From the NCBI GenBank assembly GCA_945888325.1, contig CAMDAC010000003.1, positions 62,001-126,000 of the forward strand: a stretch of 64,000 bases of DNA. Direction: 5' to 3'. The notes under the pieces were generated by a model. That model ran no database searches. It saw only the letters and a list, made by a program, of their open reading frames with translations, and was not told where the DNA came from. The number at the start of each line of letters is the position of its first letter. Within the stretch, counting starts at the first letter, position 1. This DNA comes from Candidatus Sulfopaludibacter sp. SbA3 (GTDB taxonomy: Bacteria; Pseudomonadota; Alphaproteobacteria; Caulobacterales; Hyphomonadaceae). Made by a program: the position numbers and the translations under genes. Positions 1 through 64,000 of this stretch are shown in pieces.

Positions 1-1
1 C

Positions 2-622
2 GCCTATCCGCAAACGACCGTCGATCCGATCCTGATCGCGAGCCATATCGTCGTCGCGCTGCAGAGCCTCGTGTCGCGCAATACCAATCCGCTGGATTCC
101 GCTGTGGTCACGGTCGGCTCGATCAAGGCCGGCGCCAAGCACAATATCATTCCGGACGAGGCCGAACTGCTGATCACCGTGCGCTCCTACGAAGACAAGA
201 CGCGCCAGATGCTGCTCGACGGCATCAAGCGCATCGCCGAGGGACAGGCCGCCGCCTTCGGCGCGCCTCCGCCAGAAGTTACCATCGAGAGCGACTACAC
301 GCCCGCCACCTATAACGATCCGGACCTGACCGCCCGCGCCATGAAAGCGGTGTCGAAGGAACTCGGCGAAGCCAACGTACGTGCCGTCCCGCCGGTCATG
401 GGCGGCGAGGATTTCAGCCAGTTCGCCCGAACCGACGAGAAGATCCCCGGCGTGATCTTCTGGCTCGGCGTCGTCGAGCCGGAACGCTACGCGGCCTCGC
501 AAACCGACGGCATGCCGCTCCCCTCGCTCCACTCCGCCCTGTTCGCCCCCGACTACGACCCCGCCATCGCGACCGGCGTCGACGCGATGACCAGCGCAGT
601 GGTGGAACTGTTCAAGGACTGA
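2..622 (+). CDS. M20-family amidohydrolase, C-terminal part (5' end outside window)
   Basis: The reading frame is open from base 2, so the gene starts before the window. The visible part runs from a DPI..AS.IV..LQS..SRN.NPLDSAVVTVG stretch, typical of the dimerisation domain of M20 aminoacylase/hippurate-hydrolase peptidases, to the metal-binding end GGEDFSQFA and a final SLHS..F segment. Such enzymes remove acyl groups from N-acyl amino acids using two metal ions; the exact substrate cannot be told. Signal peptide and first metal ligands are not visible. No clear terminator hairpin follows. Confidence 0.88.
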   Translation, partial: AYPQTTVDPILIASHIVVALQSLVSRNTNPLDSAVVTVGSIKAGAKHNIIPDEAELLITVRSYEDKTRQMLLDGIKRIAEGQAAAFGAPPPEVTIESDYTPATYNDPDLTARAMKAVSKELGEANVRAVPPVMGGEDFSQFARTDEKIPGVIFWLGVVEPERYAASQTDGMPLPSLHSALFAPDYDPAIATGVDAMTSAVVELFKD

Positions 623-851
623 GTCTGAAGCACTTTCTTCCTTGAATCCGGGGATTGTCGAGAGATCCGCGGGCGGAGGTGTTGCGCAAGGTTCGGGGGC
701 GGATGGCGTAACAGCTTGACGGGGATGGGCTGTATTTTTCCAGAGCCGCGTTTCTTGTAGGCGCAAGTCCCCCCGCTGGGCTCACAGGTGGCCTCGTCCT
801 GTTGCAGGCTTTGTATTCTCCGTGTCGATTCTCTCATTGATTCTCACTTTT

Positions 852-888
852 TATCACTTGGTATCGATCCGGTATCACCTGGTATCAC
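852..888 (+). repeat. Four phased TATC(A/G) direct repeats
   Basis: TATCAC, GGTATCG, GGTATCAC and GGTATCAC occur with the TATC core starting at 852, 862, 873 and 883. Spacings of 10, 11 and 10 bp put the cores on one face of the helix. They may be a protein-binding array; no function is known. Confidence 0.4.
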
Positions 889-939
889 GTGAGCGTAGTT
901 GAAGGACGAGCTGGGGCTTGCAGCAGCTCTGTTTGGCCC

Positions 940-965
940 ATCCTTCGACTTTGCTCAGGATGAGC
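940..965. repeat. Dispersed intergenic repeat (CATCCTTCGAC type)
   Basis: CCATCCTTCGACTTTGCTCAGGATGAGC has imperfect dyad symmetry (CATCCT...AGGATG) and resembles the short intergenic repeat often seen in alphaproteobacterial genomes. Assignment is from memory of that repeat class; one copy is seen here. Confidence 0.4.
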
Positions 966-1324
966 TTGGGTCTGTGTTGCGGGCCAAGCACCCAAGGCTT
1001 TGAAGGGGTGCGAGCCTAGCACGAGCGCGAGTATAACCCCGGCGGCAGGAGTGTAGCGCAAGTTTTCCGGAGACATCTTCCAGGCGCTTGAGGCCCTTAC
1101 GGATTTTGTTTCGGGAGGGGGCGGGTTTGGTTGCATAGGCCGGGGGTCAGCGTTTGCCCGGCCCAATCATGGCCAAAAGGTGGCGGCGCCTTGCCTGTAG
1201 GCGGGTTCTGCGCTAGATTGCCTTTTGCTCAGAGTGCGCAAAAGTAACCTCGCTGTCACGAACGAGCCCTGATTTCCGCGAGCGATCCTGGCTGGCCCTT
1301 GAATTGCGGATCATCAGGCCTAAC

Positions 1325-1345
1325 TTATACTCAAATCGAGCATAA
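1325..1345. promoter_or_regulatory. 21-bp palindromic operator of the nadA operon
   Basis: TTATACTC-N5-GAGCATAA: the 8-base arms match at 7 of 8 positions around a centre at 1335. It ends 22 bases before the nadA ATG, just upstream of the ribosome-binding site, a repressor position. NAD-biosynthesis repressors of the NadQ type are known to control nadABC in alphaproteobacteria; assigning this site to NadQ is inference, as no nadQ gene is in the window. Confidence 0.6.
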
Positions 1346-1367
1346 CGGCTCGGTGAAGGAGGTTTTC

Positions 1368-2510
1368 ATGGCGCGTCTCATCGACTCCGGTCCCGGCTGC
1401 CCCACCCCCACACCCCTGCGCGGCCGATCCGCCGCTGAAGCGCGCGGACTCGTCTATGATGACGCCGTGAAGGCGGAAACCGACGCGCTGTACCCGCTGG
1501 TCGCCGATTTCGTCACGCCGATGGAATGGCCCGCGGTCGCCCCGCTGGTGGCCGGCATCAACCGCCTGAAGAAGGCGAAGAATGCCGTCATCCTGGCGCA
1601 CAATTACATGACTCCGGACATCTTCAGCCTCGTCGGCGATTTCCGCGGCGACTCGCTGCAGCTCGCCCGCGAAGCGGCGGCCACGGATGCCGCGATCATC
1701 GTGCAGGCCGGCGTGCACTTCATGGCCGAGACGTCGAAGATCCTGGCGCCGGGCAAGACCGTTCTGATCCCGGACACCCGCGCCGGCTGCTCTCTCGCCG
1801 CCTCGATCACGGGCGCCGATGTGCGCCTGATCAAGCAGAAGTTTCCAAACTATCCCATCGTCACCTATGTGAACTGCACCGCCGACGTGAAGGCCGAATG
1901 CCACATCACTTGCACCAGCTCCAACGCGGCGCAGGTGGTCGAGCATATCGCGAAGGCCTGGAACACCGACACGGTGATCCTCGTGCCGGACCAGTACCTG
2001 GCGAAGAACGTTGCGGCCCAGACGGGCATCCGTGTGCTGACCTGGCCGGGCGCCTGCGAGGTGCACGAGCAGTTCTCCGGCGAGGACGTGCGCCAGCTGC
2101 GCGAAGCGCATCCCGGCGTCATCATCCTGGCCCACCCGGAATGCCCGCCGGACGTTCTGCAGGAGGCTGACTTTGCCGGCTCGACGTCTGCCATTTCGAA
2201 CTATGTTTCCGAGAACCAGCCCAGCAAGGTGGTGCTGCTGACGGAATGCTCGATGAGCGACAATGTGGCGGCCGAAAATCCGAACGTGAACTTTATCCGG
2301 CCGTGCAACCTTTGCCCGCACATGAAGCGCATCACGCTGGAGAATATCTATGACTGCCTGGTCACCGGCCAGCATGAAGTGACGATCCCGGAAGATGTGC
2401 GCGTGCGGGCGAAAGCGGCGCTGGACGCGATGCTGGCGCTGCCGAAAATGGCGCGCCCGCTCGCCTTCAAGACCGGTCAGGTGCCGCTCGAACTCGAGAT
2501 GGTGATCTGA
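1368..2510 (+). CDS. nadA: Quinolinate synthase NadA
   Basis: Condenses iminoaspartate with dihydroxyacetone phosphate to quinolinate, the second step of de novo NAD synthesis; a cytosolic [4Fe-4S] enzyme. 380 aa, normal for the long form. Motifs: HNYMTPDIF near residue 82, YVNCTADVKAE, CTSSNAA, HPECPPDVL and the C-terminal CNLCPHMKRI supplying cluster cysteines. I chose the ATG at 1368 because GAAGGAGG lies six bases upstream; a longer frame from 1299 would run through the operator palindrome. First gene of nadA-(secreted protein)-nadB-nadC. Confidence 0.96.
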   Translation: MARLIDSGPGCPTPTPLRGRSAAEARGLVYDDAVKAETDALYPLVADFVTPMEWPAVAPLVAGINRLKKAKNAVILAHNYMTPDIFSLVGDFRGDSLQLAREAAATDAAIIVQAGVHFMAETSKILAPGKTVLIPDTRAGCSLAASITGADVRLIKQKFPNYPIVTYVNCTADVKAECHITCTSSNAAQVVEHIAKAWNTDTVILVPDQYLAKNVAAQTGIRVLTWPGACEVHEQFSGEDVRQLREAHPGVIILAHPECPPDVLQEADFAGSTSAISNYVSENQPSKVVLLTECSMSDNVAAENPNVNFIRPCNLCPHMKRITLENIYDCLVTGQHEVTIPEDVRVRAKAALDAMLALPKMARPLAFKTGQVPLELEMVI

Positions 2511-2588
2511 CAAACGTATGATTGAGACGGCTTGCCAAGCGCGGGCCGAAGTCGTGAAGTCAACCGGACCCTAGTCGAGGAGGCGTCC

Positions 2589-3059
2589 ATGTCGAACTAC
2601 CTGAGGCCGGTTCTCGGCCTGATGTTCATTGCACTCGCCGCCGGTCTTCCGGCCGGCGCCGTCAAGGGCAAGGGCGAGACGGACAAGTCCGATGTGCTCG
2701 GCAACTGGAGCTTCCAGACCAAGCCTTACCGCGAAGGCCAATGCGTTATGACCGGCACGATGAACCTTTCTCCGCACCCGGACGAAGGCCTCTATACCTG
2801 CGAGATCACGGCCGTGGAGATGTGCACGATGTGGGGCCGCTCCCTCGTGCGCCAGTCCTGCGAGGCGCGCCGGTTCGGCGACCAGGTCTCCGTGCGCTCC
2901 ACCATCGAGGAGATGATCGAGACCAAGGCGCCGGACATGGTTTATGTGCCCGACAATTTCACCCTGACGATCCAGAGCCATGAGCGCATGTTCGGCGCGC
3001 TGGTCTCTGCCGTCACCGCGCCGGTCGAATTCCGCCGCGCCAATGACGGGATCTCCTGA
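2589..3059 (+). CDS. Secreted protein of unknown function inside the nad operon
   Basis: 156 aa. An uncleaved-looking start MSNYLRPVLGLMFIALAAG is a good Sec signal peptide, so the mature protein should be periplasmic. GAGGAGG eight bases before the ATG fixes the start. The mature part has an acidic/Lys-rich beginning, a VLGNWSF segment that faintly recalls lipocalin-like starts, and four cysteines (QC, YTC, MC, SC) that could pair as disulphides. I do not recognise the family. It sits 78 bp after nadA and 7 bp before nadB, so it is probably co-transcribed with a purely cytosolic pathway, which is odd. Confidence 0.8.
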   Translation: MSNYLRPVLGLMFIALAAGLPAGAVKGKGETDKSDVLGNWSFQTKPYREGQCVMTGTMNLSPHPDEGLYTCEITAVEMCTMWGRSLVRQSCEARRFGDQVSVRSTIEEMIETKAPDMVYVPDNFTLTIQSHERMFGALVSAVTAPVEFRRANDGIS

Positions 3060-3066
3060 TACGCCG

Positions 3067-4605
3067 ATGTTCGAGGGGGCAGATCACCGGGTGCGCGCCG
3101 AGGCCGGCGCGAGCGTCGATGTGCTCATTGTGGGCGCGGGGCTCGCAGGGTTGTTCCTTGCGCTGAAACTGGCGCCGCGCCATTGCCTCGTCATATCGCC
3201 GTCGCTGCTGGGCCAGGCGGCCTCGTCGGCCTGGGCGCAGGGCGGTCTCGCCGCCGCGCTTGATCCGCTCGACAGTCCCGCGCAGCATGCGGCCGATACT
3301 GTCGCCGCCGGCGCGGGCCTCGTGGACCCTGTCATCGCCCGGCTGATCGCCGAGGACGGCCCGGCCCGCGTGCGCGACCTGCTGGCGCTCGGTGTTCCGT
3401 TCGACCGCACGCCGGACGGCGCGCTGGCGCTGTCGCTCGAAGCGGCGCACTCGCATCCGCGCGTCGCCCGAGTCTCCGGCGACCTGGCGGGCAAGGCGAT
3501 CATGGACGCGCTGGTCGCTGCTGTGCAGGCGACGCCCAGCATCGAACTGATCGAAGGCGCCCGCGCTGTCTCGCTGCTGCAAGATGCCAATGGGCGCGTC
3601 GCCGGTGTGGTGCTGCGCGACGCCTCGGGCCGCCTTACGCCGCGCACGGCGCGCGCCACGGCCCTGTGCACCGGCGGCTCCGGCGGCCTGTTCAAGGTGA
3701 CCACCAATCCGCGCGAAGCCCAGGGCAACGCCATCGCGATGGCCTACACCGCGGGCGCCTTGCTTGCCGACCTCGAATTCGTGCAGTTCCACCCGACCGG
3801 CATCGACATTGGCCGCGACCCCGCGCCGCTCGCCACCGAAGCGCTGCGCGGCGAAGGCGCCACCCTGCACAACGCCGATGGCCGCGCCTTCATGGCAGAC
3901 TATCATCCGCTGGCGGAGCTTGCCCCGCGCGACGAGGTCGCCCGCGCGATCCATGCCGAGCGCATGGCCGGGCGCGGCGCCTTCCTCGATTGCCGCAAGG
4001 CGGTGGGCGCGCATTTCCCGGACCATTTCCCGACCGTGTTCGGCGCCTGCATGAGCGCTGGCATCGATCCCCGGACGGACCGCATTCCGGTTGCGCCGGC
4101 CGCGCACTATCACATGGGCGGCATCGTTTCGGACGTCTGGGGACGCTCCACGCTGGCGGGCCTTTCCGTATGCGGAGAATGTTCCTCCACCGGCGCGCAC
4201 GGTGCCAACCGGCTGGCCTCGAACTCGCTGCTGGAAGCAGTCGTCTTCGCCGAGCGGATTTCGCGGCGGCTGATGTCGGCCACGCTGGATGCGCCTGCCG
4301 CCAGCGAAGCGGCCATTCCGTCTGCACTGACAGAACAGCGCCTCCTGCAACTGCGCGAAGCGATGTCGGCGCATTGCGGCGTGGTGCGCGAGGCGACCGG
4401 CCTGCGCAAGCTCCTCGACCTTTGCGCCCAGATCGAGCCTGAAGCGCCGGGCGCTCCGGCCCTGACGGCCGCGCGTCTGATTGCCGAAGGCGCGCTCGCC
4501 CGCGCCGAAAGCCGGGGCGGTCATTTCCGCAGCGATTTCTCTGAGACCGGCAAGCCGCAGCGCCAGTTCATTGCCCATCCGACCCTTGAGCACGTGGCCC
4601 CATGA
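3067..4605 (+). CDS. nadB: L-aspartate oxidase NadB
   Basis: FAD flavoprotein oxidising L-aspartate to iminoaspartate, the substrate of NadA. 512 aa, usual size. It shows the dinucleotide-binding [11 protein letters not shown] near the N-terminus, [13 protein letters not shown], the fumarate-reductase/succinate-dehydrogenase-type QFHPTGI, LRGEGA and HYHMGGI motifs, and [18 protein letters not shown] for FAD binding. ATG at 3067 follows the upstream stop by 7 bp; a start at 3043 inside the previous gene is possible. Its stop overlaps the nadC start by four bases (ATGA). Confidence 0.95.
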
Positions 4606-5459
4606 CACTCGAAATTCCGCCGCTGCCCGCGGTCATCCTTGACCCGATCGTGCGCCTCGCGCTCACGGAAGACCTGGGACGCGCCGGGGATCTGACCACT
4701 GACGCGACCATCCCCGCCGGCACGCAGATGCGCGCCGTGATCGCGGCTCGCAAACCGGGTGTCCTGGCAGGCCTCGACGCCGCCGCCCATGCGCTGCGCC
4801 TGATCGATGCGGACGTGCGCCTCACGGTGAAGAAGGTCGACGGCGCTGCGCTAATGCCTGGCGACGTGATCGCCGAACTCTCCGGCGCCGCGCGGTCCAT
4901 CCTGATCGCCGAACGCACGATGCTGAATTTCCTTGGCCGCCTGTCCGGCGTTGCGAGCCTGACGCGGCAGTATGTCGATGCGGTAGCGCATACCAGGGCG
5001 CGCATCGTCTGTACGCGGAAGACGACGCCGGGCCACCGCGCGCTGGAGAAGCGTGCCGTGCGCTGCGGCGGTGGCACCTCGCACCGCTACGGTCTCGATG
5101 ACGCGATCCTGATCAAGGACAACCACATCGCGGCCTGCAACGGCTCCATCGCCGATGCCCTGACGCGTGCCAAGGCCTATGCCGGGCACCTGCGGATGAT
5201 CGAGATCGAAGTCGACACGCTCGCGCAGCTCGAGGAAGCGCTGAAGCACGGACCGCATGCCATCCTGCTCGACAATATGAGCCTCGACACGCTGCGCGAG
5301 GCCGTGGCGCTGACAGGCGGCCGTGTTCCGCTGGAGGCCTCCGGCGGCGTCACGCTCTCTTCCGTAGCGGCAATTGCCGAGACCGGCGTCGACTTCATCT
5401 CCTCCGGCGCGCTGACCCATTCCGCACCGAACCTTGACCTCGGGCTGGATGTCGTCTGA
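4602..5459 (+). CDS. nadC: Nicotinate-nucleotide pyrophosphorylase (carboxylating) NadC
   Basis: Converts quinolinate and PRPP to nicotinate mononucleotide, CO2 and PPi, the third step of the pathway. 285 aa. Characteristic motifs: [16 protein letters not shown] at the N-terminus, [28 protein letters not shown] (PRPP/quinolinate binding), [20 protein letters not shown] and the barrel end LEASGGV. Translationally coupled to nadB through an ATGA overlap. Last clear nad gene; an SDR gene follows after 49 bp and may be read through. Confidence 0.96.
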
Positions 5460-5508
5460 CAGTCGATCCCGCGCGCCAGCCCGGCGCACGGGATTCGGAG
5501 ACGTCAGC

Positions 5509-6318
5509 ATGACCGCCGCAAACGGCCGCAAGAGCATATTCATCACGGGTGCAGCCTCCGGCATCGGGGCCGAGACCGCGCGCTATTTCTCCAAGCGTAA
5601 CTGGTTCTGCGGGCTTTACGACGTCAACGAGATGGGCCTCAAAGCCGTCGCGGCCGAACTCGGCGCCGGCAATTGCCATTCCGCGAAACTGGACGTCACC
5701 AAGCGCGCCGACTGGGCCGCCGCGATGGAAGGCTTCAGCGCCGCGACCGGCGGCAAGATGGACGTGCTGTTCAACAATGCCGGTATCGGCCGGCATGGCT
5801 GGTTCGAGGACGTGCCGGCTGAAGACTCCGACCTTGTCATCGATATAAACGTCAAAGGCGTCATCAACGGTGTCTACGCCGCATTGCCGCTGCTGAAATC
5901 CACGCCGGGTGCGCGGATCGTCAACACGGCCTCCACTGCCGGCATTGTCGGTGCGCCGCAGCTGGCGGTTTACTCCGCGTCCAAATGGGCCGTACGCGGA
6001 CTATCCGAAGCGCTGGATGCGGAGTTCCGCGATCTCGGCATCCGCGTCACCAGCCTGATGCCCTGGTTCGTCGATACGCCGATCCTCGACATGGGCGCCA
6101 AGGAAGGCTCGAACGAAAAGATGTCCGACCAGATGAAGGCCAACGGCGCGACGATCTATCCGGTCTCGATGGCTGCCGAGAAGGCCTGGGAAGCGGCGCA
6201 CGGCGACGACATCCAGGTCATGGTCGGCGGCGAGGCCGAGCGCGCCCGCTTCATGACGCGCTGGCTGCCGGGTCTCGTGCGCAAGCAGATCAAGGCGCGG
6301 GTCCCGCCGCGGGACTAG
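5509..6318 (+). CDS. Short-chain dehydrogenase/reductase
   Basis: Classical SDR, 269 aa. TGAASGIG near residue 13 binds NAD(P); LDVT, NNAG near residue 90, the catalytic Ser region and YSASK are present. Substrate unknown. The ATG at 5509 has GGAG ten bases upstream; an earlier in-frame ATG at 5434 overlaps nadC and is less likely. It is the last plus-strand gene before the bidirectional terminator at 6338-6369 and is probably transcribed with the nad genes or from a weak internal promoter. Confidence 0.9.
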   Translation: MTAANGRKSIFITGAASGIGAETARYFSKRNWFCGLYDVNEMGLKAVAAELGAGNCHSAKLDVTKRADWAAAMEGFSAATGGKMDVLFNNAGIGRHGWFEDVPAEDSDLVIDINVKGVINGVYAALPLLKSTPGARIVNTASTAGIVGAPQLAVYSASKWAVRGLSEALDAEFRDLGIRVTSLMPWFVDTPILDMGAKEGSNEKMSDQMKANGATIYPVSMAAEKAWEAAHGDDIQVMVGGEAERARFMTRWLPGLVRKQIKARVPPRD

Positions 6319-6337
6319 TTTTTCAGTCGTGAATCGA

Positions 6338-6369
6338 AAAGGCCGCCGGTGTGAACACCGGCGGCCTTT
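6338..6369. terminator. Bidirectional intrinsic terminator
   Basis: AAAGGCCGCCGGTG-TGAA-CACCGGCGGCCTTT: a 14-bp perfect stem with A and T runs on the two sides. It lies between the convergent SDR and wall-hydrolase genes and should serve both. Confidence 0.85.
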
Positions 6370-6391
6370 GCAATTGTGAGGCGTGAGCGAC

Positions 6392-7573
6392 CTAGAGCGA
6401 GGTGTCCGGCGACGTCACGGCGCTGACCTGACGCGCGGTGTATTCCGCGACCGGGTCTGCTGCCGCTTCGGACTCTTCGGCGGGAACGGCCTGAAGGCTC
6501 ATCAGGCGCGGGGTGCCCGACGAAATCGTGCGCGTCGAGGTCGAGACAGCGGCCGGCGCCGTGGACGGCGTGATCGTGTAGTACTCGTCGTCACCCGCCG
6601 AGGCGCCATCCGTGAACAGAAGGCTTTCATCCGCCGCGTCTGCGCCGACCGTGCCGGCGTCGAGCGCTGCGAGTTGCAGGGCGACCGAGTCCTTGCGGGC
6701 CTGGAAGTTGCGCTCCACGCTCGCCCATTCGGCGCCGCGCGGGAAGCGGTAGAAGATGTGCAGGCCGACCTTGTTGGTCTGAATCAGGCCCGAGTTCCAG
6801 ATCGGATCCACGTAGGTGGCGTGATAGTGCGTTGCGCCGCCGGTGCGTTCCTCGTTGAGGTTCATCAGGACGTGCGCCGCGATGCGTTTCGCGCGTTCCC
6901 AGTTCTCGCCCTTCGGCTTGGTCTGGAGGGCGCCGTCACAGGTGAAGGTGAACTGGCAGCCGGTCGTGCGGGTCGCGCCCTGGAACACCACGCCGCAGGC
7001 CGTGTCCGGATAGCGGTGGTCCTGCATCCGGTTGGCGATGACTTCCGCCACAGCCAGCTGGCCTTCCAGCGGCTCACGGGCAGACTCGTAGTACACAGCC
7101 TGCGCCATGCACATCAGTTCGGAATCGATGGTTTCGGCGCGCTGAACTTCTTCGGCGCGGAAAGAGGCGAGCGTCAGCAGCGCGGCACCGTCACGGTCGC
7201 GCATCGCATAGCGGCTCATCGAGGAATCGGGGTCACGCTTCAGCGTGTATTCGACCGTGCGCAGCCAGGGCGTGTCGAGCAAGGCCGGCGTGTGTGCATC
7301 GGTGCGCACAGCAAGGCCGGCATCCTGATACATCGCGAAGCGTTCGGCTTCGGCGCGGTATTCCGCCTCGGCCCGCAGGCTCACCTGCTGGTTCGAAATC
7401 ACCGGAAGCGAAACGGTCGCGGTCACAGCGCAGACGGCAATCATCCCGCCACGGATGAACACTTCGCGTTGTTCCTGATCCGTCATGCCTAGCCACCACC
7501 GTTTGAGCTTGTTGGACAGCTCACTGAGGGAGGCCAGAGTCATCTGGCTTGGTTGAAGAAACCTTAACATCAC
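6392..7573 (-). CDS. SleB/CwlJ-type cell wall hydrolase, membrane-anchored
   Basis: 393 aa. A hydrophobic segment at about residues 40-60 anchors the protein with its bulk outside. The Hydrolase_2 (SleB) domain covers about 155-275, with AQAVYYESAREP containing the conserved catalytic Glu, QLAVAEVIANRM and THYHATYV. The C-terminal 110 residues are Ala/Ser/Thr-rich linker. In spore formers this fold is a cortex-lytic glycosylase; in alphaproteobacteria it is a general peptidoglycan hydrolase. Alternative start at 7543. Monocistronic: preceded by a 350-bp gap and followed by the terminator. Confidence 0.88.
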   Translation of the reverse strand: MMLRFLQPSQMTLASLSELSNKLKRWWLGMTDQEQREVFIRGGMIAVCAVTATVSLPVISNQQVSLRAEAEYRAEAERFAMYQDAGLAVRTDAHTPALLDTPWLRTVEYTLKRDPDSSMSRYAMRDRDGAALLTLASFRAEEVQRAETIDSELMCMAQAVYYESAREPLEGQLAVAEVIANRMQDHRYPDTACGVVFQGATRTTGCQFTFTCDGALQTKPKGENWERAKRIAAHVLMNLNEERTGGATHYHATYVDPIWNSGLIQTNKVGLHIFYRFPRGAEWASVERNFQARKDSVALQLAALDAGTVGADAADESLLFTDGASAGDDEYYTITPSTAPAAVSTSTRTISSGTPRLMSLQAVPAEESEAAADPVAEYTARQVSAVTSPDTSL

Positions 7574-7923
7574 CGATCCTCTTTACCCGGACAGCGGTTA
7601 TCGTTCCGCTTTGAACCCGGGCTTCCAGGGTTGTACGCATTGTCTGAGGACCGAACGCGTCCCTCCACGCCCGTCGGACATGAGGGGACTTGGCCCACCC
7701 GGGACTATCTAGCAATAATTCAGCCAACCTCTTGAGTTACAAAATCGAAACGGTCATCCGATCGTTGAAGACGCCGGTTGATGCAATTTCAAGGAAAGTC
7801 AAGTTAACCGCCTGAAACGTAAAGGTTTTAAGACCCTTTGGCCCTCAACCTTCACGATTCTGGCAGGGGGTCAGTGTTGCTGCAATACAACACTCAAGCG
7901 TCAGCGGATTCCGGCGTTTGGGG
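7574..7923. other. 350-bp intergenic region between ppdK and the wall hydrolase
   Basis: No gene seen. It should hold the wall-hydrolase promoter and the ppdK 3' end. A small stem-loop AGTGTTG...CAACACT (7873-7879/7888-7894) lies about 30 bp after the ppdK stop but has no T tract. The stretch 7730-7850 is AT-richer than its surroundings, as expected for a promoter. Confidence 0.5.
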
Positions 7924-10641
7924 TCACTTGGCGCCGTCTTTGAGCGCTGCCTGTGCCGCCGCAAGACGGGCAATCGGCACCCGGTAGGGCGAGCAGGAGA
8001 CGTAATCGAGGCCCGCGCGGTGACAGAATTCCACCGAGGCGGGGTCGCCGCCATGTTCGCCGCAAATTCCGAGCTTGATGCCCGGGCGCGTACGCCGGCC
8101 GCGCTCGGCCGCCATCTTCACCAGCTCGCCGACGCCTTCCTGGTCCAGCGTGACGAAGGGATCCTTCTCGTAGATGCCCTTCTCGGAATAGACCTGCAGG
8201 AAGCGACCAGCATCATCGCGGCTGATGCCCAAGGTCGTCTGCGTCAGGTCGTTGGTGCCGAATGAGAAGAAGGCGGCCGACTGGGCGATCTCGCCCGCCT
8301 GCAGCGCGGCGCGCGGCAACTCGATCATGGTGCCGACGGTATAGTCGACCACGGTGCCGGTTTCCTTGAACACCTTCTGCGCGGTCTCGTCGACGAGCGC
8401 CTTGAGGATCGCCAGCTCGCGCTGCGTCGCCACCAGCGGGATCATCACTTCCGGCACCGGCTTCAGCTTGCCTTCTTTCGCAACGTTGACGGCCGCCTCG
8501 AAAATGGCGCGGGCCTGCATCTCGTAGATTTCGGGATAGGTGATGCCGAGGCGGCAGCCGCGGTGACCCAGCATCGGATTGCTCTCGTGCAGGTCATGCG
8601 CGCGGCGGCGCAGTTCCTCGGCATTGATGCCGGAGGCTTTCGCCACGTTGGCAATATCTTCATCCGTATGCGGCAGGAACTCGTGCAGGGGCGGATCAAG
8701 CAGACGGATCGTCGCCGGGCGGTCACCCAGGATGCGGAAGATTTCCTCGAAGTCCGAGCGCTGCATTGGCAGGAGTTTTGCGAGCGCTTCGCGGCGGCCT
8801 TTCTCGTCATTCGACAGGATCATCGAACGCACCGCCGGGATGCGCTCCTCGTCGAAGAACATGTGCTCCGTGCGGCAAAGGCCGACGCCCTCGGCGCCGA
8901 ACTCGACGGCGGTGCGGGTGTCCAGCGGCGTTTCCGCGTTGGCGCGCACCTTGAGGCGGCGCACCTTGTCGGCCCAGCCCATCAGCTCGCCGAAATCGCC
9001 CGACAGGTCCGGCTTGATCAGCGCGATTGCGCCCGCCATCACGCGGCCGGTGCCGCCATCGATGGTGACCACGTCGCCCTTCTTGAACACACGTCCGCGC
9101 ACGCTGAACTCGCCGCGCGCCGTGTCGATCTTGAGGTCGCTGGCGCCGCAAACGCAGGGCCGGCCCATGCCGCGCGCGACGACGGCTGCGTGGCTCGTCA
9201 TGCCGCCGCGGGCCGTGACGATGGCGCGGGCCGCATGCATGCCCTTGATGTCATCCGGGCTCGTCTCGACGCGCACCAGGATCACATCCTCGCCCTTGGC
9301 CGCGAGCAGGAAGGCCTCGTCGGAATCGAACACGACCTTGCCGACGGCTGCGCCGGGGCTGGCGGGCAGGCCTTTCACGATCACGTCGTAAGGCTTGCCG
9401 CCGGCTTTCTTGTTCTCGTCATCGCTCGGGATGCGCGGGTGGAGGAGCTGGTCGAGCTGCGCGGGGTCGAGCCGCAGCAGCGCTTCCTTTTCCGAGATCA
9501 GCTTCTCGCGCACCATGTCGACCGCGATCTTCACGGCAGCGGCGGCGGTGCGTTTGCCGTTGCGGGTCTGCAGCATGTAGAGGCGGCCGGCTTCGACCGT
9601 GAACTCGATGTCCTGCATGTCCTTGTAGTGATGCTCGAGCTTGGCGGCGACGTCGCGCAGCTGCTTGTAGACTTCCGGCATCGCGTCCTCGAGCGGCTTG
9701 TCGCCGGAGCCGAGCGTGGCGGCGCGTTCGCGCGAGATCGGGGCCGGAGTGCGGATGCCCGCGACCACGTCTTCGCCCTGCGCGTTGATCAGGTATTCGC
9801 CGTAGAAGATTGCCTGCCCGTTCGACGGGTCGCGCGTAAAGGCAACGCCGGTCGCAGATGTCTCGCCCAGGTTTCCGAACACCATGGCCTGCACGTTGAC
9901 GGCGGTGCCCCAGTCTTCCGGAATGTCGTTGAGCTTGCGGTAGATGATGGCGCGGTCGCTCATCCAGCTGTTGAACACGGCCGAGATGGCGCCCCAGAGC
10001 TGCTCGCGCGGATCTTCCGGGAACGGACGGCCGAGTTCCTTCTGCACCGCCGCCTTGTAGCGCACGATCACCTGTTTCCAGTTATCGGCCGTCAGGTCGG
10101 TGTCGAGATCGAGGCCTTCGCGCTCTTTATAATCATCCAGGATATGCTCGAACTCGTCATGGCCGAGGCCGAGGACGACGTTCGAATACATCTGGATGAA
10201 GCGGCGATAGCTGTCATAGGCGAACCGGTCGCCGGCGAGGCTCGCAAGGCCTTCGGCGACGGCTTCGTTGAGGCCGAGGTTCAGCACGGTGTCCATCATG
10301 CCCGGCATCGAGGCGCGGGCGCCCGAGCGCACGGAGACGAGCAGCGGGTTGGCCGGATCGCCGAAGCCCTTGCCGGACTGGCGCTCGAGGCTTTCGAGGG
10401 CGGCGTTCACTTCGGCTTCGAGGCCGGCCGGGTAAGCGCGCCCGGTCTGGTAATAGGCGACGCAGACGGCGGTGGAGATGGTGAAGCCCGGAGGCACCGG
10501 CAGGCCGAGTTTCGCCATTTCGGCGAGGTTGGCGCCCTTGCCGCCCAGCAGGTTCTTCATCGAGGCATCGCCGTCCGCGGTGCCGCCTCCGAAGGCATAG
10601 ACCCAGGTTTGCTCTGCGCCCTTGCGTGCCGCTTCAGCCAT
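7924..10641 (-). CDS. ppdK: Pyruvate, phosphate dikinase
   Basis: Interconverts pyruvate + ATP + Pi with PEP + AMP + PPi, used in gluconeogenesis or PPi-dependent glycolysis. 905 aa, full length. Domains: N-terminal ATP-grasp (LLGGKGANLAEM near 31, MPGMMDTVLNLG), swivelling phosphohistidine domain with GGMTSHAAVVARGMGRPCV, and C-terminal PEP-binding TIM barrel with SFGTNDLTQ and the catalytic Cys in GICGEHGGDP. Located 190 bp downstream of glyS on the same strand. A LacI-type palindrome lies 120 bp upstream of its start. Confidence 0.97.
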   Translation of the reverse strand: MAEAARKGAEQTWVYAFGGGTADGDASMKNLLGGKGANLAEMAKLGLPVPPGFTISTAVCVAYYQTGRAYPAGLEAEVNAALESLERQSGKGFGDPANPLLVSVRSGARASMPGMMDTVLNLGLNEAVAEGLASLAGDRFAYDSYRRFIQMYSNVVLGLGHDEFEHILDDYKEREGLDLDTDLTADNWKQVIVRYKAAVQKELGRPFPEDPREQLWGAISAVFNSWMSDRAIIYRKLNDIPEDWGTAVNVQAMVFGNLGETSATGVAFTRDPSNGQAIFYGEYLINAQGEDVVAGIRTPAPISRERAATLGSGDKPLEDAMPEVYKQLRDVAAKLEHHYKDMQDIEFTVEAGRLYMLQTRNGKRTAAAAVKIAVDMVREKLISEKEALLRLDPAQLDQLLHPRIPSDDENKKAGGKPYDVIVKGLPASPGAAVGKVVFDSDEAFLLAAKGEDVILVRVETSPDDIKGMHAARAIVTARGGMTSHAAVVARGMGRPCVCGASDLKIDTARGEFSVRGRVFKKGDVVTIDGGTGRVMAGAIALIKPDLSGDFGELMGWADKVRRLKVRANAETPLDTRTAVEFGAEGVGLCRTEHMFFDEERIPAVRSMILSNDEKGRREALAKLLPMQRSDFEEIFRILGDRPATIRLLDPPLHEFLPHTDEDIANVAKASGINAEELRRRAHDLHESNPMLGHRGCRLGITYPEIYEMQARAIFEAAVNVAKEGKLKPVPEVMIPLVATQRELAILKALVDETAQKVFKETGTVVDYTVGTMIELPRAALQAGEIAQSAAFFSFGTNDLTQTTLGISRDDAGRFLQVYSEKGIYEKDPFVTLDQEGVGELVKMAAERGRRTRPGIKLGICGEHGGDPASVEFCHRAGLDYVSCSPYRVPIARLAAAQAALKDGAK

Positions 10642-10760
10642 GCCAAATCGCCTTCCGTGTAAACTTTATATACCGGTGAATTCTATCCGCCCGGATCGTT
10701 TGCAAGTCCTATGCTGCATCGCACCTGTCATGAGAAGAGCGCGTTTCGTCTCCGGGGCGA

Positions 10761-10776
10761 TTGACAACGTTGTTAA
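10761..10776. promoter_or_regulatory. LacI/GalR-like palindrome upstream of ppdK
   Basis: TTGACAACGTTGTTAA is a 16-bp dyad with a single mismatched pair and a central CG, the form of many LacI-family operators. It lies about 120 bp before the ppdK start and 70 bp downstream of the glyS stop on the minus strand. Regulator unknown; assignment is by shape only. Confidence 0.45.
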
Positions 10777-10831
10777 TTCGCCTCTCAGGGTATGTACCGA
10801 CGCCCTGCAGTACCGAACCGGAACACCTTGG

Positions 10832-13051
10832 TTAACCCTCGATTTTCGAGAAATCGGCGACCTTGTGGAGCGCGTCCCGCACCGCCACGAGCAGAGCCAG
10901 CCGGTTGGCGCGCACAGCCGCGTCCGAATCGTTGACCATCACGCCTTCGAAAAAGGCATCGACCGGCGCCCGAAGACCGGCGAGAACCTTCATCGCTCCG
11001 GCGAAATCTTCCTTCGCCAGAGGCGCCTCAAGAGCTGCCTCGGCAGTGGTCACCGATTTCCAGAGGGCCTGCTCGGCTGCGGGTCCCTTGGCGATGAGCG
11101 CGGGATCGACGGAGAGGTTCTCCGGCAGAGCGCCCTTCTTCTCTTCGGCCTTCAGGATGTTGGCCGCGCGCTTGTACCCCGCGAGCAGCGTCGCGCCGTC
11201 TTCCGTTTCGAGGAAGGCGCCGAGCGCCTCGACGCGCTTCACGATGAGGACGAGATCGCACCGGCCTGGCATTTCCAGACAAGCATCGATCCAGTCGTGC
11301 CGCGCGCCGCGTTCGCGCAGGTACACTTTCAGCCGGTCATGCAGGAAATCCAGGAGGTCATCGCTGACAGAGGGATCATGCGCCGAGACACGTTCTGCCC
11401 AGTCTGGAAGCCCCCCTTCAATCGAGGTCAGGGCGGACTGTGCCTGGTCGCTGAAGACACCTTCATTCATGATTGCGCGCGCAAGCGCAGACAGTGACGG
11501 CGAGGACCAGTCGGCGTTCCGCGGACCCACCTGATGTTTCAGAACCTGCGCATCATTGAACCGGTCGAGGCTGAAACGCAGATCATTGTCGAGGATCAAG
11601 CGAACGACCCCCAATGCGGCGCGGCGAAGCGCGAAAGGATCTTTCGACCCGGTCGGCTTCTCTCCGATCACCCAAAAACCTGTGAGCGTATCGAGCTTGT
11701 CGGCCAGCGCGACCGCCACTGCGACCGGCTCTGAGGGCACAGCATCGTTCGGCCCTTGCGGTTTGTAGTGGTCGCGGATCGCGTCGGCGACGTTCGGCTT
11801 CTCGCCGGCCGCGAGCGCATAATACCGCCCCATCACGCCCTGTAGTTCCGGGAATTCGCCAACCATCTCGGACACGAGGTCCGCCTTCGCCAGCCGCGCC
11901 GCACGCTCGGCAAGCGCTGGGTCGGCGCCGACTTTCGGCGCGAGTTCCCGCGCGAGCGCCGCCACGCGCTCGACCTTGTCGCCGAGCGAGCCCAGTTCTT
12001 CCTTGAACGCGATGGTCTTCAGCTTCTCGGCCATCACGTCGAGCGGTGTCGCCTTGTCCTTCTCCCAGAAGAAGCGCGCATCCGACAGGCGCGCCGAGAG
12101 CACCCGCGCGTTGCCTTCGGCAATCGCCGCGCCGCCATCGCTGGCCGTGATGTTGGCCACCACGATGAAGTTCGGCGCAAGGCCTTCCGTACCCGGACGG
12201 CGCACCGCGAAATACTTCTGGTGCGTGCGCATCGACAGCTTGATCACTTCCAGCGGCAGGTCGAGGAAGGATGGGTCCATCTGGCCCAGCACGACCACCG
12301 GCCATTCGGCAAGGCCCGTCACTTCTTCCAGCAGCCCTTCATCCGGCACCAGCTCCAGCCCGGCCTTGCCGCAAACGTCCGCAATCCCCTCAAGGATTCG
12401 CGCGCGCCGGTCGGCCCGCGACAGGATCACATGGCCCTTGCCTTCCAGCTGTTTCTTGTAGTCCGCCCAGGATTCGACCGTGTACGGACCACGCCCGTGA
12501 ACACGGTGCCCCTCGGTCAGGTTGCCGCTCGCAATCCCGCCCACTTCGAGCGGCACAACCGCGCCGTCGAGAATGCAGACAATCTTCTGCAGCGGACGCA
12601 CCCAGCGCAGGTCGCCGTCCGCCGTCCGCATCGATTTCGGCCAGTTGAACCCGCGCACGATAGCCGGCACGGCCTCGGCGATCACGTCGACGGCGTCGCG
12701 CCCCGGCACAGAGATATAGGCGACATAGGAGTCGCCCTTCTTGGGATCGGAGACGATGCTCGCCTGGTCGATCGAGGTCAGCCCCGCGCCGCGCAGGAAG
12801 CCTGCAATCGCCTGCTCCGGCGCGCCGACCTTCGGGCCCTTTTTCTCCTCGCGCACGTCTGCCGAACGGGCGTCGAGCCCCTCGATCACCGCCGTCAGAC
12901 GGCGGGGGCCGGACACCGCAAACGCGCGTTTCCAGCTGAGGCCGGCTTCCTTCAGCCGCGCGGTCAACGCGGCGAGAAGATCAGCCTCGGCCTTCGCCTG
13001 CATGCGCGCAGGAATTTCCTCGGAAAAGAGTTCGAGCAGGAGTTCAGCCAT
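10832..13051 (-). CDS. glyS: Glycyl-tRNA synthetase beta subunit
   Basis: Beta chain of the bacterial alpha2-beta2 glycyl-tRNA synthetase, needed for tRNA-Gly recognition. 739 aa, somewhat longer than the common ~690. The N-terminus MAELLLELFSEEIPARMQ is diagnostic, and GLAEWPVVVLGQ, HQKYFAV and the C-terminal anticodon-binding-like region with FFEGVMVN are all present. On the same strand as glyQ but separated from it by two exported-protein genes. ppdK follows. Confidence 0.96.
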   Translation of the reverse strand: MAELLLELFSEEIPARMQAKAEADLLAALTARLKEAGLSWKRAFAVSGPRRLTAVIEGLDARSADVREEKKGPKVGAPEQAIAGFLRGAGLTSIDQASIVSDPKKGDSYVAYISVPGRDAVDVIAEAVPAIVRGFNWPKSMRTADGDLRWVRPLQKIVCILDGAVVPLEVGGIASGNLTEGHRVHGRGPYTVESWADYKKQLEGKGHVILSRADRRARILEGIADVCGKAGLELVPDEGLLEEVTGLAEWPVVVLGQMDPSFLDLPLEVIKLSMRTHQKYFAVRRPGTEGLAPNFIVVANITASDGGAAIAEGNARVLSARLSDARFFWEKDKATPLDVMAEKLKTIAFKEELGSLGDKVERVAALARELAPKVGADPALAERAARLAKADLVSEMVGEFPELQGVMGRYYALAAGEKPNVADAIRDHYKPQGPNDAVPSEPVAVAVALADKLDTLTGFWVIGEKPTGSKDPFALRRAALGVVRLILDNDLRFSLDRFNDAQVLKHQVGPRNADWSSPSLSALARAIMNEGVFSDQAQSALTSIEGGLPDWAERVSAHDPSVSDDLLDFLHDRLKVYLRERGARHDWIDACLEMPGRCDLVLIVKRVEALGAFLETEDGATLLAGYKRAANILKAEEKKGALPENLSVDPALIAKGPAAEQALWKSVTTAEAALEAPLAKEDFAGAMKVLAGLRAPVDAFFEGVMVNDSDAAVRANRLALLVAVRDALHKVADFSKIEG

Positions 13052-13123
13052 GGGGCCCCGGCGGCAGGAGTTTCGCGTGGGTCACGGCATAGTCGCGCCC
13101 GCGCCGGGGTCAAGTGCGCCCCG

Positions 13124-13669
13124 TCAAACCCCGCAGGTTCCGGAAATCGCCCTGACCGGGCGCGCCGCGGGCTTTGTCACGGTCGCCGTGCCCTCATATT
13201 CCTTCGACTCAAATTCCTTTGCCGTCTCGGTCACGTGCATCTCGATCTGCAAGCCGCGCTCTGCGTTCTTGTAAACCCAGACCTGCGGCGAGGCGTCTTC
13301 GGCCTTGGAAACCTGCGTCAGCGCGACCGCCTCGCCTTCGATCCCGACATGCGCGGGGGCCTGCACGCCGGCGATCTCGGTCACGAAGACGCGCTCGTGC
13401 CGCAACCCATCGTCCCCGATGGTGAAGAAGCTGCAGTAGATTTCATTCGTCGCGGGCGTGAACGCAGTGAGAGCCAGTGGATCAGCGTCTAGAGGCTGAG
13501 CAGCCGCCTCCGCGCCGGCTTCCGGTCCGCTTGGAAACGACGGCTCGACGGGGGTTTCGAGCGTTGGTTCGACCGGGACAGCGCCAGGATCCGGCGCATC
13601 CTCGGCCGGGCTGCAGGCCGCCAGGCCGGCGGCCAGCAGGAGCGGGACAAGGGCAAATGCAGGTTTCAT
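13124..13669 (-). CDS. Lipoprotein of unknown function
   Basis: 181 aa. MKPAFALVPLLLAAGLAAC is a lipoprotein signal with lipobox LAAC, so Cys-19 should be lipidated. Next comes a Pro/Glu-rich linker (about 20-65) and then a small globular region with a YCSFF segment and a terminal GTCGV that could form a disulphide. Family not recognised. GGAGCC..CC lies before the ATG (AGGAGCCCCTCCG on the coding strand). It lies between glyQ and glyS, 72 bp before glyS, so may share their transcript. Confidence 0.8.
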   Translation of the reverse strand: MKPAFALVPLLLAAGLAACSPAEDAPDPGAVPVEPTLETPVEPSFPSGPEAGAEAAAQPLDADPLALTAFTPATNEIYCSFFTIGDDGLRHERVFVTEIAGVQAPAHVGIEGEAVALTQVSKAEDASPQVWVYKNAERGLQIEMHVTETAKEFESKEYEGTATVTKPAARPVRAISGTCGV

Positions 13670-13745
13670 CGGAGGGGCTCCTTTAAGTCATCAACGCCCC
13701 TCCGCGACACTGGTTCAATCGAACCCGCAATTTGCCGCTTAACGG

Positions 13746-14060
13746 CTAGTGGCGGCGGTCGATCCGGTCTTCCCGGCGATCGAGCACGTTCTCGGCGCGG
13801 TCGAGGCGGTCCTCGATCACATCGCGCGGGCCGTGGTCATAGGCCTCGTCACGGCGGCTTTCGCGGCGATCCACCTTGTTCTCGAAGCGGTCGAGACGGT
13901 CTTCAGCGAGGTCAGCGCGGCTGCCTTGCGCAATGTCGCCGCGCACTTCGGCGGCGGTGAGGCGGTGGTCAATCCGGCCGAGGCGTTCGGCGGGGCCGGC
14001 GAGTGCAGCCGGAGCGGCAAAGGCCGCAATCAGGGCAGCGGCGATCAGGGGTTTGAACAT
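13746..14060 (-). CDS. Small secreted protein with Arg/Asp-rich tandem repeats
   Basis: 104 aa. Signal peptide MFKPLIAAALIAAFAAPAALA (cleavage near residue 21). The mature part is almost all charged, with two 20-residue repeats at 53-72 and 83-102 (pattern EDRLDR.EN..DRRE.R.D), one every 30 residues; predicted helical. The ATG at 14060 has AAGGAGG eight bases upstream, better than the upstream frame start at 14102. Function unknown; a surface-binding or periplasmic buffering role would be a guess. Between glyQ and the lipoprotein gene. Confidence 0.8.
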   Translation of the reverse strand: MFKPLIAAALIAAFAAPAALAGPAERLGRIDHRLTAAEVRGDIAQGSRADLAEDRLDRFENKVDRRESRRDEAYDHGPRDVIEDRLDRAENVLDRREDRIDRRH

Positions 14061-14191
14061 GGTGGTCCTCCTTGAGATACATGACCCGTTCGTCCGGATC
14101 ATGCGGCTTCAACGGAGGCCGGGCGTTGCTTCCGTCGCAGGGAAGCAAAAAAATCTGTGCTTAATGCACTGATTTTTATATGAATATCTGT

Positions 14192-15085
14192 TCAGGTTGC
14201 GGACTGGGTCTCCGCCCACTGCGCCGCGGCGCCGCGCGCCAGGTCGCGAACGCGCGCGATGTAGGCCTGCCGCTCGGTCGGCGAAATCGCGCCGCGGGCG
14301 TCGATCAGGTTGAACGTGTGCGAGGCTTTCAGCGCGTAGTCATACGCCGGCAGCGGCTTGCCCGCCGCGCGCAGGGCGTTCGACTGGTTCTCGCAATCGG
14401 CAAACCAGCGCTTCAGCATCTCGACATCCGAATGCTCGAAATTGAACGCGCTCTGCTGGCGCTCGTTCTCGAGGAACACGTCGCCATAGGTCAGCGGCAC
14501 GGCAGAGGCCGGGTCGTTGAAGGGCAGATCGTACACCCGGTCGACGCCGAAGACGTACATGGCGAGGCGCTCAAGGCCATAGGTCAGCTCGCCGGAGACC
14601 GGCGCCACGTCGAGGCCGCCGACCTGCTGGAAGTAGGTGTACTGGGACACTTCCATCCCGTCGCACCAGACTTCCCAGCCGAGCCCCCAGGCGCCGACAG
14701 TCGGGTTCTCCCAGTCGTCTTCCACGAAGCGGATGTCGTGCACCATCGGGTCGATCCCGATGCGGTAGAGGCTTTCGAGATAGAGGTCCTGCAGGTTCGC
14801 CGGGTTCGGCTTCAGGATCACCTGGAATTGGTAATAGTGGCCCAGCCGGTTGGGGTTCTCGCCGTAGCGCCCGTCTTTCGGACGGCGAGATGGCTGCACG
14901 TAAGCCGCGCGCCAGTTCTTCGGCCCCAGCGCGCGCAGCACCGTTGCGGGATGCAGCGTCCCGGCGCCGACTTCCATGTCATAGGGCTGCAGGATCGCGC
15001 AGCCCTGCGCCGCCCAATAGGTCTGCAGCGTCAGGATCAGATCCTGGAAGGATTTCGGTTTGGCATGGGCTTTGGGCGCGGGCAT
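14192..15085 (-). CDS. glyQ: Glycyl-tRNA synthetase alpha subunit
   Basis: Catalytic class II chain making glycyl-tRNA with GlyS. 297 aa, usual size. Diagnostic features: [18 protein letters not shown] at the N-terminus, [42 protein letters not shown] and [10 protein letters not shown] (motif 3-like). The gene is the first of a minus-strand set glyQ, secreted repeat protein, lipoprotein, glyS. Confidence 0.97.
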
Positions 15086-15147
15086 GGACGGCTCACCGGT
15101 CTGGGAAATCCCGGCCTAGCGCCAAGCCTGCGGCCGCGCAACCGGTC

Positions 15148-15258
15148 TCACTTTTCCTTCGGGCCGCGCGGACTGTTGTGGTCGCGCTGGCCAAACCAGC
15201 CGACCCAGGCAATCGCAACGCCGGCGATCAGGCTTCCGATGAACAGCAGTGTGAACAT
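15148..15258 (-). CDS. 36-residue single-pass membrane mini-protein
   Basis: Short frame MFTLLFIGSLIAGVAIAWVG then WFGQRDHNSPRGPKEK, stop. Residues 1-22 form one hydrophobic helix, followed by a hydrophilic basic tail, the layout of known small inner-membrane proteins. GGAGG lies nine bases before the ATG. It occupies the gap between glyQ and the methyltransferase gene, 62 bp upstream of glyQ on the same strand. Function unknown. Confidence 0.6.
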   Translation of the reverse strand: MFTLLFIGSLIAGVAIAWVGWFGQRDHNSPRGPKEK

Positions 15259-15331
15259 GGCACGTGTCCTCCGATGTCCCCCACAATTGAGGTTGGGTAC
15301 CGGCGCCCGCATTGCAAGCTAAATCGAACCG

Positions 15332-16084
15332 CTACCAGTCGATCCCGAGCCCTTCGACGATGGCCTGGGCCGCCGGCGTCCGCGCGCTTCCATCCGGCTC
15401 ATGCGTCACCAGCGGCGCGAGCAGCGTTAGCGGACCCCGCTTCAGCCCCTTTCTCGCCCGCACCAGCACTCGCCGGGCTGGCTCGTCGGCTTTGGATGCC
15501 ATCGGCAGGACAGTGATCTCCCCGGCCTGCCGGTCCAGCTGGGCCAGCAGCCGCGCCAGTTCCGCAGCGCGGTGGATGAGGATCACCGGCGCCCGGGGCT
15601 TGGCGGCAAACAGCATGGCCTTTACCCAGCCGTCCAGCGGCAGGCTCTCGATGTACGCCCCCGCCTTGCCCTCGCCGGGCGCGGAAATCTTGCCCGGCTC
15701 GAAATAGGGCGGGTTCGCAAACACCAGGTCGAACCGGTTTTCACGTGCCGCCGCCCAGCCGGACGCCTCAGCGGTCTCGATGACGATCCGTTCTGCAAAC
15801 GCGTTCTGCGCAGCGCCTTCGCGCGCCCGGGCCGCCGCCGCCGCATCCTGCTCGACCCCCGTAAAGTGGACGCAAGACAAGCGGAACGCCGCGGGCAGCA
15901 ACGCCCCGCCGGATCCGCACCCAAGTTCCAGCGCCTCGCCCTTGTCCAGGGCTGGCAAGGCGGCGGCCAGCGCCAGCGAGTCAAAACCGGCGCGGAATCC
16001 AGCCTCCGGTTGAAAGAGCGTCACCCGCCCCTGATAGACGGTGTCCTCAGTTGTCCGTTGAAGCGGCGCGCGGTCTTCGCTCAT
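15332..16084 (-). CDS. TrmN6-like adenine-N6 methyltransferase
   Basis: 250 aa SAM-dependent methyltransferase of the COG4123 family, which includes the E. coli tRNA1(Val) A37 N6-methyltransferase. The N-terminus holds TEDTVYQGRVTLFQPEAGFR, then LELGCGSGGALLP (SAM motif I) and FANPPYFEPG, the NPPY motif of N6-adenine methylation. The C-terminal half has VILIHRAAEL. The exact tRNA target is inferred from the family. It is followed by the 36-residue membrane gene. Confidence 0.85.
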   Translation of the reverse strand: MSEDRAPLQRTTEDTVYQGRVTLFQPEAGFRAGFDSLALAAALPALDKGEALELGCGSGGALLPAAFRLSCVHFTGVEQDAAAAARAREGAAQNAFAERIVIETAEASGWAAARENRFDLVFANPPYFEPGKISAPGEGKAGAYIESLPLDGWVKAMLFAAKPRAPVILIHRAAELARLLAQLDRQAGEITVLPMASKADEPARRVLVRARKGLKRGPLTLLAPLVTHEPDGSARTPAAQAIVEGLGIDW

Positions 16085-16114
16085 GCGCCGACTTCAATCA
16101 TGCCTGCACCGGCG

Positions 16115-16471
16115 TCAACAGATCCAGGACGAGTTCCAGCCATACCCCGGATGATTGTACATGACGTATGATGTCTCGCCGTAGGATATCCCGGCATCAT
16201 AGACATCGCCATCATCATAAGTGACCGTGATTTCGGCATAGTCGTTCGCGTAGCTGACGAAGTAGATGTAGCCCTGCCCTCCGCTAACCCCTGAATACTC
16301 CATAAGGTAGCCATCACCTGAACTGCATTCCAGCGGCTGGCTTTGCGATTGGTCGGGCCAAGTTGTACCATTTGCTTCCTGCAGGCCGACATTCAGCGCT
16401 GCGAGGTCAGTGGATGAACATCCCGCCAGCAAGACCAACCCTGCAACGGCTGGCAGTATACACGTCCGCAT
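16115..16471 (-). CDS. Small Tyr/Gly-rich lipoprotein of unknown function
   Basis: 118 aa. MRTCILPAVAGLVLLAGC carries a clear lipobox LAGC, so Cys-18 is the lipid site. The mature part is rich in Tyr, Gly, Ser and Asp and has a C-terminal WNSSWIC whose Cys could pair with the Cys in PLECSSG. No family recognised. Base composition is a little lower in GC than the flanks. Alone on the minus strand between the methyltransferase and DUF2007 genes. Confidence 0.75.
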   Translation of the reverse strand: MRTCILPAVAGLVLLAGCSSTDLAALNVGLQEANGTTWPDQSQSQPLECSSGDGYLMEYSGVSGGQGYIYFVSYANDYAEITVTYDDGDVYDAGISYGETSYVMYNHPGYGWNSSWIC

Positions 16472-16560
16472 ACCGAATCTCCTTGTTTAAACAAGGATAC
16501 TTGTCCCCGAACAAGATGGGTGGACAAGTCAGAAAAAGACCCGCGCAAGGGTTGACGGTT

Positions 16561-16767
16561 TCATCCCTGCTCCACCCCGACCAGCGCGAGCCGCGCCCGC
16601 GCGAGCTGGGTGTCCTTCACCAGGATGCGCGGCGGAAAGACGCCGATATTGCCTTCCACCGCCGAAATATGCCGGTCGAGCACGAAGTATTCGACGCCGG
16701 CCTCGGCCAGCAGGTGTTCGACATAAGACAGTTTTACCGGATCATTCGTCCGGAACACCTCTTCCAT
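16561..16767 (-). CDS. DUF2007-family small protein
   Basis: 68 aa, matching the DUF2007 ('putative signal transducing protein') family: start MEEVFRTNDPVKLSYVEHLL, middle AGVEYFVLDRH, end ILVKDTQLARARLAL. The fold is a single beta-alpha-beta unit of unknown role. Its ATG shares one base with the stop of the lipoprotein gene upstream (TGATG), so the two are translationally coupled. Confidence 0.85.
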   Translation of the reverse strand: MEEVFRTNDPVKLSYVEHLLAEAGVEYFVLDRHISAVEGNIGVFPPRILVKDTQLARARLALVGVEQG

Positions 16768-17252
16768 CAGCCGGAAGTGACCCGCAGGTTCATGTCTACC
16801 GAACGCGCGTCATAGGCTTCCGCCTTGTCCGGCTTGGTGCCGGCGCCGGTGACGATTTCCAGGGTGTGCGTGACCTTGCCGGCGCTGCCGCCGCCCAGCG
16901 GGATGCCGAAGCCGACACCGACCCCAACTCCCGAATAACCGCCCGAACCTGCCGAGCCGCCGATGCTGACCGAAGGCCCGCCGCTGCGACCCGAGCCTTC
17001 CGAATCCACCGTCTCGTTGGTGATCTCGAACCAGTCCTTCCCCTCCATGAGCGTGATCTCGGAGGCGCGCAGCAGGGCCATGTTGCGAGCGCGGATCGGG
17101 TCCCTGTCGGTATAGGAAACGCGGTGCCGGCCCGTCTCGATCTGCTGCGAGAGATAACCCTCGGCGCGTTCAGATTTGGCGGGACCGTAGACCGGCGTCG
17201 TGGCGCAAGCTGCCATCACGGCGAGGGCGGGGATCAAGAATACGTGTTTCAT
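16767..17252 (-). CDS. CC0125/CC1285-like lipoprotein
   Basis: 161 aa from the ATG at 17252. MKHVFLIPALAVMAAC is a lipoprotein signal (MAAC). The next 75 residues (YGPAKSERAEGYLSQQIE, RVSYTDRDPIRARNMALLRA, KDWFEI) resemble a lipoprotein family first named from Caulobacter CC0125/CC1285; this is recalled, not searched. A Gly/Ser-rich stretch (about 90-125) and a beta-rich end follow. Function unknown. It overlaps the DUF2007 gene by one base and diverges from the polyprenyl synthase gene. Confidence 0.75.
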   Translation of the reverse strand: MKHVFLIPALAVMAACATTPVYGPAKSERAEGYLSQQIETGRHRVSYTDRDPIRARNMALLRASEITLMEGKDWFEITNETVDSEGSGRSGGPSVSIGGSAGSGGYSGVGVGVGFGIPLGGGSAGKVTHTLEIVTGAGTKPDKAEAYDARSVDMNLRVTSG

Positions 17253-17420
17253 GGGCCACATTTAGCGCGAATCGGGCCCGCGTGTCAGCTATTGTCGCTG
17301 AATCATGGTTGATGAACGCGTTGTCATGGAGTGAATAGATGCGGCCCGGTGCCACGTCGCCTTGGCGCCTGTGCCTCGTAGAATTACCGAATACGTCAGA
17401 GCCATCTCCGGAGTTCCGCC

Positions 17421-18434
17421 TTGACCCTTGCCCCCAAACCCAAGAGCAAGGCCGCGTTGTCTTCGCTGGTGGACCGGATGCAGGACCTCGTGGCGGCTGA
17501 CCTGGCCGCTGTGGAGCACCTGCTCGCCACCCGCGCCGCCAGCCCGGTCTCCATCATTCCTGATCTTTCCGGCTATATCGTCTCGGCGGGCGGCAAGCGC
17601 CTGCGGCCGCTGATCACCCTGATCGCGGCCAATGCGGTGGGCAAGGCAAACGCCGCGACCCACGCCCTCGCCGCGGCCGTCGAGTTCATTCACACGGCCA
17701 CCCTGTTGCACGACGACGTCGTCGACGAGAGCGCGCTGCGCCGTGGCAAGCCCGCCGCCAAGGCGATCTGGGGCAACAAGGCCTCGATCCTTGTCGGCGA
17801 CTTCCTGTTCGCCCGCGCCTTCAACCTGCTGGTCGAAACCAACAGCCTTGAGATCCTGAACCGCCTCGCCACCGCCTCGACCGTGATCGCCGAGGGCGAA
17901 GTGCGCCAGCTCGCCGCCATGGCGGCACGCGACCTGCCGACCGAGGAGTACCTCGCCATCGTCGAAGCCAAGACCGGCGCGCTGTTTGAAGCCGCCGCCG
18001 AAACCGGCGCACTCTCCACCACCGGGGCCAGCCACGCCGCCGCGCTCGCCACCTATGGCAAGAATCTCGGCCTGGCCTTCCAGATCATCGACGATGCGCT
18101 CGATTATGGCGGGACGACCTCCGTGATCGGCAAATCGGTCGGCGACGATTTCCGGGAAGGCAAGATCACGCTGCCGGTCATCATCGCGCGCCGCCGGGGC
18201 TCGGACGAGGACCGTGCGTTCTGGGACCGCGCGCTGAACCCTGAAACGCAGGAAGACTCCGACCTCGCCCATGCGGTTCATCTGATCCGCGCCACCGGCG
18301 CCGCGGAAGCGACCGTGCAGGAAGCCGAAGCTTACGCCGCCCTCGCCAAGGGCGCGCTGCGCACGCTGCCCGCCTCGCGGTACCGCGATGCACTGGAAGA
18401 CCTCGCAGACTTCTGCGTCAGCCGCGCCTACTAG
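17421..18434 (+). CDS. ispB: Long-chain polyprenyl diphosphate synthase (octaprenyl/decaprenyl type)
   Basis: 337 aa trans-prenyltransferase that makes the ubiquinone side chain. First Asp-rich motif in LLHDDVVDESALRRG, GGKRLRP upstream, GNKASILVGDFLFARAF between, and second Asp-rich motif in FQIIDDALDY; KSVGDDFREGKITLP near 235. Start is TTG at 17421, supported by GGAG seven bases upstream and absence of a better ATG. Its TAG stop overlaps the stop of the convergent transferase gene by four bases (CTAG). Chain length (C40 or C50) cannot be read from sequence. Confidence 0.93.
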   Translation: MTLAPKPKSKAALSSLVDRMQDLVAADLAAVEHLLATRAASPVSIIPDLSGYIVSAGGKRLRPLITLIAANAVGKANAATHALAAAVEFIHTATLLHDDVVDESALRRGKPAAKAIWGNKASILVGDFLFARAFNLLVETNSLEILNRLATASTVIAEGEVRQLAAMAARDLPTEEYLAIVEAKTGALFEAAAETGALSTTGASHAAALATYGKNLGLAFQIIDDALDYGGTTSVIGKSVGDDFREGKITLPVIIARRRGSDEDRAFWDRALNPETQEDSDLAHAVHLIRATGAAEATVQEAEAYAALAKGALRTLPASRYRDALEDLADFCVSRAY

Positions 18435-19513
18435 CGCCCGCTCGCTGACAACTCACGGCCGAGGGTAACGCGCTGGCGCACCCACAAGCCGCAACCGGCG
18501 ATCAGCAACGCAGAAAACACGATCACATCCAGCGGCCCGCAGCGGGCGCCGTAGAGCCCGGCTGCCGAGGCAAACGGGCCCGCGATCACCGCGCCGGAGC
18601 AGATTGCCGTCATTCCCCACCAGAGGCGCGCGACCTTGCCGTGCGACCAGCCGGCGCGCAGCAACAGCTGGTAAGCATGATCCCGGTGCGCCTGCATCAG
18701 GGGTCGGCCGTGCCGCGCGCGCCAGGCCAGCGTCAGGAACACATCGATCAGGATCGGCAGGCAAAGCGTCAGCGGTATGAGGACAGGCCCGTTGATCGCA
18801 AACATCACGGACGCCCCGCCGATCAATCCGCCTACGGAGAGTGAGCCTGCATCCCCCGCAAACAACTTGCCTGGCAGGTTCCACACCAGGAATCCGGCAA
18901 GCGCCGCAGCGGCGATGAAACACATCGCCATCAAAATGCTTTGTGATCGATCATCGGGCGAATACAGGGAACTGGGAACCAGCATCAGGCCCAGCGCCGC
19001 AAGGATGATCAGCGACGTGCCCATGGCAATGCCATTGGCGCCGTCCATGAAATTGACGGCGTTCGCCATTATGAAAATGAAACTCACCGCGATGACCGCA
19101 CCCAGCGCCCAAGGCAGAGTGACCCCCGCGCCGTCGATCCAGAACGTCCCGGGCTGAGGGCCGAACACCACAGCCGCGGCCGCGCCGCCCAGAAGTGCCA
19201 CAAGCTTCGTCAGGGCTGGCAGACCGAACACGTCATCCGCCCAGCCAAGCAGCGCCGCGAAAACCGTAAAGCCCGCGATCCCTGCGATCGGTGCTGCCAC
19301 AAGCGTCTCAGCCACGGATGGAGCCATCAACGCCAGTGAACCAAGCCCAGCCGCCATCCCGGCCAGCACACCCACACCGCCGGAACTCGGCACCGGTGCA
19401 GCCTGTGTCTTGCGCCCGCCATCCGGCGCATCCTTCGGCCCGAGACGGATCATCAGCCAGCAGACGAACAGGCTGACGGCAAACGGGACTATGGCAATCG
19501 CAAGCAGGCTCAC
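18431..19513 (-). CDS. MraY/WecA-family glycosyl-1-phosphate transferase
   Basis: Multi-pass membrane enzyme, 360 aa, about ten hydrophobic segments. Family motifs: KDAPDGGRKTQ near the N-terminus (substrate loop), NAVNFMDGANGIA (the DxxNxxDG-like catalytic signature) and LFAGDAGSLSVGG. It transfers a sugar phosphate from a UDP-sugar to undecaprenyl phosphate, likely starting O-antigen or another surface glycan. The GTG at 19513 overlaps the ispE stop as GTGA; the longer frame from 19546 is less likely. Confidence 0.88.
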   Translation of the reverse strand: MSLLAIAIVPFAVSLFVCWLMIRLGPKDAPDGGRKTQAAPVPSSGGVGVLAGMAAGLGSLALMAPSVAETLVAAPIAGIAGFTVFAALLGWADDVFGLPALTKLVALLGGAAAAVVFGPQPGTFWIDGAGVTLPWALGAVIAVSFIFIMANAVNFMDGANGIAMGTSLIILAALGLMLVPSSLYSPDDRSQSILMAMCFIAAAALAGFLVWNLPGKLFAGDAGSLSVGGLIGGASVMFAINGPVLIPLTLCLPILIDVFLTLAWRARHGRPLMQAHRDHAYQLLLRAGWSHGKVARLWWGMTAICSGAVIAGPFASAAGLYGARCGPLDVIVFSALLIAGCGLWVRQRVTLGRELSASGR

Positions 19514-20388
19514 GGCGCGGCGCCCAGGTGGCAAGGCGCGGCCCACCAGTCCGGCTTCTCAGCCTTCAGGATGACATACGCCATCTCGGCAAAGGAAATC
19601 GCATCAAACAGTGCGAAACAGGTTGCACCGGACCCGCTCATCCGCGCCAACCGTACGCCTCGCTGCGCGCGCAGAAATGCCAGCACTTCTCCGATCTCGG
19701 GCACCAGCGCCATCGCCGGCGCTTCCAGGTCGTTCCGTTGCCCCAATAGCCAATCGGTCAATAGATCCCGGTCGCTGAAGTCCGGAAACGGATCGATCTC
19801 CGCGAAAGCGGCGCCGGCGCCGGATGCGTCGAAGGCCCTGAACACCGGGCCCGTCGGGCACGCGGCGCCCGGGTTGACCAGCAGCGCCGGAAGCCGCGAC
19901 GGGATTTGCACGGGCAATACACGTTCGCCTTCGCCGCGCATCAGGGAGGCCACACCGGCGAGCGCGACCGGCACATCACCGCCCAGGGTGGGCGCGACGG
20001 CGGTTGCATGCGCCGGATCAATCTCCCACAGGGTCGTCAGCAGACGGAGGGCTGCCGCAGCATCCGAAGAGCCGCCGCCAATGCCTGCCGCCACCGGCAG
20101 CCACTTTTTCAACGTCAGCCGCGCGCCCTTTCCGGTTCCGGACGCCGCCTGCAACGCCCTCGCCGCGCGCAGCACCAGATTGTCGTCCAGCGTTCCGGCC
20201 TCCACCGCAAAGGGGCCACTCACCTCCAGCGTCAGCGCCTCTGCAGCTTCGGCTTCGAGATAATCGCAAAGGTGGTCATCACTGAACACGACCAGAGAAT
20301 CAAGATCGTGCCGGCCATTCGGTTTTGCCGGCCCGACATGCAGGAACAGGTTCACCTTGGCCGCGGCCATCGCCTTGAGAGATGTCAT
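19510..20388 (-). CDS. ispE: 4-diphosphocytidyl-2-C-methyl-D-erythritol kinase
   Basis: GHMP kinase of the MEP isoprenoid pathway. 292 aa. AAAKVNLFLHVG at the N-terminus, the ATP loop VAAGIGGGSSDAAAAL, GGDVPVAL and the C-terminal MSGSGATCFALF are all family signatures. Upstream TPR lipoprotein ends 18 bp before it, and the transferase gene overlaps its stop, so the three form one transcription unit. With polyprenyl synthase nearby it makes a small lipid-carrier neighbourhood. Confidence 0.95.
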   Translation of the reverse strand: MTSLKAMAAAKVNLFLHVGPAKPNGRHDLDSLVVFSDDHLCDYLEAEAAEALTLEVSGPFAVEAGTLDDNLVLRAARALQAASGTGKGARLTLKKWLPVAAGIGGGSSDAAAALRLLTTLWEIDPAHATAVAPTLGGDVPVALAGVASLMRGEGERVLPVQIPSRLPALLVNPGAACPTGPVFRAFDASGAGAAFAEIDPFPDFSDRDLLTDWLLGQRNDLEAPAMALVPEIGEVLAFLRAQRGVRLARMSGSGATCFALFDAISFAEMAYVILKAEKPDWWAAPCHLGAAP

Positions 20389-20406
20389 GCGGCCCCCGCT
20401 GAAACC

Positions 20407-22128
20407 TTAACGTCCCGCTGCTGAACCCGGCGGCGGATCGACAGAAAGCCCGGTCAGCAGCTTCTTTTCGATCTTGGTGCGCTCCTCCGGGGACGGATCA
20501 AGCTTCAGCGCACGGTTCCACTGGAAACCTGCCTCCTTGCGCCGTCCCGCCTGCCAGTAGGCATCGCCCAGGTGATCGTTGAGCGTCGCATCCCCCGGCA
20601 GCAGCGTCACCGCGCGCTCGAGATAATCCACCGCCTCTTCATACTGGCCGAGCCGGTAATGAGCCCAGCCGAGACTGTCGACGATATGCCCGGAATTCGG
20701 CTCCAGGATCAGGGCCTGCCGGATCAGGCCAAACCCGTCTTCCAGCTTGATACCCCGGTCGATCCAGGAATAGCCGAGATAGTTCAGCACCGTCGCGTTT
20801 TCCGGCTCGATTTCCAACGCGGCCTGAAGGTCCGCCTCGGCGCCCGTCCAGTTCGCCTGGCGCTCGCGCGAGGCGCCGCGCACGAAGAACACGCGCCAGT
20901 CCTTTCGCCCTTCCGCTTTGTCGGCCACGACGATTTCGCTCAACAGCGTCTCCGCTTCGCGGTGGCGGTCCAATGCGCGGTAGATGTCGGCCACCTGTAA
21001 TTTCAGGCTGCGCTCCGGCTTGGCTCTCAGCGCCTCCGAGGCGAGGGCCAGCGCCTCTTCCTTCCGGTCCTCCTGCAACAGCGTATTGGCAATCTGCGCC
21101 CGCGCCGTTGCGTAATATGGCGAACTGACCGGCACATCGCTCAGTACACGGATGGCGGCTTCCGGCCGATCGCCTTGCAGCAGGGATTGCCCCAGCAGCG
21201 TACGCGCCTGGTGCAGTTCGGGGTCCAGAGCCACGGCCAGCACGAAATAGACTGCCGCCACATCATCATCGGTCTGGAACATCAGGGCTGAGGCCGGCAG
21301 GAACAGCGCCAGCGCCGCGCCTTGCCGCGTCGTGAACCGTTTCGGCGCAATCGCGTCCCCGCGTTTGATCCGCTCCGCCAATGCCGCCAGCGAGGCGTTG
21401 TAGCCGACTTCGGTGCGGAACTGGTCGAGGATCTCGATGGCCCGGTCTCGCTCACCGCGCGCCGCCAGAAGCTCCGCATAGGTCTCCGCGCCTACGGCGA
21501 GGCGCGCGCCCGACTCCCAGATTGTACGGAACGTCTCAGCGGCCTTCTCGTCCTCGCGCGCCGCCGTCTGGACCAGGCCCATCATATGCAGGGTCGCATT
21601 GTCGAGGCGGGGATCGCCGGTCAGGTTCTTCTGCAGCATCGCCTCGGCCGCCGCGGCCCCTTCCGAGCCCAGCAGCGCCCAGGCTTCAAGGTTGCGCGCG
21701 ATCATGCGGTTGAAGGCGCGCAGGTCGCTGGCCTCGATGATCTCCACGGCGGCGTCCGTCTTGCCGCGCCCGATAGCGTCCACCGCCAGGGTCAGGCGCA
21801 CCAGGCCCGCCTCGCTGCCTGCATCACTGGCGCGGCGCGCGAGGCCAGCGGCCACGCCGTAGTCACCTGCCAGCAAAGCGGAAAACACCGCCCGCTCCGC
21901 CACACCCGCCTCTTCCGGAGCCGTGCCGATGGCGGAGGCGTAGTGCCGGGTCGCCGCCTGCGGGTCATTCGTCATCGCGGCGAAACGCGCGATCATGAAG
22001 TCGCCATAGGCCCGCGCCTCGTCGGGTTGATCATTCGACGGGTAAGAGGTGTGCGAGAAGGGTCCGCTGGCACAGGCCGCAGCGACGAGAAGCGGCGCGA
22101 GCGCCAGCAGGAGCCGGTGAGTTTTCAT
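20407..22128 (-). CDS. Tetratricopeptide-repeat lipoprotein
   Basis: 573 aa. MKTHRLLLALAPLLVAAAC is a lipoprotein signal. The rest is helical TPR: clear units include ALALASEALRAKPERSLKLQ, ADLQAALEIEPENATVLNYL, LIRQALILEPNSGHIVDSLG and YLERAVTLLPGDATLNDHLG. The pattern resembles outer-membrane TPR proteins of alphaproteobacteria. Probable scaffold in the periplasm; partner unknown. It lies 56 bp downstream of the amidase gene and upstream of ispE. Confidence 0.88.
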   Translation of the reverse strand: MKTHRLLLALAPLLVAAACASGPFSHTSYPSNDQPDEARAYGDFMIARFAAMTNDPQAATRHYASAIGTAPEEAGVAERAVFSALLAGDYGVAAGLARRASDAGSEAGLVRLTLAVDAIGRGKTDAAVEIIEASDLRAFNRMIARNLEAWALLGSEGAAAAEAMLQKNLTGDPRLDNATLHMMGLVQTAAREDEKAAETFRTIWESGARLAVGAETYAELLAARGERDRAIEILDQFRTEVGYNASLAALAERIKRGDAIAPKRFTTRQGAALALFLPASALMFQTDDDVAAVYFVLAVALDPELHQARTLLGQSLLQGDRPEAAIRVLSDVPVSSPYYATARAQIANTLLQEDRKEEALALASEALRAKPERSLKLQVADIYRALDRHREAETLLSEIVVADKAEGRKDWRVFFVRGASRERQANWTGAEADLQAALEIEPENATVLNYLGYSWIDRGIKLEDGFGLIRQALILEPNSGHIVDSLGWAHYRLGQYEEAVDYLERAVTLLPGDATLNDHLGDAYWQAGRRKEAGFQWNRALKLDPSPEERTKIEKKLLTGLSVDPPPGSAAGR

Positions 22129-22184
22129 GCGCCGAAATTCGCAGCATCCGGCAGGCGCGGCAAGGGGCGCCGCGCCGCACGTGC

Positions 22185-23408
22185 CTAGTTGGAGGCGAGC
22201 CGCAGGTCCTGCTGGTCGAAATAGCCGTCAATCGCCGCCGCAATAGCCTCGACCGCGGCCTTGCGGCCTTTCTCGGACTGCAGCCGTTTGGCATCGGCCT
22301 CATTGGTCAGGAAGCCGAGCTCAAGCAGCACTGCCGGCACATCGGGTGCCAGCAGCACGTAGAAGCCGGCATTTCGGTGGGTGTTGCGCAGCACCGGTCC
22401 CGCCTTGCCCAGCTGCGGCAGCAGCAATTCGGCAAACTCCGCCGAGCGGGTCTTGGTCTCGCGCTTAACGAGGTCTTCCAGAAGCCCGTTCAGCCTTTCA
22501 GGCGTCCCATCCTCCATGGCGATCTTCCAGTCATTCTTCGTCGCTTCCCGGTCGATCCGGGTCTCGCCGCGCGCCGAGATCGTATAGACGGACGCTCCGG
22601 AGACGCTGGTGGAGCCTGCTGCGTCGGCGTGCAGCGAGATGAACAGTTCCGCGCCCCATTTGCGGGCCAGCGTCACCCGGTCCTCATGCTCGACATAGAC
22701 GTCCGAATCCCGCGTCAGGCGCACGTCATACCGACCGTCCGCATCGAGCACGTCCTTCAGCGCCAGCGCCGCCTTTAGCGTGATGTCCTTTTCCTTGCCG
22801 CCGGTCAGCGCCATGGCGCCGGGATCCTTGCCGCCATGGCCGGGGTCGATCACCACCACATGCCGGCGCGCGCCGCCCGGCTTGCGGCCGGAGGTCACCC
22901 TCGCCCCCGCCAGCTGTTTCAGCGCGTCGGTCCGCGCTTCGGCATACTGCGTCTCCAGTTTGGCAAGCTTCTTGGTGTCGCGCCGGGCCGAGGTCGTGAA
23001 GCGGGCCGGCGAAATCGTATCGAGATCGAGGATGACCCGGTAGGCACGTTCCTTGCCGGTCGGCGGCAGGCGCAGCATCCGGGTCACCGCCATCGGGCGA
23101 TCAAGGTTGAACTCCAGCCGCCCCGGCTCGAGCGACCAGGCCTCCACCCCGCCGGTACCTTCGCCTGCCGCAGAATACCCGTTCTGAGCGAGCGGCAGCA
23201 CAACCTTGCGTTCCCCCGGCAGCTCGGTGAGGAGGCCGTCAGCGGTTTCGGCCACATCCGTCCAGATGGTGATCCGCGTCGGCGCGCCGTCGCCCACGAT
23301 TCGCACCTGCGTGACATCCGCTGCGGCCGGCCAAAGCCAGCTGAAACCGAGTAAAATCAACAGGATAAGCAGCGGTCTCGGCATCTGGGCGTTCGGCGGG
23401 CCTGGCAT
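22185..23408 (-). CDS. amiC: N-acetylmuramoyl-L-alanine amidase with AMIN domain
   Basis: Cleaves the amide bond between MurNAc and the peptide at division. Up to 407 aa; the start may instead be ATG 23384 (MPRPLLILLILLGF), which gives a cleaner signal peptide; neither has a good ribosome-binding site. AMIN-like domain about 30-150, then Amidase_3: VVIDPGHGGKDPG (Zn His), LTRDSDVYV, ELFISLHADA (second Zn His), and ELGFLTNEADAKRL with the catalytic Glu. Diverges from rne. Confidence 0.92.
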   Translation of the reverse strand: MPGPPNAQMPRPLLILLILLGFSWLWPAAADVTQVRIVGDGAPTRITIWTDVAETADGLLTELPGERKVVLPLAQNGYSAAGEGTGGVEAWSLEPGRLEFNLDRPMAVTRMLRLPPTGKERAYRVILDLDTISPARFTTSARRDTKKLAKLETQYAEARTDALKQLAGARVTSGRKPGGARRHVVVIDPGHGGKDPGAMALTGGKEKDITLKAALALKDVLDADGRYDVRLTRDSDVYVEHEDRVTLARKWGAELFISLHADAAGSTSVSGASVYTISARGETRIDREATKNDWKIAMEDGTPERLNGLLEDLVKRETKTRSAEFAELLLPQLGKAGPVLRNTHRNAGFYVLLAPDVPAVLLELGFLTNEADAKRLQSEKGRKAAVEAIAAAIDGYFDQQDLRLASN

Positions 23409-23809
23409 TCGGTGAATAAAACGGATCGCGCCCTCTTAGACCGGTGAAGATTAATCTCCGCTTGATCGCGGCTTAGCAGCGGGTCCGTCCCCATTCGGAA
23501 TTTGGCCCTTTCATTTCCGGGCGAAATTGGGCACTATCCTCTTGTGGCTGTCCGGAAGGGCTGGCCCAAAGGTTTCCCTCTAGCGCGCACCCACCCGGCT
23601 TCCCCGGAAAGGCAAGCGGGCCGCGCGCTCCGGAAAGCAAGGAACAATGCGCAACTGTGCTGCTGCCAATACAGGATTCGCCGGATCGCCCACGCGATTC
23701 GCGGAGCCGTCTGGCGTGGCATATCCCTCACAACTCATAGCCGGCCTTCGGGGCCAACCGAGGCGCACTGCGCCCTGGCCCGCCGCGCCGGACCGAAAGG
23801 TTCTGTTAC
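23409..23809. other. 401-bp divergent amiC/rne leader region
   Basis: No gene recognised; short frames in it lack family resemblance. It must hold the promoter of amiC and the promoter plus a long 5' leader of rne. Long rne leaders mediate RNase E autoregulation in enterobacteria; whether this one does so is inference. Two AT-richer patches occur near 23440-23460 and 23500-23540. Confidence 0.5.
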
Positions 23810-26476
23810 ATGAGCAGATTGATGCTTATCGACGCCGCCCATCCCGAAGAAACTCGGGTGGCAATCGTCAACAATGGCCAGGTTGACGATTTCGACTTCG
23901 AATCGACCGGCAGCGAACAACTCCGCGGAAACATCTATCTCGCCAAAGTGACCCGGGTGGAGCCCTCGCTCCAGGCCGCCTTTGTCGAGTATGGTGGCAA
24001 CCGCCATGGCTTCCTCGCCTTCAGCGAGATCCACCCTGACTATTACCAGCTGCCCGCAGAGGACCGTGAGGCCCTCCTGAAGGAGGCCGCCGAGGAAGCA
24101 GCCGCGGCCATCGAAGCCGATGACGATGATGACGGCCCCTATATTCCCCACGGCATGAACGCCGAGAACGGCAATGCCGAAGATCACTCCGGCCACGACC
24201 ATGATCATGACGAAGAGCATGACCACGGCGATGAGGCCGAAGCCGCCGCGGAAGGCGATTCGGACGAGGACGGCGAGGACGGCGAGGACGGCGGCGAAGA
24301 TGCGCCGAAGCCTCGCCAGCCGCGCCCCCGCGCCCGCAGCGAACGCTCGGCCCGCCCGGCCCAGACCCGCACGCCGATCTCCAAGCGCTACAAGATCCAG
24401 GAAGTGATCCGCCGCCGGCAGGTCATGCTGGTTCAGGTCGTGAAGGAAGAACGCGGGAACAAGGGCGCCGCCCTGACCACCTACCTCTCACTCGCCGGCC
24501 GCTACTCGGTCCTTATGCCCAACACGCCGCGCGGCGGCGGCATCTCCCGCAAGATCGTCAACTCGGCCGACCGCAAGCGCCTCAAGTCCATCGTCTCAGA
24601 GCTCGACATCCCGGAAGGCCAGGGCCTGATCGTCCGCACCGCCGGCGCCAAGCGCACCAAGGCCGAGATCAAGCGCGACTATGATTACCTCTCCAAACTC
24701 TGGGAACAGATCGTCGAGAAGACGCTGACCTCCGAAGCCCCCGCGCTGATCAATGCCGAAGGCGGCCTTGTTCACCGCGCGATGCGTGACATGTTCGACA
24801 AGGAGATCGAGGAAGTCTGGGTCCAGGGCGACGAAGCCTACCGCGAGGCGAAAGACCTTGCGAAAATCATCATGCCGAGCCAGTCCCGCAAGGTTCAGCA
24901 ATGGCGCGAGGATGATCCGCTCTACGTGGCCGAGGCCGTCGAAGGCCAACTCGATTCGATCTACTCGCCGACCGTCCAGCTGAAGTCCGGCGGCTATCTC
25001 GTGATCAACCAGACCGAAGCCCTCGTCGCCATCGACGTGAACTCCGGCAAGTCGACGCGCGAGCGCAATATCGAACAGACCGCCGTGCGCACCAACCTGG
25101 AGGCGGCCGAAGAGGCCTGCCGCCAGATGCGCCTGCGCGATCTCGCCGGCCTGATCGTGATCGACTTCATCGACATGGAGGAGAACAAGAACAACCGCGC
25201 CGTCGAGAAACGCCTGAAGGAGTGCCTGAAGGTTGACCGGGCGCGCGTCCAGCATGGCCGCATCTCGCAGTTCGGCCTGATGGAAATCTCCCGCCAGCGC
25301 CGCCGCCAGGGCGTGCTCCAGGCCACTTCCGATCCATGCCCGGCTTGCAACGGCACGGGCCGCCGCCGCTCGATCCCGTCGGCCGCGCTGCAACTGATCC
25401 GCGCCATCGAGGCCCGCGCCGCGATTGGCGCCCTCAAGGGCATTTCGGTGAAGGCGCCGACAGATGTCGCCCTCTACATCCTCAACAACAAGCGCGAAGC
25501 GCTGATCGAGATCGAACGGGTCGCCGGCTTTGCCGTGTCGATCCATTCCTCCGAAGACATGCTGCCGGGTGACTTCCAACTCGACGCCGAGCGTGACCCG
25601 AATGCCAAGCCGAAGAAGCGCTCTACCCCGCGCTCGCTGATGAAGCCGACCCCGGCTTCCGTGCGCGACGAGGACGATGAAGACGCCGAGGATATCGACG
25701 ACACGGTCGATGCCGAGGATGAGGCAGAAGACGACGCCGCCGAACCGCGCGCCGAAAAGCCTGAAGGCGCCGAAGGCGGAAATGGCGGACGCAAGCGCCG
25801 CCGCCGCCGCCGCGGCGGCAAAGGCCGCGAGGCCCGCGAGACGGGCCTTGAAGTGGTCGATGCCGATGCACGAGTTACGGCCGAGGCTCCGCCGATGTCG
25901 GACGACGACGAAGGCGATGATGAGGACGAAGACGGCGACGAGGGCGGTGTTGCCCCCCGCGCCGAAGGCGAAGAAGGCCCGCGCAAGCGCCGCCGCCGCG
26001 GACGCCGGGGCGGACGCCGCCGCCGCCGTTCGGGCGAAGGCCGGCCGGAAGGTTCCGAGATTGCCGCCATCGCCGATGGCGGGGCCTATCTCGACGGCCT
26101 CTCGGCCAGCGCTGAAGCCATGCTGTCAGACGAGGATGTCGTCGGTGACGGCGAGTTCGCCGTGGCGGATGCGCCGGTCGAATTGGACGTAGCGGTCAAC
26201 GAGCCGCCGGAAGCCGAAGAGGCCCCCGCCCGTAAGCCCCGGCCGCCGCGCCGCAGCCGCGCGAAAGCTGCGCCGGTTGAAGCGGACGCTGAAGCGCCTG
26301 CCGCCGAAGCCGAGGCACCGGCTGCAGAGCCCGCACCTGTGATCGAAGCGCCCGCGCCTGAACCGGAGCCGGTGATGGCCGCCGCCGAAACGCCGGCGCC
26401 TACCCCGGCACCCGCGCCTGCGGCCCAACCGGAAGGCCCGCGCAAGACTGGCTGGTGGAACCGCGGCAAGAAATAG
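23810..26476 (+). CDS. rne: Ribonuclease E
   Basis: Endoribonuclease of the RNA degradosome. 888 aa. The S1 domain (starts at residue 1, GNIYLAKVTRVEPSLQAAFV) is interrupted at about 95-190 by an acidic, His-rich insert (GHDHDHDEEHDHGDE, then poly-Asp/Glu and Pro/Arg). The catalytic core follows: DYDYLSKLWEQI, AIDVNSGKSTRERN and IDFIDM with the Mg-binding Asp residues, then the Zn-link CPAC at 510-513. The last ~270 residues alternate acidic and Arg blocks (RRRRRRGGKGRE, RKRRRRGRRGG), the degradosome/RNA-binding tail, ending TGWWNRGKK. Confidence 0.96.
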   Translation: MSRLMLIDAAHPEETRVAIVNNGQVDDFDFESTGSEQLRGNIYLAKVTRVEPSLQAAFVEYGGNRHGFLAFSEIHPDYYQLPAEDREALLKEAAEEAAAAIEADDDDDGPYIPHGMNAENGNAEDHSGHDHDHDEEHDHGDEAEAAAEGDSDEDGEDGEDGGEDAPKPRQPRPRARSERSARPAQTRTPISKRYKIQEVIRRRQVMLVQVVKEERGNKGAALTTYLSLAGRYSVLMPNTPRGGGISRKIVNSADRKRLKSIVSELDIPEGQGLIVRTAGAKRTKAEIKRDYDYLSKLWEQIVEKTLTSEAPALINAEGGLVHRAMRDMFDKEIEEVWVQGDEAYREAKDLAKIIMPSQSRKVQQWREDDPLYVAEAVEGQLDSIYSPTVQLKSGGYLVINQTEALVAIDVNSGKSTRERNIEQTAVRTNLEAAEEACRQMRLRDLAGLIVIDFIDMEENKNNRAVEKRLKECLKVDRARVQHGRISQFGLMEISRQRRRQGVLQATSDPCPACNGTGRRRSIPSAALQLIRAIEARAAIGALKGISVKAPTDVALYILNNKREALIEIERVAGFAVSIHSSEDMLPGDFQLDAERDPNAKPKKRSTPRSLMKPTPASVRDEDDEDAEDIDDTVDAEDEAEDDAAEPRAEKPEGAEGGNGGRKRRRRRRGGKGREARETGLEVVDADARVTAEAPPMSDDDEGDDEDEDGDEGGVAPRAEGEEGPRKRRRRGRRGGRRRRRSGEGRPEGSEIAAIADGGAYLDGLSASAEAMLSDEDVVGDGEFAVADAPVELDVAVNEPPEAEEAPARKPRPPRRSRAKAAPVEADAEAPAAEAEAPAAEPAPVIEAPAPEPEPVMAAAETPAPTPAPAPAAQPEGPRKTGWWNRGKK

Positions 26477-26500
26477 GCTTGGAAACAGCCAACAATGATG

Positions 26501-26527
26501 AAAGGGCAGCGCAAGCTGCCCTTTTTT
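26501..26527 (+). terminator. Intrinsic terminator of rne
   Basis: GGGCAGC-GCAA-GCTGCCC stem followed by TTTTTT, about 30 bp after the rne stop. Confidence 0.92.
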
Positions 26528-26617
26528 CATTTGCATCGCTTTCCGCGCCGCTCTCGACAACATCCGCGATCGGGAGCGACCCAAGATCGAGGCATACTTT
26601 GAACCTTCGAGCCCAGA

Positions 26618-26651
26618 CCAAAAAAGGCCGGAGCATTGCTGCTCCGGCCTT
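26618..26651 (-). terminator. Intrinsic terminator of the PEGA-domain lipoprotein gene
   Basis: On the minus strand AAGGCCGGAGCA-GCAA-TGCTCCGGCCTT is a 12-bp perfect stem followed by TTTTGG. It lies about 22 bp after the stop of the gene at 26673-27134. Confidence 0.85.
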
Positions 26652-26672
26652 CAACCTGAAAGTGATCAGCAA

Positions 26673-27134
26673 CTATTCCGCGTTGGCGGCTTCCGTGAGC
26701 TGTTCGGCGACCACTTGTGTCTCCAAAGCCTGTTCGCTTTTGGAAGCGACAACTGTTGCGCTTTTCTGCAGCGAAACAACGAGCGGGTTTGGCTTGTGCT
26801 CAAGCATGGCGCCTGAAGCGGCGTCCACGCCCACGCCGATCAATCCTCCGACGAGAACGTTGCCTGCCATCGCAGCACCGCCGCCACCGGAGACCTGGGT
26901 CTGAACAGTGTAGCTGGACGAATCGTATCCCTCTTTCGAGACTTCGACGACAAGCGTTTCCTTACGCGGAACTTTGAATGAACAGGGGGTCGCATTGCAC
27001 GACATACCGTTCGACATGCTGACTTCAGCACCAGGCGGATCGCTCTCGACAACGAAGACTTCTTTGGTGCCGCGAGTCACAGTAGCGCACGCACCGAGCG
27101 CCATCACGGCACTCAGCAATACAACAGTTTTCAT
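26673..27134 (-). CDS. PEGA-domain-like lipoprotein
   Basis: 153 aa. MKTVVLLSAVMALGAC gives a lipobox (LGAC). Residues 30-70 fit the PEGA surface domain: VESDPPGAEVSMSNGMSCNA followed by TPCSFKVPRKETLVVEVSKE and GY. A Gly/Ala-rich stretch at about 85-105 may be a membrane-associated glycine segment. The C-terminal 35 residues are Ala/Glu/Val-rich. Own terminator; probably monocistronic. AT content is higher than its neighbours. Confidence 0.8.
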   Translation of the reverse strand: MKTVVLLSAVMALGACATVTRGTKEVFVVESDPPGAEVSMSNGMSCNATPCSFKVPRKETLVVEVSKEGYDSSSYTVQTQVSGGGGAAMAGNVLVGGLIGVGVDAASGAMLEHKPNPLVVSLQKSATVVASKSEQALETQVVAEQLTEAANAE

Positions 27135-27227
27135 AAATTATCCCCCCCAGAGGAATTCCCACAGCGTATCGCTGCCTCGTCAACTTCTCGCAGAAGGCCG
27201 TTTCGTCAAGCAAGATCAGCGTTCATC

Positions 27228-27256
27228 CACAGGTTTCTCGCTTCGAGAAACCTGTG
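27228..27256 (-). terminator. 13-bp hairpin after the beta-oxidation operon
   Basis: CACAGGTTTCTCG-CTT-CGAGAAACCTGTG, perfect stem, 11 bp after the stop of the FadB/J-like gene. No T tract follows, so it may stop transcription only with Rho or protect the 3' end. Confidence 0.5.
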
Positions 27257-27267
27257 TTGAATCAGAC

Positions 27268-29502
27268 TCAAGCCGCCACTTTCGCCTTGGTGCCTGCCGG
27301 CGGGAAGCGGTCGTAGAAGCCTTCGCCCTTGGCGGCCATGTCGCGCAGCAGCTTGTTCGGGCGGAACCGGTCACCGTACTTGTCTGCGAGACGGTCGGCT
27401 TCGGCGACGAATTCCTTGATGCCCCAGATCAGGTCCACATAGGAGCAGCAGCCGCCGGTGAACGGGGCGAAGCCCCAGGCGAGGATCGAGCCGATATCGG
27501 CGTCGCGCGCGTCGGTGATCACGCCTTCCTCGAAGCAGCGAGCCACCTCTACGGCCTGGCGCACCAGGAAGCGGTTGGTCAGCTCTTTCTTCAGCGCCGG
27601 CGGGCACTCGTCGATCTTGATCTCAAGCTGCCTGTTGATGTCCGGCCAGAGGCGGGCAGGTTTGCCCTTCTCATCGTAGTCGTAGAAGCCCTTGCCCGCC
27701 TTGCGGCCAACGCGGCCCTGGTCTTCGACCAGCCAGGCGAGGAAGTTGGTGCGTTCATCCGTCTGCAGATCAACGCCGGTGGCTTCCGCCATCGCGCGCG
27801 TCACTTTCAGCGCGGTGTCGAGGCCGACCGAGTCGGAGACTTCCAGCGCGCCCATCGGCATGCCGGCTTGGCGGCCCACGTTCTCGATGATCGCCGGCTT
27901 GATGCCTTCGCCCAGCATTTCCATGCCTTCGCGCGTATAGGTGCCGAAGCAGCGCGAGGTGTAGAAGCCGCGGCTGTCATTGACCACGATCGGCGTCTTG
28001 CGGATCGCCAGCACGTAATCGATCGATTTCGCCAGCGTGGCTTCGCTCGTCTCCTTGCCCTTGATGATCTCGACCAGCCCCATCCGCTCGACTGGCGAGA
28101 AGAAGTGGATGCCGATGAAGTTCGCCGGGCGTTTCGAGGCTTTCGCGAGGCCGGTGATCGGCAGCGTCGAGGTGTTGGAGCCGAACACGGCGTCGTCGCC
28201 CAGCACGGCTTCAGCCTGCTTGGTGATCTTGGCTTTCAGCTCTTCGTTCTCGTAGACCGCCTCGACGACAAGGTCTGCGCCCTTGAAGTCATCATAGTTG
28301 TCGGTCGCCGTGATCAGGGCGAGCAGCGCATCGCCTTTTTCCTTCGTCAACTTGCCGCGCGAGACGTCTTTTTCGACGAGGCGTACGGAGTATTGCTTGC
28401 CCTTCTCGGCGGCTTCCTTCGTCACATCGACCAGCACGGTCAGGATGCCAGCCTTGGCCTGCACATAGGCAATACCTGCGCCCATCAAGCCTGCGCCGAT
28501 GACGGCAATCTTCTTGAACTCCGTCTTCGGATGGCCCGCCGGGCGGTTTGCGCCCTTGCCGAGTTCCTGCATCGACAGGAACAGCGAGCGGATCATCGCC
28601 TTCGCTTCCGGGCGCTGCTGCGTGTTGATGAAATAGCGCGTCTCGATGCGCAGGCCCGCATCGATCGGCACCTGGATGCCTTCATAGATGCAGGACAGGA
28701 TGTTCTTCTGGGCCGGATAATTGCCATAGGTTTTCGAGGCGAGCATCATGTTCGCCATCGTCGCCACCTGGCCGACGCCCGGCGACTTGTGCGGCACGCC
28801 GCCCGGAACCTTGTAGCCCTTTTCGTCCCACGGCGCCTTCGCCTTCGGATTGGCCTTCACCCAGGCCTTGGCGCGCGCAACTGTTTCCGTGGACGGAGCA
28901 AGTTCGTTGACCACGCCCATGGATTTCGCCTGCTCGGCCGTGAAGCTTTCGCCCTGCAGGATCAGCGGCAGCGCGGCCTGAACACCGACGAGGCGCGGCA
29001 GGCGCTGTGTGCCGCCCGCGCCCGGGAGCAGCCCGATCTTCGCTTCCGGCAGGCCGAACTGCAGCTTCGGATTGTCGTTCGCCGCGACGCGGTAGTGACA
29101 GGCGAGCGCCACTTCAAGACCGCCGCCGAGGGCGAGACCGGTGAGCGCGACCGCCACCGGCTTGCCGCAGGTCTCCAGCTTGCGCAGCGTGCCGTTCAGC
29201 GAGAAGCCAGCATCAAACTGTTCCTTCTTCTGTTCGTCCACGGACTTCGGCTTCTTCTCGCCGCCCGCGCCGGCCCGGTCGCCCATCTCGCCGAGGTCAG
29301 CACCGGCGCAGAAGCCGCTCGCCTTGCCGGACGAGAGCACGAGGCCCTTGATGGCGTCATTGGTGGCGACTTCCTTGGTGATCGCGATGATGTCAGCCAC
29401 CGCTTTTCCGGTCAGCGTGTTCATGCTGCGGCCGGGCACGTCGAAGATGGCATGGGCGATGCCGTCGGCGTCGATGTCCCATTTGAAGGTTTCGAGGTTC
29501 AT
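27268..29502 (-). CDS. Bifunctional enoyl-CoA hydratase / 3-hydroxyacyl-CoA dehydrogenase (FadB/FadJ type)
   Basis: Carries out hydration and NAD-dependent oxidation in beta-oxidation. 744 aa. N-terminal crotonase domain (about 1-190) with SGKASGFCAGADLGEM and GLALGGGLEVALACHYRV plus the Glu of PEAKIGLLPGAGGTQRLP; then the NAD-binding AVIGAGLMGAGIAYVQAKAG near residue 335, NTSTLPITGLA, HFFSPVERM and a C-terminal dehydrogenase repeat with GKGFYDYDEKGK. Last gene of a five-gene operon starting with the dehydrogenase at 33107. Confidence 0.95.
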   Translation of the reverse strand: MNLETFKWDIDADGIAHAIFDVPGRSMNTLTGKAVADIIAITKEVATNDAIKGLVLSSGKASGFCAGADLGEMGDRAGAGGEKKPKSVDEQKKEQFDAGFSLNGTLRKLETCGKPVAVALTGLALGGGLEVALACHYRVAANDNPKLQFGLPEAKIGLLPGAGGTQRLPRLVGVQAALPLILQGESFTAEQAKSMGVVNELAPSTETVARAKAWVKANPKAKAPWDEKGYKVPGGVPHKSPGVGQVATMANMMLASKTYGNYPAQKNILSCIYEGIQVPIDAGLRIETRYFINTQQRPEAKAMIRSLFLSMQELGKGANRPAGHPKTEFKKIAVIGAGLMGAGIAYVQAKAGILTVLVDVTKEAAEKGKQYSVRLVEKDVSRGKLTKEKGDALLALITATDNYDDFKGADLVVEAVYENEELKAKITKQAEAVLGDDAVFGSNTSTLPITGLAKASKRPANFIGIHFFSPVERMGLVEIIKGKETSEATLAKSIDYVLAIRKTPIVVNDSRGFYTSRCFGTYTREGMEMLGEGIKPAIIENVGRQAGMPMGALEVSDSVGLDTALKVTRAMAEATGVDLQTDERTNFLAWLVEDQGRVGRKAGKGFYDYDEKGKPARLWPDINRQLEIKIDECPPALKKELTNRFLVRQAVEVARCFEEGVITDARDADIGSILAWGFAPFTGGCCSYVDLIWGIKEFVAEADRLADKYGDRFRPNKLLRDMAAKGEGFYDRFPPAGTKAKVAA

Positions 29503-29530
29503 GAGAGGTCTCCTTGAATTCGGAATTGGG

Positions 29531-30256
29531 TCATTGTTTGGGAACAGGCAGATCGATCTCGGAACGGATAATCATGATCTTCTGCCAGATCTTGCTGGAA
29601 AAGTTGGTGGTCAGGCCCTCGATCTCGTTGACGGTGTGGATCACCACTTCGTCGCGAACGCTCTGCATGCAGAGCGCGGCGAGCTTGCCGGTCAGCGACA
29701 GCATCTCGGTGCAATAGCCGAGGTAGCGCATCAGGTCGGCGGGCGAGAGATCCCGCTCAGGCGAAGAGGCCGTGCGCCCCGCACCCAGCAGGCTCGCGGG
29801 ATCCTTGGTCAGCTGGTGCATGTCGATGACGTGCGCGATGGATCTGAGTTCGTGCAAGGCATTGAGCGCCTGCGAGCGCTTGATCCGGGCCTCCAGGTTG
29901 AGGAGGAACCAGATCGCCGCGCCCATCAGGATGAGGATATTGGCAATCGCCTCTATCCCCTCGAACCCGATGGCGTCCGGATTTTCCATCAGCAGGCGGA
30001 CTTTCTGCTCGATCCCCACGCCGGCCATGAACAGGCCGGCGAGAAGGACGAGCGCGACAAGCCCGCGCAGCAGCAGGTGAGGCTTTGATACATCGCCCAC
30101 CCGCTTCACATGTGCATGTGCAATCCGGTCAAGTTCGGCGCACACGCCTGTCAGGCCCCGGTCCGGAAAGCGCTCACGCACCCGGTCCCCAAGACGCGCA
30201 AGCGTCGTGAGGATCGAGTCCGCTGAAAGCGCGCTGTACCGGTCGGCGCCGCGCAT
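29531..30256 (-). CDS. Two-TM protein of unknown function in the beta-oxidation operon
   Basis: 241 aa. Two hydrophobic helices at about 63-83 (LLLRGLVALVLLAGLFMAGV) and 100-122 (GIEAIANILILMGAAIWFLL) flanked by charged, mostly helical cytoplasmic parts. The segment HELRSIAHVIDMHQLTKDP and the C-terminal SVRDEVVIHTVNEIEGLTTN look conserved-family-like, but I do not recognise a named family. Seven bp after the thiolase stop and 28 bp before the FadB/J-like gene, hence co-transcribed. A membrane anchor or regulator for the pathway is only a guess. Confidence 0.8.
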   Translation of the reverse strand: MRGADRYSALSADSILTTLARLGDRVRERFPDRGLTGVCAELDRIAHAHVKRVGDVSKPHLLLRGLVALVLLAGLFMAGVGIEQKVRLLMENPDAIGFEGIEAIANILILMGAAIWFLLNLEARIKRSQALNALHELRSIAHVIDMHQLTKDPASLLGAGRTASSPERDLSPADLMRYLGYCTEMLSLTGKLAALCMQSVRDEVVIHTVNEIEGLTTNFSSKIWQKIMIIRSEIDLPVPKQ

Positions 30257-30263
30257 GCGTGGA

Positions 30264-31469
30264 TCAGACGCGCTCGATGATCGTCGCGGTGCCCATGCCG
30301 GCGCCGACGCACAGTGTGATCAGGCCGGTTTCCTTGCCGGTCCGCTCCAGCTCGTCGAGCACTGTGCCGAGGATCATGCCGCCGGTCGCGCCGAGCGGGT
30401 GGCCCATGGCGATCGCGCCGCCGTTCACGTTCATCTTCTCGTGCGGAATGTTCAGGAGTTTCATCATCAGCATGACGACCGAAGCGAACGCCTCGTTCAG
30501 TTCATAGACATCGATGTCCTTCGGATCCATGCCGGCTTTCTTCAGCACCTTCTGGGTCACATAGGTCGGCCCGGTCAGCATGATGCCCGGCTCGGAGCCG
30601 ATCGACGCCATCGCGCGCACGCGGGCGCGCGGCTTCAGGCCCATCGCCTCGCCCATTTCCTTGGAGCCGAACAGCACCGCAGAAGCGCCGTCCACGATGC
30701 CCGACGAGTTGCCGGCATGGTGCACGTGGTTGATCTTCTCGAGTTCCGGATAGCGCTGCTTGATCACTTCGTCGAAGCCCATGCCGCCCATGCCGGCGAA
30801 GGACGGCTCAAGCGCCGCCAGCGTCTGCATGGTCGTGTCGGGGCGCATGAACTCGTCATGCGCGAGGCGGATGCCGCCCATCTGGTCGCGCACCGGCACG
30901 ACCGATTTCTTGAAGCGGCCTTCCTTCCAGGCCTGCGCCGCGCGGCGCTGGCTCTCGACGGCGAAGGCGTCCACGTCATCGCGGCTGAAGCCGTACTTCG
31001 TGGCGATCGTGTCGGCGCCGATGCCTTGCGGTGTGAAGTAGGATTTGAAGGCGACCTGCGGATCGGTCGACCAGGCGCCGCCAGCGGCGCCCATCGGCAC
31101 GCGGCTCATGCTCTCGACGCCGCCGCCAATGGCCATGTCGGCCTCGCCGGTCATCACTTTCGAGGCGGCCATGTTGCAGGCCTCAAGGCCCGAGGCGCAG
31201 AACCGGTCGACCTGCACGCCGGCGGTCGTCTCGGCATAGTCGGCATTCAGCACCGCGATGCGGGCAATGTCGCCGCCCTGCTCGCCGACCGGCGAGACGC
31301 AACCAAACACGACATCGTCCACCTTCGAGGTGTCGAGATTGTTCCGGTCACGGATGGCCTGCAGCACCTGCGTGCCGAGGCTCAGCGCGGTGATCTCGTG
31401 CAGCGCGCCGCTGGACTTGCCTTTGCCGCGGGGCGTGCGCACGGCGTCGTAGATATAGGCTTCGGGCAT
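30264..31469 (-). CDS. Acetyl-CoA C-acyltransferase (thiolase)
   Basis: Thiolytic cleavage of 3-ketoacyl-CoA. 401 aa. N-terminal [18 protein letters not shown], nucleophile Cys in [15 protein letters not shown] (about 90-95), [13 protein letters not shown], the [15 protein letters not shown] loop and the second Cys in [10 protein letters not shown]. Together with the FadB/J-like enzyme it makes a complete beta-oxidation complex; whether the two associate is inferred. Confidence 0.96.
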
Positions 31470-31490
31470 GTTAAAGCTCCTTTCGGGGGA

Positions 31491-31925
31491 TCAGGATGGG
31501 GTCGCCGGTGCTTTCACCGGGTTGAGGGTCAAAGAGGCAGTGGCGCGGGCGGCTTCCTTGCCGCGGGCGTCGAAAAGGCCGGCTTCCGCAAAGATCATCG
31601 CGCGGCCGATATTGCGCAGGCGGGCAGCCACTTCGATGACGCCAACGCGCACCGGGCGCAGGAAATGCGTATGCAGGTCCACGGTCGATGGAAATTTCGC
31701 GGTGCCGGCTTTCACCGTCGCGAGCATGCCGATTGCATCGTCCATCATCGCCACCAGGTATCCGCCCTGAATATAGCCTGCCGGATTGGTAAAGTCTGCC
31801 CGTCCGTCGAACCGTACCCGGGTCGTCATGGCCTTGGCGTCGAGTTCAAGCAACTCAAATCCGAGTGACACCGAGCTGCGCGCCGGCACCGGGAACACAT
31901 CACGGAGGAGATGGCGGTCAGGCAT
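31491..31925 (-). CDS. Hotdog-fold thioesterase (PaaI type)
   Basis: 144 aa single hotdog domain. The FTNPAGYIQGGYLVAMMDDA helix and STVDLHTHFLRPV strand match the PaaI/YbgC-type acyl-CoA thioesterases with the Asp in MMDD as likely catalytic residue. It would release CoA from stalled acyl-CoAs. Six bp before it lies the dehydrogenase stop, 21 bp after it the thiolase. Confidence 0.88.
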   Translation of the reverse strand: MPDRHLLRDVFPVPARSSVSLGFELLELDAKAMTTRVRFDGRADFTNPAGYIQGGYLVAMMDDAIGMLATVKAGTAKFPSTVDLHTHFLRPVRVGVIEVAARLRNIGRAMIFAEAGLFDARGKEAARATASLTLNPVKAPATPS

Positions 31926-31931
31926 GACAGC

Positions 31932-33107
31932 CTACAGCGTCCTCGCGATCAGCATCTTCATCACTTCGTTGGCGCCGCCATAGATGCGCTGCACGCGCGC
32001 ATCGGCGTACATCTGGGCGATGGGATATTCGTCCATGTAGCCGAAGCCGCCATGCAGCTGCAGGCACTCGTCGATAATCTTGCATTGCAGGTCCGAGACC
32101 CAGTATTTCGACATCGACGCCGTTGCGGCGTCGAGCTTGTCCTGAAGCAGCAGCTCAGTGCAGTGATCCATGAACACCTTGGCGACGGTCGCCTCGGTCT
32201 TGGCTTCGGCCAGCTTGAACTGCGTGTTCTGGAAATCCCAGATCGTGCCGCCGAAGGCCTTGCGGCTCTTCACATAGGCGACCGTCTCGTGGATCGCGCG
32301 CTCGATCATGCCGATGCCTTGAAGACCGATGATATGCCGCTCCTGAGGCAGTTTCTGCATCAGCTGGATGAACCCCTTGCCTTCCTCGTCGCCGAGCAGG
32401 TGCGTCGCCGGCACGCGGACCTCGTCGAAGAACAGTTCGGACGTATCGGCTGCATGCTGGCCGACCTTGTCGAGATTGCGCCCGCGGCGGAAGCCGCCTT
32501 CGCCTTCGACAGGGTCTGTCTCTACACAGACGATCGAGATGCCCTTGGCGCCTTTGGTCGGGTCGGTCTTGGCGCAGACGAGGATGAGGTTGGCGGTCTG
32601 GCCGTTCGAGATGAAGGTCTTCGAGCCATTGACCACATATTCGTTGCCGTCACGCTTCGCGGTCGTCTTGATGTTCTGCAGGTCCGAGCCCGCGCCCGGC
32701 TCGGTCATCGCAATCGCGGTGACGATCTCGCCCGAGCAGATCTTCGGCAGCCAGCGGCGCTTCTGTTCCTCGGTGCCGTAGGCGGTGATGTAAGGCGCGA
32801 TGATGGCGTTGTGCAGCGTGATGCCGAAGCCGTCGATGCCCTTCCACTGCTGCTGCTCGATGATGATGGCTTCGTGGCGGAAATCCCCGCCGGCGCCGCC
32901 ATACTCTTCCGGAACCGACGCGCCGAGCAGGCCCATCTCGCCGGCTTTCTTCCAGATGTCGCGTGGGACCACCCCGGCCTTGCGCCAGGCCGGCACATGC
33001 GGCGCGCATTCCTTTTCGAAGAACTGGCCGACGGCATCGGCGAAGATGTCGAGTTCCTCATCCTGCCGCCAGGCAGATTTCGGGACGTTCAGGGGGCTCT
33101 CATGCAT
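31932..33107 (-). CDS. Acyl-CoA dehydrogenase
   Basis: 391 aa flavoprotein catalysing the first beta-oxidation step. Typical signatures: AIAMTEPGAGSDLQNIKTTA (FAD binding), KTFISNGQTANLILV, the C-terminal LHGGFGYMDEYPIAQMYADA and RVQRIYGGANEVMKMLIAR. First gene of a minus-strand operon (dehydrogenase, thioesterase, thiolase, two-TM protein, FadB/J-like). A candidate MerR-family box lies 38 bp upstream. Confidence 0.95.
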   Translation of the reverse strand: MHESPLNVPKSAWRQDEELDIFADAVGQFFEKECAPHVPAWRKAGVVPRDIWKKAGEMGLLGASVPEEYGGAGGDFRHEAIIIEQQQWKGIDGFGITLHNAIIAPYITAYGTEEQKRRWLPKICSGEIVTAIAMTEPGAGSDLQNIKTTAKRDGNEYVVNGSKTFISNGQTANLILVCAKTDPTKGAKGISIVCVETDPVEGEGGFRRGRNLDKVGQHAADTSELFFDEVRVPATHLLGDEEGKGFIQLMQKLPQERHIIGLQGIGMIERAIHETVAYVKSRKAFGGTIWDFQNTQFKLAEAKTEATVAKVFMDHCTELLLQDKLDAATASMSKYWVSDLQCKIIDECLQLHGGFGYMDEYPIAQMYADARVQRIYGGANEVMKMLIARTL

Positions 33108-33144
33108 CTGTCATTCTCCGGCGATTGGCGGCGTCTGCTTGCCG

Positions 33145-33160
33145 CTTACGTTCACGTCAG
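33145..33160. promoter_or_regulatory. Candidate MerR/LiuR-type operator of the beta-oxidation operon
   Basis: On the minus strand CTGACGTGAACGTAAG, sharing ACGTnAACGTAA with a site upstream of the merR gene (36245-36260). The core TTACGT-NN-ACGTCA is an imperfect palindrome and recalls the LiuR motif as I remember it. Located 38 bp before the dehydrogenase start. Confidence 0.6.
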
Positions 33161-33271
33161 GATGTAGTGGCAGGTTCGCGTTTGCGCTATCCGTTCCGCT
33201 AGGTGAGGATACCACATTTTCAGCTTGAAAAGCGCCAGATTGACTGGACTTTCCCCACAATTCCCGAACCA

Positions 33272-33778
33272 TCACGGACAGCCCGGCTGGCCGGCCGCCC
33301 GGAAGCGGTAGAAGCGCGTTTCGGGCTCCCGCGGATAGAAGACACTCTGGTCGAGACAGGCACCCAGCCGCCCGGCAAGCCGGATGGATTTCGTGTTTGC
33401 CTCATGGATTCCACTCACAAGCGTTGTCCAGCCAAGCTCATCCCAGGCAAAACGCAGCGCTGCCGCTGCGGCCTCTGCGGCAAAGCCTTGCCCTTCAAAG
33501 CCTTCCCAAAGAATCCAGCCAAGTTCCGGCTCTCCAATAGCGAAAGGCGGATTGAGTGAAACCAATCCTGCCATCACTCCATCTGACATACGCTCGATTG
33601 CCCAAGCCCCGTAGCCCAGCAGCGACCATCGCCCTGCACCGGAAGCGAACATATCCCACGCGCGATCACGCGGGACGGGTCCGTCCGTGTAACGCGAACG
33701 CTCAGATGCAAAATACTCTGCAAACGGATCGAAGTCGCGAAACTCATAGTGCCGCAGGTTCAGGCGGTCTGTAGTCAA
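33272..33778 (-). CDS. GNAT-family acetyltransferase (RimJ/RimL-like)
   Basis: 168 aa. Starts in the LTTDRLNLRHYEFRDFDPFA pattern of ribosomal-protein-type acetyltransferases, with ELGWILWEGFEGQGFAAEAA as the acetyl-CoA loop and NTKSIRLAGRLGA at the end. No ATG is available after the upstream gene's stop; TTG 33778 is the best guess, without a clear ribosome-binding site, so coupling to the preceding gene is likely (23 bp apart). Substrate unknown. Confidence 0.75.
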   Translation of the reverse strand: MTTDRLNLRHYEFRDFDPFAEYFASERSRYTDGPVPRDRAWDMFASGAGRWSLLGYGAWAIERMSDGVMAGLVSLNPPFAIGEPELGWILWEGFEGQGFAAEAAAAALRFAWDELGWTTLVSGIHEANTKSIRLAGRLGACLDQSVFYPREPETRFYRFRAAGQPGCP

Positions 33779-33801
33779 TCGAGGTGCGTGCAGCCGCGTT
33801 G

Positions 33802-35586
33802 TCAGAATTGCGCCTCCGTGATGGCCATCATCGCACCCGCGCCGGTCTTTACCTTGGCGAGGTGCGACGCCGTGTCCGGCAGCATCCGCTCCACGAAATA
33901 CCGCCCCGTGGCGAGCTTCGCTGCATAGAACGGATCCTTGGTGTGCGCCTTCTCCAGCGAGAGTTTCGCCATCCGCGCCCACATGTAGGCGAGCGCGGTG
34001 AGACCCATCAGGTGCAGGTAGTCGTGGCTGGAGGCGCCGGCATTGTTGAAGTCGCTCATGCCGTTCTGCATCAGCCACATCGTGCCGTCCTGCAGCTGCG
34101 CGCGCGCCGTCTTCAGCCCCTCAAGGTAAAGTTCCATGCCAGGCGTCGCTTCGGCCGAGGCCACGAACTCGTCGATCTCGGCGAAGAAGCTGAACACCGC
34201 CCGCCCGCCATTGGCGCCCAGCTTGCGGCCGACCAGGTCAAGCGCCTGCACGCCGTTGGTGCCTTCATAAATCAGTGTGATCCGGCAATCGCGGACGATC
34301 TGCTCGAGCCCCCACTCGCGCGTGAAGCCCGATCCGCCGTGCACCTGCAGGCCAAGATTCGCGCTCTCGAGACCCTTGTGGGTCAGGTAGGCTTTCACCA
34401 CCGGCGTCAGCAGGGCCATGTAGTCGCCGGCACGCTCGCGCACTTTTTCGTCGGGTGACTTGTGCTGCAGGTCGCCCTGGAACGCGGCCCAATAGGCGAA
34501 CGCGCGCGCGCCTTCGATGAAGGCTTTCTGTTCCAGCAGCATCCGGCGCACGTCCGGGTGCACGATGATCGGATCGGCCGGCTTGTCAGGCGCCTGCGTG
34601 CCGGTCAGCGAGCGACCCTGCACGCGGTCCCTCGCGAAATCGAGCGCGTTCTGGTAGGCAACCTCGGCCTGAGACAGGCCCTGCAAGCCGACGCCGAGAC
34701 GCGCCTCGTTCATCATCACGAACATGGTGCGCATGCCCTTGTGCTCGTCGCCGACCAGCCAGCCGGTCGCGCCGTCATAGTTCATGACGCAGGTCGCGTT
34801 GCCGTGGATGCCCATCTTCTCTTCGAGGCCGCCGCAGCTCGCTGCATTGCGCGCGCCGAGCGAGCCGTCCTCGTTCACGAGGAATTTCGGCACCACGAAC
34901 AGCGAGACGCCCTTGATACCTTCCGGCGCGCCCTCAATGCGGGCGAGCACAAGGTGAATGATGTTCTCGGTCAGGTCCTGCTCGCCGCCGGAAATCCAGA
35001 TCTTCTGGCCGGTGATCTTGTAGGTGCCATCGCCCTGCGGCACGGCTTTCGTCTTCATCAGGCCGAGATCGGTGCCGCAATGCGGCTCGGTCAGGTTCAT
35101 CGTGCCGGCCCATTCGGCCGAGGCCATCTTGGGGCCGTACTTGTGCTTCAGCTCGTCCGAGCCGCCCGCCATCAGTGCCTGATAGGCGCCGTGCGTCAGG
35201 CCCGGATACATGCCAAACGCCATGTTCGACGCCGAGACCATCTCGGTCCAGGCGATGTTGACCGCATGCGGCAGGCCCTGCCCGCCCATTTCCGGATGCG
35301 CCGCCAGCAGCGGCCAGCCATTCTCGACGAGCTGTTTGTAGGCCTCCGGGAACCCGTCCGGCGTCTTCACGCTCGCGTCCGGATTGCGTTTGCAGCCCTG
35401 CCGGTCGCCGACGGCGCTCAGCGGGAACAATACGTTCTTGGCGAACTTCGCCCCCTCTTCGAGGATCTGGTCGATCGTCTCGGGGGTCGCGTCGGCAAAG
35501 CCCGGAAGGTTCGAATAGTTGTGGAGCTGCAGCACCTCGTGCAGCACGAACTGCATGTCACGGACGGGGGCGTCATAACGGGGCAT
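33802..35586 (-). CDS. Acyl-CoA dehydrogenase, long form with extra C-terminal domain
   Basis: 594 aa. Has the N-terminal extension (VLHEVLQLHNYSNLPGF), TEPHCGTDLGLMKTKA, KIWISGGEQDLTENIIHLVL, VHGGSGFTREWGLEQ and YEGTNGVQALDLVGRKL, and then a ~120-residue acyl-CoA dehydrogenase C-terminal domain. This architecture is common for dehydrogenases of unusual or long acyl-CoAs in alphaproteobacteria; precise substrate unknown. It is downstream of merR on the same strand, with a 12-bp hairpin in between. Confidence 0.94.
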   Translation of the reverse strand: MPRYDAPVRDMQFVLHEVLQLHNYSNLPGFADATPETIDQILEEGAKFAKNVLFPLSAVGDRQGCKRNPDASVKTPDGFPEAYKQLVENGWPLLAAHPEMGGQGLPHAVNIAWTEMVSASNMAFGMYPGLTHGAYQALMAGGSDELKHKYGPKMASAEWAGTMNLTEPHCGTDLGLMKTKAVPQGDGTYKITGQKIWISGGEQDLTENIIHLVLARIEGAPEGIKGVSLFVVPKFLVNEDGSLGARNAASCGGLEEKMGIHGNATCVMNYDGATGWLVGDEHKGMRTMFVMMNEARLGVGLQGLSQAEVAYQNALDFARDRVQGRSLTGTQAPDKPADPIIVHPDVRRMLLEQKAFIEGARAFAYWAAFQGDLQHKSPDEKVRERAGDYMALLTPVVKAYLTHKGLESANLGLQVHGGSGFTREWGLEQIVRDCRITLIYEGTNGVQALDLVGRKLGANGGRAVFSFFAEIDEFVASAEATPGMELYLEGLKTARAQLQDGTMWLMQNGMSDFNNAGASSHDYLHLMGLTALAYMWARMAKLSLEKAHTKDPFYAAKLATGRYFVERMLPDTASHLAKVKTGAGAMMAITEAQF

Positions 35587-35633
35587 CGGGGAAAGGTCCT
35601 CTCAAACAGGAAGTTTGCGGCCTTGAATGGCAA

Positions 35634-35663
35634 AGCGTGTTGGAAAAGTCATTCCAACACGCT
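35634..35663. terminator. 12-bp perfect hairpin between merR and the long acyl-CoA dehydrogenase gene
   Basis: AGCGTGTTGGAA-AAGTCA-TTCCAACACGCT. It lies 32 bp after the merR stop and 48 bp before the dehydrogenase start on the minus strand. Without a T tract it is either a weak or processed terminator for merR or an operator for the next gene. Confidence 0.45.
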
Positions 35664-35695
35664 CAACTATCTACATTTTGATCGGTAGCGAGCTC

Positions 35696-36178
35696 TCAGA
35701 CTTCGTCGAGCTGCTTGCGGGCGACCTGCTCATAGGCATGCGCCTGGCGCTTGGTCTCTTCCGACGGGCCGTTGTTGGCGACCAGGTCCTCGAGCCATTC
35801 GATCCCTTTATAGAGTTCGTGCAGCGCCGTTTCGATGTCGCCGCGCTGGACTTCCAGTTCGGCGGCCTGTTTGCGGAACTTCTCCAGCATCATCTTGGTC
35901 TGGGCACGCTTGCCGTCGTTAAGGGCATAGAGGTCCAGGATTTCGCGGATATCTGCCAGCGGCAGGCCGAGGCGCTTGAGGCGCACGATGATCGTCAGCC
36001 GGGCGCGGTCCCGGTTGGAATAGAGACGCATCATGCCGTCGCGGGCCGGATGCAGCATGTCTTTGTCTTCGTAGAACCGCAAAGCGCGGGGGGTCACCCC
36101 GAATTCCCGGGCAAGCTCGGAAATCGTGTATGTGCGGGAATCAGCGGCAGAAATAGACGAAATGGTACGATGTTGCAT
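35696..36178 (-). CDS. MerR-family transcriptional regulator (LiuR-like)
   Basis: 160 aa. Winged helix-turn-helix at residues 15-85 (TYTISELAREFGVTPRALRF, YEDKDMLHPARDGMMRLYSN, RDRARLTIIVRLKRLGLPLA), then a coiled-coil dimerisation helix (about 95-135). No metal-binding cysteines in the C-terminus, so not a metal sensor. LiuR-type MerR proteins control branched-chain amino acid and acyl-CoA catabolism in proteobacteria, and the dehydrogenase neighbours fit. Diverges from podJ across a 255-bp region. Confidence 0.88.
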   Translation of the reverse strand: MQHRTISSISAADSRTYTISELAREFGVTPRALRFYEDKDMLHPARDGMMRLYSNRDRARLTIIVRLKRLGLPLADIREILDLYALNDGKRAQTKMMLEKFRKQAAELEVQRGDIETALHELYKGIEWLEDLVANNGPSEETKRQAHAYEQVARKQLDEV

Positions 36179-36244
36179 GACGTGGTTCCTCCGTTTGTGT
36201 CTGCAGGTTTCTTGTTATGGGGGTGTTCTAAGCAATGCCTTCCG

Positions 36245-36260
36245 CGAACGTCAACGTAAA
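36245..36260. promoter_or_regulatory. Candidate autoregulatory MerR/LiuR-type operator
   Basis: CGAACGTCAACGTAAA shares ACGTnAACGTAA with the box before the acyl-CoA dehydrogenase operon (33145-33160). It lies 67 bp upstream of the merR start. A second dyad, TTTCCG-N10-CGGAAA, follows at 36261-36282. Confidence 0.6.
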
Positions 36261-36331
36261 TTTCCGCTTACGCGAACGGAAAGCGCAGTGGTTGCGCCCT
36301 CCCTTAGGGAAACTCACACGGAATCTTACCT

Positions 36332-36347
36332 TTAACGCGGCCTTAAC
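36332..36347. promoter_or_regulatory. CtrA box upstream of podJ
   Basis: TTAACGCGGCCTTAAC is an exact TTAA-N7-TTAAC match to the CtrA consensus, 86 bp before the podJ ATG. A GAATC (GANTC, CcrM site) lies just upstream at 36321-36325 and a TTAACCAT half-site-like element at 36395-36402. CtrA control of podJ-type genes is known in Caulobacter; binding here is inferred. Confidence 0.7.
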
Positions 36348-36433
36348 GGACGATCGTCATTTCTGTGCGGGTGTAAACAATTGCACCGTTCTCCTTAACC
36401 ATGTGGGAGCGGCACCGGCGTAGGGAGCGGCAG

Positions 36434-39400
36434 ATGAGCCAGACCGGATGGAGCAAGTTCAGCACCGACCAGAGGGCCCGCGACGCAGCACGCGAAGCGG
36501 CCCTGGCGGAAGGCATCACGCTGGGCGAGTATCTCAACCGCCTGCTGACGATGGTCGAGGAGCCCCAGCCGGGTGAGACGTCCTACTCTTATACCCGCCG
36601 CACCGGCGCGCCGCCGATGCCGATGGCGCCGGTACAGGATTCGGCCTCCACGCTCGATCGCCTGACCCGCCGGATCGAAGCGACGGAAGCGCGCTCCACC
36701 CTCGCGATCAACAATATCGACAATGTGGTCAACGGCCTCGCCGCCCGCCTGCAGACGACTGACCAGACGACCGTCGCGATCGCCAACCATATCGAAGGCC
36801 TGATCGACGAACTGCGCGTCACCCATGAGACGCTGCAATCGAAAGTCCGCCGCCTCGAAAACGACGACCGCGGTCAGCACAATGTCGAAGCGCTGCGCGC
36901 CCTCGAAGGCGCGCTCGGCAAGCTCGCAACCCATGTCTATGAAGAAGGCGAACTCACCCAGAACGAAACCGTCGCCATCAAGGGCCGGATCGAATCAGGC
37001 TTCGCCGATCTGACCGACCGGGTCGAAGGCATCGAGACCCGCGTCGACCGCACCTTGTCGGACGCTGCCGCCCGCGTCGAACGCGCCGTCGAGCAGGCAG
37101 AACTCCGCGCCGAAGGCACCGCCCGCGGCCTTGCCGAGCGCATGACCAGCCTCGAATCGAACGTCCAGCAACGCCTCGCCGTCGCCGGCCAGTCCGAAGA
37201 ACGCCTCAGCGCCGTCGAAGCCGACGTCTCGGGCGCGCTGAACTCGATGGAATCGACGCTGCTGCGGATCCAGGAGCGGCTCAACCGCGCCGAGACCGGC
37301 ACCGACTCGGCGCTCAAAAGCCTCGAGACCACGTTCGCGCACCTCGATGAGCGCATTGAAGCGGTCGCCAGCCAGATCGATCCCGAACAGGCCGAGCGCC
37401 TGAAACAGGAATTCGAGGCCCGCTTCGAGGACCTCACCCGGTCCGTGCGCAGCGCGGTCGACAATGCGCGTATCGAACTGGCCACCGAGATCGCCCACGC
37501 CGCCGCCGGCCAGGACGAGAAGCTCGAAGAGCGTCTCAAGGCAGAAGTCAGTGAACTGAAGGCCCGCCTCGCCGAAGTCGAAGCCCGCGAGCCGGCAGAA
37601 ATCACTGCCACGGTGCAGGACGAAATCGGCCGCCTCGGCACGCAGGTCGCCGAGCGCATCGACGCGCTTGCCGCACATGTCGAAGACCGGCTCGAAGAAA
37701 GCGAAATGCGCAGCGCCGAAGCCATCGAGCAGGTCGGCGAACAGGTCACCGTGGCCGCAGTCCGCCTCCAGAAACGCCAGGACGAAGCGCTCACCGCGCT
37801 CGCCCAGGACATGGACGGCATGCGCAAGGCCTCCGACGCCCGCCTCTCCGACGCGCTCGCCAGCGTCTCCGAACGCCTCGAGCGGATGCAGTCGCAATCG
37901 TCCGAGTCGCTCTCGCCCGTGCAGCGCGCCATCGCGGCGCTCGCCACGCGTCTCGAGAGCCTCGAGTCCTTTACCACGCCGCCGCATGTCGAAGCGCAGC
38001 CGCCCGTTCTTGAGCCGGACTTCGGCACGTCGATGTTCACCGCCGATTCCGAGCCGGAATACGAATCGGCCTCAATGTTCGAAACCGAAATCGAGGACGA
38101 GCCCGCCATCCACGCGCCGGCCTTCGCCGCCGTCGATGACACCGATGAATTCGAAGCCGGCTTCTCCGGCTGGGAAGTCATCGACACCAAAGAATCGGTC
38201 AGCCCTTACAAATCCGACTTCGACGCCATCCGCGCGGCCGGCGAACGCCTGATGCCCGCTGACCCGGAGCCGCCTGAAGAGGTCCGCGCCGAAGAGGTCC
38301 ACACCTATGTCGCAGATGCCCCGGAACCGGACGCCGAACCTGAAGCTGACGGCGGCTTTGATCCCGTTGCCGAACTCGACGGCTTCGACATGATCGGCGA
38401 CAGCCTCGAAGACAGCCAGACCGAAACCCGCGAGTCCGACATCTTCGACGACGAGCCGGACTTCTCCCGCACGCTCGCGGAAACCGAGGCGCGCCCGCCC
38501 GCAGACGCGCTGCCTGAAGAATCGACCGCCGACTATATCGCCCGCGCCCGCCGCGCCGCGATGGCCGCGTCTGAAAAGACCTCGCGCAACAAGCCGCGCG
38601 CCGCGCCGTTGCCGGTCGAAGCCAAGCCTGCTGGTCAGAAATCCGGCAGCGCCCGCGTGCCGATGTTCCTCGCCGCATCCGCCGTCGCGATCACCGGCGC
38701 CGGTGTCGGCGGCTATCTCTACTTGCGCGGCAAGCAGCCGGTCACGCCAACCCTGTCCGGCCCGGTCGACACCTATGTCGATCCGGCGACCGGCGCAGCC
38801 GCCGCCACGACCACGGCCGCCGCCGTCACCGCAGCGCCAGCCGACGCCGAGCAGATGCTGTTCGAGGATGAGACCGCCGTCGTCAGCGACACCTTGTTCG
38901 GCGAAGCCGAGACCGCGCCTGCCGAACCGGAAAGCAGCGAGATCCTCGCCCTCGCCGAAGCCGCGTCCGCCAAGGCGCAGGAGTCTGAGCCGCCGATCCT
39001 GGCGTCCGTCCAGCCGGTGCTGCCCGCCCTCAAGCCCGCCCCAAAAATCGCGCCGAAACCGGCCGTGGAGCTGACACCGGAACAGGCCGCGATCCGCTCG
39101 ATAGTAACTGCCGCAGAAGCCATCGAGGCCAGCGGCCCACCGTCGCTGAAACCCTCAATACCTGCCGTGGAGTCCGAACCGGCGAAGGAGCCCGCGAAAC
39201 GCACCGTGCGCGGCGACACGACCTTCCCCGCCATCCCGGTCGTCGTCACGGTTGAGGCCGAAGCCAATGCCGGCAACGCCGTCGCCCAGTACCAGTATGC
39301 GCAAGTGAAGCTCTCGGAGGGCGACCTCGAAACCGCCGCCTCCTTCCTGCGCCGTGCCTCGCAGAAAGGCGTCGCGCCCGCCCAGTACGAACTCGGCAAG

Positions 39401-40051
39401 CTCTACGAGCGCGGCCAGGGCGTCGACAAGGACATGATCGAAGCCCGCAACCTGATCCAGAAGGCTGCCGAAGCCGGACACGTCAACGCGATGTACGACT
39501 ACGCGCTGTTCCTCGCCGAAGGCGAAGGCGGCGCGAAGTCCGAAGCTGATGCCGTGACCTGGTTCAACGAAGCCGCTGAACTTGGCCTCGTCGATGCGCA
39601 GTACAATCTCGGCGTCGTGCATGCCGAAGGGATCGGCACGCCTCAGGACCTGACCAAGGCATTGTTCTGGTTCGAAGTGGCCGCCAATGCAGGCGATACG
39701 GGCGCCGAGCAGGAAGTGAAGAACCTGCGTACGCGCGTCGCGATGTCGGACTCGCTGGAAGCCAGCGAGAAGGCCGCCAAGTGGAAGGCCCAGACACCGG
39801 TCGCCCTCGCCAATGGCCGCTTCGGCGCCCAGCGCTGGAACACCGGTAACCCGCTGCAGGTCCAGGCCGTGCAGACTGCGCTTGGCCGTCTCGGCTTCGG
39901 CGCCGGCACGCCCGACGGCGTGATTGGTCCGCGCACGGCCGATGCAATCAGCGACTATCAGGCGATGGAAGGCCTCGAGGTCACCGGCACGATCACGCCG
40001 GAACTCGTTGACCACCTGAACGCCCGCGCCGCCGGCGCCCGCAGCACCTGA
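36434..40051 (+). CDS. podJ: PodJ-like polar organelle development protein
   Basis: 1205 aa. The N-terminus (TGWSKFSTDQRARDAAREAA, then GITLGEYLNRLL) matches PodJ-type proteins. Residues ~75-520 are long coiled coil; ~520-740 acidic, Pro-rich and disordered; a single TM helix at about 743-765 (MFLAASAVAITGAGVGGYLY). The periplasmic part has a Pro/Ala linker, three to four Sel1 repeats (~945-1095; AQYELGKLYERGQGVDKD, AQYNLGVVHAEGIGTPQD) and a C-terminal peptidoglycan-binding domain (~1138-1200; VQTALGRLGFGAGTPDGVIG). PodJ places proteins at the new flagellar/pilus pole. ATG 36434 follows GGGAG. Confidence 0.9.
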   Translation: MSQTGWSKFSTDQRARDAAREAALAEGITLGEYLNRLLTMVEEPQPGETSYSYTRRTGAPPMPMAPVQDSASTLDRLTRRIEATEARSTLAINNIDNVVNGLAARLQTTDQTTVAIANHIEGLIDELRVTHETLQSKVRRLENDDRGQHNVEALRALEGALGKLATHVYEEGELTQNETVAIKGRIESGFADLTDRVEGIETRVDRTLSDAAARVERAVEQAELRAEGTARGLAERMTSLESNVQQRLAVAGQSEERLSAVEADVSGALNSMESTLLRIQERLNRAETGTDSALKSLETTFAHLDERIEAVASQIDPEQAERLKQEFEARFEDLTRSVRSAVDNARIELATEIAHAAAGQDEKLEERLKAEVSELKARLAEVEAREPAEITATVQDEIGRLGTQVAERIDALAAHVEDRLEESEMRSAEAIEQVGEQVTVAAVRLQKRQDEALTALAQDMDGMRKASDARLSDALASVSERLERMQSQSSESLSPVQRAIAALATRLESLESFTTPPHVEAQPPVLEPDFGTSMFTADSEPEYESASMFETEIEDEPAIHAPAFAAVDDTDEFEAGFSGWEVIDTKESVSPYKSDFDAIRAAGERLMPADPEPPEEVRAEEVHTYVADAPEPDAEPEADGGFDPVAELDGFDMIGDSLEDSQTETRESDIFDDEPDFSRTLAETEARPPADALPEESTADYIARARRAAMAASEKTSRNKPRAAPLPVEAKPAGQKSGSARVPMFLAASAVAITGAGVGGYLYLRGKQPVTPTLSGPVDTYVDPATGAAAATTTAAAVTAAPADAEQMLFEDETAVVSDTLFGEAETAPAEPESSEILALAEAASAKAQESEPPILASVQPVLPALKPAPKIAPKPAVELTPEQAAIRSIVTAAEAIEASGPPSLKPSIPAVESEPAKEPAKRTVRGDTTFPAIPVVVTVEAEANAGNAVAQYQYAQVKLSEGDLETAASFLRRASQKGVAPAQYELGKLYERGQGVDKDMIEARNLIQKAAEAGHVNAMYDYALFLAEGEGGAKSEADAVTWFNEAAELGLVDAQYNLGVVHAEGIGTPQDLTKALFWFEVAANAGDTGAEQEVKNLRTRVAMSDSLEASEKAAKWKAQTPVALANGRFGAQRWNTGNPLQVQAVQTALGRLGFGAGTPDGVIGPRTADAISDYQAMEGLEVTGTITPELVDHLNARAAGARST

Positions 40052-40070
40052 TCCCTGGCAACAGGGATCA
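40049..40070. terminator. Hairpin containing both convergent stop codons
   Basis: TGATCCCTG-GCAA-CAGGGATCA: 9-bp perfect stem with a GCAA tetraloop. The first three bases are the podJ stop (TGA), the last three the beta-propeller gene's stop (TCA on plus). It is a compact bidirectional 3'-end structure, but without a T tract. Confidence 0.55.
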
Positions 40071-42260
40071 GTCCTGCGGCGCTGTCAGGTCGATCCGGCG
40101 CACTTCTTCAATGACGCCGTCTTCCAGCTTGCCTTCCACGAGCTCTGAATTGAGCAGCGCCAGGTATCGCCCGCCGGTGAAGATCGGCCGCGAGTTGCCA
40201 TACCAGTCAACGCACGACACTTCGCACTCATAACCGGTGGGCGAGTCCGCTTCCGGATCGGTGCGGGTGGCAATGAGCTGGCCCGCCTCGCTCAGCTCGC
40301 CGTCTGCATCCGTCGCGATATAGGTGAGGTCAGAGGACGCCGACCACCACCACCAGCGCTCGGACTCCTCGGACCGCGTCACCGTCGGCAGCCCGATCAG
40401 CCCTTCGCCCTTGGCATCAATGCGGCTGTTGAAGGCATGGCTGCGGTTCTCGCTCTCATACCGATTCGTGAGCACATGTGTGCTGGCAAGTTTCGGATCT
40501 TCGCCGCGCAGGTCGATCAGAGAGAGGCTCAGCCCCTTGTGGTCCTTGTACCCCGTCAGCGCCATGTACGGGCCCGCACGCTCGGCGCGGATCACGTCAT
40601 GCGGCACGTCGAGCGTGACCGGCCAGGAGGGATTATCCACCGGCACAACGATCGCCACGCCATTCTCGCGCGGCGCATCGCTCTCTGCCGGCGCCCAGCT
40701 GCCCCAACCTTCCCGCGCGCCGTAGACAAGGTGCTTCTCGGTGAAGCGCGCTTCATAGTCTGATGTCCCGGGAGACGGCAGCGGCACGTACCGTCCGCCC
40801 GGCGCGTCGCTGAACGTGCTGGTGAAAGCCGACATCGGCGCATCGAAGAAGGTCAGCGTCGCCGGCGTGCTCCAGCCGCCGGGACAGGCGGGCGACTGCC
40901 AGTCGACCACCGCGCGGAACGTATCGGCATCCATATCCATCGAGAACTGGTTCTGCGGCGCGCCGCGCACACCCAGCACCGACGGCACCTCGCCGCTGAT
41001 CGGCAACTTGATCAGCGCAGAGGTCGCGATCTCGCGCACCGGCGCATGCCCCTTGCGGTCAGAACAGGCCTGATAGGCCTCCTCCGAGTCGCTCGACACT
41101 TCCGACCAGCCCGGATTCATCCAGAGCCAGAAGGCATCGCGGGTGACGAGGAACTCGTGGGACTCGGTGCCGATGATCGCGGTCGACGTGCAGAGCGGCG
41201 CGGACGTATCTGTGGCGCCGGAGATGTCGCAGACCGTCACCGTATGGATCACCGGCTCCAGCAAGCGCTGCACCGGCATCCAGATATCCTCGGCGCGGAA
41301 CAGCGGGCGGCCACGCATGTGCGTGCGCTCACCGTCCTCTCCCTCGCGGCGCCACTCGCGGATTTCCGGCGGATCGAACGCGTCCCACCAGCCCTGGCCG
41401 GAGGTGTAAATCGGCGTGTGGATGACGAGCTTCCCGTCGATCATTCGCGAGGCATAGTTGCTGCCCGAGTAGTAGTCGTCGGACGAAATGTAGAACGTCG
41501 CCTGCCGCGTCACCTTGCCGTCATCGCCGAGCGTCAGCACCGTGAATTCGCTGGCATTCTCGTCGTACGAATAGCCGGTGACGAGGATGGTGCGTCCCGA
41601 GACGAGCATCTCGTCATACCAGGTGTCTTCGGCGCTGGTGCGATAGACGTCCGCGCGGTCCGTCAGCTTCAGTCCCGGCTCGCCGCCCGGCAGGATGTCG
41701 GTGACGAACAGGCGCCCGTCCTGCAGCACGACGAGGAAATTGCCGATCTGCTTGACGATGCCGCCCTCGTCGACACCGGCTTTCTGGTTGTTGGTGATCT
41801 CGGGGTTCGCCGGATCGGCCGGGATCGAGGAACCGGTCACGACGATCTCGGACTCGGACGCCACCGCATCGGCCATCGCCATCGCGGGCGGAGGCGGCGG
41901 GGGCGGCGGAGACATCGCCGCTTCGCCCGGCGCCGCCATTGCTGTCATCGGCATGTCGCGCCAGGAATACACGCCGCGCTGTTTCGCAGCGCCGCGCACC
42001 GCCTTCAGCCAGTCGAGAAATTCCTGCTCGCTGGTGAAGCGCGACAGCGTTGCCGAGCGCAGGGGATCCAGCGCCGGATCGGCATAGGCGGGCACCGACA
42101 TGTCCGGCGCGGCGAGCTCGATGTCTGCGAACCGGTTCACCGGCGGCGCGGCTTCCGCGAAGGCGTCGGCCTCCGGTTCGCTCGGCCAGGGGCGCAGCGA
42201 ACTGCAGGCGGTCGCCGTGATCATCAGAGCCGCGAGGCTCGCAGCGTGCATCAACTTCAT
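40068..42260 (-). CDS. Secreted beta-propeller-domain lipoprotein
   Basis: 730 aa. MKLMHAASLAALMITATAC is a lipoprotein signal; the ATG at 42260 has GGGAGGGGAG upstream, better than the longer frame to 42437. A Pro-rich linker contains eight consecutive prolines near residue 115. From about 150 the protein fits the 'beta propeller domain' family (PF09826 type): EITNNQKAGVDEGGIVKQIG is the typical entry motif, followed by repeated W/D-rich blades and a C-terminal GRYLALLNSEL. Function unknown; exported to the outer membrane. Convergent with podJ. Confidence 0.87.
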   Translation of the reverse strand: MKLMHAASLAALMITATACSSLRPWPSEPEADAFAEAAPPVNRFADIELAAPDMSVPAYADPALDPLRSATLSRFTSEQEFLDWLKAVRGAAKQRGVYSWRDMPMTAMAAPGEAAMSPPPPPPPPAMAMADAVASESEIVVTGSSIPADPANPEITNNQKAGVDEGGIVKQIGNFLVVLQDGRLFVTDILPGGEPGLKLTDRADVYRTSAEDTWYDEMLVSGRTILVTGYSYDENASEFTVLTLGDDGKVTRQATFYISSDDYYSGSNYASRMIDGKLVIHTPIYTSGQGWWDAFDPPEIREWRREGEDGERTHMRGRPLFRAEDIWMPVQRLLEPVIHTVTVCDISGATDTSAPLCTSTAIIGTESHEFLVTRDAFWLWMNPGWSEVSSDSEEAYQACSDRKGHAPVREIATSALIKLPISGEVPSVLGVRGAPQNQFSMDMDADTFRAVVDWQSPACPGGWSTPATLTFFDAPMSAFTSTFSDAPGGRYVPLPSPGTSDYEARFTEKHLVYGAREGWGSWAPAESDAPRENGVAIVVPVDNPSWPVTLDVPHDVIRAERAGPYMALTGYKDHKGLSLSLIDLRGEDPKLASTHVLTNRYESENRSHAFNSRIDAKGEGLIGLPTVTRSEESERWWWWSASSDLTYIATDADGELSEAGQLIATRTDPEADSPTGYECEVSCVDWYGNSRPIFTGGRYLALLNSELVEGKLEDGVIEEVRRIDLTAPQD

Positions 42261-42380
42261 GGGACTCCCCTCCCTGTTATGGCCGGGAGTTAGGACACCA
42301 GACTTTGGCGGAGTAAAGGCAGGCGCTTTTGGCGCGGTCAGATGTTCCCACGCGCGCCAAACCGGATTAGTTCCCCTGCC

Positions 42381-43298
42381 ATGACCAACTCGAATGACAT
42401 GCCCCTCGCCGCCAAGCCCATCGACCGCGCCGCCCACCGCCGCACAGATGAAGCCTGGCTTGAAGCCGCTTTCAAACGCGAGGACGCGCTCGTCTTCCTG
42501 CTGCGCGACGGCATTCCGCTGATCGCGCGCGATGGCGGCCTCGTCTGGATGGGGCCGGAAGCGGCGCGCGTCTCACCCGGCTCGCCGCGCCTGTTCCTCG
42601 GCGAGGACAAGGCCGGCGCGCCGGTCTTCGCGCTGGATCTTGCCCCGAAGTTCGACCTCGATGGCTCGTTGATCGAAGGCATCGGCGAGTTCCTCGACTT
42701 CCGCCAGGCCGCGGCGCGGATGCCCGCGATGGACGCCAACTGCGCCTCCACCGCGCGCAGCCTTTTCCTCTGGCACACCTCGCACGGCTACTGCGCGAAA
42801 TGCGGAGGCCGCAACGGAATCACCGATGCCGGCTGGAAAGCGCAGTGCTCTGCGTGCGGCGCCGAGCACTTCCCGCGCACCGATCCCGTCGCGATCATGC
42901 TGGCGGTTCAGAATGGCCACGCGCTGATCGGCCGCCAGAAATTCTGGCCCGCCGGTTTCATGTCCTGCCTCGCAGGCTTCTGCGAGCCGGGCGAAACCAT
43001 CGAGCAGGCCGCCTCGCGCGAGTTGTTCGAGGAAGCCGGCATCAAATGCGATCCGGCGCAGGCGGAATATGTGGCCTGCCAGCCCTGGCCCTTCCCCTCA
43101 TCGCTGATGATGGGCTTCATCCTTCCGGCTCAATCGGACGCGATCACCATCGATTCAAAAGAGCTCGAGAGCGCGCGGTGGGTCTCGCGCGCCGAGATGC
43201 GCGAAATTCTTTCGGGAAAACATTCCGAACTTTTTTGCCCGCCTCCCTCTGCAATTGCCCATCATATATTGAAGGTTTGGGCCGAACGGGACGATTGA
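42381..43298 (+). CDS. nudC: NADH pyrophosphatase NudC
   Basis: Splits NAD(H) to NMN(H) and AMP; family members also remove 5'-NAD caps from RNA. 305 aa. A zinc ribbon CAKCGG...CSACGAEHFPR (about 137-165) precedes the Nudix box GFCEPGETIEQAASRELFEE, AGI, and the NudC-specific SQPWPFPxS-like motif is seen as CQPWPFPSSLMMGF. Start at ATG 42381 lacks a strong ribosome-binding site; leaderless translation is possible. It diverges from the beta-propeller gene. Confidence 0.95.
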   Translation: MTNSNDMPLAAKPIDRAAHRRTDEAWLEAAFKREDALVFLLRDGIPLIARDGGLVWMGPEAARVSPGSPRLFLGEDKAGAPVFALDLAPKFDLDGSLIEGIGEFLDFRQAAARMPAMDANCASTARSLFLWHTSHGYCAKCGGRNGITDAGWKAQCSACGAEHFPRTDPVAIMLAVQNGHALIGRQKFWPAGFMSCLAGFCEPGETIEQAASRELFEEAGIKCDPAQAEYVACQPWPFPSSLMMGFILPAQSDAITIDSKELESARWVSRAEMREILSGKHSELFCPPPSAIAHHILKVWAERDD

Positions 43299-43401
43299 CC
43301 GTGTACGGACTAATACAGGGACTCGCCTGAAAAATGAATTTTAGGAGTTGCATTCTCGCGAATCACGATATTATTGCAGGGCCACTCAAAGGAGATCGAA
43401 G

Positions 43402-43554
43402 ATGGCTGTTGCAAAAAAACCCGCCGCTAAAAAACCGGCTGCTAAACCTGCCGTGAAAAAAGCTGCACCGAAAGCCGCTGTGAAAAAGCCGGCTGCCAAA
43501 ACCGCTAAAGCTGCCCCGGCCAAAAAACCGGCCGCCAAAGCAAAAAAGAAGTAA
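43402..43554 (+). CDS. 50-residue Lys/Ala/Pro-rich histone-H1-like protein
   Basis: Starts MAVAKKPAAKKPAAKP and consists only of Ala, Lys, Pro, Val, Thr and Met, with repeated KKPAAK units like the tails of bacterial AlgP/HU-tail or histone H1-like proteins. AAAGGAG lies seven bases before the ATG and a strong terminator follows at 43578, so it is an independent gene. It probably binds DNA or RNA by charge. A TTGCAT...TTATTG promoter-like pair lies near 43350-43380, weakly supported. Confidence 0.8.
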   Translation: MAVAKKPAAKKPAAKPAVKKAAPKAAVKKPAAKTAKAAPAKKPAAKAKKK

Positions 43555-43577
43555 GTCTACGGACGACTTCAGAATAC

Positions 43578-43611
43578 AAAAGGGCGAGCGCAAGCTCGCC
43601 CTTTTTCTTTT
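43578..43611 (+). terminator. Intrinsic terminator of the H1-like gene
   Basis: GGGCGAGC-GCAA-GCTCGCCC followed by TTTTTCTTTTT; A run on the other side. Starts 24 bp after the stop. Confidence 0.92.
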
Positions 43612-43835
43612 TAGAAATCAAGGAATTTGCCGAGAGACTTGAAGTGCCGCGACAAGGCTCGCGTGCCGCTTTGATCCCCGCCCGCGCCAACCGCGCGCCG
43701 CGCTGATCACACACCTCTTCTCCTTGTTTTCCGCGACCCGCGCGGCGCCCAACCGGACGCGCCAACCCGCACCCAAAACTGAAACGGCGCCGGAGAGAAA
43801 CCCTCCAGCGCCGCACGAGTCAGATCGCCGAAAAT

Positions 43836-44294
43836 CTAGTTGATGACCTCAGGCCAGTTGGTGTTCGCGGAGGCGATGAAGCCCGGGATGTCCCCTTCCC
43901 ACTTTTTTTGCACCGAACTGTTGTAGTTGAGATACAATTTCCCATCGACGATTTTCCAGAACTTCGCATCGCCCTTCGCGGTGTAGCCCTGGCTCACCGC
44001 CCAGGCGCAGTAGCCGCCGTATTGCGGCGCGTAGGCTTCCGGATTCTTCTTGAAGGCATCGCGGTTCGCTGCGCTTGCGAAGCGGAACTCGGCGCCGTTC
44101 CAGGTCGTCGAGAATTCCTTGGCGCCTTTAACCGGCTTGCCGGCCTTGAAGTAGGCGACGGGGTCATAGCCTTGCACGGCGATGTCGTCGAAGGCGCTTG
44201 TGTAGATCGGCGCCTCGGCTGCAGCGACGGGCGGGAAGAGAATGACGGGCGCCATCGCAATGGCGGCAGCGGCAAGGAGTGAGCGGAGTTTCAT
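43836..44294 (-). CDS. Exported YHS-domain protein
   Basis: 152 aa. Signal peptide MKLRSLLAAAAIAMAPVILF...AAA, then a YHS domain: DIAVQGYDPVAYFKAGKPVK, FRFASAANRDAFKKNPEAYA, and YGGYCAWAVSQG with a single Cys. YHS domains bind metal ions and occur with copper or other metal handling proteins. ATG at 44294 is preceded by GGAAAC. Last gene of a minus-strand row with a membrane protein and an AhpD-like protein; gaps of ~100 bp leave operon structure open. Confidence 0.85.
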   Translation of the reverse strand: MKLRSLLAAAAIAMAPVILFPPVAAAEAPIYTSAFDDIAVQGYDPVAYFKAGKPVKGAKEFSTTWNGAEFRFASAANRDAFKKNPEAYAPQYGGYCAWAVSQGYTAKGDAKFWKIVDGKLYLNYNSSVQKKWEGDIPGFIASANTNWPEVIN

Positions 44295-44391
44295 CGTGTC
44301 GTTTCCAGTGTTCGGGTTCAGTTGAAGAAGAAGGATAGAAGTCTGGCCGCGGAGGCATGGAGGGGGGAGCTGCACGCCTCCGCAGCCAGCA

Positions 44392-44916
44392 TCAGGACCG
44401 CGCCGGGGTCAGCGCGAGTCCCTCAGGCGACAGCACGCGGGACGGGAGGAGAACCCGCGCCACAGCACTGCCCAGATCGATCAGCACGCCGCGCCCGGCG
44501 ATCAGCATGGCGATCGAGCAGAGCCAGACGACCACCGCCATCGCGAACAATCCGCCGCCATCATTGTTCGGATCAATGCCGAGCGGCGTGAAGAGATGGA
44601 AGCTGACAGCGCCGCTCATCACTGCGACGGCGATCAGGGCGCCGAGAACACGCAGCCGCTTCAGCGCGGGCACGAGGCTGGCGATCAGCAGCGACGAGGC
44701 GACCAGCTCGGCCGAGCCGATCACATACTGGCTGAACAGCCCCGTCTGCGCGAACAGGCCTTCGGCGCCGAAGCCGGATGCCCAGGCATCAAGCTTGCCG
44801 AAGATCGTCTGCGTCTCCGGCGCGTTGGTAAACTTGAATCGCAGGCTGTCGAGAAAGACGGCCGAAGCCACCAGCGAGTAGGCAATGGGCGCATACGTGC
44901 GCAGGCGGGCAATCAT
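44392..44916 (-). CDS. Four-TM membrane protein, DoxX-like
   Basis: 174 aa with four hydrophobic helices (roughly 8-24, 65-85, 90-110, 118-140). An early acidic-aromatic loop (SLRFKFTNAPETQTIFGKLD) and YVIGSAELVASSLLIASL recall DoxX-like proteins, but the match is only by pattern. ATG 44916 has AAGGAA upstream. Between the YHS and AhpD-like genes and presumably regulated with them by the divergent LysR protein. Confidence 0.7.
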   Translation of the reverse strand: MIARLRTYAPIAYSLVASAVFLDSLRFKFTNAPETQTIFGKLDAWASGFGAEGLFAQTGLFSQYVIGSAELVASSLLIASLVPALKRLRVLGALIAVAVMSGAVSFHLFTPLGIDPNNDGGGLFAMAVVVWLCSIAMLIAGRGVLIDLGSAVARVLLPSRVLSPEGLALTPARS

Positions 44917-45021
44917 GGGACGGTTCCTTGAGGTTTCAATCTTGTGGCATGGTTCGGGGCTGAGGCTCAAAGCACGGCTTCGTGAGCCGGCTTCACGCCT
45001 GCGTGAGCCCCGGTATTGCGG

Positions 45022-45594
45022 TCAGGCCGGTACAGGCTGCTTGCGTGCTGGGGTCCAGGCGAAGGCCTGGAACGGCGCGTTCAGCGGCGTCTCGGCGATG
45101 TGGTTGACGTAGTTGGTGATCGACTTCATCGCGACGTTCAGGATCACCGCGAGAATATCGGCGTCGCTCCAGCCAGCGGCCTTGAAGGCCGCCACATCGG
45201 CGTCGCTGACGAAGCCGCGCAGCGCGACGACCTTGGTCGTGAACTGGCGCAGCGCCTCGAGGCGCGTTTCAGCAATCGGCCGGCGATCGCGCACCGCGGC
45301 GATCACCGCGTCGTCGAGCTTCTGGCCTTTGGCGACGGCCGTGTGCGCGGCGACGCAGAAGTGGCATTCGTTCTCGACGCTGGTCGCGATCTGCACGACC
45401 TGGAGTTCAAGGGCGTTGAAGCCGGTCTTGGCGGTAAAGCCGGCGAGCGCGAGATAGGCGTCGAGCACGGCCGGGTTCTCGGCCATTTCGGCCAGGACGT
45501 TCGGGATCATCCCGTAGGCTTTGCGCACACCCGCAAGCGCCGCGCCGGCGGCTTCCGGGGCGGTGGTTTCATCATGCAGGGTGAGGGTTGTCAT
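45022..45594 (-). CDS. Carboxymuconolactone decarboxylase / AhpD-family protein
   Basis: 190 aa. The AhpD core motif ENECHFCVAAHT contains the redox pair C-x-x-C and the His of the peroxidase relay; YGMIPNVLAEMAENPAVLDA and ALELQVVQIATS precede it. Such proteins reduce peroxides or act as decarboxylases; the CxxC suggests peroxidase activity. ATG 45594 chosen over the upstream ATG at 45657. Divergent from the LysR gene with a 17-bp palindrome in between. Confidence 0.85.
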   Translation of the reverse strand: MTTLTLHDETTAPEAAGAALAGVRKAYGMIPNVLAEMAENPAVLDAYLALAGFTAKTGFNALELQVVQIATSVENECHFCVAAHTAVAKGQKLDDAVIAAVRDRRPIAETRLEALRQFTTKVVALRGFVSDADVAAFKAAGWSDADILAVILNVAMKSITNYVNHIAETPLNAPFQAFAWTPARKQPVPA

Positions 45595-45706
45595 CGGTCT
45601 GTCTTTCGGGGTCCGGGCGGTTGGGTGGGATGACCCGTTTGCCGCCGGTGAAGACAAGATGATCCATTCCGGCCTTTCGCGGAACGCCTGCAGATGTCAT
45701 ATGGTC

Positions 45707-45723
45707 CATGCAGAATCTGCATG
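45707..45723. promoter_or_regulatory. 17-bp perfect palindrome, LysR-type operator
   Basis: CATGCAGAATCTGCATG is perfectly symmetric around 45715 and contains T-N11-A, the LysR-regulator box. It lies 13 bp before the lysR TTG start and 113 bp before the AhpD-like gene start, between the two divergent genes. Confidence 0.7.
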
Positions 45724-45735
45724 CGGAGCATAAAG

Positions 45736-46626
45736 TTGGACCGGATTGATGCAATGCGCCTGTTCGTGCGAGTGGCCGACGCGGGCAGTTTTTCCCGCGC
45801 CGCGATCGATCTCGAACTAGGCCAGCCGACAGTCTCCCGCCGCATCCAGGACCTCGAAGCCATCCTCGGCTCGACACTGTTCCAGCGCACGACCCGCGCG
45901 CTCAGCCTGACAGAAGCGGGCCAGCGCTTCTATCGCCGCGCCATCGATATCCTCGCCGAGTATGATGAAGCCGAAGCCGAGGCGCGCGGGCTCGAGCATG
46001 AGCCGGTCGGCTTGCTGCGCCTTTCCTGCGCGGCCTCGATGGGCCGTATGCTGATCGGTCCGCAAGTCCCCGAATTTCTCGATCGCTTCCCGCATGTGCG
46101 CGTCGACCTGATGCTCGATGACACCTACACCGACCTCGTCGGCGAAGGCATCGACCTCGCCTTTCGCATGGGCACGTTGCAGGACTCAAGCCTGATGGCG
46201 AAGAAGCTCGGCGAAGCGCCACGTGCGCTCTGGGCCTCGCCGAACTATCTGCAACGGGCGGGTACACCCACGCACCCGGACGAGTTGTCCGAACACCTTG
46301 CACTGACCTTCCGGCAAGTCGCGCAAACCGAGTGGAAACTCTCGCGCAATGGCGAGACAGCATCGGCCTCCGTGGATGGCCGGTTCAAGGCCTCGTCGGG
46401 CGAAATGCTTTTGCAAGGCGCGGTGGCCGGCCTCGGCATCCTACTCGGTCCCAACTGGCTGGTGCGCGAGGCGGCCGGTCGCGGCGAACTTGTCCGTGTA
46501 CTTCCGGAATGGACCGGCGAGCCGTCCCCGCTGCACGCTGTGTGGAGCGCTGGCAAGCTGCGCGGCAAGGCGAAGCTCTTCGTCGACCATCTCGAATCGC
46601 GCGTCGATTTCTCGACCAGCTGCTGA
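45736..46626 (+). CDS. LysR-family transcriptional regulator
   Basis: 296 aa. HTH in the first 60 residues (DRIDAMRLFVRVADAGSFSR, QPTVSRRIQDLEAILGSTLF), then a periplasmic-binding-like effector domain (VDLMLDDTYTDLVGEGIDLA). Start set at TTG 45736: GGAG lies seven bases upstream, the protein then begins exactly like family members, and the longer frame from 45694 would cover the operator. It ends 5 bp before the convergent sigma-factor gene. Likely controls the AhpD-like, membrane and YHS genes plus itself. Confidence 0.9.
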   Translation: MDRIDAMRLFVRVADAGSFSRAAIDLELGQPTVSRRIQDLEAILGSTLFQRTTRALSLTEAGQRFYRRAIDILAEYDEAEAEARGLEHEPVGLLRLSCAASMGRMLIGPQVPEFLDRFPHVRVDLMLDDTYTDLVGEGIDLAFRMGTLQDSSLMAKKLGEAPRALWASPNYLQRAGTPTHPDELSEHLALTFRQVAQTEWKLSRNGETASASVDGRFKASSGEMLLQGAVAGLGILLGPNWLVREAAGRGELVRVLPEWTGEPSPLHAVWSAGKLRGKAKLFVDHLESRVDFSTSC

Positions 46627-46631
46627 CCCTC

Positions 46632-47861
46632 TCACGCCGGCCGGTTCAGCCGCGCAGTCAGAAAGGCCACCAGCGCCGGATCCTGCGTCAGCGAGATCGC
46701 TTTGGCCTGCGCCTCTGCCGCCTCCTTCAGCTGCCCCGCCGACTGCAGCAGATGAAACCGCGCTGCCCAGTATGGCTGGTAGCGTTCAACTCGCGCCGCC
46801 GGAATCTCGTCCAGCGTCGCGAGTCCTTCCTCGGCGCTCCGGTGCTCACCATACGCGACCGCCCGCGCCACCGCCGCACCGATCGCGGGCGACTGGCGCA
46901 CCAGCACATCATAGAGCATCAGCAAAACTGAAGGCGGCACGTCGCCGACCATGACCGACTGGTTGTGCAGCGACTGGATCGCCGCCTCGGTCTGGAACCT
47001 GCCCGGCCGCCCGAACGCCGCCGCCGCCCGCAGGCACGCTTCGGACTCGGCCATCAGCGCTCCGTTCCAGAGCCGCACATCCTGCTCCTTGAGCGGAACA
47101 TAGTCGCCGCCCGGTCCGCGCCGCGCCGCCATCCGCGCCTCGCTCGCCAGCATCAGCGCGAGCAGGCCCTTCGCTTCCGGCGCCTGCGGCAGCAACATCA
47201 CGACGAGACGCGCAAGAAAGACCGCCTCCTGCGTCAGCGGTTCGCCCACCGCCGCCTCCCCCGGCACATCGTCCCAGCCGAGCGTATAGGCTGCATAGAT
47301 GGCGGCGAGCACATCCTCGAGCCGCTCCTCCAGCACCGAGGTATCCGGCACCTCAAACGCAACGCCCGCATCGCGGATCTTCGTCTTGGCCCGAACGAGG
47401 CGCTGCGACATGGCGGGCGCCTCGACCAGGAAGGCGCGGGCGATCCGCGCCGCGTCGAGCCCGAGGATCGTCTGCAACATCAGCGGCGTGCGGACGGTCT
47501 CGTCGATAGCCGGATGCGCGCAGACGAACATCAGCTTCAGGCGCTCGTCGGGAAAGTCTTTTGGCGTGCGGGACTGCATGGCGTCGTAAACCTGTTCAAG
47601 CGCGGGCGCGGCGGCCTCGCGCACGCCCTGGTGCCGGCGCACATGACCGGCGGCGCGGCGCGCAGTGGTGAGCAGCCAGGCCTCGGGACTATCCGGCACA
47701 CCGCGCTCCGGCCACACGCGCAGCGCCTCGGCGAACGCGTCGGCCAACGCATCCTCGGCAGCGGCGATGTCGCGCGTCGACCGCACGATGAGTGACAGGA
47801 GACGCCCATAGCTGCTGCGGGCCGCGGCTTCGCCAGCAGTGCGGGCGTCTCCCTTACTCAT
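46632..47861 (-). CDS. ECF sigma factor of the ECF42 type
   Basis: 409 aa. Sigma-70 region 2 (SLIVRSTRDIAAAEDALADA, GVPDSPEAWLLTTARRAAGH) and region 4 (about 110-165), then a long helical C-terminal extension with TPR-like repeats (about 180-405). This architecture plus an adjacent YCII/DGPF protein gene defines the ECF42 group, which lacks a classical anti-sigma factor. Its ATG follows the YCII stop directly (TGAATG), so the pair is coupled. Confidence 0.9.
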   Translation of the reverse strand: MSKGDARTAGEAAARSSYGRLLSLIVRSTRDIAAAEDALADAFAEALRVWPERGVPDSPEAWLLTTARRAAGHVRRHQGVREAAAPALEQVYDAMQSRTPKDFPDERLKLMFVCAHPAIDETVRTPLMLQTILGLDAARIARAFLVEAPAMSQRLVRAKTKIRDAGVAFEVPDTSVLEERLEDVLAAIYAAYTLGWDDVPGEAAVGEPLTQEAVFLARLVVMLLPQAPEAKGLLALMLASEARMAARRGPGGDYVPLKEQDVRLWNGALMAESEACLRAAAAFGRPGRFQTEAAIQSLHNQSVMVGDVPPSVLLMLYDVLVRQSPAIGAAVARAVAYGEHRSAEEGLATLDEIPAARVERYQPYWAARFHLLQSAGQLKEAAEAQAKAISLTQDPALVAFLTARLNRPA

Positions 47862-48221
47862 TCAGCGCGCCGGCTGCGGCAGCACGGGGCGCACTTCCAC
47901 CGAGCCGTATTCCGCCGAGGGCGACTTCGCCGCCCAGTCGAGCGCCGCATCCAGACCGGCGACCTCGATGACGACATACCCGCCCAGCTGTTCCTTGACA
48001 TCGGCATAAGGGCCGTCCTGCACCTCGCGCTTGCCGTTCCGGACACGGACGGTCGTTGCGGTATGCGGCGGGTGGAGGCCGTCGCCATTGACCATGATCC
48101 CGGCCTTGGCAATCGCGCCCATGTAGGACGTCCAGGCGCCCCAATAGGCGGGCGCTTCGGCAGGGTTCTCGCGCCTGGCGAAGACTTCGGTCGGTTCGGT
48201 GAAGATCAGCATGTATTGCAT
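47862..48221 (-). CDS. YCII/DGPF-domain protein, partner of the ECF sigma factor
   Basis: 119 aa. QYMLIFTEPTEVFARRE, then DGPYADVKEQLGGYVVIEV is the DGPF/YCII signature and the rest forms the ferredoxin-like YCII fold. DGPF proteins are the usual genomic partner and main target of ECF42 sigma factors; biochemical role unresolved. ATG 48221 (MQYMLIF) preferred over an upstream start at 48254. Confidence 0.9.
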   Translation of the reverse strand: MQYMLIFTEPTEVFARRENPAEAPAYWGAWTSYMGAIAKAGIMVNGDGLHPPHTATTVRVRNGKREVQDGPYADVKEQLGGYVVIEVAGLDAALDWAAKSPSAEYGSVEVRPVLPQPAR

Positions 48222-48313
48222 CGGAGGGTTCCTGCGAGTTGCCGGCAGGTTCATTCCTGCCTGACAACATGAGCCGCGGGGAGCGCCTGTTTCGACAATC
48301 GCGCGAAGATTTT

Positions 48314-49150
48314 CTAAAGCCTGGCGTTTTCCGTCTTCGGAAACACGCCGAGAATCTTCAGCGACTGCGAGAAGAAGCCAAGCTCTTCCAACGCCAGCTG
48401 CACGGGCCGTTCGTCCGGATGCCCTTCGATCTCTGCATAGAACTGCGAGGCTTCGAACGAGCCGCCGGTGAGATAGCTCTCAAGCTTGGTCATGTTGACG
48501 CCATTGGTCGCAAACCCGCCGAGGCCTTTGTAGAGCGCCGCCGGAATGTTGCGCACCTCGAACAGGAAGGCCGTCTTCGCCGGGCCGTCCCCGGCATCAA
48601 TGTCCGCCGGTGTGCGCGACATGATGACAAAGCGCGTCGTGTTGTGTGCAGCGTCCTCGATATCCTCGGCAAGGATTTCCAGGCCGTAGACCTCCGCCGC
48701 AAGGCGCGGCGCAATGGCGGCGACGGACGGATCGCCCAGCTCCGCCACTTCGCGGGCCGCGCCGGCGGTATCGGCCGCCGTCACCGCCTCGATGCCATGC
48801 TTTCGCAGGAAATTGCGGCACTGGCCGAGGCCCATGATGTGCGAGCGCGCTTTCCGGACGTCCGCCAGCTTCGTGCCCTTCAGGGCCATCAGCTGGAAGC
48901 GGATCGGCAGGTAATACTCGCCGGTGATGTGGAGCTGGGTCGAGGGCAGAAGATAGTGAATGTCGCCGACCCGGCCCGCGATCGTGTTTTCGACCGGGAT
49001 CATGGCGAGGGCGGCTTCGCCCTTCTCGACGGCGATGAAACAGTCCTCGAAGGTGCGGCAGGCCATGGGCTCATGGGCCGGAAAGGCCTCGCTGCAGGCA
49101 ATGTGCGAGTTCGCGCCCGGTTCGCCCTGATAGGCAATTTTCTGGCTCAT
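48314..49150 (-). CDS. pheA: Prephenate dehydratase
   Basis: Converts prephenate to phenylpyruvate in phenylalanine synthesis. 278 aa monofunctional form. PDT domain: YQGEPGANSHIACSEAF, ENTIAGRVGDIHYLL, NTTRFVIMSRT (catalytic Thr-Arg-Phe), followed by an ACT domain (ALYKGLGGFATNGVNMTKLE, then SYLTGG) for feedback by phenylalanine. The frame continues upstream to 49285, but ATG 49150 matches the family start. Divergent from the cytochrome c gene. Confidence 0.94.
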   Translation of the reverse strand: MSQKIAYQGEPGANSHIACSEAFPAHEPMACRTFEDCFIAVEKGEAALAMIPVENTIAGRVGDIHYLLPSTQLHITGEYYLPIRFQLMALKGTKLADVRKARSHIMGLGQCRNFLRKHGIEAVTAADTAGAAREVAELGDPSVAAIAPRLAAEVYGLEILAEDIEDAAHNTTRFVIMSRTPADIDAGDGPAKTAFLFEVRNIPAALYKGLGGFATNGVNMTKLESYLTGGSFEASQFYAEIEGHPDERPVQLALEELGFFSQSLKILGVFPKTENARL

Positions 49151-49317
49151 TGCGGAAATCCCTGCCCTGCCCCCCGGATTCGACGTGCGTCTGATCGCCG
49201 CGACGCCCGGGGGAAGCGCCTCTGCGAGGCACCCGTTATATTGTGTGCACCCGGTTAGCGTGCCAAAACCCGCCCGCCAAGACACTAGTAACGGAATAGA
49301 TTCGAAGGATTGCCCCG

Positions 49318-50076
49318 ATGGGAGAACTCGGTCTCAACAAGATCATCGGCGCCCTGCTCGCCACTGCCCTGTTCATGATGGGCCTGGCGACGCTGCCCAG
49401 CCTCGTTTTTGCCAGCGAAGGCGGCCATCACGGCGGCGAGGAAGAGACCGCTAGCCTCGGCGAAAAGATGTGCGCGCAGTTCCATTACTGCGTCGAGATC
49501 GCCGAAGCCGCCTCTGCCGGCGGCGCGGCCGAAGCCGTGTTTGACCTCGGCGCCGCCCTGTTGACCGCAGATGTCGCCCGCGGCGAGCGCACCTTCGCCG
49601 GTCAGTGCTCGACCTGCCACACCATCACCCCCGGCGGCGCCAACGGCACCGGCCCGAACCTCCACAACATCGTCATGTCCAACAAGGCCCACATGGCGGG
49701 CTTCAACTATTCGGGGCCGATGTCGAACGCCGAAGGCCAGTGGACCTATGAGAACCTGGATGCCTGGCTCAAGAGCCCGGCGGGCTACATGAAGGGCACC
49801 TCGATGTCCTTCGCCGGCATCAAGAAGGATGCAGACCGCGCCAACGTGATCGCCTATCTCGCGGCAAATACCGAAGGCGCCGCGCCGTTCCCGGCGCCGA
49901 TGGCCGCCGCGGCTGCGGCTGAAGGCGAAGTGGTTTCCGTCGAAGGCGAAGCGGTTCCCGCTGATGCCGCTACCCCGCCGGCAGAAGGCGAGGCCGCACC
50001 GGCCGAAGGCGCGGCCCCTGCCACCGGCGAAACCCCTCCGGCGGAAACGCCCGCCGAGGAAGTGGCGCCGACCTGA
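49318..50076 (+). CDS. Membrane-anchored c-type cytochrome with low-complexity tail
   Basis: 252 aa. N-terminal TM anchor (about 8-31), heme site C97-S-T-C100-H101 and axial Met in GTSMSF (M163), as in CycM-type class I cytochromes that pass electrons from the bc1 complex to terminal oxidase. The last ~60 residues are an Ala/Pro/Glu tail made of EGEA.P-type repeats. GGATTG and weak spacing before ATG. Own terminator at 50101. Confidence 0.9.
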   Translation: MGELGLNKIIGALLATALFMMGLATLPSLVFASEGGHHGGEEETASLGEKMCAQFHYCVEIAEAASAGGAAEAVFDLGAALLTADVARGERTFAGQCSTCHTITPGGANGTGPNLHNIVMSNKAHMAGFNYSGPMSNAEGQWTYENLDAWLKSPAGYMKGTSMSFAGIKKDADRANVIAYLAANTEGAAPFPAPMAAAAAAEGEVVSVEGEAVPADAATPPAEGEAAPAEGAAPATGETPPAETPAEEVAPT

Positions 50077-50100
50077 TCCGGAACTTGATCCGCACACAGA

Positions 50101-50130
50101 AAACCCCCGGCCCGCGCCGGGGGTTTTTTG
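50101..50130 (+). terminator. Intrinsic terminator of the cytochrome c gene
   Basis: AACCCCCGGC-CCGC-GCCGGGGGTT with a following TTTT run, 25 bp after the stop; AAAA on the other side also suits the convergent GNAT gene. Confidence 0.9.
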
Positions 50131-50137
50131 TTGAACG

Positions 50138-50797
50138 TCACACCAGCTGCAACGACCCTTCCAGCCCCGCAAACATCGCGGCGAGGCGCGGATCGTCGGG
50201 CGCGCAGGCATAGACGTTCTGGTAGATGGCGCTGACCGCCTGCTGCAGACGCGCGGTCTCGAGACGGTCTTCCTCAGCGCCCAGCACCAGCAGGTTCATC
50301 TTCGGAGCGGGACCGTAGTTTTCCAGCGGAAGGATATAGTCGAAGCCTGCCACTTCGCGGCAGCCGAGGCGGCGATAGAACTGCTTGCGTTTCAGCCGCA
50401 CGGCGCGCTCCGCCGCGTCCACGTCGGCCTCTTCTGAATCCACTTCGATCAGCAGCATCGTCCCCGGATCGATCCGGCTCGCTGCGAAGGACGCGGTGAA
50501 CAGGAGTGACCCGATCCCGCCGCCCTGGGCCGTCGCGGCAATGGCCAGATATTCGAGCAACAACACGCCTTCGCGGCGCGGCGCATACACGATCGACACG
50601 CCGATGACATCGCCGCCGCGCACATACGCCCAGACGCGCACATCCGGATGCGCGAGGCTCGCCAGTATCTGCGCGCGCGTCTTCTGCTCCGCCTTGGGGA
50701 TTTCAGCCTCGTAGATCGCCATCGCAGCCTCAAACAGGCCGCTGCGCGCGTCCGTCACCTCGACCAGACTTGGCGTGCCGGAGTGATCCGCCGGCAT
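50138..50797 (-). CDS. GNAT-family acetyltransferase
   Basis: 219 aa. LEYLAIAATAQGGGIGSLLF is the acetyl-CoA loop and RKQFYRRLGCREVAGFDYIL the C-terminal GNAT motif; 60 further residues of unknown type follow. Substrate unknown. Its ATG overlaps the NlpC/P60 gene's stop by one base (TGATG). Confidence 0.85.
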   Translation of the reverse strand: MPADHSGTPSLVEVTDARSGLFEAAMAIYEAEIPKAEQKTRAQILASLAHPDVRVWAYVRGGDVIGVSIVYAPRREGVLLLEYLAIAATAQGGGIGSLLFTASFAASRIDPGTMLLIEVDSEEADVDAAERAVRLKRKQFYRRLGCREVAGFDYILPLENYGPAPKMNLLVLGAEEDRLETARLQQAVSAIYQNVYACAPDDPRLAAMFAGLEGSLQLV

Positions 50798-51642
50798 CAG
50801 ACTGCCTTCAGCCAGTCCGGCGCTCCGCCTGGTTGCAGCGCCACCCGGCGCACACCGGTCACTTCTCCGACGACGCTCCGTAGACGGTCAATCGCTGGCG
50901 CAAGCGGCTCGCGGGCGACGCCGAGATGGAAGGCGTTGGCGTGCAGCAACGTGTCCGGCGCAGTCAGGAGGCCGGCATGGCCTTCCCAGAATACGAGGTC
51001 GCCGCGCCGCAAGGCGCCCGGCGCCTGCCAGTCCGCGACCGGCTCACCGGCCCAGGCCGCCTGCATGTCGGAATCGCGCGGCAGGATCACCCCGCAGGCT
51101 TCGAAGGCTTGCTGGACCAGGCCCGAACAGTCGAGCCCAAGACTTTCGCGCCCGCCCCATAGATAGGGCGTCTCCAGATAGCGCTCGGCCACACCGGCCG
51201 GATCGGTCTCGAACGCCTCCAGGGCGGCGAGGTGGCGCGTGTGCACCCAGCCTGCCCGCGCACACTCTACCCACGGCCCGTCGGTGCGCCCCGTCGCCGC
51301 CACGCGCGCGCCGAGGCACAGCATGAAGCGCGGCGCGGATTTGAGGTCCGGCTCCGAGAAACAATAGGTGCGCAGCGCGCTGACCTTGTTGGTTGCCGGC
51401 AAGGCGGGCGCCGACAGCGCGTCCATGCTGACCCAGCCGACATATCGGTCGCGGCGCAGCTGGCAGAGGCCGAACTCGCCGTCTTCGCGGAACACGTCGA
51501 GCCGTTCGCCGTGCAGCGCCTGCGTGCCGAGGCGGCCATCAGGCGCCGGCGTCTCCCGGATCGCGGCGACCCCGGCAGTGACCTGAAAGCCGATGCCGAC
51601 GCCTTCGGGGCGTTTCAGGCGCACGTCATTGAAGTCCGGCAT
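50797..51642 (-). CDS. NlpC/P60 peptidase with SH3 domains
   Basis: 281 aa. Two SH3b-like units (about 25-140; CQLRRDRYVGWVSMDAL, WVECARAGWVHTRHL) target the peptidoglycan, then an NlpC/P60 domain with catalytic Cys in LGLDCSGLVQQAFEACG and His in EGHAGLL. It should cut peptide stems, likely in cell-wall recycling; no signal peptide is seen, so a cytoplasmic dipeptide recycler is the better fit. The ATG at 51642 starts the family-like protein; the same frame stays open to 52329 by chance. Confidence 0.88.
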   Translation of the reverse strand: MPDFNDVRLKRPEGVGIGFQVTAGVAAIRETPAPDGRLGTQALHGERLDVFREDGEFGLCQLRRDRYVGWVSMDALSAPALPATNKVSALRTYCFSEPDLKSAPRFMLCLGARVAATGRTDGPWVECARAGWVHTRHLAALEAFETDPAGVAERYLETPYLWGGRESLGLDCSGLVQQAFEACGVILPRDSDMQAAWAGEPVADWQAPGALRRGDLVFWEGHAGLLTAPDTLLHANAFHLGVAREPLAPAIDRLRSVVGEVTGVRRVALQPGGAPDWLKAV

Positions 51643-51668
51643 GGTCCAAAGGCTCCGAGGCAGACGCC

Positions 51669-52049
51669 TCAGGCCGCGTTGGAACGCTTGGCCGAAGGCT
51701 TTCCGCCAGCCTCTTCGCCGGAAGCCGCAGCGAGAACAAGGCGGGCGAAGGCGCGCAGGTACGTCATGCCGTCCGGCGTGCGCTCGATGAAGATCGAGCG
51801 CAGGTCCGAATCGTCCGGCAGGCGGCGGATGAAGTTCAGCCGCTCCAGTGCGTCCAGGGCCCGGGTGATGGCCGGCTTGGCGACGCCCAGATGCTCTGCA
51901 AGGCCGCGCACGGTGTGCGGGCCGGGCATCAGCGCCACCGACATCAGCACGGCCTGCTGGCGCGCCGTCAGGTCCGGCGCGTCCGAGCGCACCGAGGCGG
52001 TAACCGCCTTGCGCCAGAGTTCGAGCCCGTCCCGTTCGGATAACTGCAT
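51669..52049 (-). CDS. MarR-family regulator
   Basis: 126 aa. Winged HTH: DLTARQQAVLMSVALMPGPH, TVRGLAEHLGVAKPAITRAL, wing RLPDDSDLRSIFIERTPDG. GGAGG nine bases before ATG 52049. It is 26 bp upstream of the NlpC/P60 gene on the same strand and divergent from zur, so probably controls the NlpC/P60-GNAT pair. Ligand unknown. Confidence 0.87.
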   Translation of the reverse strand: MQLSERDGLELWRKAVTASVRSDAPDLTARQQAVLMSVALMPGPHTVRGLAEHLGVAKPAITRALDALERLNFIRRLPDDSDLRSIFIERTPDGMTYLRAFARLVLAAASGEEAGGKPSAKRSNAA

Positions 52050-52189
52050 TGCCTGAGGCCTCCACACCGCGCCGGACCTTGTGGCCCGAGTCGCCTAAAA
52101 GGAGAATCTCGTGTGATTTGCGGGGCCCGTCCAGACCTCGAAAGCCGCTCTCCCCTTCACATTGCATGCGAAACACCCGAAATAGGGGC

Positions 52190-52681
52190 ATGGCCAGTTC
52201 CAAACCCCATACCCATGCCCACGGGCACGCGAATACGCCGTGCAGCCCGGCCGATACCGAGGCATTCCTGCACGAGGCCGAAGCCCTCGTTGTGCGCCAG
52301 GGCCAGCGGATGACGCGGATCCGGCGCAAGGTGCTGCGCCTCTTGCTGGATAACCAGGGGCCCGCGAAGGCTTACGACCTGCTGGCGAACCTCGACGGCG
52401 AAGGCGCGGCGAAGCCGCCGACGATCTACCGGGCGCTGGATTTCCTCCAGGATGCGGGCCTCGTGCACAAGATCGAGAGCCTCAACGCCTATGTCGCCTG
52501 CGGCCATACGAGTCACAGCCATTCTGCTGTCTTCCTGATCTGCGACACCTGCAAGGGCGCCGAGGAACTGCACGCCACCGCCACCAGCGAGGCTCTGAAG
52601 GCCGAAACCCGGGGCGCCGGATTCCGCATGGCGCGCGCGGTGGTCGAAGTGCGCGGCACCTGCCGGAACTGCGCGCCGTGA
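52190..52681 (+). CDS. zur: Zinc uptake regulator Zur (Fur family)
   Basis: 163 aa Fur-family repressor. An unusual His-rich N-terminus (KPHTHAHGHANTPC), HTH region RMTRIRRKVLRLLLDNQGPA and PPTIYRALDFLQDAGLVHKI, then the metal-binding dimerisation domain with CGHTSHSHSAVFLICDTCKG and a final CRNC. Cys pairs C-x-x-C build the structural zinc site. An earlier ATG at 52166 is possible. No zinc-transport genes are nearby. The stop overlaps the next gene's GTG by four bases. Confidence 0.88.
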   Translation: MASSKPHTHAHGHANTPCSPADTEAFLHEAEALVVRQGQRMTRIRRKVLRLLLDNQGPAKAYDLLANLDGEGAAKPPTIYRALDFLQDAGLVHKIESLNAYVACGHTSHSHSAVFLICDTCKGAEELHATATSEALKAETRGAGFRMARAVVEVRGTCRNCAP

Positions 52682-53601
52682 TCCCCCTCTGGCAAGGCAG
52701 CTGCAACCAGTGGGATTGCGACGAGATGGGGCACATGAACGTGCGCGTCTATGTCGAGAAGCAACTGGAAGGCCTCGTTGCGCTTTGCCATGCGGCGGGC
52801 ATGCCGAATGCGTTCCGGCCCAGTTCGCCCTCCACTGTCGCCCCGGTTGACCAGCATATCCGCTTCGTGCGCGAAGTGCTGCCCGGCCGGCCGCTCAAGA
52901 TGACCGGCTGCGTCCTCGACATCGGGGAAAGCGACGCGGTGATCTACCAGGAACTGCGCCATACCGATGGCACACTGTCGGCGGCCTTCCGCACACGGAT
53001 TGCCCACCTTGATACCGCCGAGGGAAAGGCCTTCCCCTGGACAAAGCGCGTCCTCGCCAAGCTGGAAGCCCTGAAAGGCGAGACGCCGGACGAGGCAAAG
53101 CCGCGCTCTTTTGATCCGGACGGGCCGGGTCTTCTGGTGGACGAGATCACGCTCGCGAAGGTCGAGACGGTGGGCGCGCCGCGCATCGGGATGGGCGCTG
53201 TTCCCGCTGCGCATTGCGGGGCGCATGGGTGGATGACGCCTTCGTGGATCATCGGGCGTGTGTCGGATTCGGTGCCCAACCTCCTTTTTGACTGGCGCAA
53301 CCGCGTTGGCCAGAATGCCGGCGGCCGGCGGATGGGCGCGGCGGTTCTCGAATACCGCATCCGCTATCACCGCATGCCGCGCGAGGGCGACCAGTTCGTG
53401 GTGCACACCTCGCTGGGCAAGGTGGCAGGCAAGACGCACAACCTGATCCACTGGATCATGGACCCGCAGACGGGCGGCGCCTGGGCGACCTGCGAAGTGA
53501 TCGCGATCTCGCTGGACCTTGATGCGCGCAAGGCGGTCGAAGCGCCGGCAGAGATGATCGCGGAGCTGGAGAAGATCGCGCCGCGCGGGTTGTCGATCTA
53601 A
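52678..53601 (+). CDS. Double-hotdog thioesterase
   Basis: 307 aa with two hotdog domains: CNQWDCDEMGHMNVRVYVEK at the start has the Asp/His-Met-Asn pattern of 4-hydroxybenzoyl-CoA/acyl-ACP thioesterases, and the second half begins near SWIIGRVSDSVPNLLFDWRN. GTG start 52678 overlaps zur (GTGA). Substrate unknown. The TAA stop overlaps the convergent aminotransferase stop by four bases. Confidence 0.82.
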   Translation: MIPLWQGSCNQWDCDEMGHMNVRVYVEKQLEGLVALCHAAGMPNAFRPSSPSTVAPVDQHIRFVREVLPGRPLKMTGCVLDIGESDAVIYQELRHTDGTLSAAFRTRIAHLDTAEGKAFPWTKRVLAKLEALKGETPDEAKPRSFDPDGPGLLVDEITLAKVETVGAPRIGMGAVPAAHCGAHGWMTPSWIIGRVSDSVPNLLFDWRNRVGQNAGGRRMGAAVLEYRIRYHRMPREGDQFVVHTSLGKVAGKTHNLIHWIMDPQTGGAWATCEVIAISLDLDARKAVEAPAEMIAELEKIAPRGLSI

Positions 53602-54785
53602 AGGTATCCTCCGAGGATTTCCGACAGGGCCGGAATGTCTTTCGGGTTGAGGCCGGCGATGTTGATGCGGCCGGAGGCAGGCATGTAGACGCCGTGCTTG
53701 TCGCGCAGTTCGAGTGTCTGCGCGGCGGTGACAGGCAGCTGCGAGAACATGCCGTTCTGGGCTTTCAGGGCGGCGAGTGCGTTCGAGCCTGTGGCGGAGA
53801 CGAGGGCGTCCGACAGCGATTCCCGCAGGCCTTTCATCCGTGTACGCATGGCATTGAGTTCATTTTCCCATTCGATGCGCAGCTGCGCGTCGCCGAGGAT
53901 GGTGGCGACGATCCCTGCCCCATGCGCGGGAGGCATCGACCAGGTGGCGCGGCCATTGTCCGCGACATGGGTCGCGGCCGCCGCAATGCCGGCTTCGGTT
54001 TCGCCGAGCACGAGGAAGCAGCCGGTGCGTTCCCGGTAAAGGCCGAAATTCTTGGAGCAGGAATAGGCGACCATCGCCTCGCCCGCTTCGGCCATGAAGG
54101 CGCGCACGCCGTCCATGTCGCGGTCGAGGCTCTGGGCGAAGCCGTGATAGGCGACGTCCAGCATGACCATCAGGCCCTTCTCCTTCGCCAGCGCGCCGAG
54201 GGCTTTCCAGTCGTCAATATGCGGATCAATCCCGGTCGGGTTGTGGCACGGCCCCTGGATAATCACGCCGTCGCCGGCCTCGGCGGCGGACAAGTCCGCC
54301 AGCATGCCGAGCTGGTAGAATTCGCCGTCCCGCGCGTAGGCATATTCCTTCACTTCGAGGCCGAGGGATTTGACGACGTTCGGATGGTTCGGCCAGGTCG
54401 GCTTCGAGACCCAGACGCGCTTCGCGCCCGTCTTGCGCATCAGGCTGACGCCCTGGAACAGCGCGCCGCAGCCGCCGGGCGCCGTGAAGGAAATCGTGCG
54501 GCCTTCCTTTCGGGCGGGATGGTCCCTGCCGAAGACGAAGTCCTCGATATGGCCGCAGAAATCGGTGTTGCCGCGCTGGCCTTCGTAGACTTTTGTCGTC
54601 TGCGCCGCGAGGAGGCGGGCTTCGGCCTTCTTCACCGCCGAGAGGATCGGCGTTTGGCCCGCGAGGTCCTTGTAGACGCCGACGCCGAGATCGTACTTGT
54701 CGGCGCGCGGATCGGCGCGGAAGGCCATCATCAGGCCGAGCAGCGCGTCGGGCGGGAGCGTGGACAGGGCAGAAAAATGCGACAT
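53598..54785 (-). CDS. Aromatic/aspartate aminotransferase (class I)
   Basis: 395 aa PLP enzyme. N-terminus ALLGLMMAFRADPRADKYDL and GVGVYKDLAGQTPIL is typical of TyrB/AspC; GPCHNPTGIDP and the PLP-Lys motif YSCSKNFGLYRERTG are present. It could transaminate aromatic keto acids, matching pheA and the tyrosine catabolic genes in the window. ATG 54785 chosen; another ATG nine bases upstream is possible and the frame stays open further without sense. Confidence 0.93.
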   Translation of the reverse strand: MSHFSALSTLPPDALLGLMMAFRADPRADKYDLGVGVYKDLAGQTPILSAVKKAEARLLAAQTTKVYEGQRGNTDFCGHIEDFVFGRDHPARKEGRTISFTAPGGCGALFQGVSLMRKTGAKRVWVSKPTWPNHPNVVKSLGLEVKEYAYARDGEFYQLGMLADLSAAEAGDGVIIQGPCHNPTGIDPHIDDWKALGALAKEKGLMVMLDVAYHGFAQSLDRDMDGVRAFMAEAGEAMVAYSCSKNFGLYRERTGCFLVLGETEAGIAAAATHVADNGRATWSMPPAHGAGIVATILGDAQLRIEWENELNAMRTRMKGLRESLSDALVSATGSNALAALKAQNGMFSQLPVTAAQTLELRDKHGVYMPASGRINIAGLNPKDIPALSEILGGYL

Positions 54786-54920
54786 GGGACACATCCGGAA
54801 AAGCTGGCGCAGCCCTAGCGGCTTTTGCCCGCGCGTGAAACCCCGCGACGCGGGGGAAGGAATTGCGCGCGCCGTGCGCAGACGCGAAAGTGGGCGGTAC
54901 CGAAACCGGAGGAGCCACCG

Positions 54921-55208
54921 ATGACCGCCTATGTAATCCTGATCCGCGAGAAGCTGCGCGACGCTGACGCGATGGCGAAATATGGCGCGGCGGCCGGCGC
55001 CGCGCGCGGCGATCACAAGATCACGCCGCTGGCCTTCTACGGCAAGCATGAGGTGACCGAAGGCGCGGCGGCCGACGGCGTTGTCATTCTCGCCTTCCCG
55101 ACGATGGCCGAGGCGAAGGCCTGGTATGAGAGCCCGGAATACACGGCGGCCAAGGTGCACCGGTTCCAGGCGGCGGATTACCGGGTCTTGTTTGTTGAGG
55201 GCGTTTAA
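54921..55208 (+). CDS. DUF1330-family protein
   Basis: 95 aa. Ferredoxin-like DUF1330 fold: TAYVILIREKLRDADAMAKY, AFYGKHEVTEGAAADGVVIL, AKAWYESPEYTAAKVHR. Function unknown. GGAGGAG lies seven bases before the ATG. Divergent from the aminotransferase gene. Confidence 0.9.
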   Translation: MTAYVILIREKLRDADAMAKYGAAAGAARGDHKITPLAFYGKHEVTEGAAADGVVILAFPTMAEAKAWYESPEYTAAKVHRFQAADYRVLFVEGV

Positions 55209-55211
55209 CCC

Positions 55212-55290
55212 ACCGCTCATCCCCGCGAAGGCGGGGATCGGGATTGGCAAGAGTCGCACGAGATCCCCGCCTGCGCGGGGATGAGCGGGT
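55212..55290. repeat. Paired REP-like inverted repeat
   Basis: ACCGCTCATCCCCGCG at 55212 and its near-perfect reverse complement ending at 55290 form arms of about 28 bp; each arm is itself a palindrome (ATCCCCGC..GCGGGGAT). This is the widespread alphaproteobacterial REP/BIME type. Confidence 0.75.
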
Positions 55291-55310
55291 ATTGGAGCGT
55301 GCAGCCTTAT

Positions 55311-55358
55311 CCTCCCCTGCGAAGCGGGGGAGGTGTCTGCGCAGCAGACCGAGGGGGC
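55311..55358. repeat. CCTCCCC-type dispersed palindromic repeat
   Basis: CCTCCCCTGCGAAGCGGGGGAGG is a stem-loop followed by a second small palindrome GTCTGCGCAGCAGAC. Common intergenic repeat form in high-GC alphaproteobacteria. Confidence 0.65.
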
Positions 55359-55580
55359 TGTCGTCAAGACGTATCCAGCCCGGCCCAGGCCTGCGGCCGC
55401 GCGGCCTGGGCGAGGCGCAGGAGCAGACAGAATCACACATCATGGCCTCGAGCGCGCTGCAACCCACAAGTATGCGCCTAATTGCCGAGCCGGCGAGGAG
55501 AAATGGATGAGCACATCCCTGCGCGCGAAAACATCAAAACCCACATAATCCGCACCAAGATCAATTCGATTTTTCTGGTT

Positions 55581-55609
55581 TTGTTCTGATTGTAGCTTCA
55601 GCTCATAAT
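55581..55609 (+). promoter_or_regulatory. Possible sigma-70 promoter upstream of the NOS-like gene
   Basis: TTGTTC, 17-bp spacer, CATAAT. Four of six and five of six consensus bases. It would start transcripts about 20 bp before the 68-codon frame and 350 bp before the NOS-like gene. Confidence 0.35.
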
Positions 55610-55630
55610 GAAGCCAAAGGTGAGCGGAGC

Positions 55631-55837
55631 ATGCGCGTGTCGAGCAATTCCTTAGGCTGCGCCCTTGAGTATAGACTTTTGGATATATGGTCGTCTGTCG
55701 CGCTCAGTTTACAAGGCAAGGCAGAATTGAATTTATCCGAGTTGTCTGAGAGCGTGCGGCAAGGCGACAACATAAGAGGCGGATGCTTCAAATCTGCTCG
55801 TGCGATGGAGTCTTTGAAGATTTTTCACACAGCGTGA
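55631..55837 (+). CDS. Possible 68-residue protein upstream of the NOS-like gene
   Basis: Starts MRVSSNSLGCALEYRLLDIW, then NLSELSESVRQGDNIRGGCF, ends KIFHTA. AAGGTGAGCGGAG precedes the ATG and a possible promoter lies just upstream. It shows no family I know and could be a chance frame or a remnant of a regulator. 129 bp separate it from the NOS-like ATG. Confidence 0.3.
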   Translation: MRVSSNSLGCALEYRLLDIWSSVALSLQGKAELNLSELSESVRQGDNIRGGCFKSARAMESLKIFHTA

Positions 55838-55966
55838 ATGCTGGGCATAGGGCATTTCCCACAAAGAGCATCCATCGTTCTTTGCGCTCGAACACTGATG
55901 CGGATTGCAGGCCTTTCAACATAGCAGACAAGCAAAAAGCCAGTTGGGCTACATCAGAGAGAATCC

Positions 55967-57127
55967 ATGAAGGCTCCAGAAGCGCAGTGTCCCTTTAGTC
56001 AAAGTGTTTTGCCCGAGGCTGCAGAAGCTAAGAGCTTCTGGCTTTCAGAGGCTCATGATCCCATTTTGGAAGCAGAGATTTTTCTGCTCCAGATGGGACA
56101 TGAGACGCGGATAGCGGGCATAGAACGCCGGATCCAAATGATGAAGGAAGAAGTCAACCGCACCGGCGTATGGAACCAAAACTACGAGGAACTCACTTTT
56201 GGTGCCAGGGTTGCGTGGCGCAATAGCATACGCTGCATCGGCCGAATGTTCTGGCCCTCGCTCAAAGTCTTTGATGCGCGTAGCATGACGCGGCCAGATG
56301 AGATTTTCGAAGCCATTCTAGCCCATATTCGGTGGTCGACAAATTCGGGAGATCTGCGACCGGCGTTGACCGTCTTCCGGCCGGGAGAGCCGAGGATCCG
56401 GATCCTGAACTCGCAGCTGATTCTTTATGCGGGATACTTATCAGCCGACGGGAAAATTTTCGGTGATCCGAAGAACGTCAAATTGACAAATTTTGCGATG
56501 AAAATGGGTTGGCAAGGCAGCGGAACTGAATTCGACATCCTTCCAATTATTATAAAAGTCGGCGAGCAGCCGCCGGAACTGTTTGAGATTCCGGCGCCAG
56601 ATGTACTCGAGGTACAGCTACAGCACCCCGAACGCCCGGAGTTCGCGCGCTTGGGACTGAAATGGTTTGCTCTTCCTGCAGTCTCGGGAATGGCCCTAGA
56701 TTTAGGGGGCATCCAATACTCTGCCGCTCCGTCTAGCGGCGTGTATCAAGGCACTGAAATCGGAAGTATCAATCTGGGGGACCCAAGACGGTATGCAAAG
56801 CTGGAAAAGGTAGCAGCGATTCTTGGGCTGGACATGAGCCTGAAAAATCCTCTCTGGCGTGATCAGGCCATGGTGGAGCTGAACCGGGCCGTCTTGCATT
56901 CCTTCCGACAGGCAGGTGTGCGGATTATGGATCATCACTCCCTATCTGAAAGCTTCCTAAAGTTTCGGCGCAGAGAGGCCGAAGCAGGGCGAGAGGTTTT
57001 CGGCCATTGGCCATGGTTGGTGCCTCCGATGTCCTCCAACCTGGCCGCACATTGGCATGACCCTACTTTGAAACGGGTGATCCAAAAACCAGGTTACTTC
57101 TATCAGCCCGCACCAGAACTGATGTAA
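55967..57127 (+). CDS. Nitric oxide synthase oxygenase-type heme-thiolate protein
   Basis: 386 aa, the size of stand-alone bacterial NOS oxygenases, which make NO and citrulline from arginine with electrons from separate reductases. Conserved: AWRNSIRCIGR with thiolate Cys-90 and Trp-84, GWQGSGTEFDILP (181-193), GLKWFALPAVSGM, QGTEIG with the substrate Glu-264, DHHSLSESF and HWPWLVPPMS with Trp-350. No N-terminal zinc hook and no reductase domain. By eye against mammalian iNOS, Gln257, Trp366 and Arg375 are Lys-197, Val-259 and Ile-268 here. GC is far below its neighbours (one 60-base line 45% versus 67% in scoB); likely acquired. Confidence 0.93.
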   Translation: MKAPEAQCPFSQSVLPEAAEAKSFWLSEAHDPILEAEIFLLQMGHETRIAGIERRIQMMKEEVNRTGVWNQNYEELTFGARVAWRNSIRCIGRMFWPSLKVFDARSMTRPDEIFEAILAHIRWSTNSGDLRPALTVFRPGEPRIRILNSQLILYAGYLSADGKIFGDPKNVKLTNFAMKMGWQGSGTEFDILPIIIKVGEQPPELFEIPAPDVLEVQLQHPERPEFARLGLKWFALPAVSGMALDLGGIQYSAAPSSGVYQGTEIGSINLGDPRRYAKLEKVAAILGLDMSLKNPLWRDQAMVELNRAVLHSFRQAGVRIMDHHSLSESFLKFRRREAEAGREVFGHWPWLVPPMSSNLAAHWHDPTLKRVIQKPGYFYQPAPELM

Positions 57128-57271
57128 TGCTGAGACGCTGGCTGCGTATTGACCTGCCCCAAGAATCTTGGACCAGCGCCAACTTGCCGACCGACTTTTG
57201 GACAGGCGCGAATGTCGCAATAGGGCCACAACGAGACGTAGTTCATATTGGCGCGGAACAGGGCCGCGCCC

Positions 57272-57901
57272 TTACGAAACCAGCGTCGCTTCCGTCTTCG
57301 CTTTCACTTCGTCCAGCGTCACGCCGGGGGCGAGTTCGAGGAGTTTGAGGCCGCCGGGGACGACGTCCATCACGCAGAGGTCGGTGATGATGCGGTTGAC
57401 GACGCCCTTGCCGGTGAGCGGCAGGGTGCAGGCTTTCAGCACCTTGGATTCGCCGGCCTTGTTGGCGTGATCCATGACGACGACGATGCGCTTGACGCCG
57501 GCAACGAGGTCCATCGCGCCGCCCATGCCTTTGACGAGCTTGCCGGGGATCATCCAGTTGGCGAGATCGCCGTTCTCGGCGACTTCCATGGCGCCGAGGA
57601 TGGCGATGTTGATATGGCCGCCGCGGATCATCGCGAAGCTGGTGGCGCTGTCGAAAAAGCTGGTGCGCGGAAGCGTCGTGATCGTCTGCTTGCCGGCGTT
57701 GATGAGGTCGGCGTCTTCCTCGCCTTCATACGGGAACGGACCCATGCCGAGCATTCCATTCTCGCTTTGCAGCGTCACATCCATGCCTTCCGGGATGTGG
57801 TTGGCCACCATCGTCGGAATGCCGATGCCGAGGTTGACGTAGTACCCGTCGCGGAGTTCCTTTGCGGCGCGGGCCGCCATGTCGTCGCGTGTCCAAGGCA
57901 T
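57272..57901 (-). CDS. scoB: Succinyl-CoA:3-ketoacid CoA-transferase subunit B
   Basis: Transfers CoA from succinyl-CoA to acetoacetate together with ScoA. 209 aa. [20 protein letters not shown], catalytic Glu in [34 protein letters not shown] and NWMIPGK are diagnostic. AAGGAG eight bases before ATG 57901. A membrane-protein gene separates it from scoA by overlaps of 1 bp and 4 bp, so all three are one operon, last in the tyrosine-catabolism row. Confidence 0.95.
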
Positions 57902-57905
57902 AGTT

Positions 57906-58349
57906 TCAGCTCCTTGTCGATAATGAAGGCCAGGCGGCGACTGTGCCGATGGCAAAGCATGCGCCGAGCGCGAATACGAGCGCCGATGAGACGGCGCGAA
58001 ATGTGGACGTGTGCTCCGGCAGCCAGAGCGACGGCACGAAGACGGCCGCCGCGCGCAGCAGCAGTACCGCCGATATCAGCACGAGGGCGACGCGGAGCAG
58101 TGGCAAGCGCACCATCAGGCCAGCCGCCGAGAAAGCGATCAGTGCCCAGACGAGCAGGATGCCGGCGATGCCGGCCGTAATCACGTTAGGAAGCATGGCG
58201 CCGCGCTCCACCGCAGCGGCCATCCGGTTGCCGGCGCCGAGAAAACGGTACCAGTCCGCGCCGCCGAAGATGCACGCCACGTGCGCGGCGGCGGCCGCAA
58301 GGCTGCCTGCGCCGGCGGCTAGCAGCCAGGGGTTGGCAGGCGGGTTCAT
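57906..58349 (-). CDS. Four-TM membrane protein between scoA and scoB
   Basis: 147 aa with four hydrophobic helices (about 8-28, 55-78, 82-105, 118-140) and short loops ([20 protein letters not shown]). Family not recognised. ATG overlaps the scoA stop (TGATG) and its stop lies 4 bp before scoB, a tight insertion into an otherwise two-gene pair. Confidence 0.75.
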
Positions 58350-59053
58350 CAGACCGGCCGTTTGCGCACCGTGCGCTGCTCAATGCGTTTCTCGAAACTG
58401 CCTTTGATGATGCGTTGGACGAAGACACCCGGCAGGTGGATATGGTCCGGGTCCAGATCACCGGCGGGGACGATCTCTTCAACTTCGGCGACGGTGACCT
58501 TGCCGGCCATCGCCATCGGCGGATTGAAGTTGCGGGCGGTCTTGTTGAAGATCAGGTTGCCCTGCGTGTCTGCCTTCTCCGCCTTGATGATCGAGAGATC
58601 GGCGACGAGGCCGGTTTCGAGGATGTAGGTTTCGCCGTTGAACTCGCGGTGTTCCTTGCCTTCGGCGACGAGCGTACCGACGCCGGTCTTGGTGTAGAAA
58701 CCCGGGATGCCTGCCCCGCCTGCCCGGCAGCGTTCGGCGAGCGTGCCTTGCGGATTGAACTCGAGCTCGAGTTCGCCGGAGAGGTACTGGCGCTCGAACT
58801 CCTTGTTCTCGCCGACATAGGACGAGATCATCTTCTTGATCTGGCGCGTTTTCAGCAGGAGGCCGAGGCCGAAATCGTCGACGCCGGCATTGTTCGAGAT
58901 GGCGGTGATATCCTTCGCGCCGCTGTCACGCAGCGCGAGGATCAGGTTTTCCGGAATGCCGCAGAGGCCGAAGCCGCCGGCCATCACCGTCATGCCATCG
59001 AAGGTGAGCCCGTCGAGGGCTTCCTTCGCCGATTTGTAGACCTTGCTTGCCAT
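58349..59053 (-). CDS. scoA: Succinyl-CoA:3-ketoacid CoA-transferase subunit A
   Basis: 234 aa. [32 protein letters not shown] (CoA-transferase glycine loop), [36 protein letters not shown] and the ETYILE segment are typical. ATG 59053 used; GTG 59065 is possible but its ribosome-binding site is too close. 108 bp separate it from the FAH-family gene; a TTCAACA palindrome lies in that gap. Confidence 0.95.
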
Positions 59054-59140
59054 CCGGCCTGTCACTCCCTGGTCGCGTTGCCGCTGCTGCCTTGCACTAG
59101 CATAAACCGCGGCGCCTGAATGCCCTAGTGCGGCGAAAAT

Positions 59141-59156
59141 TTCAACAGGTGTTGAA
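59141..59156. promoter_or_regulatory. TTCAACA palindrome upstream of scoA
   Basis: TTCAACA-GG-TGTTGAA, perfect 7-base arms, 88 bp before the scoA start. GCACTAG-N24-CTAGTGC (59094-59131) overlaps the same gap. It could be an operator for the sco genes; regulator unknown. Confidence 0.4.
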
Positions 59157-59161
59157 TGTGT

Positions 59162-60172
59162 TCAGACGGCCGCGACGGTCTGCTCGATGGCGCCGAAGAT
59201 GGAATGGCCGGAGGCATCGTTCATCTCGATACGCACGACGTCGCCGGCTTTCATGAAGGGTGTTTTCGGGGCGCCGTCGCGGACGGTTTCGATCATCCGG
59301 ATTTCAGCGATGCACGAATAGCCAAGCCCCCCGTCGGCGACGGGTTTGCCGGCGCCGCCGTCGGCGCCCTTGTTGGAGACGGTGCCCGAGCCGATGATCG
59401 TGCCGGCGGAAAGTTTGCGGGTCTTGGCGGCGTGGGCGACGAGGCGGGGGAGATTGAAGGTCGCGTCGACGGCTGCGTTGGCGCGGCCGAAGGGGGCGCC
59501 GTTGAGGTCGACGCGGAGCGGCAGGTGGACGAGGCCGTCCTGCCAGTTGGGGCCAAGCTCGTCCGGCGTGACGGCGACCGGGGAGAAGGCGCTGGCGGGT
59601 TTGGACTGGAAGAAGCCGAAGCCCTTGGCGAGCTCGCCGGGGATCAGGCCGCGCAGCGAGACATCGTTGCAGAGCAGGATCAGCTGGATGTGGAGGGCGG
59701 CCTCTTCCTCGCTGACGCCCATCGGCACGTCATCGGTGATCACGGCGATTTCGCCTTCCATGTCGAGGCCCCAGGCGGCGTCGCCGAGCGGTATGGCGTC
59801 GCGGGGGCCGAGGAAGCCGTCGGAGCCGCCCTGGTACATCAGGGGGTCGTAGTAGAAGCTCTCGGGCACTTTATCTCCGCGGGCGGCGCGGACGAGTTCG
59901 ACATGGTTGATGTAGGCCGAACCATCCGCCCACTGATAGGCGCGCGGCAGCGGGCTTTCGCAGTCATGCTCGTGGAAGCGGAAGGTGGGGACGGAGCCGA
60001 GCTCCACCTGCTGCGCGAGGATTTCCAGCTCCGGCCCGTAGATGGTCCACTTGTCGAGCGCGGCCTGCAGCGTCGGCGCGATACGGGCGGCGTCGGTGGC
60101 GCGCGTCAGGTCGCGGCTGACAACGACGAGGCGGCCATCGCGCGTGCCGTTGCGGAGGGTGGCGAGTTTCAT
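59162..60172 (-). CDS. Fumarylacetoacetate hydrolase family protein
   Basis: 336 aa. Metal-binding core: GLDMEGEIAVITDDV, LILLCNDVSLRGL and AKGFGFFQSKPASAFSPVAV, with GTIIGSGTVSNKG. The N-terminal 100 residues match the bacterial fumarylacetoacetase-like subtype (MKLATLRNGTRDGRLVVVSR). It would split fumarylacetoacetate into fumarate and acetoacetate, which ScoAB then activates. Downstream of the VOC gene across a 150-bp repeat region. Confidence 0.9.
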   Translation of the reverse strand: MKLATLRNGTRDGRLVVVSRDLTRATDAARIAPTLQAALDKWTIYGPELEILAQQVELGSVPTFRFHEHDCESPLPRAYQWADGSAYINHVELVRAARGDKVPESFYYDPLMYQGGSDGFLGPRDAIPLGDAAWGLDMEGEIAVITDDVPMGVSEEEAALHIQLILLCNDVSLRGLIPGELAKGFGFFQSKPASAFSPVAVTPDELGPNWQDGLVHLPLRVDLNGAPFGRANAAVDATFNLPRLVAHAAKTRKLSAGTIIGSGTVSNKGADGGAGKPVADGGLGYSCIAEIRMIETVRDGAPKTPFMKAGDVVRIEMNDASGHSIFGAIEQTVAAV

Positions 60173-60199
60173 GGGGGCGTTTCCTTTGATCTTTTTTAG

Positions 60200-60320
60200 C
60201 CCCTCTCCCGCCCCGCGGGAGAGGGGTTGGAGTGAGGGCTCTTGTTTGACTGAACACCCTTGCGGGGGAGATGTCAGCCCCCCTCACCCCCGGCCCCTCT
60301 CCCGTGGACCGGGAGAGGGG
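60200..60320. repeat. Two CCCCTCTCCCG inverted-repeat hairpins
   Basis: CCCCTCTCCCG...CGGGAGAGGGG occurs at 60200-60226 and again at 60294-60320, separated by a CCCTCACCCC-rich stretch. It is a common dispersed repeat of high-GC genomes and fills nearly the whole gap between the FAH-family and VOC genes. Confidence 0.7.
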
Positions 60321-60325
60321 GAAGG

Positions 60326-60874
60326 TCAGGACTCTTCCCGGATCTTCTCGTGCAGCCAGGCGGCGTGGCGCGGGGCCTTCTTTGTCGCGGTCCATTCGTC
60401 GATCATCGGCTGGGCGACGCTCTTCAGCTGCGCGAGTTGGTCCGGCGTCGAGATGTCGGCGGTGAGTTCGAGGCGGTGGCCGTTGGGATCGAAGAAGTAG
60501 ATCGACTTGAAGATGCCGTGGTGGGTTGGGCCGAGCACGTCGAGGCCGAGGGATTCGAGGTGGGCCTTGGCGGCGTGGAGTTCGTCGAGGCTGCCCAGGC
60601 GCAGGGCGATGTGCTGGACCCAGACGGGCGTGTTCGGGTCGCGGCCCATTTCGGGCTGCTCGGGCAGCTCGAAGAAGGCGAGCACGTTGCCGTTCCCGGC
60701 ATCGAGGAAGATGTGCATGTACGGATCATAAGCGCCGGTCGAGGGCACGTGGTCCTCGGCGATTGCCAGCTGGAACTCCATGCCGAGCGTCTTCTGGTAA
60801 AACTCCACCGTCTCCTTCGCATCCTTGCAGCGATAGGCGACGTGGTGGACGCCTTTGAGTTTGGGAGTTGCCAT
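60326..60874 (-). CDS. VOC-superfamily dioxygenase/glyoxalase-like protein
   Basis: 182 aa. Glyoxalase/bleomycin-resistance fold: KGVHHVAYRCKDAKETVEFY, a central VWVQHIALRLGS and FFDPNGHRLELTADIS, giving the His-His-Glu metal triad of vicinal-oxygen-chelate enzymes. The ATG shares one base with the hppD stop (TGATG), with AAGGAG eight bases before it. Role in tyrosine catabolism inferred from position only. Confidence 0.88.
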   Translation of the reverse strand: MATPKLKGVHHVAYRCKDAKETVEFYQKTLGMEFQLAIAEDHVPSTGAYDPYMHIFLDAGNGNVLAFFELPEQPEMGRDPNTPVWVQHIALRLGSLDELHAAKAHLESLGLDVLGPTHHGIFKSIYFFDPNGHRLELTADISTPDQLAQLKSVAQPMIDEWTATKKAPRHAAWLHEKIREES

Positions 60875-61974
60875 CACACTTTCTCCTTCACCGCGAGCAC
60901 GCCGCGCTCGACCTGGTCGCGTTCGATGCTTTCGAACAGGGCCTTGAAGTTGCCTTCGCCGAAGCCTTCCTTGTAGTCGCCCTTGCGCTGGATGAATTCG
61001 AAGAAGACCGGGCCGATCTGCGGCTGGGCGAAGATCTGCAACAGCAGGCGCGGCTCGCCGCCTTCGGTCGTGCCGTCGAGCAGCAGGCCGCGCGCCTTGA
61101 GGCCGGCTTCGTCTTCGCCGTGCCCCGGCAGGCGGCCCGACAGCATCTTGTAATAGGTCTCCGGCGGCGCCGTCATGAAGGGCACGCCGCGCTTCTTCAG
61201 GTCGTCCCAGCAGGCATAAAGGTCGTCGCAGATCAGGGCGATGTGCTGGATGCCTTCGCCGTTGAACTCGCGCAGGAACTCTTCGATCTGGCCGCCGCCG
61301 CCCTTGCCTTCCTCATTGAGAGGTATGCGGATCTTCCCGTCCGGCGCGGTCAGCGCCTTGGAGGTCAGGCCGGTATATTCGCCCTTGATGTCGAAGTAGC
61401 GGATCTCGCGGAAATTGAAGAGCGTCTCGTAGAAGTCCGCCCAGTATTTCATGCGGCCGCCATAGACGTTGTGGGTCAGGTGATCGATGACCTTGAAGCC
61501 GGCGCCTTTGGGATGGCGGTCCACGCCCGGCAGGTATTCGAAGTCGATGTCGTAGATCGAGAGTTCGCCCGCGCCGCTGTCATACCGGTCGATCAGGTAG
61601 ATAATCGAATTGCCGATGCCGCGGATGCCGGGGATGTGCAGTTCCATCGGCCCGGTCTTGGCCTCGACGGGCTCGCCGCCCTGCTTGAGGAGGTGGTCAT
61701 AGGCCTTGCGGGCGTTCTTCACGCGGAAACCCATTCCGCAGGCGGAGGGGCCGTGCTCGCGCGAGAAATACCAGGCGGCGGAGTTCGGCTCATAGTTGGT
61801 GATCAGGTTGATGCCGCCCTGGCGCCAGAGTTCGACATCCTTTGAGCGGTGGCGGGCGACCTTCGTGAAGCCCATGGTTTCGAACACCGGCTCCAGTACG
61901 CCCTTTTCAGGGGCGGAGAATTCGATGAATTCGAAACCGTCGAGACCGGCGGGATTGTCGAAAAGATCGGCCAT
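60874..61974 (-). CDS. hppD: 4-hydroxyphenylpyruvate dioxygenase
   Basis: Fe(II) enzyme turning 4-hydroxyphenylpyruvate into homogentisate. 366 aa. Two VOC halves; [15 protein letters not shown] holds the first His, [20 protein letters not shown] the second His and [20 protein letters not shown] the Glu ligand. [20 protein letters not shown] is characteristic of the N-terminal half. First gene of the catabolic row; an 18-bp palindrome and a divergent MarR gene lie upstream. Confidence 0.96.
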
Positions 61975-62008
61975 GGGACGGGGTCCTGTCTTGCAAGGTG
62001 GGATAAGA

Positions 62009-62026
62009 TAGTTTCATATGTAACTA
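62009..62026. promoter_or_regulatory. MarR-type operator between hppD and marR
   Basis: TAGTTTCATATGTAACTA, 18-bp dyad with one mismatched pair, 35 bp before the hppD start and 37 bp before marR. Placement and size fit a MarR/HmgR-like repressor site acting on both genes. Confidence 0.7.
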
Positions 62027-62063
62027 ATATTGCCTCGCCCTGCAAGCGAGTCCAGAGGATCCG

Positions 62064-62531
62064 ATGCCCGAAAAGACCCACCCCGCGCCCCTGCGCCTTG
62101 CGACTTTCCTGCCGTTCCGGCTGTCGGTGCTCTCGAACGCCGTCTCGCAGCGGATCGCGGAACTCTATGACCGGGAGTTCGGGCTCTCGATCTGGCAATG
62201 GCGCGTGATGGCGGTGACGGCCGATACGCCGGGCATCAGCGCTACCGAGATCGGCCAGCGCACGCAGATGGACAAGGTGGCCGTCAGCCGCGCGGTCGCA
62301 GGCCTGATCGAGGTGGGCTACCTCGAGCGGCGTCCGTCCACGGATGATGCGCGGCGGTCAAACCTCGTGCTCACGCCCGCCGGGATCGGCATCTACGAGC
62401 TGATCGTGCCGCTGGCTCTCGCGGAGGAAGCGCAGCTGGTCAGCGCCCTGTCCGAGAAGGAACAGACAGAGCTGGCGCGGCTGATGGGCAAGCTTGCAAA
62501 GGCGGCCTCGCCGGAGCGGGATTTGTGGTGA
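62064..62531 (+). CDS. MarR-family regulator of the tyrosine pathway
   Basis: 155 aa. RLSVLSNAVSQRIAELYDRE, FGLSIWQWRVMAVTADTPG, HTH SATEIGQRTQMDKVAVSRAV and wing RRPSTDDARRSNLVLTPAG. This is the HpaR/HmgR-like MarR type commonly found beside hppD or hmgA. Divergent from hppD across an 18-bp palindrome; repression relieved by a pathway intermediate is inferred. Its stop lies 3 bp from the convergent hydrolase stop. Confidence 0.9.
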   Translation: MPEKTHPAPLRLATFLPFRLSVLSNAVSQRIAELYDREFGLSIWQWRVMAVTADTPGISATEIGQRTQMDKVAVSRAVAGLIEVGYLERRPSTDDARRSNLVLTPAGIGIYELIVPLALAEEAQLVSALSEKEQTELARLMGKLAKAASPERDLW

Positions 62532-62534
62532 GGC

Positions 62535-63512
62535 CTAACCGGCCCGCCGTCTCCGCTGGCGCAAATTCCGCGAGACCGGGCCGTCCTCTTCCAGCGTGTA
62601 GCGCTCGACGAGGCGGGCGATGAAAGCGGAGAGCTGGTCGCGGATTTCGTAGGGCGCTTCCATCGGCAGGAAGTGCGAGGTGCCGCGAATGCCGCGCATC
62701 ATCAGCGAGGGATTCTTCTGGATGATCTCGGCACGGACCTTGTCGGAGATCACCGAGTCGCGGCTGGGGCGCAGGATGACGATCGGAATGTTCTTCTTGC
62801 GCACCTTGCCGAGCGCGCTCCAGGGCGCGTTGCGCTGGGCGCCGAAGGTGGCCGCTTCCCATTTCGGCGTGCAGAGCAGCTTCCAGCTCTGCTTCTCCGC
62901 GTCGGCGGGGCCGGTGTCCGTGCGGTCGAGACCGTCGAGCAGATAGTCGGCCAGAAAGGGTTCGCGCCAGGACTTGAATGTGGCCTTGCCAGAATAGCCG
63001 TCGAGCGCCTCGCGGAAGGAATTGAACTCGCCGCGCCGCTTGCGGGCACGCGCAGCCATGTGGTTGCGCCGGATCAGCCAGTTCACCGGCGGGAAGATAT
63101 GGTTCCAGAAATAGGTCTTGCGCGACATGATCACGGGGTCGGCCAGCACGAGGCCTTTCACGAGGTCCGGACGCTTGCCAGCGACCAGCAGCGCGACGCA
63201 GCCGCCCATCGAATGGCCGCCGAGCACGACGCCCTGCGGCGCTTCGTTCTCGAGGAACTCGATCACATCATCGCGGTACCGGTTCCAGGAGGCGAGCCCG
63301 CCCTTGGCTGGCATCGAAGAGCGGCCATGCCCGCGCAGGTCCAGCGCGGCGACGCGGGCGCGCAGGCCGAGCGGGGCCAGCATCGACTGGTAGGTCATCG
63401 CGTTGAAGCCGGTCGCGTGCAGCCAGACGGCGGCATAGGGCTTGATCGGATCGCCGAACTCGATCCCGGCCATCTGCCCGCCGGATTTCATGTCTTCGCG
63501 GAAACGGCGCAT
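62535..63512 (-). CDS. Alpha/beta-fold hydrolase
   Basis: 325 aa. VALDLRGHGRSSMPAKGG, nucleophile elbow GHSMGGCVALLVA (Ser-98 area), catalytic Asp near LRPSRDSVISD and His in RGTSHFLPMEAPYEI. Typical esterase/lipase-like fold; substrate unknown. The ATG shares one base with the DUF4197 gene's stop (TGATG). Confidence 0.88.
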   Translation of the reverse strand: MRRFREDMKSGGQMAGIEFGDPIKPYAAVWLHATGFNAMTYQSMLAPLGLRARVAALDLRGHGRSSMPAKGGLASWNRYRDDVIEFLENEAPQGVVLGGHSMGGCVALLVAGKRPDLVKGLVLADPVIMSRKTYFWNHIFPPVNWLIRRNHMAARARKRRGEFNSFREALDGYSGKATFKSWREPFLADYLLDGLDRTDTGPADAEKQSWKLLCTPKWEAATFGAQRNAPWSALGKVRKKNIPIVILRPSRDSVISDKVRAEIIQKNPSLMMRGIRGTSHFLPMEAPYEIRDQLSAFIARLVERYTLEEDGPVSRNLRQRRRRAG

Positions 63513-64000
63513 CAGGCAGCGGCTCCAAACACCTTGCGGAGAAGGTCGGTCGTGCGTGCCAAGGGATTCTCCCGGATCTTCTTTTCCTCTTCGGCCACAT
63601 AGAAGAAGATGCCGTCAAGCCCGAGCGACACCGCATGCGACGTCAGGTCCGCCTGCACGCTGGAAGTTGTGCCGCCGAGACCGATTCCGGACAGGTAGTT
63701 TTCCATCGCCCTGAACGCCCCGGACTGGGAGAGCGCGGTGCGCACATGCGGCGTGAAGGCGGCGGTCAGCTGCGTCTCGGTCCGCGCACGGAGGAAATCG
63801 GTGGCGGCCGTATCGCCGCCGCGCAGGATGCCGAGCGCGTCCTCGATGGTCATGTTGCGCACAGCGCCGAGGATCAGCGCCCGGGCTTCCGGCACGGCCG
63901 CTTCGGCGGCGCGGTTGAGGCGCAGCTCGACATCATCCAGCGGGCCGCTGGCGCCGATGACAGCGAGATTGCGCTGAACCTCGCGGTAGGTTTTCGGCAG
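63512..64000 (-). CDS. DUF4197 protein, C-terminal part (start outside window)
   Basis: The frame is open to the window edge, giving 162 residues: LPKTYREVQRNLAVIGASGP, NMTIEDALGILRGGDTAATD, FLRARTETQLTAAFTPHV, AVSLGLDGIFFYVAEEEKKI. This matches the DUF4197 family of exported proteins of unknown function. An internal ATG/GTG start at 63895 is unlikely because similarity continues upstream. Coupled to the hydrolase downstream. Confidence 0.87.
   Translation of the reverse strand: MPKTYREVQRNLAVIGASGPLDDVELRLNRAAEAAVPEARALILGAVRNMTIEDALGILRGGDTAATDFLRARTETQLTAAFTPHVRTALSQSGAFRAMENYLSGIGLGGTTSSVQADLTSHAVSLGLDGIFFYVAEEEKKIRENPLARTTDLLRKVFGAAA

Follow-up and report, generated by a model that had tools for sequence, protein, structure and literature searches.

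A nitric oxide synthase-family oxygenase on an apparently foreign segment of an alphaproteobacterial chromosome, from a clade with predicted changes in the cofactor and substrate pocket

The NOS gene and its surroundings

Within the window (the whole 64,000-nucleotide stretch of DNA that was analysed), a gene on the + strand at positions 55,967–57,127 (ATG at 55,967, stop codon ending at 57,127) encodes a 386-residue oxygenase of the nitric oxide synthase (NOS) family. A Pfam scan of the product returned NO_synthase (PF02898; 449.7 bits; E = 9.1e-135; cut-off, 22.7 bits) as its one domain, with residues 35–383 aligned to positions 8–360 of the 362-position profile, a full-length match preceded by 34 residues. 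The six NOS motifs named in the original prediction were all present in the translation (AWRNSIRCIGR, residues 83–93; GWQGSGTEFDILP, 181–193; LKWFALPAV, 231–239; GTEIG, 262–266; DHHSLSESF, 322–330; WPWLVPPMS, 348–356). Both bacterial and mammalian NOS chains in the Protein Data Bank matched the product, the closest solved relative by sequence being the Bacillus subtilis NOS 1m7v (E = 6.2e-101). NCBIfam produced no match for the window NOS, a null result that is not evidence against NOS identity because the Nostoc and Rhizobium NOS were likewise unmatched. On these alignments, membership in the NOS oxygenase family is beyond doubt and chance can be dismissed as a cause of the match. The genome, searched in six frames, holds this gene as its single NOS copy.

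The gene lies on a segment of foreign composition (1,846 bp; 55,426–57,271), delimited from GC, codon usage and the spacers of congeners, in which the NOS was the only gene recognised. In 500-bp windows the GC fraction was 0.48–0.54 inside the segment versus 0.60–0.71 outside it (50–64 kb), third-position GC was 0.57 for the NOS versus 0.81–0.88 in five neighbours, and the codon-usage cost was 1.66 for the NOS versus 0.65–0.95 in ten neighbours. The edges were placed where they are because homology between the window and the same spacer in two congeners (G010 and G022) stops at 55,425 and restarts at 57,272. Directly to the left, comparison with these two genomes identified a stub of a resident gene on the − strand (55,364–55,423; last 19 codons and stop) that was cut by the insertion, reading LLRLAQAARPQAWAGLDTS before the stop versus LLLRLDQLARPKAWAGIDTS at the end of the frame in G010 and G022. 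Upstream of the NOS, on the + strand, is a low-GC region (55,426–55,966; GC 0.48 for 55,501–55,966) with a longest stop-to-stop stretch of 108 codons, also on the + strand. This region presumably holds the NOS promoter; a search of its + strand found no sigma-70-like site, and no promoter was recognised. Excluding the NOS itself and the frames on its opposite strand, the segment wholly contains no open reading frame of at least 80 aa.

The right end of the segment carries a dispersed repeat on the + strand (57,150–57,248) with two further copies in the genome (G000), at C15:3811-3910 (81% identity) and, for positions 57,150–57,229, at C2:258683-258763 (75%). The repeat is 80–100 bp in length and starts TGACCTGCCCCA. 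To the left of the insert is a REP-like palindrome (55,213–55,288; inverted repeat with 27-nt arms, 96%) that was also matched on contigs C1, C5, C8 and C49 of the genome.

The native neighbours are a DUF1330 gene on the left (54,921–55,208, + strand; PF07045, 77.3 bits) and scoB, for 3-oxoacid CoA-transferase subunit B, on the right (57,272–57,955, − strand; TIGR02428, 340.6 bits), the latter matched in 40 of the 41 genus members searched (window genome included). The neighbours scanned encode an aromatic aminotransferase, DUF1330, scoB, scoA and an FAA hydrolase, and none among them is a reductase, globin or arginine gene, as had been predicted. The neighbouring tyrosine-type genes were considered as NOS partners and rejected, for congeners keep those genes without a NOS. 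No NOS was present at this locus in the ten congeners read. DUF1330 adjoins scoB in seven of the ten, with a gap of ~14 to 1,040 bp compared to 2,063 bp in the window genome; G019 and G012 had no DUF1330 match, with scoB adjoining the aminotransferase, and the stretch taken from G030 gave a match to neither.

Absence from the locus in all ten congeners and presence in one of 42 genomes of the genus point to a recent horizontal acquisition, and by its sequence the NOS gene appears to have come from another bacterium. The DNA flanking the NOS upstream and downstream had no blastn match to 12 other NOS loci, and the whole segment, searched against plasmid records, had one match, confined to the NOS gene of Rhizobium rhizoryzae (65%), so that no donor was found.

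Occurrence of NOS among Alphaproteobacteria

Counting the window genome each time, NOS was found in one of 42 genomes of the genus, one of 101 relatives, two of 398 genomes of the order, one of 385 of the class and three of 398 of the phylum, the last three sets being samples of larger groups. Among plasmids, 14 of 72,556 records matched NOS, including records from Rhizobium, Novosphingobium and Jannaschia; 11 of the 14 were taken, leaving out H4 and H5, which share a genus with H2, and H12 (Staphylococcus aureus). G398, which belongs to the same family as the window, encodes its NOS as the C-terminal portion of a long protein in an open frame of 1,083 codons. Ahead of the NOS part in this protein (L002, L009; G398:C8) is a weak Fer2_BFD match (21.1 bits; cut-off, 26), and by eye the N-terminal part is reductase-like, with the look of a Sorangium-type NOS in an alphaproteobacterium.

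In two further genomes (G927 and G1072; family scan on G927 only) the NOS directly follows a radical SAM gene, and on the Novosphingobium and Jannaschia plasmids, too, a gene annotated as radical SAM precedes the NOS. These loci represent a second group of alphaproteobacterial NOS, placed directly after radical SAM (L003, L004, L006:4403-8141 and L007:2965-7173), with a glycosyltransferase near the pair in three of the four loci (L004, L006 and L007); this arrangement is likely a biosynthetic cluster. Outside the bacterial records, two unannotated phage entries filed as Staphylococcus phages (OR845001.1 and OR850403.1) carry a NOS-like gene, possibly host DNA.

Literature searches found no work on NOS in Hyphomonas (one keyword match concerned Klebsiella, by its title) and none on 'nitric oxide synthase oxygenase' by that name with Alphaproteobacteria. 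A passage in PMC9500659 cites a Silicibacter NOS for biofilm signalling. Alphaproteobacterial NOS is therefore rare yet already known, from Silicibacter in print and from annotated plasmids of Rhizobium, Novosphingobium and Jannaschia. The expectation that a NOS would be unusual in Hyphomonas-like bacteria holds for the genus; that a NOS would be a surprise in the class as such is not supported, given these records and G398.

A seven-member clade and its active site

In a maximum-likelihood tree of 22 NOS rows, midpoint-rooted for drawing only, the window protein fell with other bacterial NOS into a clade of seven alphaproteobacterial rows (support 100/100), which together with the NOS of B. 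subtilis and Geobacillus and one archaeal NOS formed a set of ten (99/97). Members were sought with the motif YQGTE[IV]GxxN across 84,980 species genomes, which yielded 29 stretches, five of them NOS by tblastn (L012, L015, L019, L023 and L035) and 24 without a NOS match; R. rhizoryzae (L005) entered from the plasmid search instead. An alignment of two NOS sequences searched in genome_contigs and viral_contigs found no match. The motif scan is blind to members that lack the string, so that sampling of the clade is incomplete and its recognition depended in part on Gln-261; with five of the seven members found by it, the motif letters are not independent evidence, and positions 153, 256, 259, 267 and 268 were free. 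Identity to the window NOS was highest for a Roseicyclus metagenome-assembled genome (MAG; L035, 67%), followed by Rhizobium skierniewicense (L019, 62%), R. rhizoryzae (61%), a Rhodobacter MAG (60%) and two Pseudorhodobacter MAGs (59 and 58%).

Pairwise dN/dS was ~0.10 for the window versus Roseicyclus (0.27/2.70, with dS saturated), ~0.11 for the two Rhizobium (0.159/1.398) and ~0.14 for Rhodobacter versus Pseudorhodobacter (0.112/0.785), values from which the clade protein is judged to be maintained by selection. The NOS of one Pseudorhodobacter MAG (L015:5415-6740) has in-frame stops near its C-terminus, as a pseudogene or an assembly error. The structure alignment excludes L015 and L005, L015 was counted only where letters exist, and the B. 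subtilis and Geobacillus rows lack their ends. An AlphaFold2 model from five clade sequences had a mean pLDDT of 49.8, with residues 234–276 <50, and was left unused.

Eighty columns were near-invariant outside the clade (identical in at least 14 of the 15 outside NOS), and only two of them, at residues 256 and 268, carry clade-wide replacements. Residue 268 is Arg in 15/15 outside NOS versus Phe in five clade rows, Ile in one (Ile-268 of the window) and Val in one; residue 256 is Phe in 15/15 outside NOS and Ser in the window, with Phe absent from all seven clade rows. When the Nostoc NOS is aligned to an nNOS chain and to an eNOS chain, Arg is likewise seen at the 268 position and Phe at the 256 position. 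According to part of PMC13291759, Arg375 of iNOS hydrogen-bonds the pterin H4B and Glu371 holds the substrate; since Glu371 aligns with Glu-264, Arg375 corresponds to Ile-268 of the window.

The surrounding pocket positions also differ. Residue 259, at the Trp366 position, is Val in five clade rows and Ile in two (outside: 10 Trp, 3 His and 2 Phe), and residue 153 is Leu in 7/7 clade rows (outside: 13 Arg and 2 Gln). iNOS Phe363, Trp366 and Arg260 correspond to nNOS Phe584, Trp587 and Arg481, and Phe363 and Trp366 line the NOS pocket. Residue 153 aligns with nNOS Arg481 (the iNOS Arg260 position), which is given in part of PMC10343299 as one of the residues expected to take part in substrate-site binding and was set as flexible in docking. 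Residue 261 is Gln in the clade, by selection of the search motif, and 10 Met, 4 Val and 1 Leu outside.

Other positions are retained. All 22 rows keep Trp-84, Cys-90, Gln-150, Tyr-260, Glu-264, Asn-269 and Trp-348, and Trp-350 is kept in 21/21 rows that reach that far. The two catalytic residues put forward in the original prediction are as stated: Cys-90 is the Cys of W-R-N-x-x-R-C, with heme ligation predicted, and Glu-264 lies at the iNOS Glu371 position. Trp-350 aligns with iNOS Trp457, which presumably stacks on the pterin, and corresponds to chain position 329 of 1m7v. The stacking Trp of B. subtilis NOS is given as W325 in part of PMC9500659, a number that does not tally exactly with position 329. 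By alignment, then, the stacking Trp of canonical pterin-dependent NOS is present and the pterin Arg is replaced, and because the Arg375 position is Ile-268 the window NOS was not filed as canonical pterin-type. Val-239, at a position tied to NO release in part of PMC9500659, is Val in mammals and in 6 of the 15 NOS outside the clade. A Cys-Pro near one end (window residues 8–9) occurs in 7/7 clade rows; it was rejected as a clade marker, being present in 7 of the 15 other NOS too. A Cys-Pro of this kind resembles a heme regulatory motif and may be one. Judged by these aligned residues, the clade is one in which the cofactor and substrate pocket is remodelled.

Partner genes and electron supply

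At the two Rhizobium loci, the NOS closes a conserved gene set (75–85% identity between loci) of a permease, an MddA-like methyltransferase (62 bits, below the model cut-off of 270), a 460-aa protein without a Pfam or NCBIfam match, an SDR and a weakly AMP-ligase-like protein; R. skierniewicense has one more same-strand gene after the NOS. The set up to the NOS spans L005:2025-9137 and L019:1255-8000. None of it was found in the 64-kb window except for a distant SDR match (29%), and none was matched at the MAG loci of the clade in the stretches compared.

A search of the window genome for Flavodoxin_1 had no match, the same search having matched in 10 of 14 control genomes. The genome encodes one NAD_binding_1 protein (288 aa; ferredoxin-NADP reductase-like, below the NCBIfam cut-off) and one globin-family protein (140 aa), the latter away from the NOS locus. 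Most bacterial NOS are described in part of PMC3701330 as using redundant cellular reductases and probably tetrahydrofolate. Electrons for the window NOS would most likely come from a housekeeping system.

Discussion

The explanation best fitting the data, held as probable and well short of certain, is that the window encodes a horizontally acquired NOS-family heme-thiolate oxygenase that converts L-arginine to NO with a non-dedicated reductase and changed pterin binding. Such an enzyme would act as a cytoplasmic homodimer taking single electrons from that reductase, would activate O2 at the Cys-ligated heme, and would carry L-arginine through N-hydroxy-arginine to citrulline and NO, with the NO or nitrite serving in signalling or stress protection. 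For a reduced pterin (tetrahydrofolate or other), Trp stacking and the heme propionate would be the only contacts holding it, and affinity or selectivity would be altered; binding without Arg is most likely because that position is Ile, Val or Phe in 7/7 members. L-arginine to NO would still be the likeliest reaction. Counting against it are the several altered pocket positions, the biosynthetic setting of the Rhizobium members and the lack of a recognised promoter. The original prediction of a stand-alone NOS oxygenase stands; it did not notice that the insert is foreign and low in GC, that the protein belongs to this clade or that two active-site residues are replaced.

How far the changed pocket alters the chemistry admits other answers. 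A broader proposal, possible but given well under even chances, is that this alphaproteobacterial branch rebuilt the core of the enzyme, the pterin Arg and pocket Phe, constant across the bacterial, archaeal and mammalian NOS compared, having been lost and the protein kept by selection, so that it would use another pterin or none, or another guanidine, and could be passed on as one gene. With the Arg375, Phe363, Trp366 and Arg260 positions changed, a substrate other than free L-arginine may be used, and it seems unlikely, yet deserves weight, that the protein is a NOS-fold guanidine oxygenase acting on a different substrate (for example, an arginine derivative or an amine without a free alpha-carboxylate), supplying a small-molecule pathway with NO or an N-hydroxy-guanidine and captured here without its partner genes. 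The Leu at the nNOS Arg481 position throughout the clade, the exchange of the pocket aromatics at 256 and 259 for Ser and Val/Ile, and the gene set closed by the NOS in both Rhizobium members would fit this, the biosynthetic-looking Rhizobium set hinting at a part in metabolite synthesis for which a gene on its own would not suffice. However, Gln-150, Tyr-260, Glu-264 and Asn-269, taken to be the L-arginine-holding positions in known NOS, are all kept (Tyr, Glu and Asn being in the pattern that found five of the seven members), residue 153 varies to Gln in two NOS outside the clade too, and the Rhodobacteraceae MAG and window members have no partner genes in the stretches compared. A NOS working free of pterin, with the second electron drawn from the reductase or another residue and the pterin Arg dispensable, would account for the replacement of that Arg in 7/7 members beside unchanged heme and substrate-Glu residues, but is improbable given that Trp-350 and Trp-363 are kept in 6/6 members reaching that far. 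Trp-363 is assumed to occupy the iNOS Phe470 position, which is Phe, Tyr or Trp in other NOS.

Two further alternatives concern the insert rather than the enzyme. The alien codon usage and GC, the presence in one of 42 genomes of the genus, the lack of a recognised promoter in the upstream region and the in-frame stops of the relative L015 would all suit a recently landed, unexpressed or decaying copy without function in the host species. Against this, the frame is intact over 386 codons with its heme and Glu residues kept, and dN/dS is ~0.10 in the comparison with the nearest relative, a ratio with saturated dS that reflects the donor lineage as an average and is of little use for the time since transfer; a functionless passenger is held to be about as unlikely as the alternative substrate. 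An assembly chimera or contaminant, to which the sharp shift of composition at both segment ends might point, is very improbable: the segment lies at 117.4–119.3 kb inside a 199.7-kb contig of a genome whose listed completeness is 99.94% and contamination 0%, a genus-native gene is interrupted at the left junction, and the right-end repeat has copies at other places in this genome.

Under the favoured reading of a transferred NOS with changed pterin binding, the locus is a case in which a NOS entered a single genome of a genus as an islet of one gene. PMC9500659 describes the catalytic pocket as strongly conserved across all NOSs, heme, pterin and arginine forming a tight triangle. A natural clade that lacks the pterin-bonding Arg and keeps the rest offers a ready-made test of the pterin's role, and of whether NOS chemistry runs with other cofactors or substrates.

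Comparison with known NOS systems

The window NOS resembles the stand-alone bacterial NOS (type I bNOS) of B. subtilis (1m7v) and Geobacillus (2flq), which with the archaeal NOS are the group nearest to the clade in the tree, in consisting of the oxygenase only, with no fused reductase or globin, and in the aligned heme Cys, the Glu, Gln, Tyr and Asn and both pterin-side Trp. It differs from these in the replacement of the pterin Arg by Ile, of the pocket Phe by Ser, of the Trp366 position by Val, of Met by Gln and of the Arg260 position by Leu, and from B. subtilis, which has Ile, in Val-239. The plasmid NOS of R. rhizoryzae (WP_165130551) and that of R. skierniewicense belong to the same clade (61–62%) and share the active-site changes, although residue 268 is Phe and residue 259 Ile in them where the window has Ile-268 and Val-259; unlike these set-closing genes, the window NOS stands alone. 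The nearest relative found, from the Roseicyclus MAG, has the same motif and Val at 268 on a 6.5-kb contig without the Rhizobium partner genes, and is unlikely to be the direct donor of the 53% GC copy, as its NOS has a GC of 0.67, like its own contig (0.65).

More distant systems share the family and differ in architecture or setting. The NOS of Silicibacter sp. TrichCH4B, alphaproteobacterial like that of the window and compared by description, reportedly has a role in biofilm formation and symbiosis, going by the title of Rao et al. 2015 as cited. Natural-product NOS such as TxtD, RufN and PtnF lie in biosynthetic clusters, several with a nitrating P450, whereas the neighbours scanned around the window NOS serve aromatic amino acid metabolism and CoA transfer and are also present in congeners that have no NOS. 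Sorangium-type NOS carry an N-terminal reductase, as described in part of PMC3701330; the window NOS belongs to the same oxygenase family without the N-terminal ferredoxin/FAD/NAD reductase part, and the long, Sorangium-like NOS of G398 is 37.5% identical to it.
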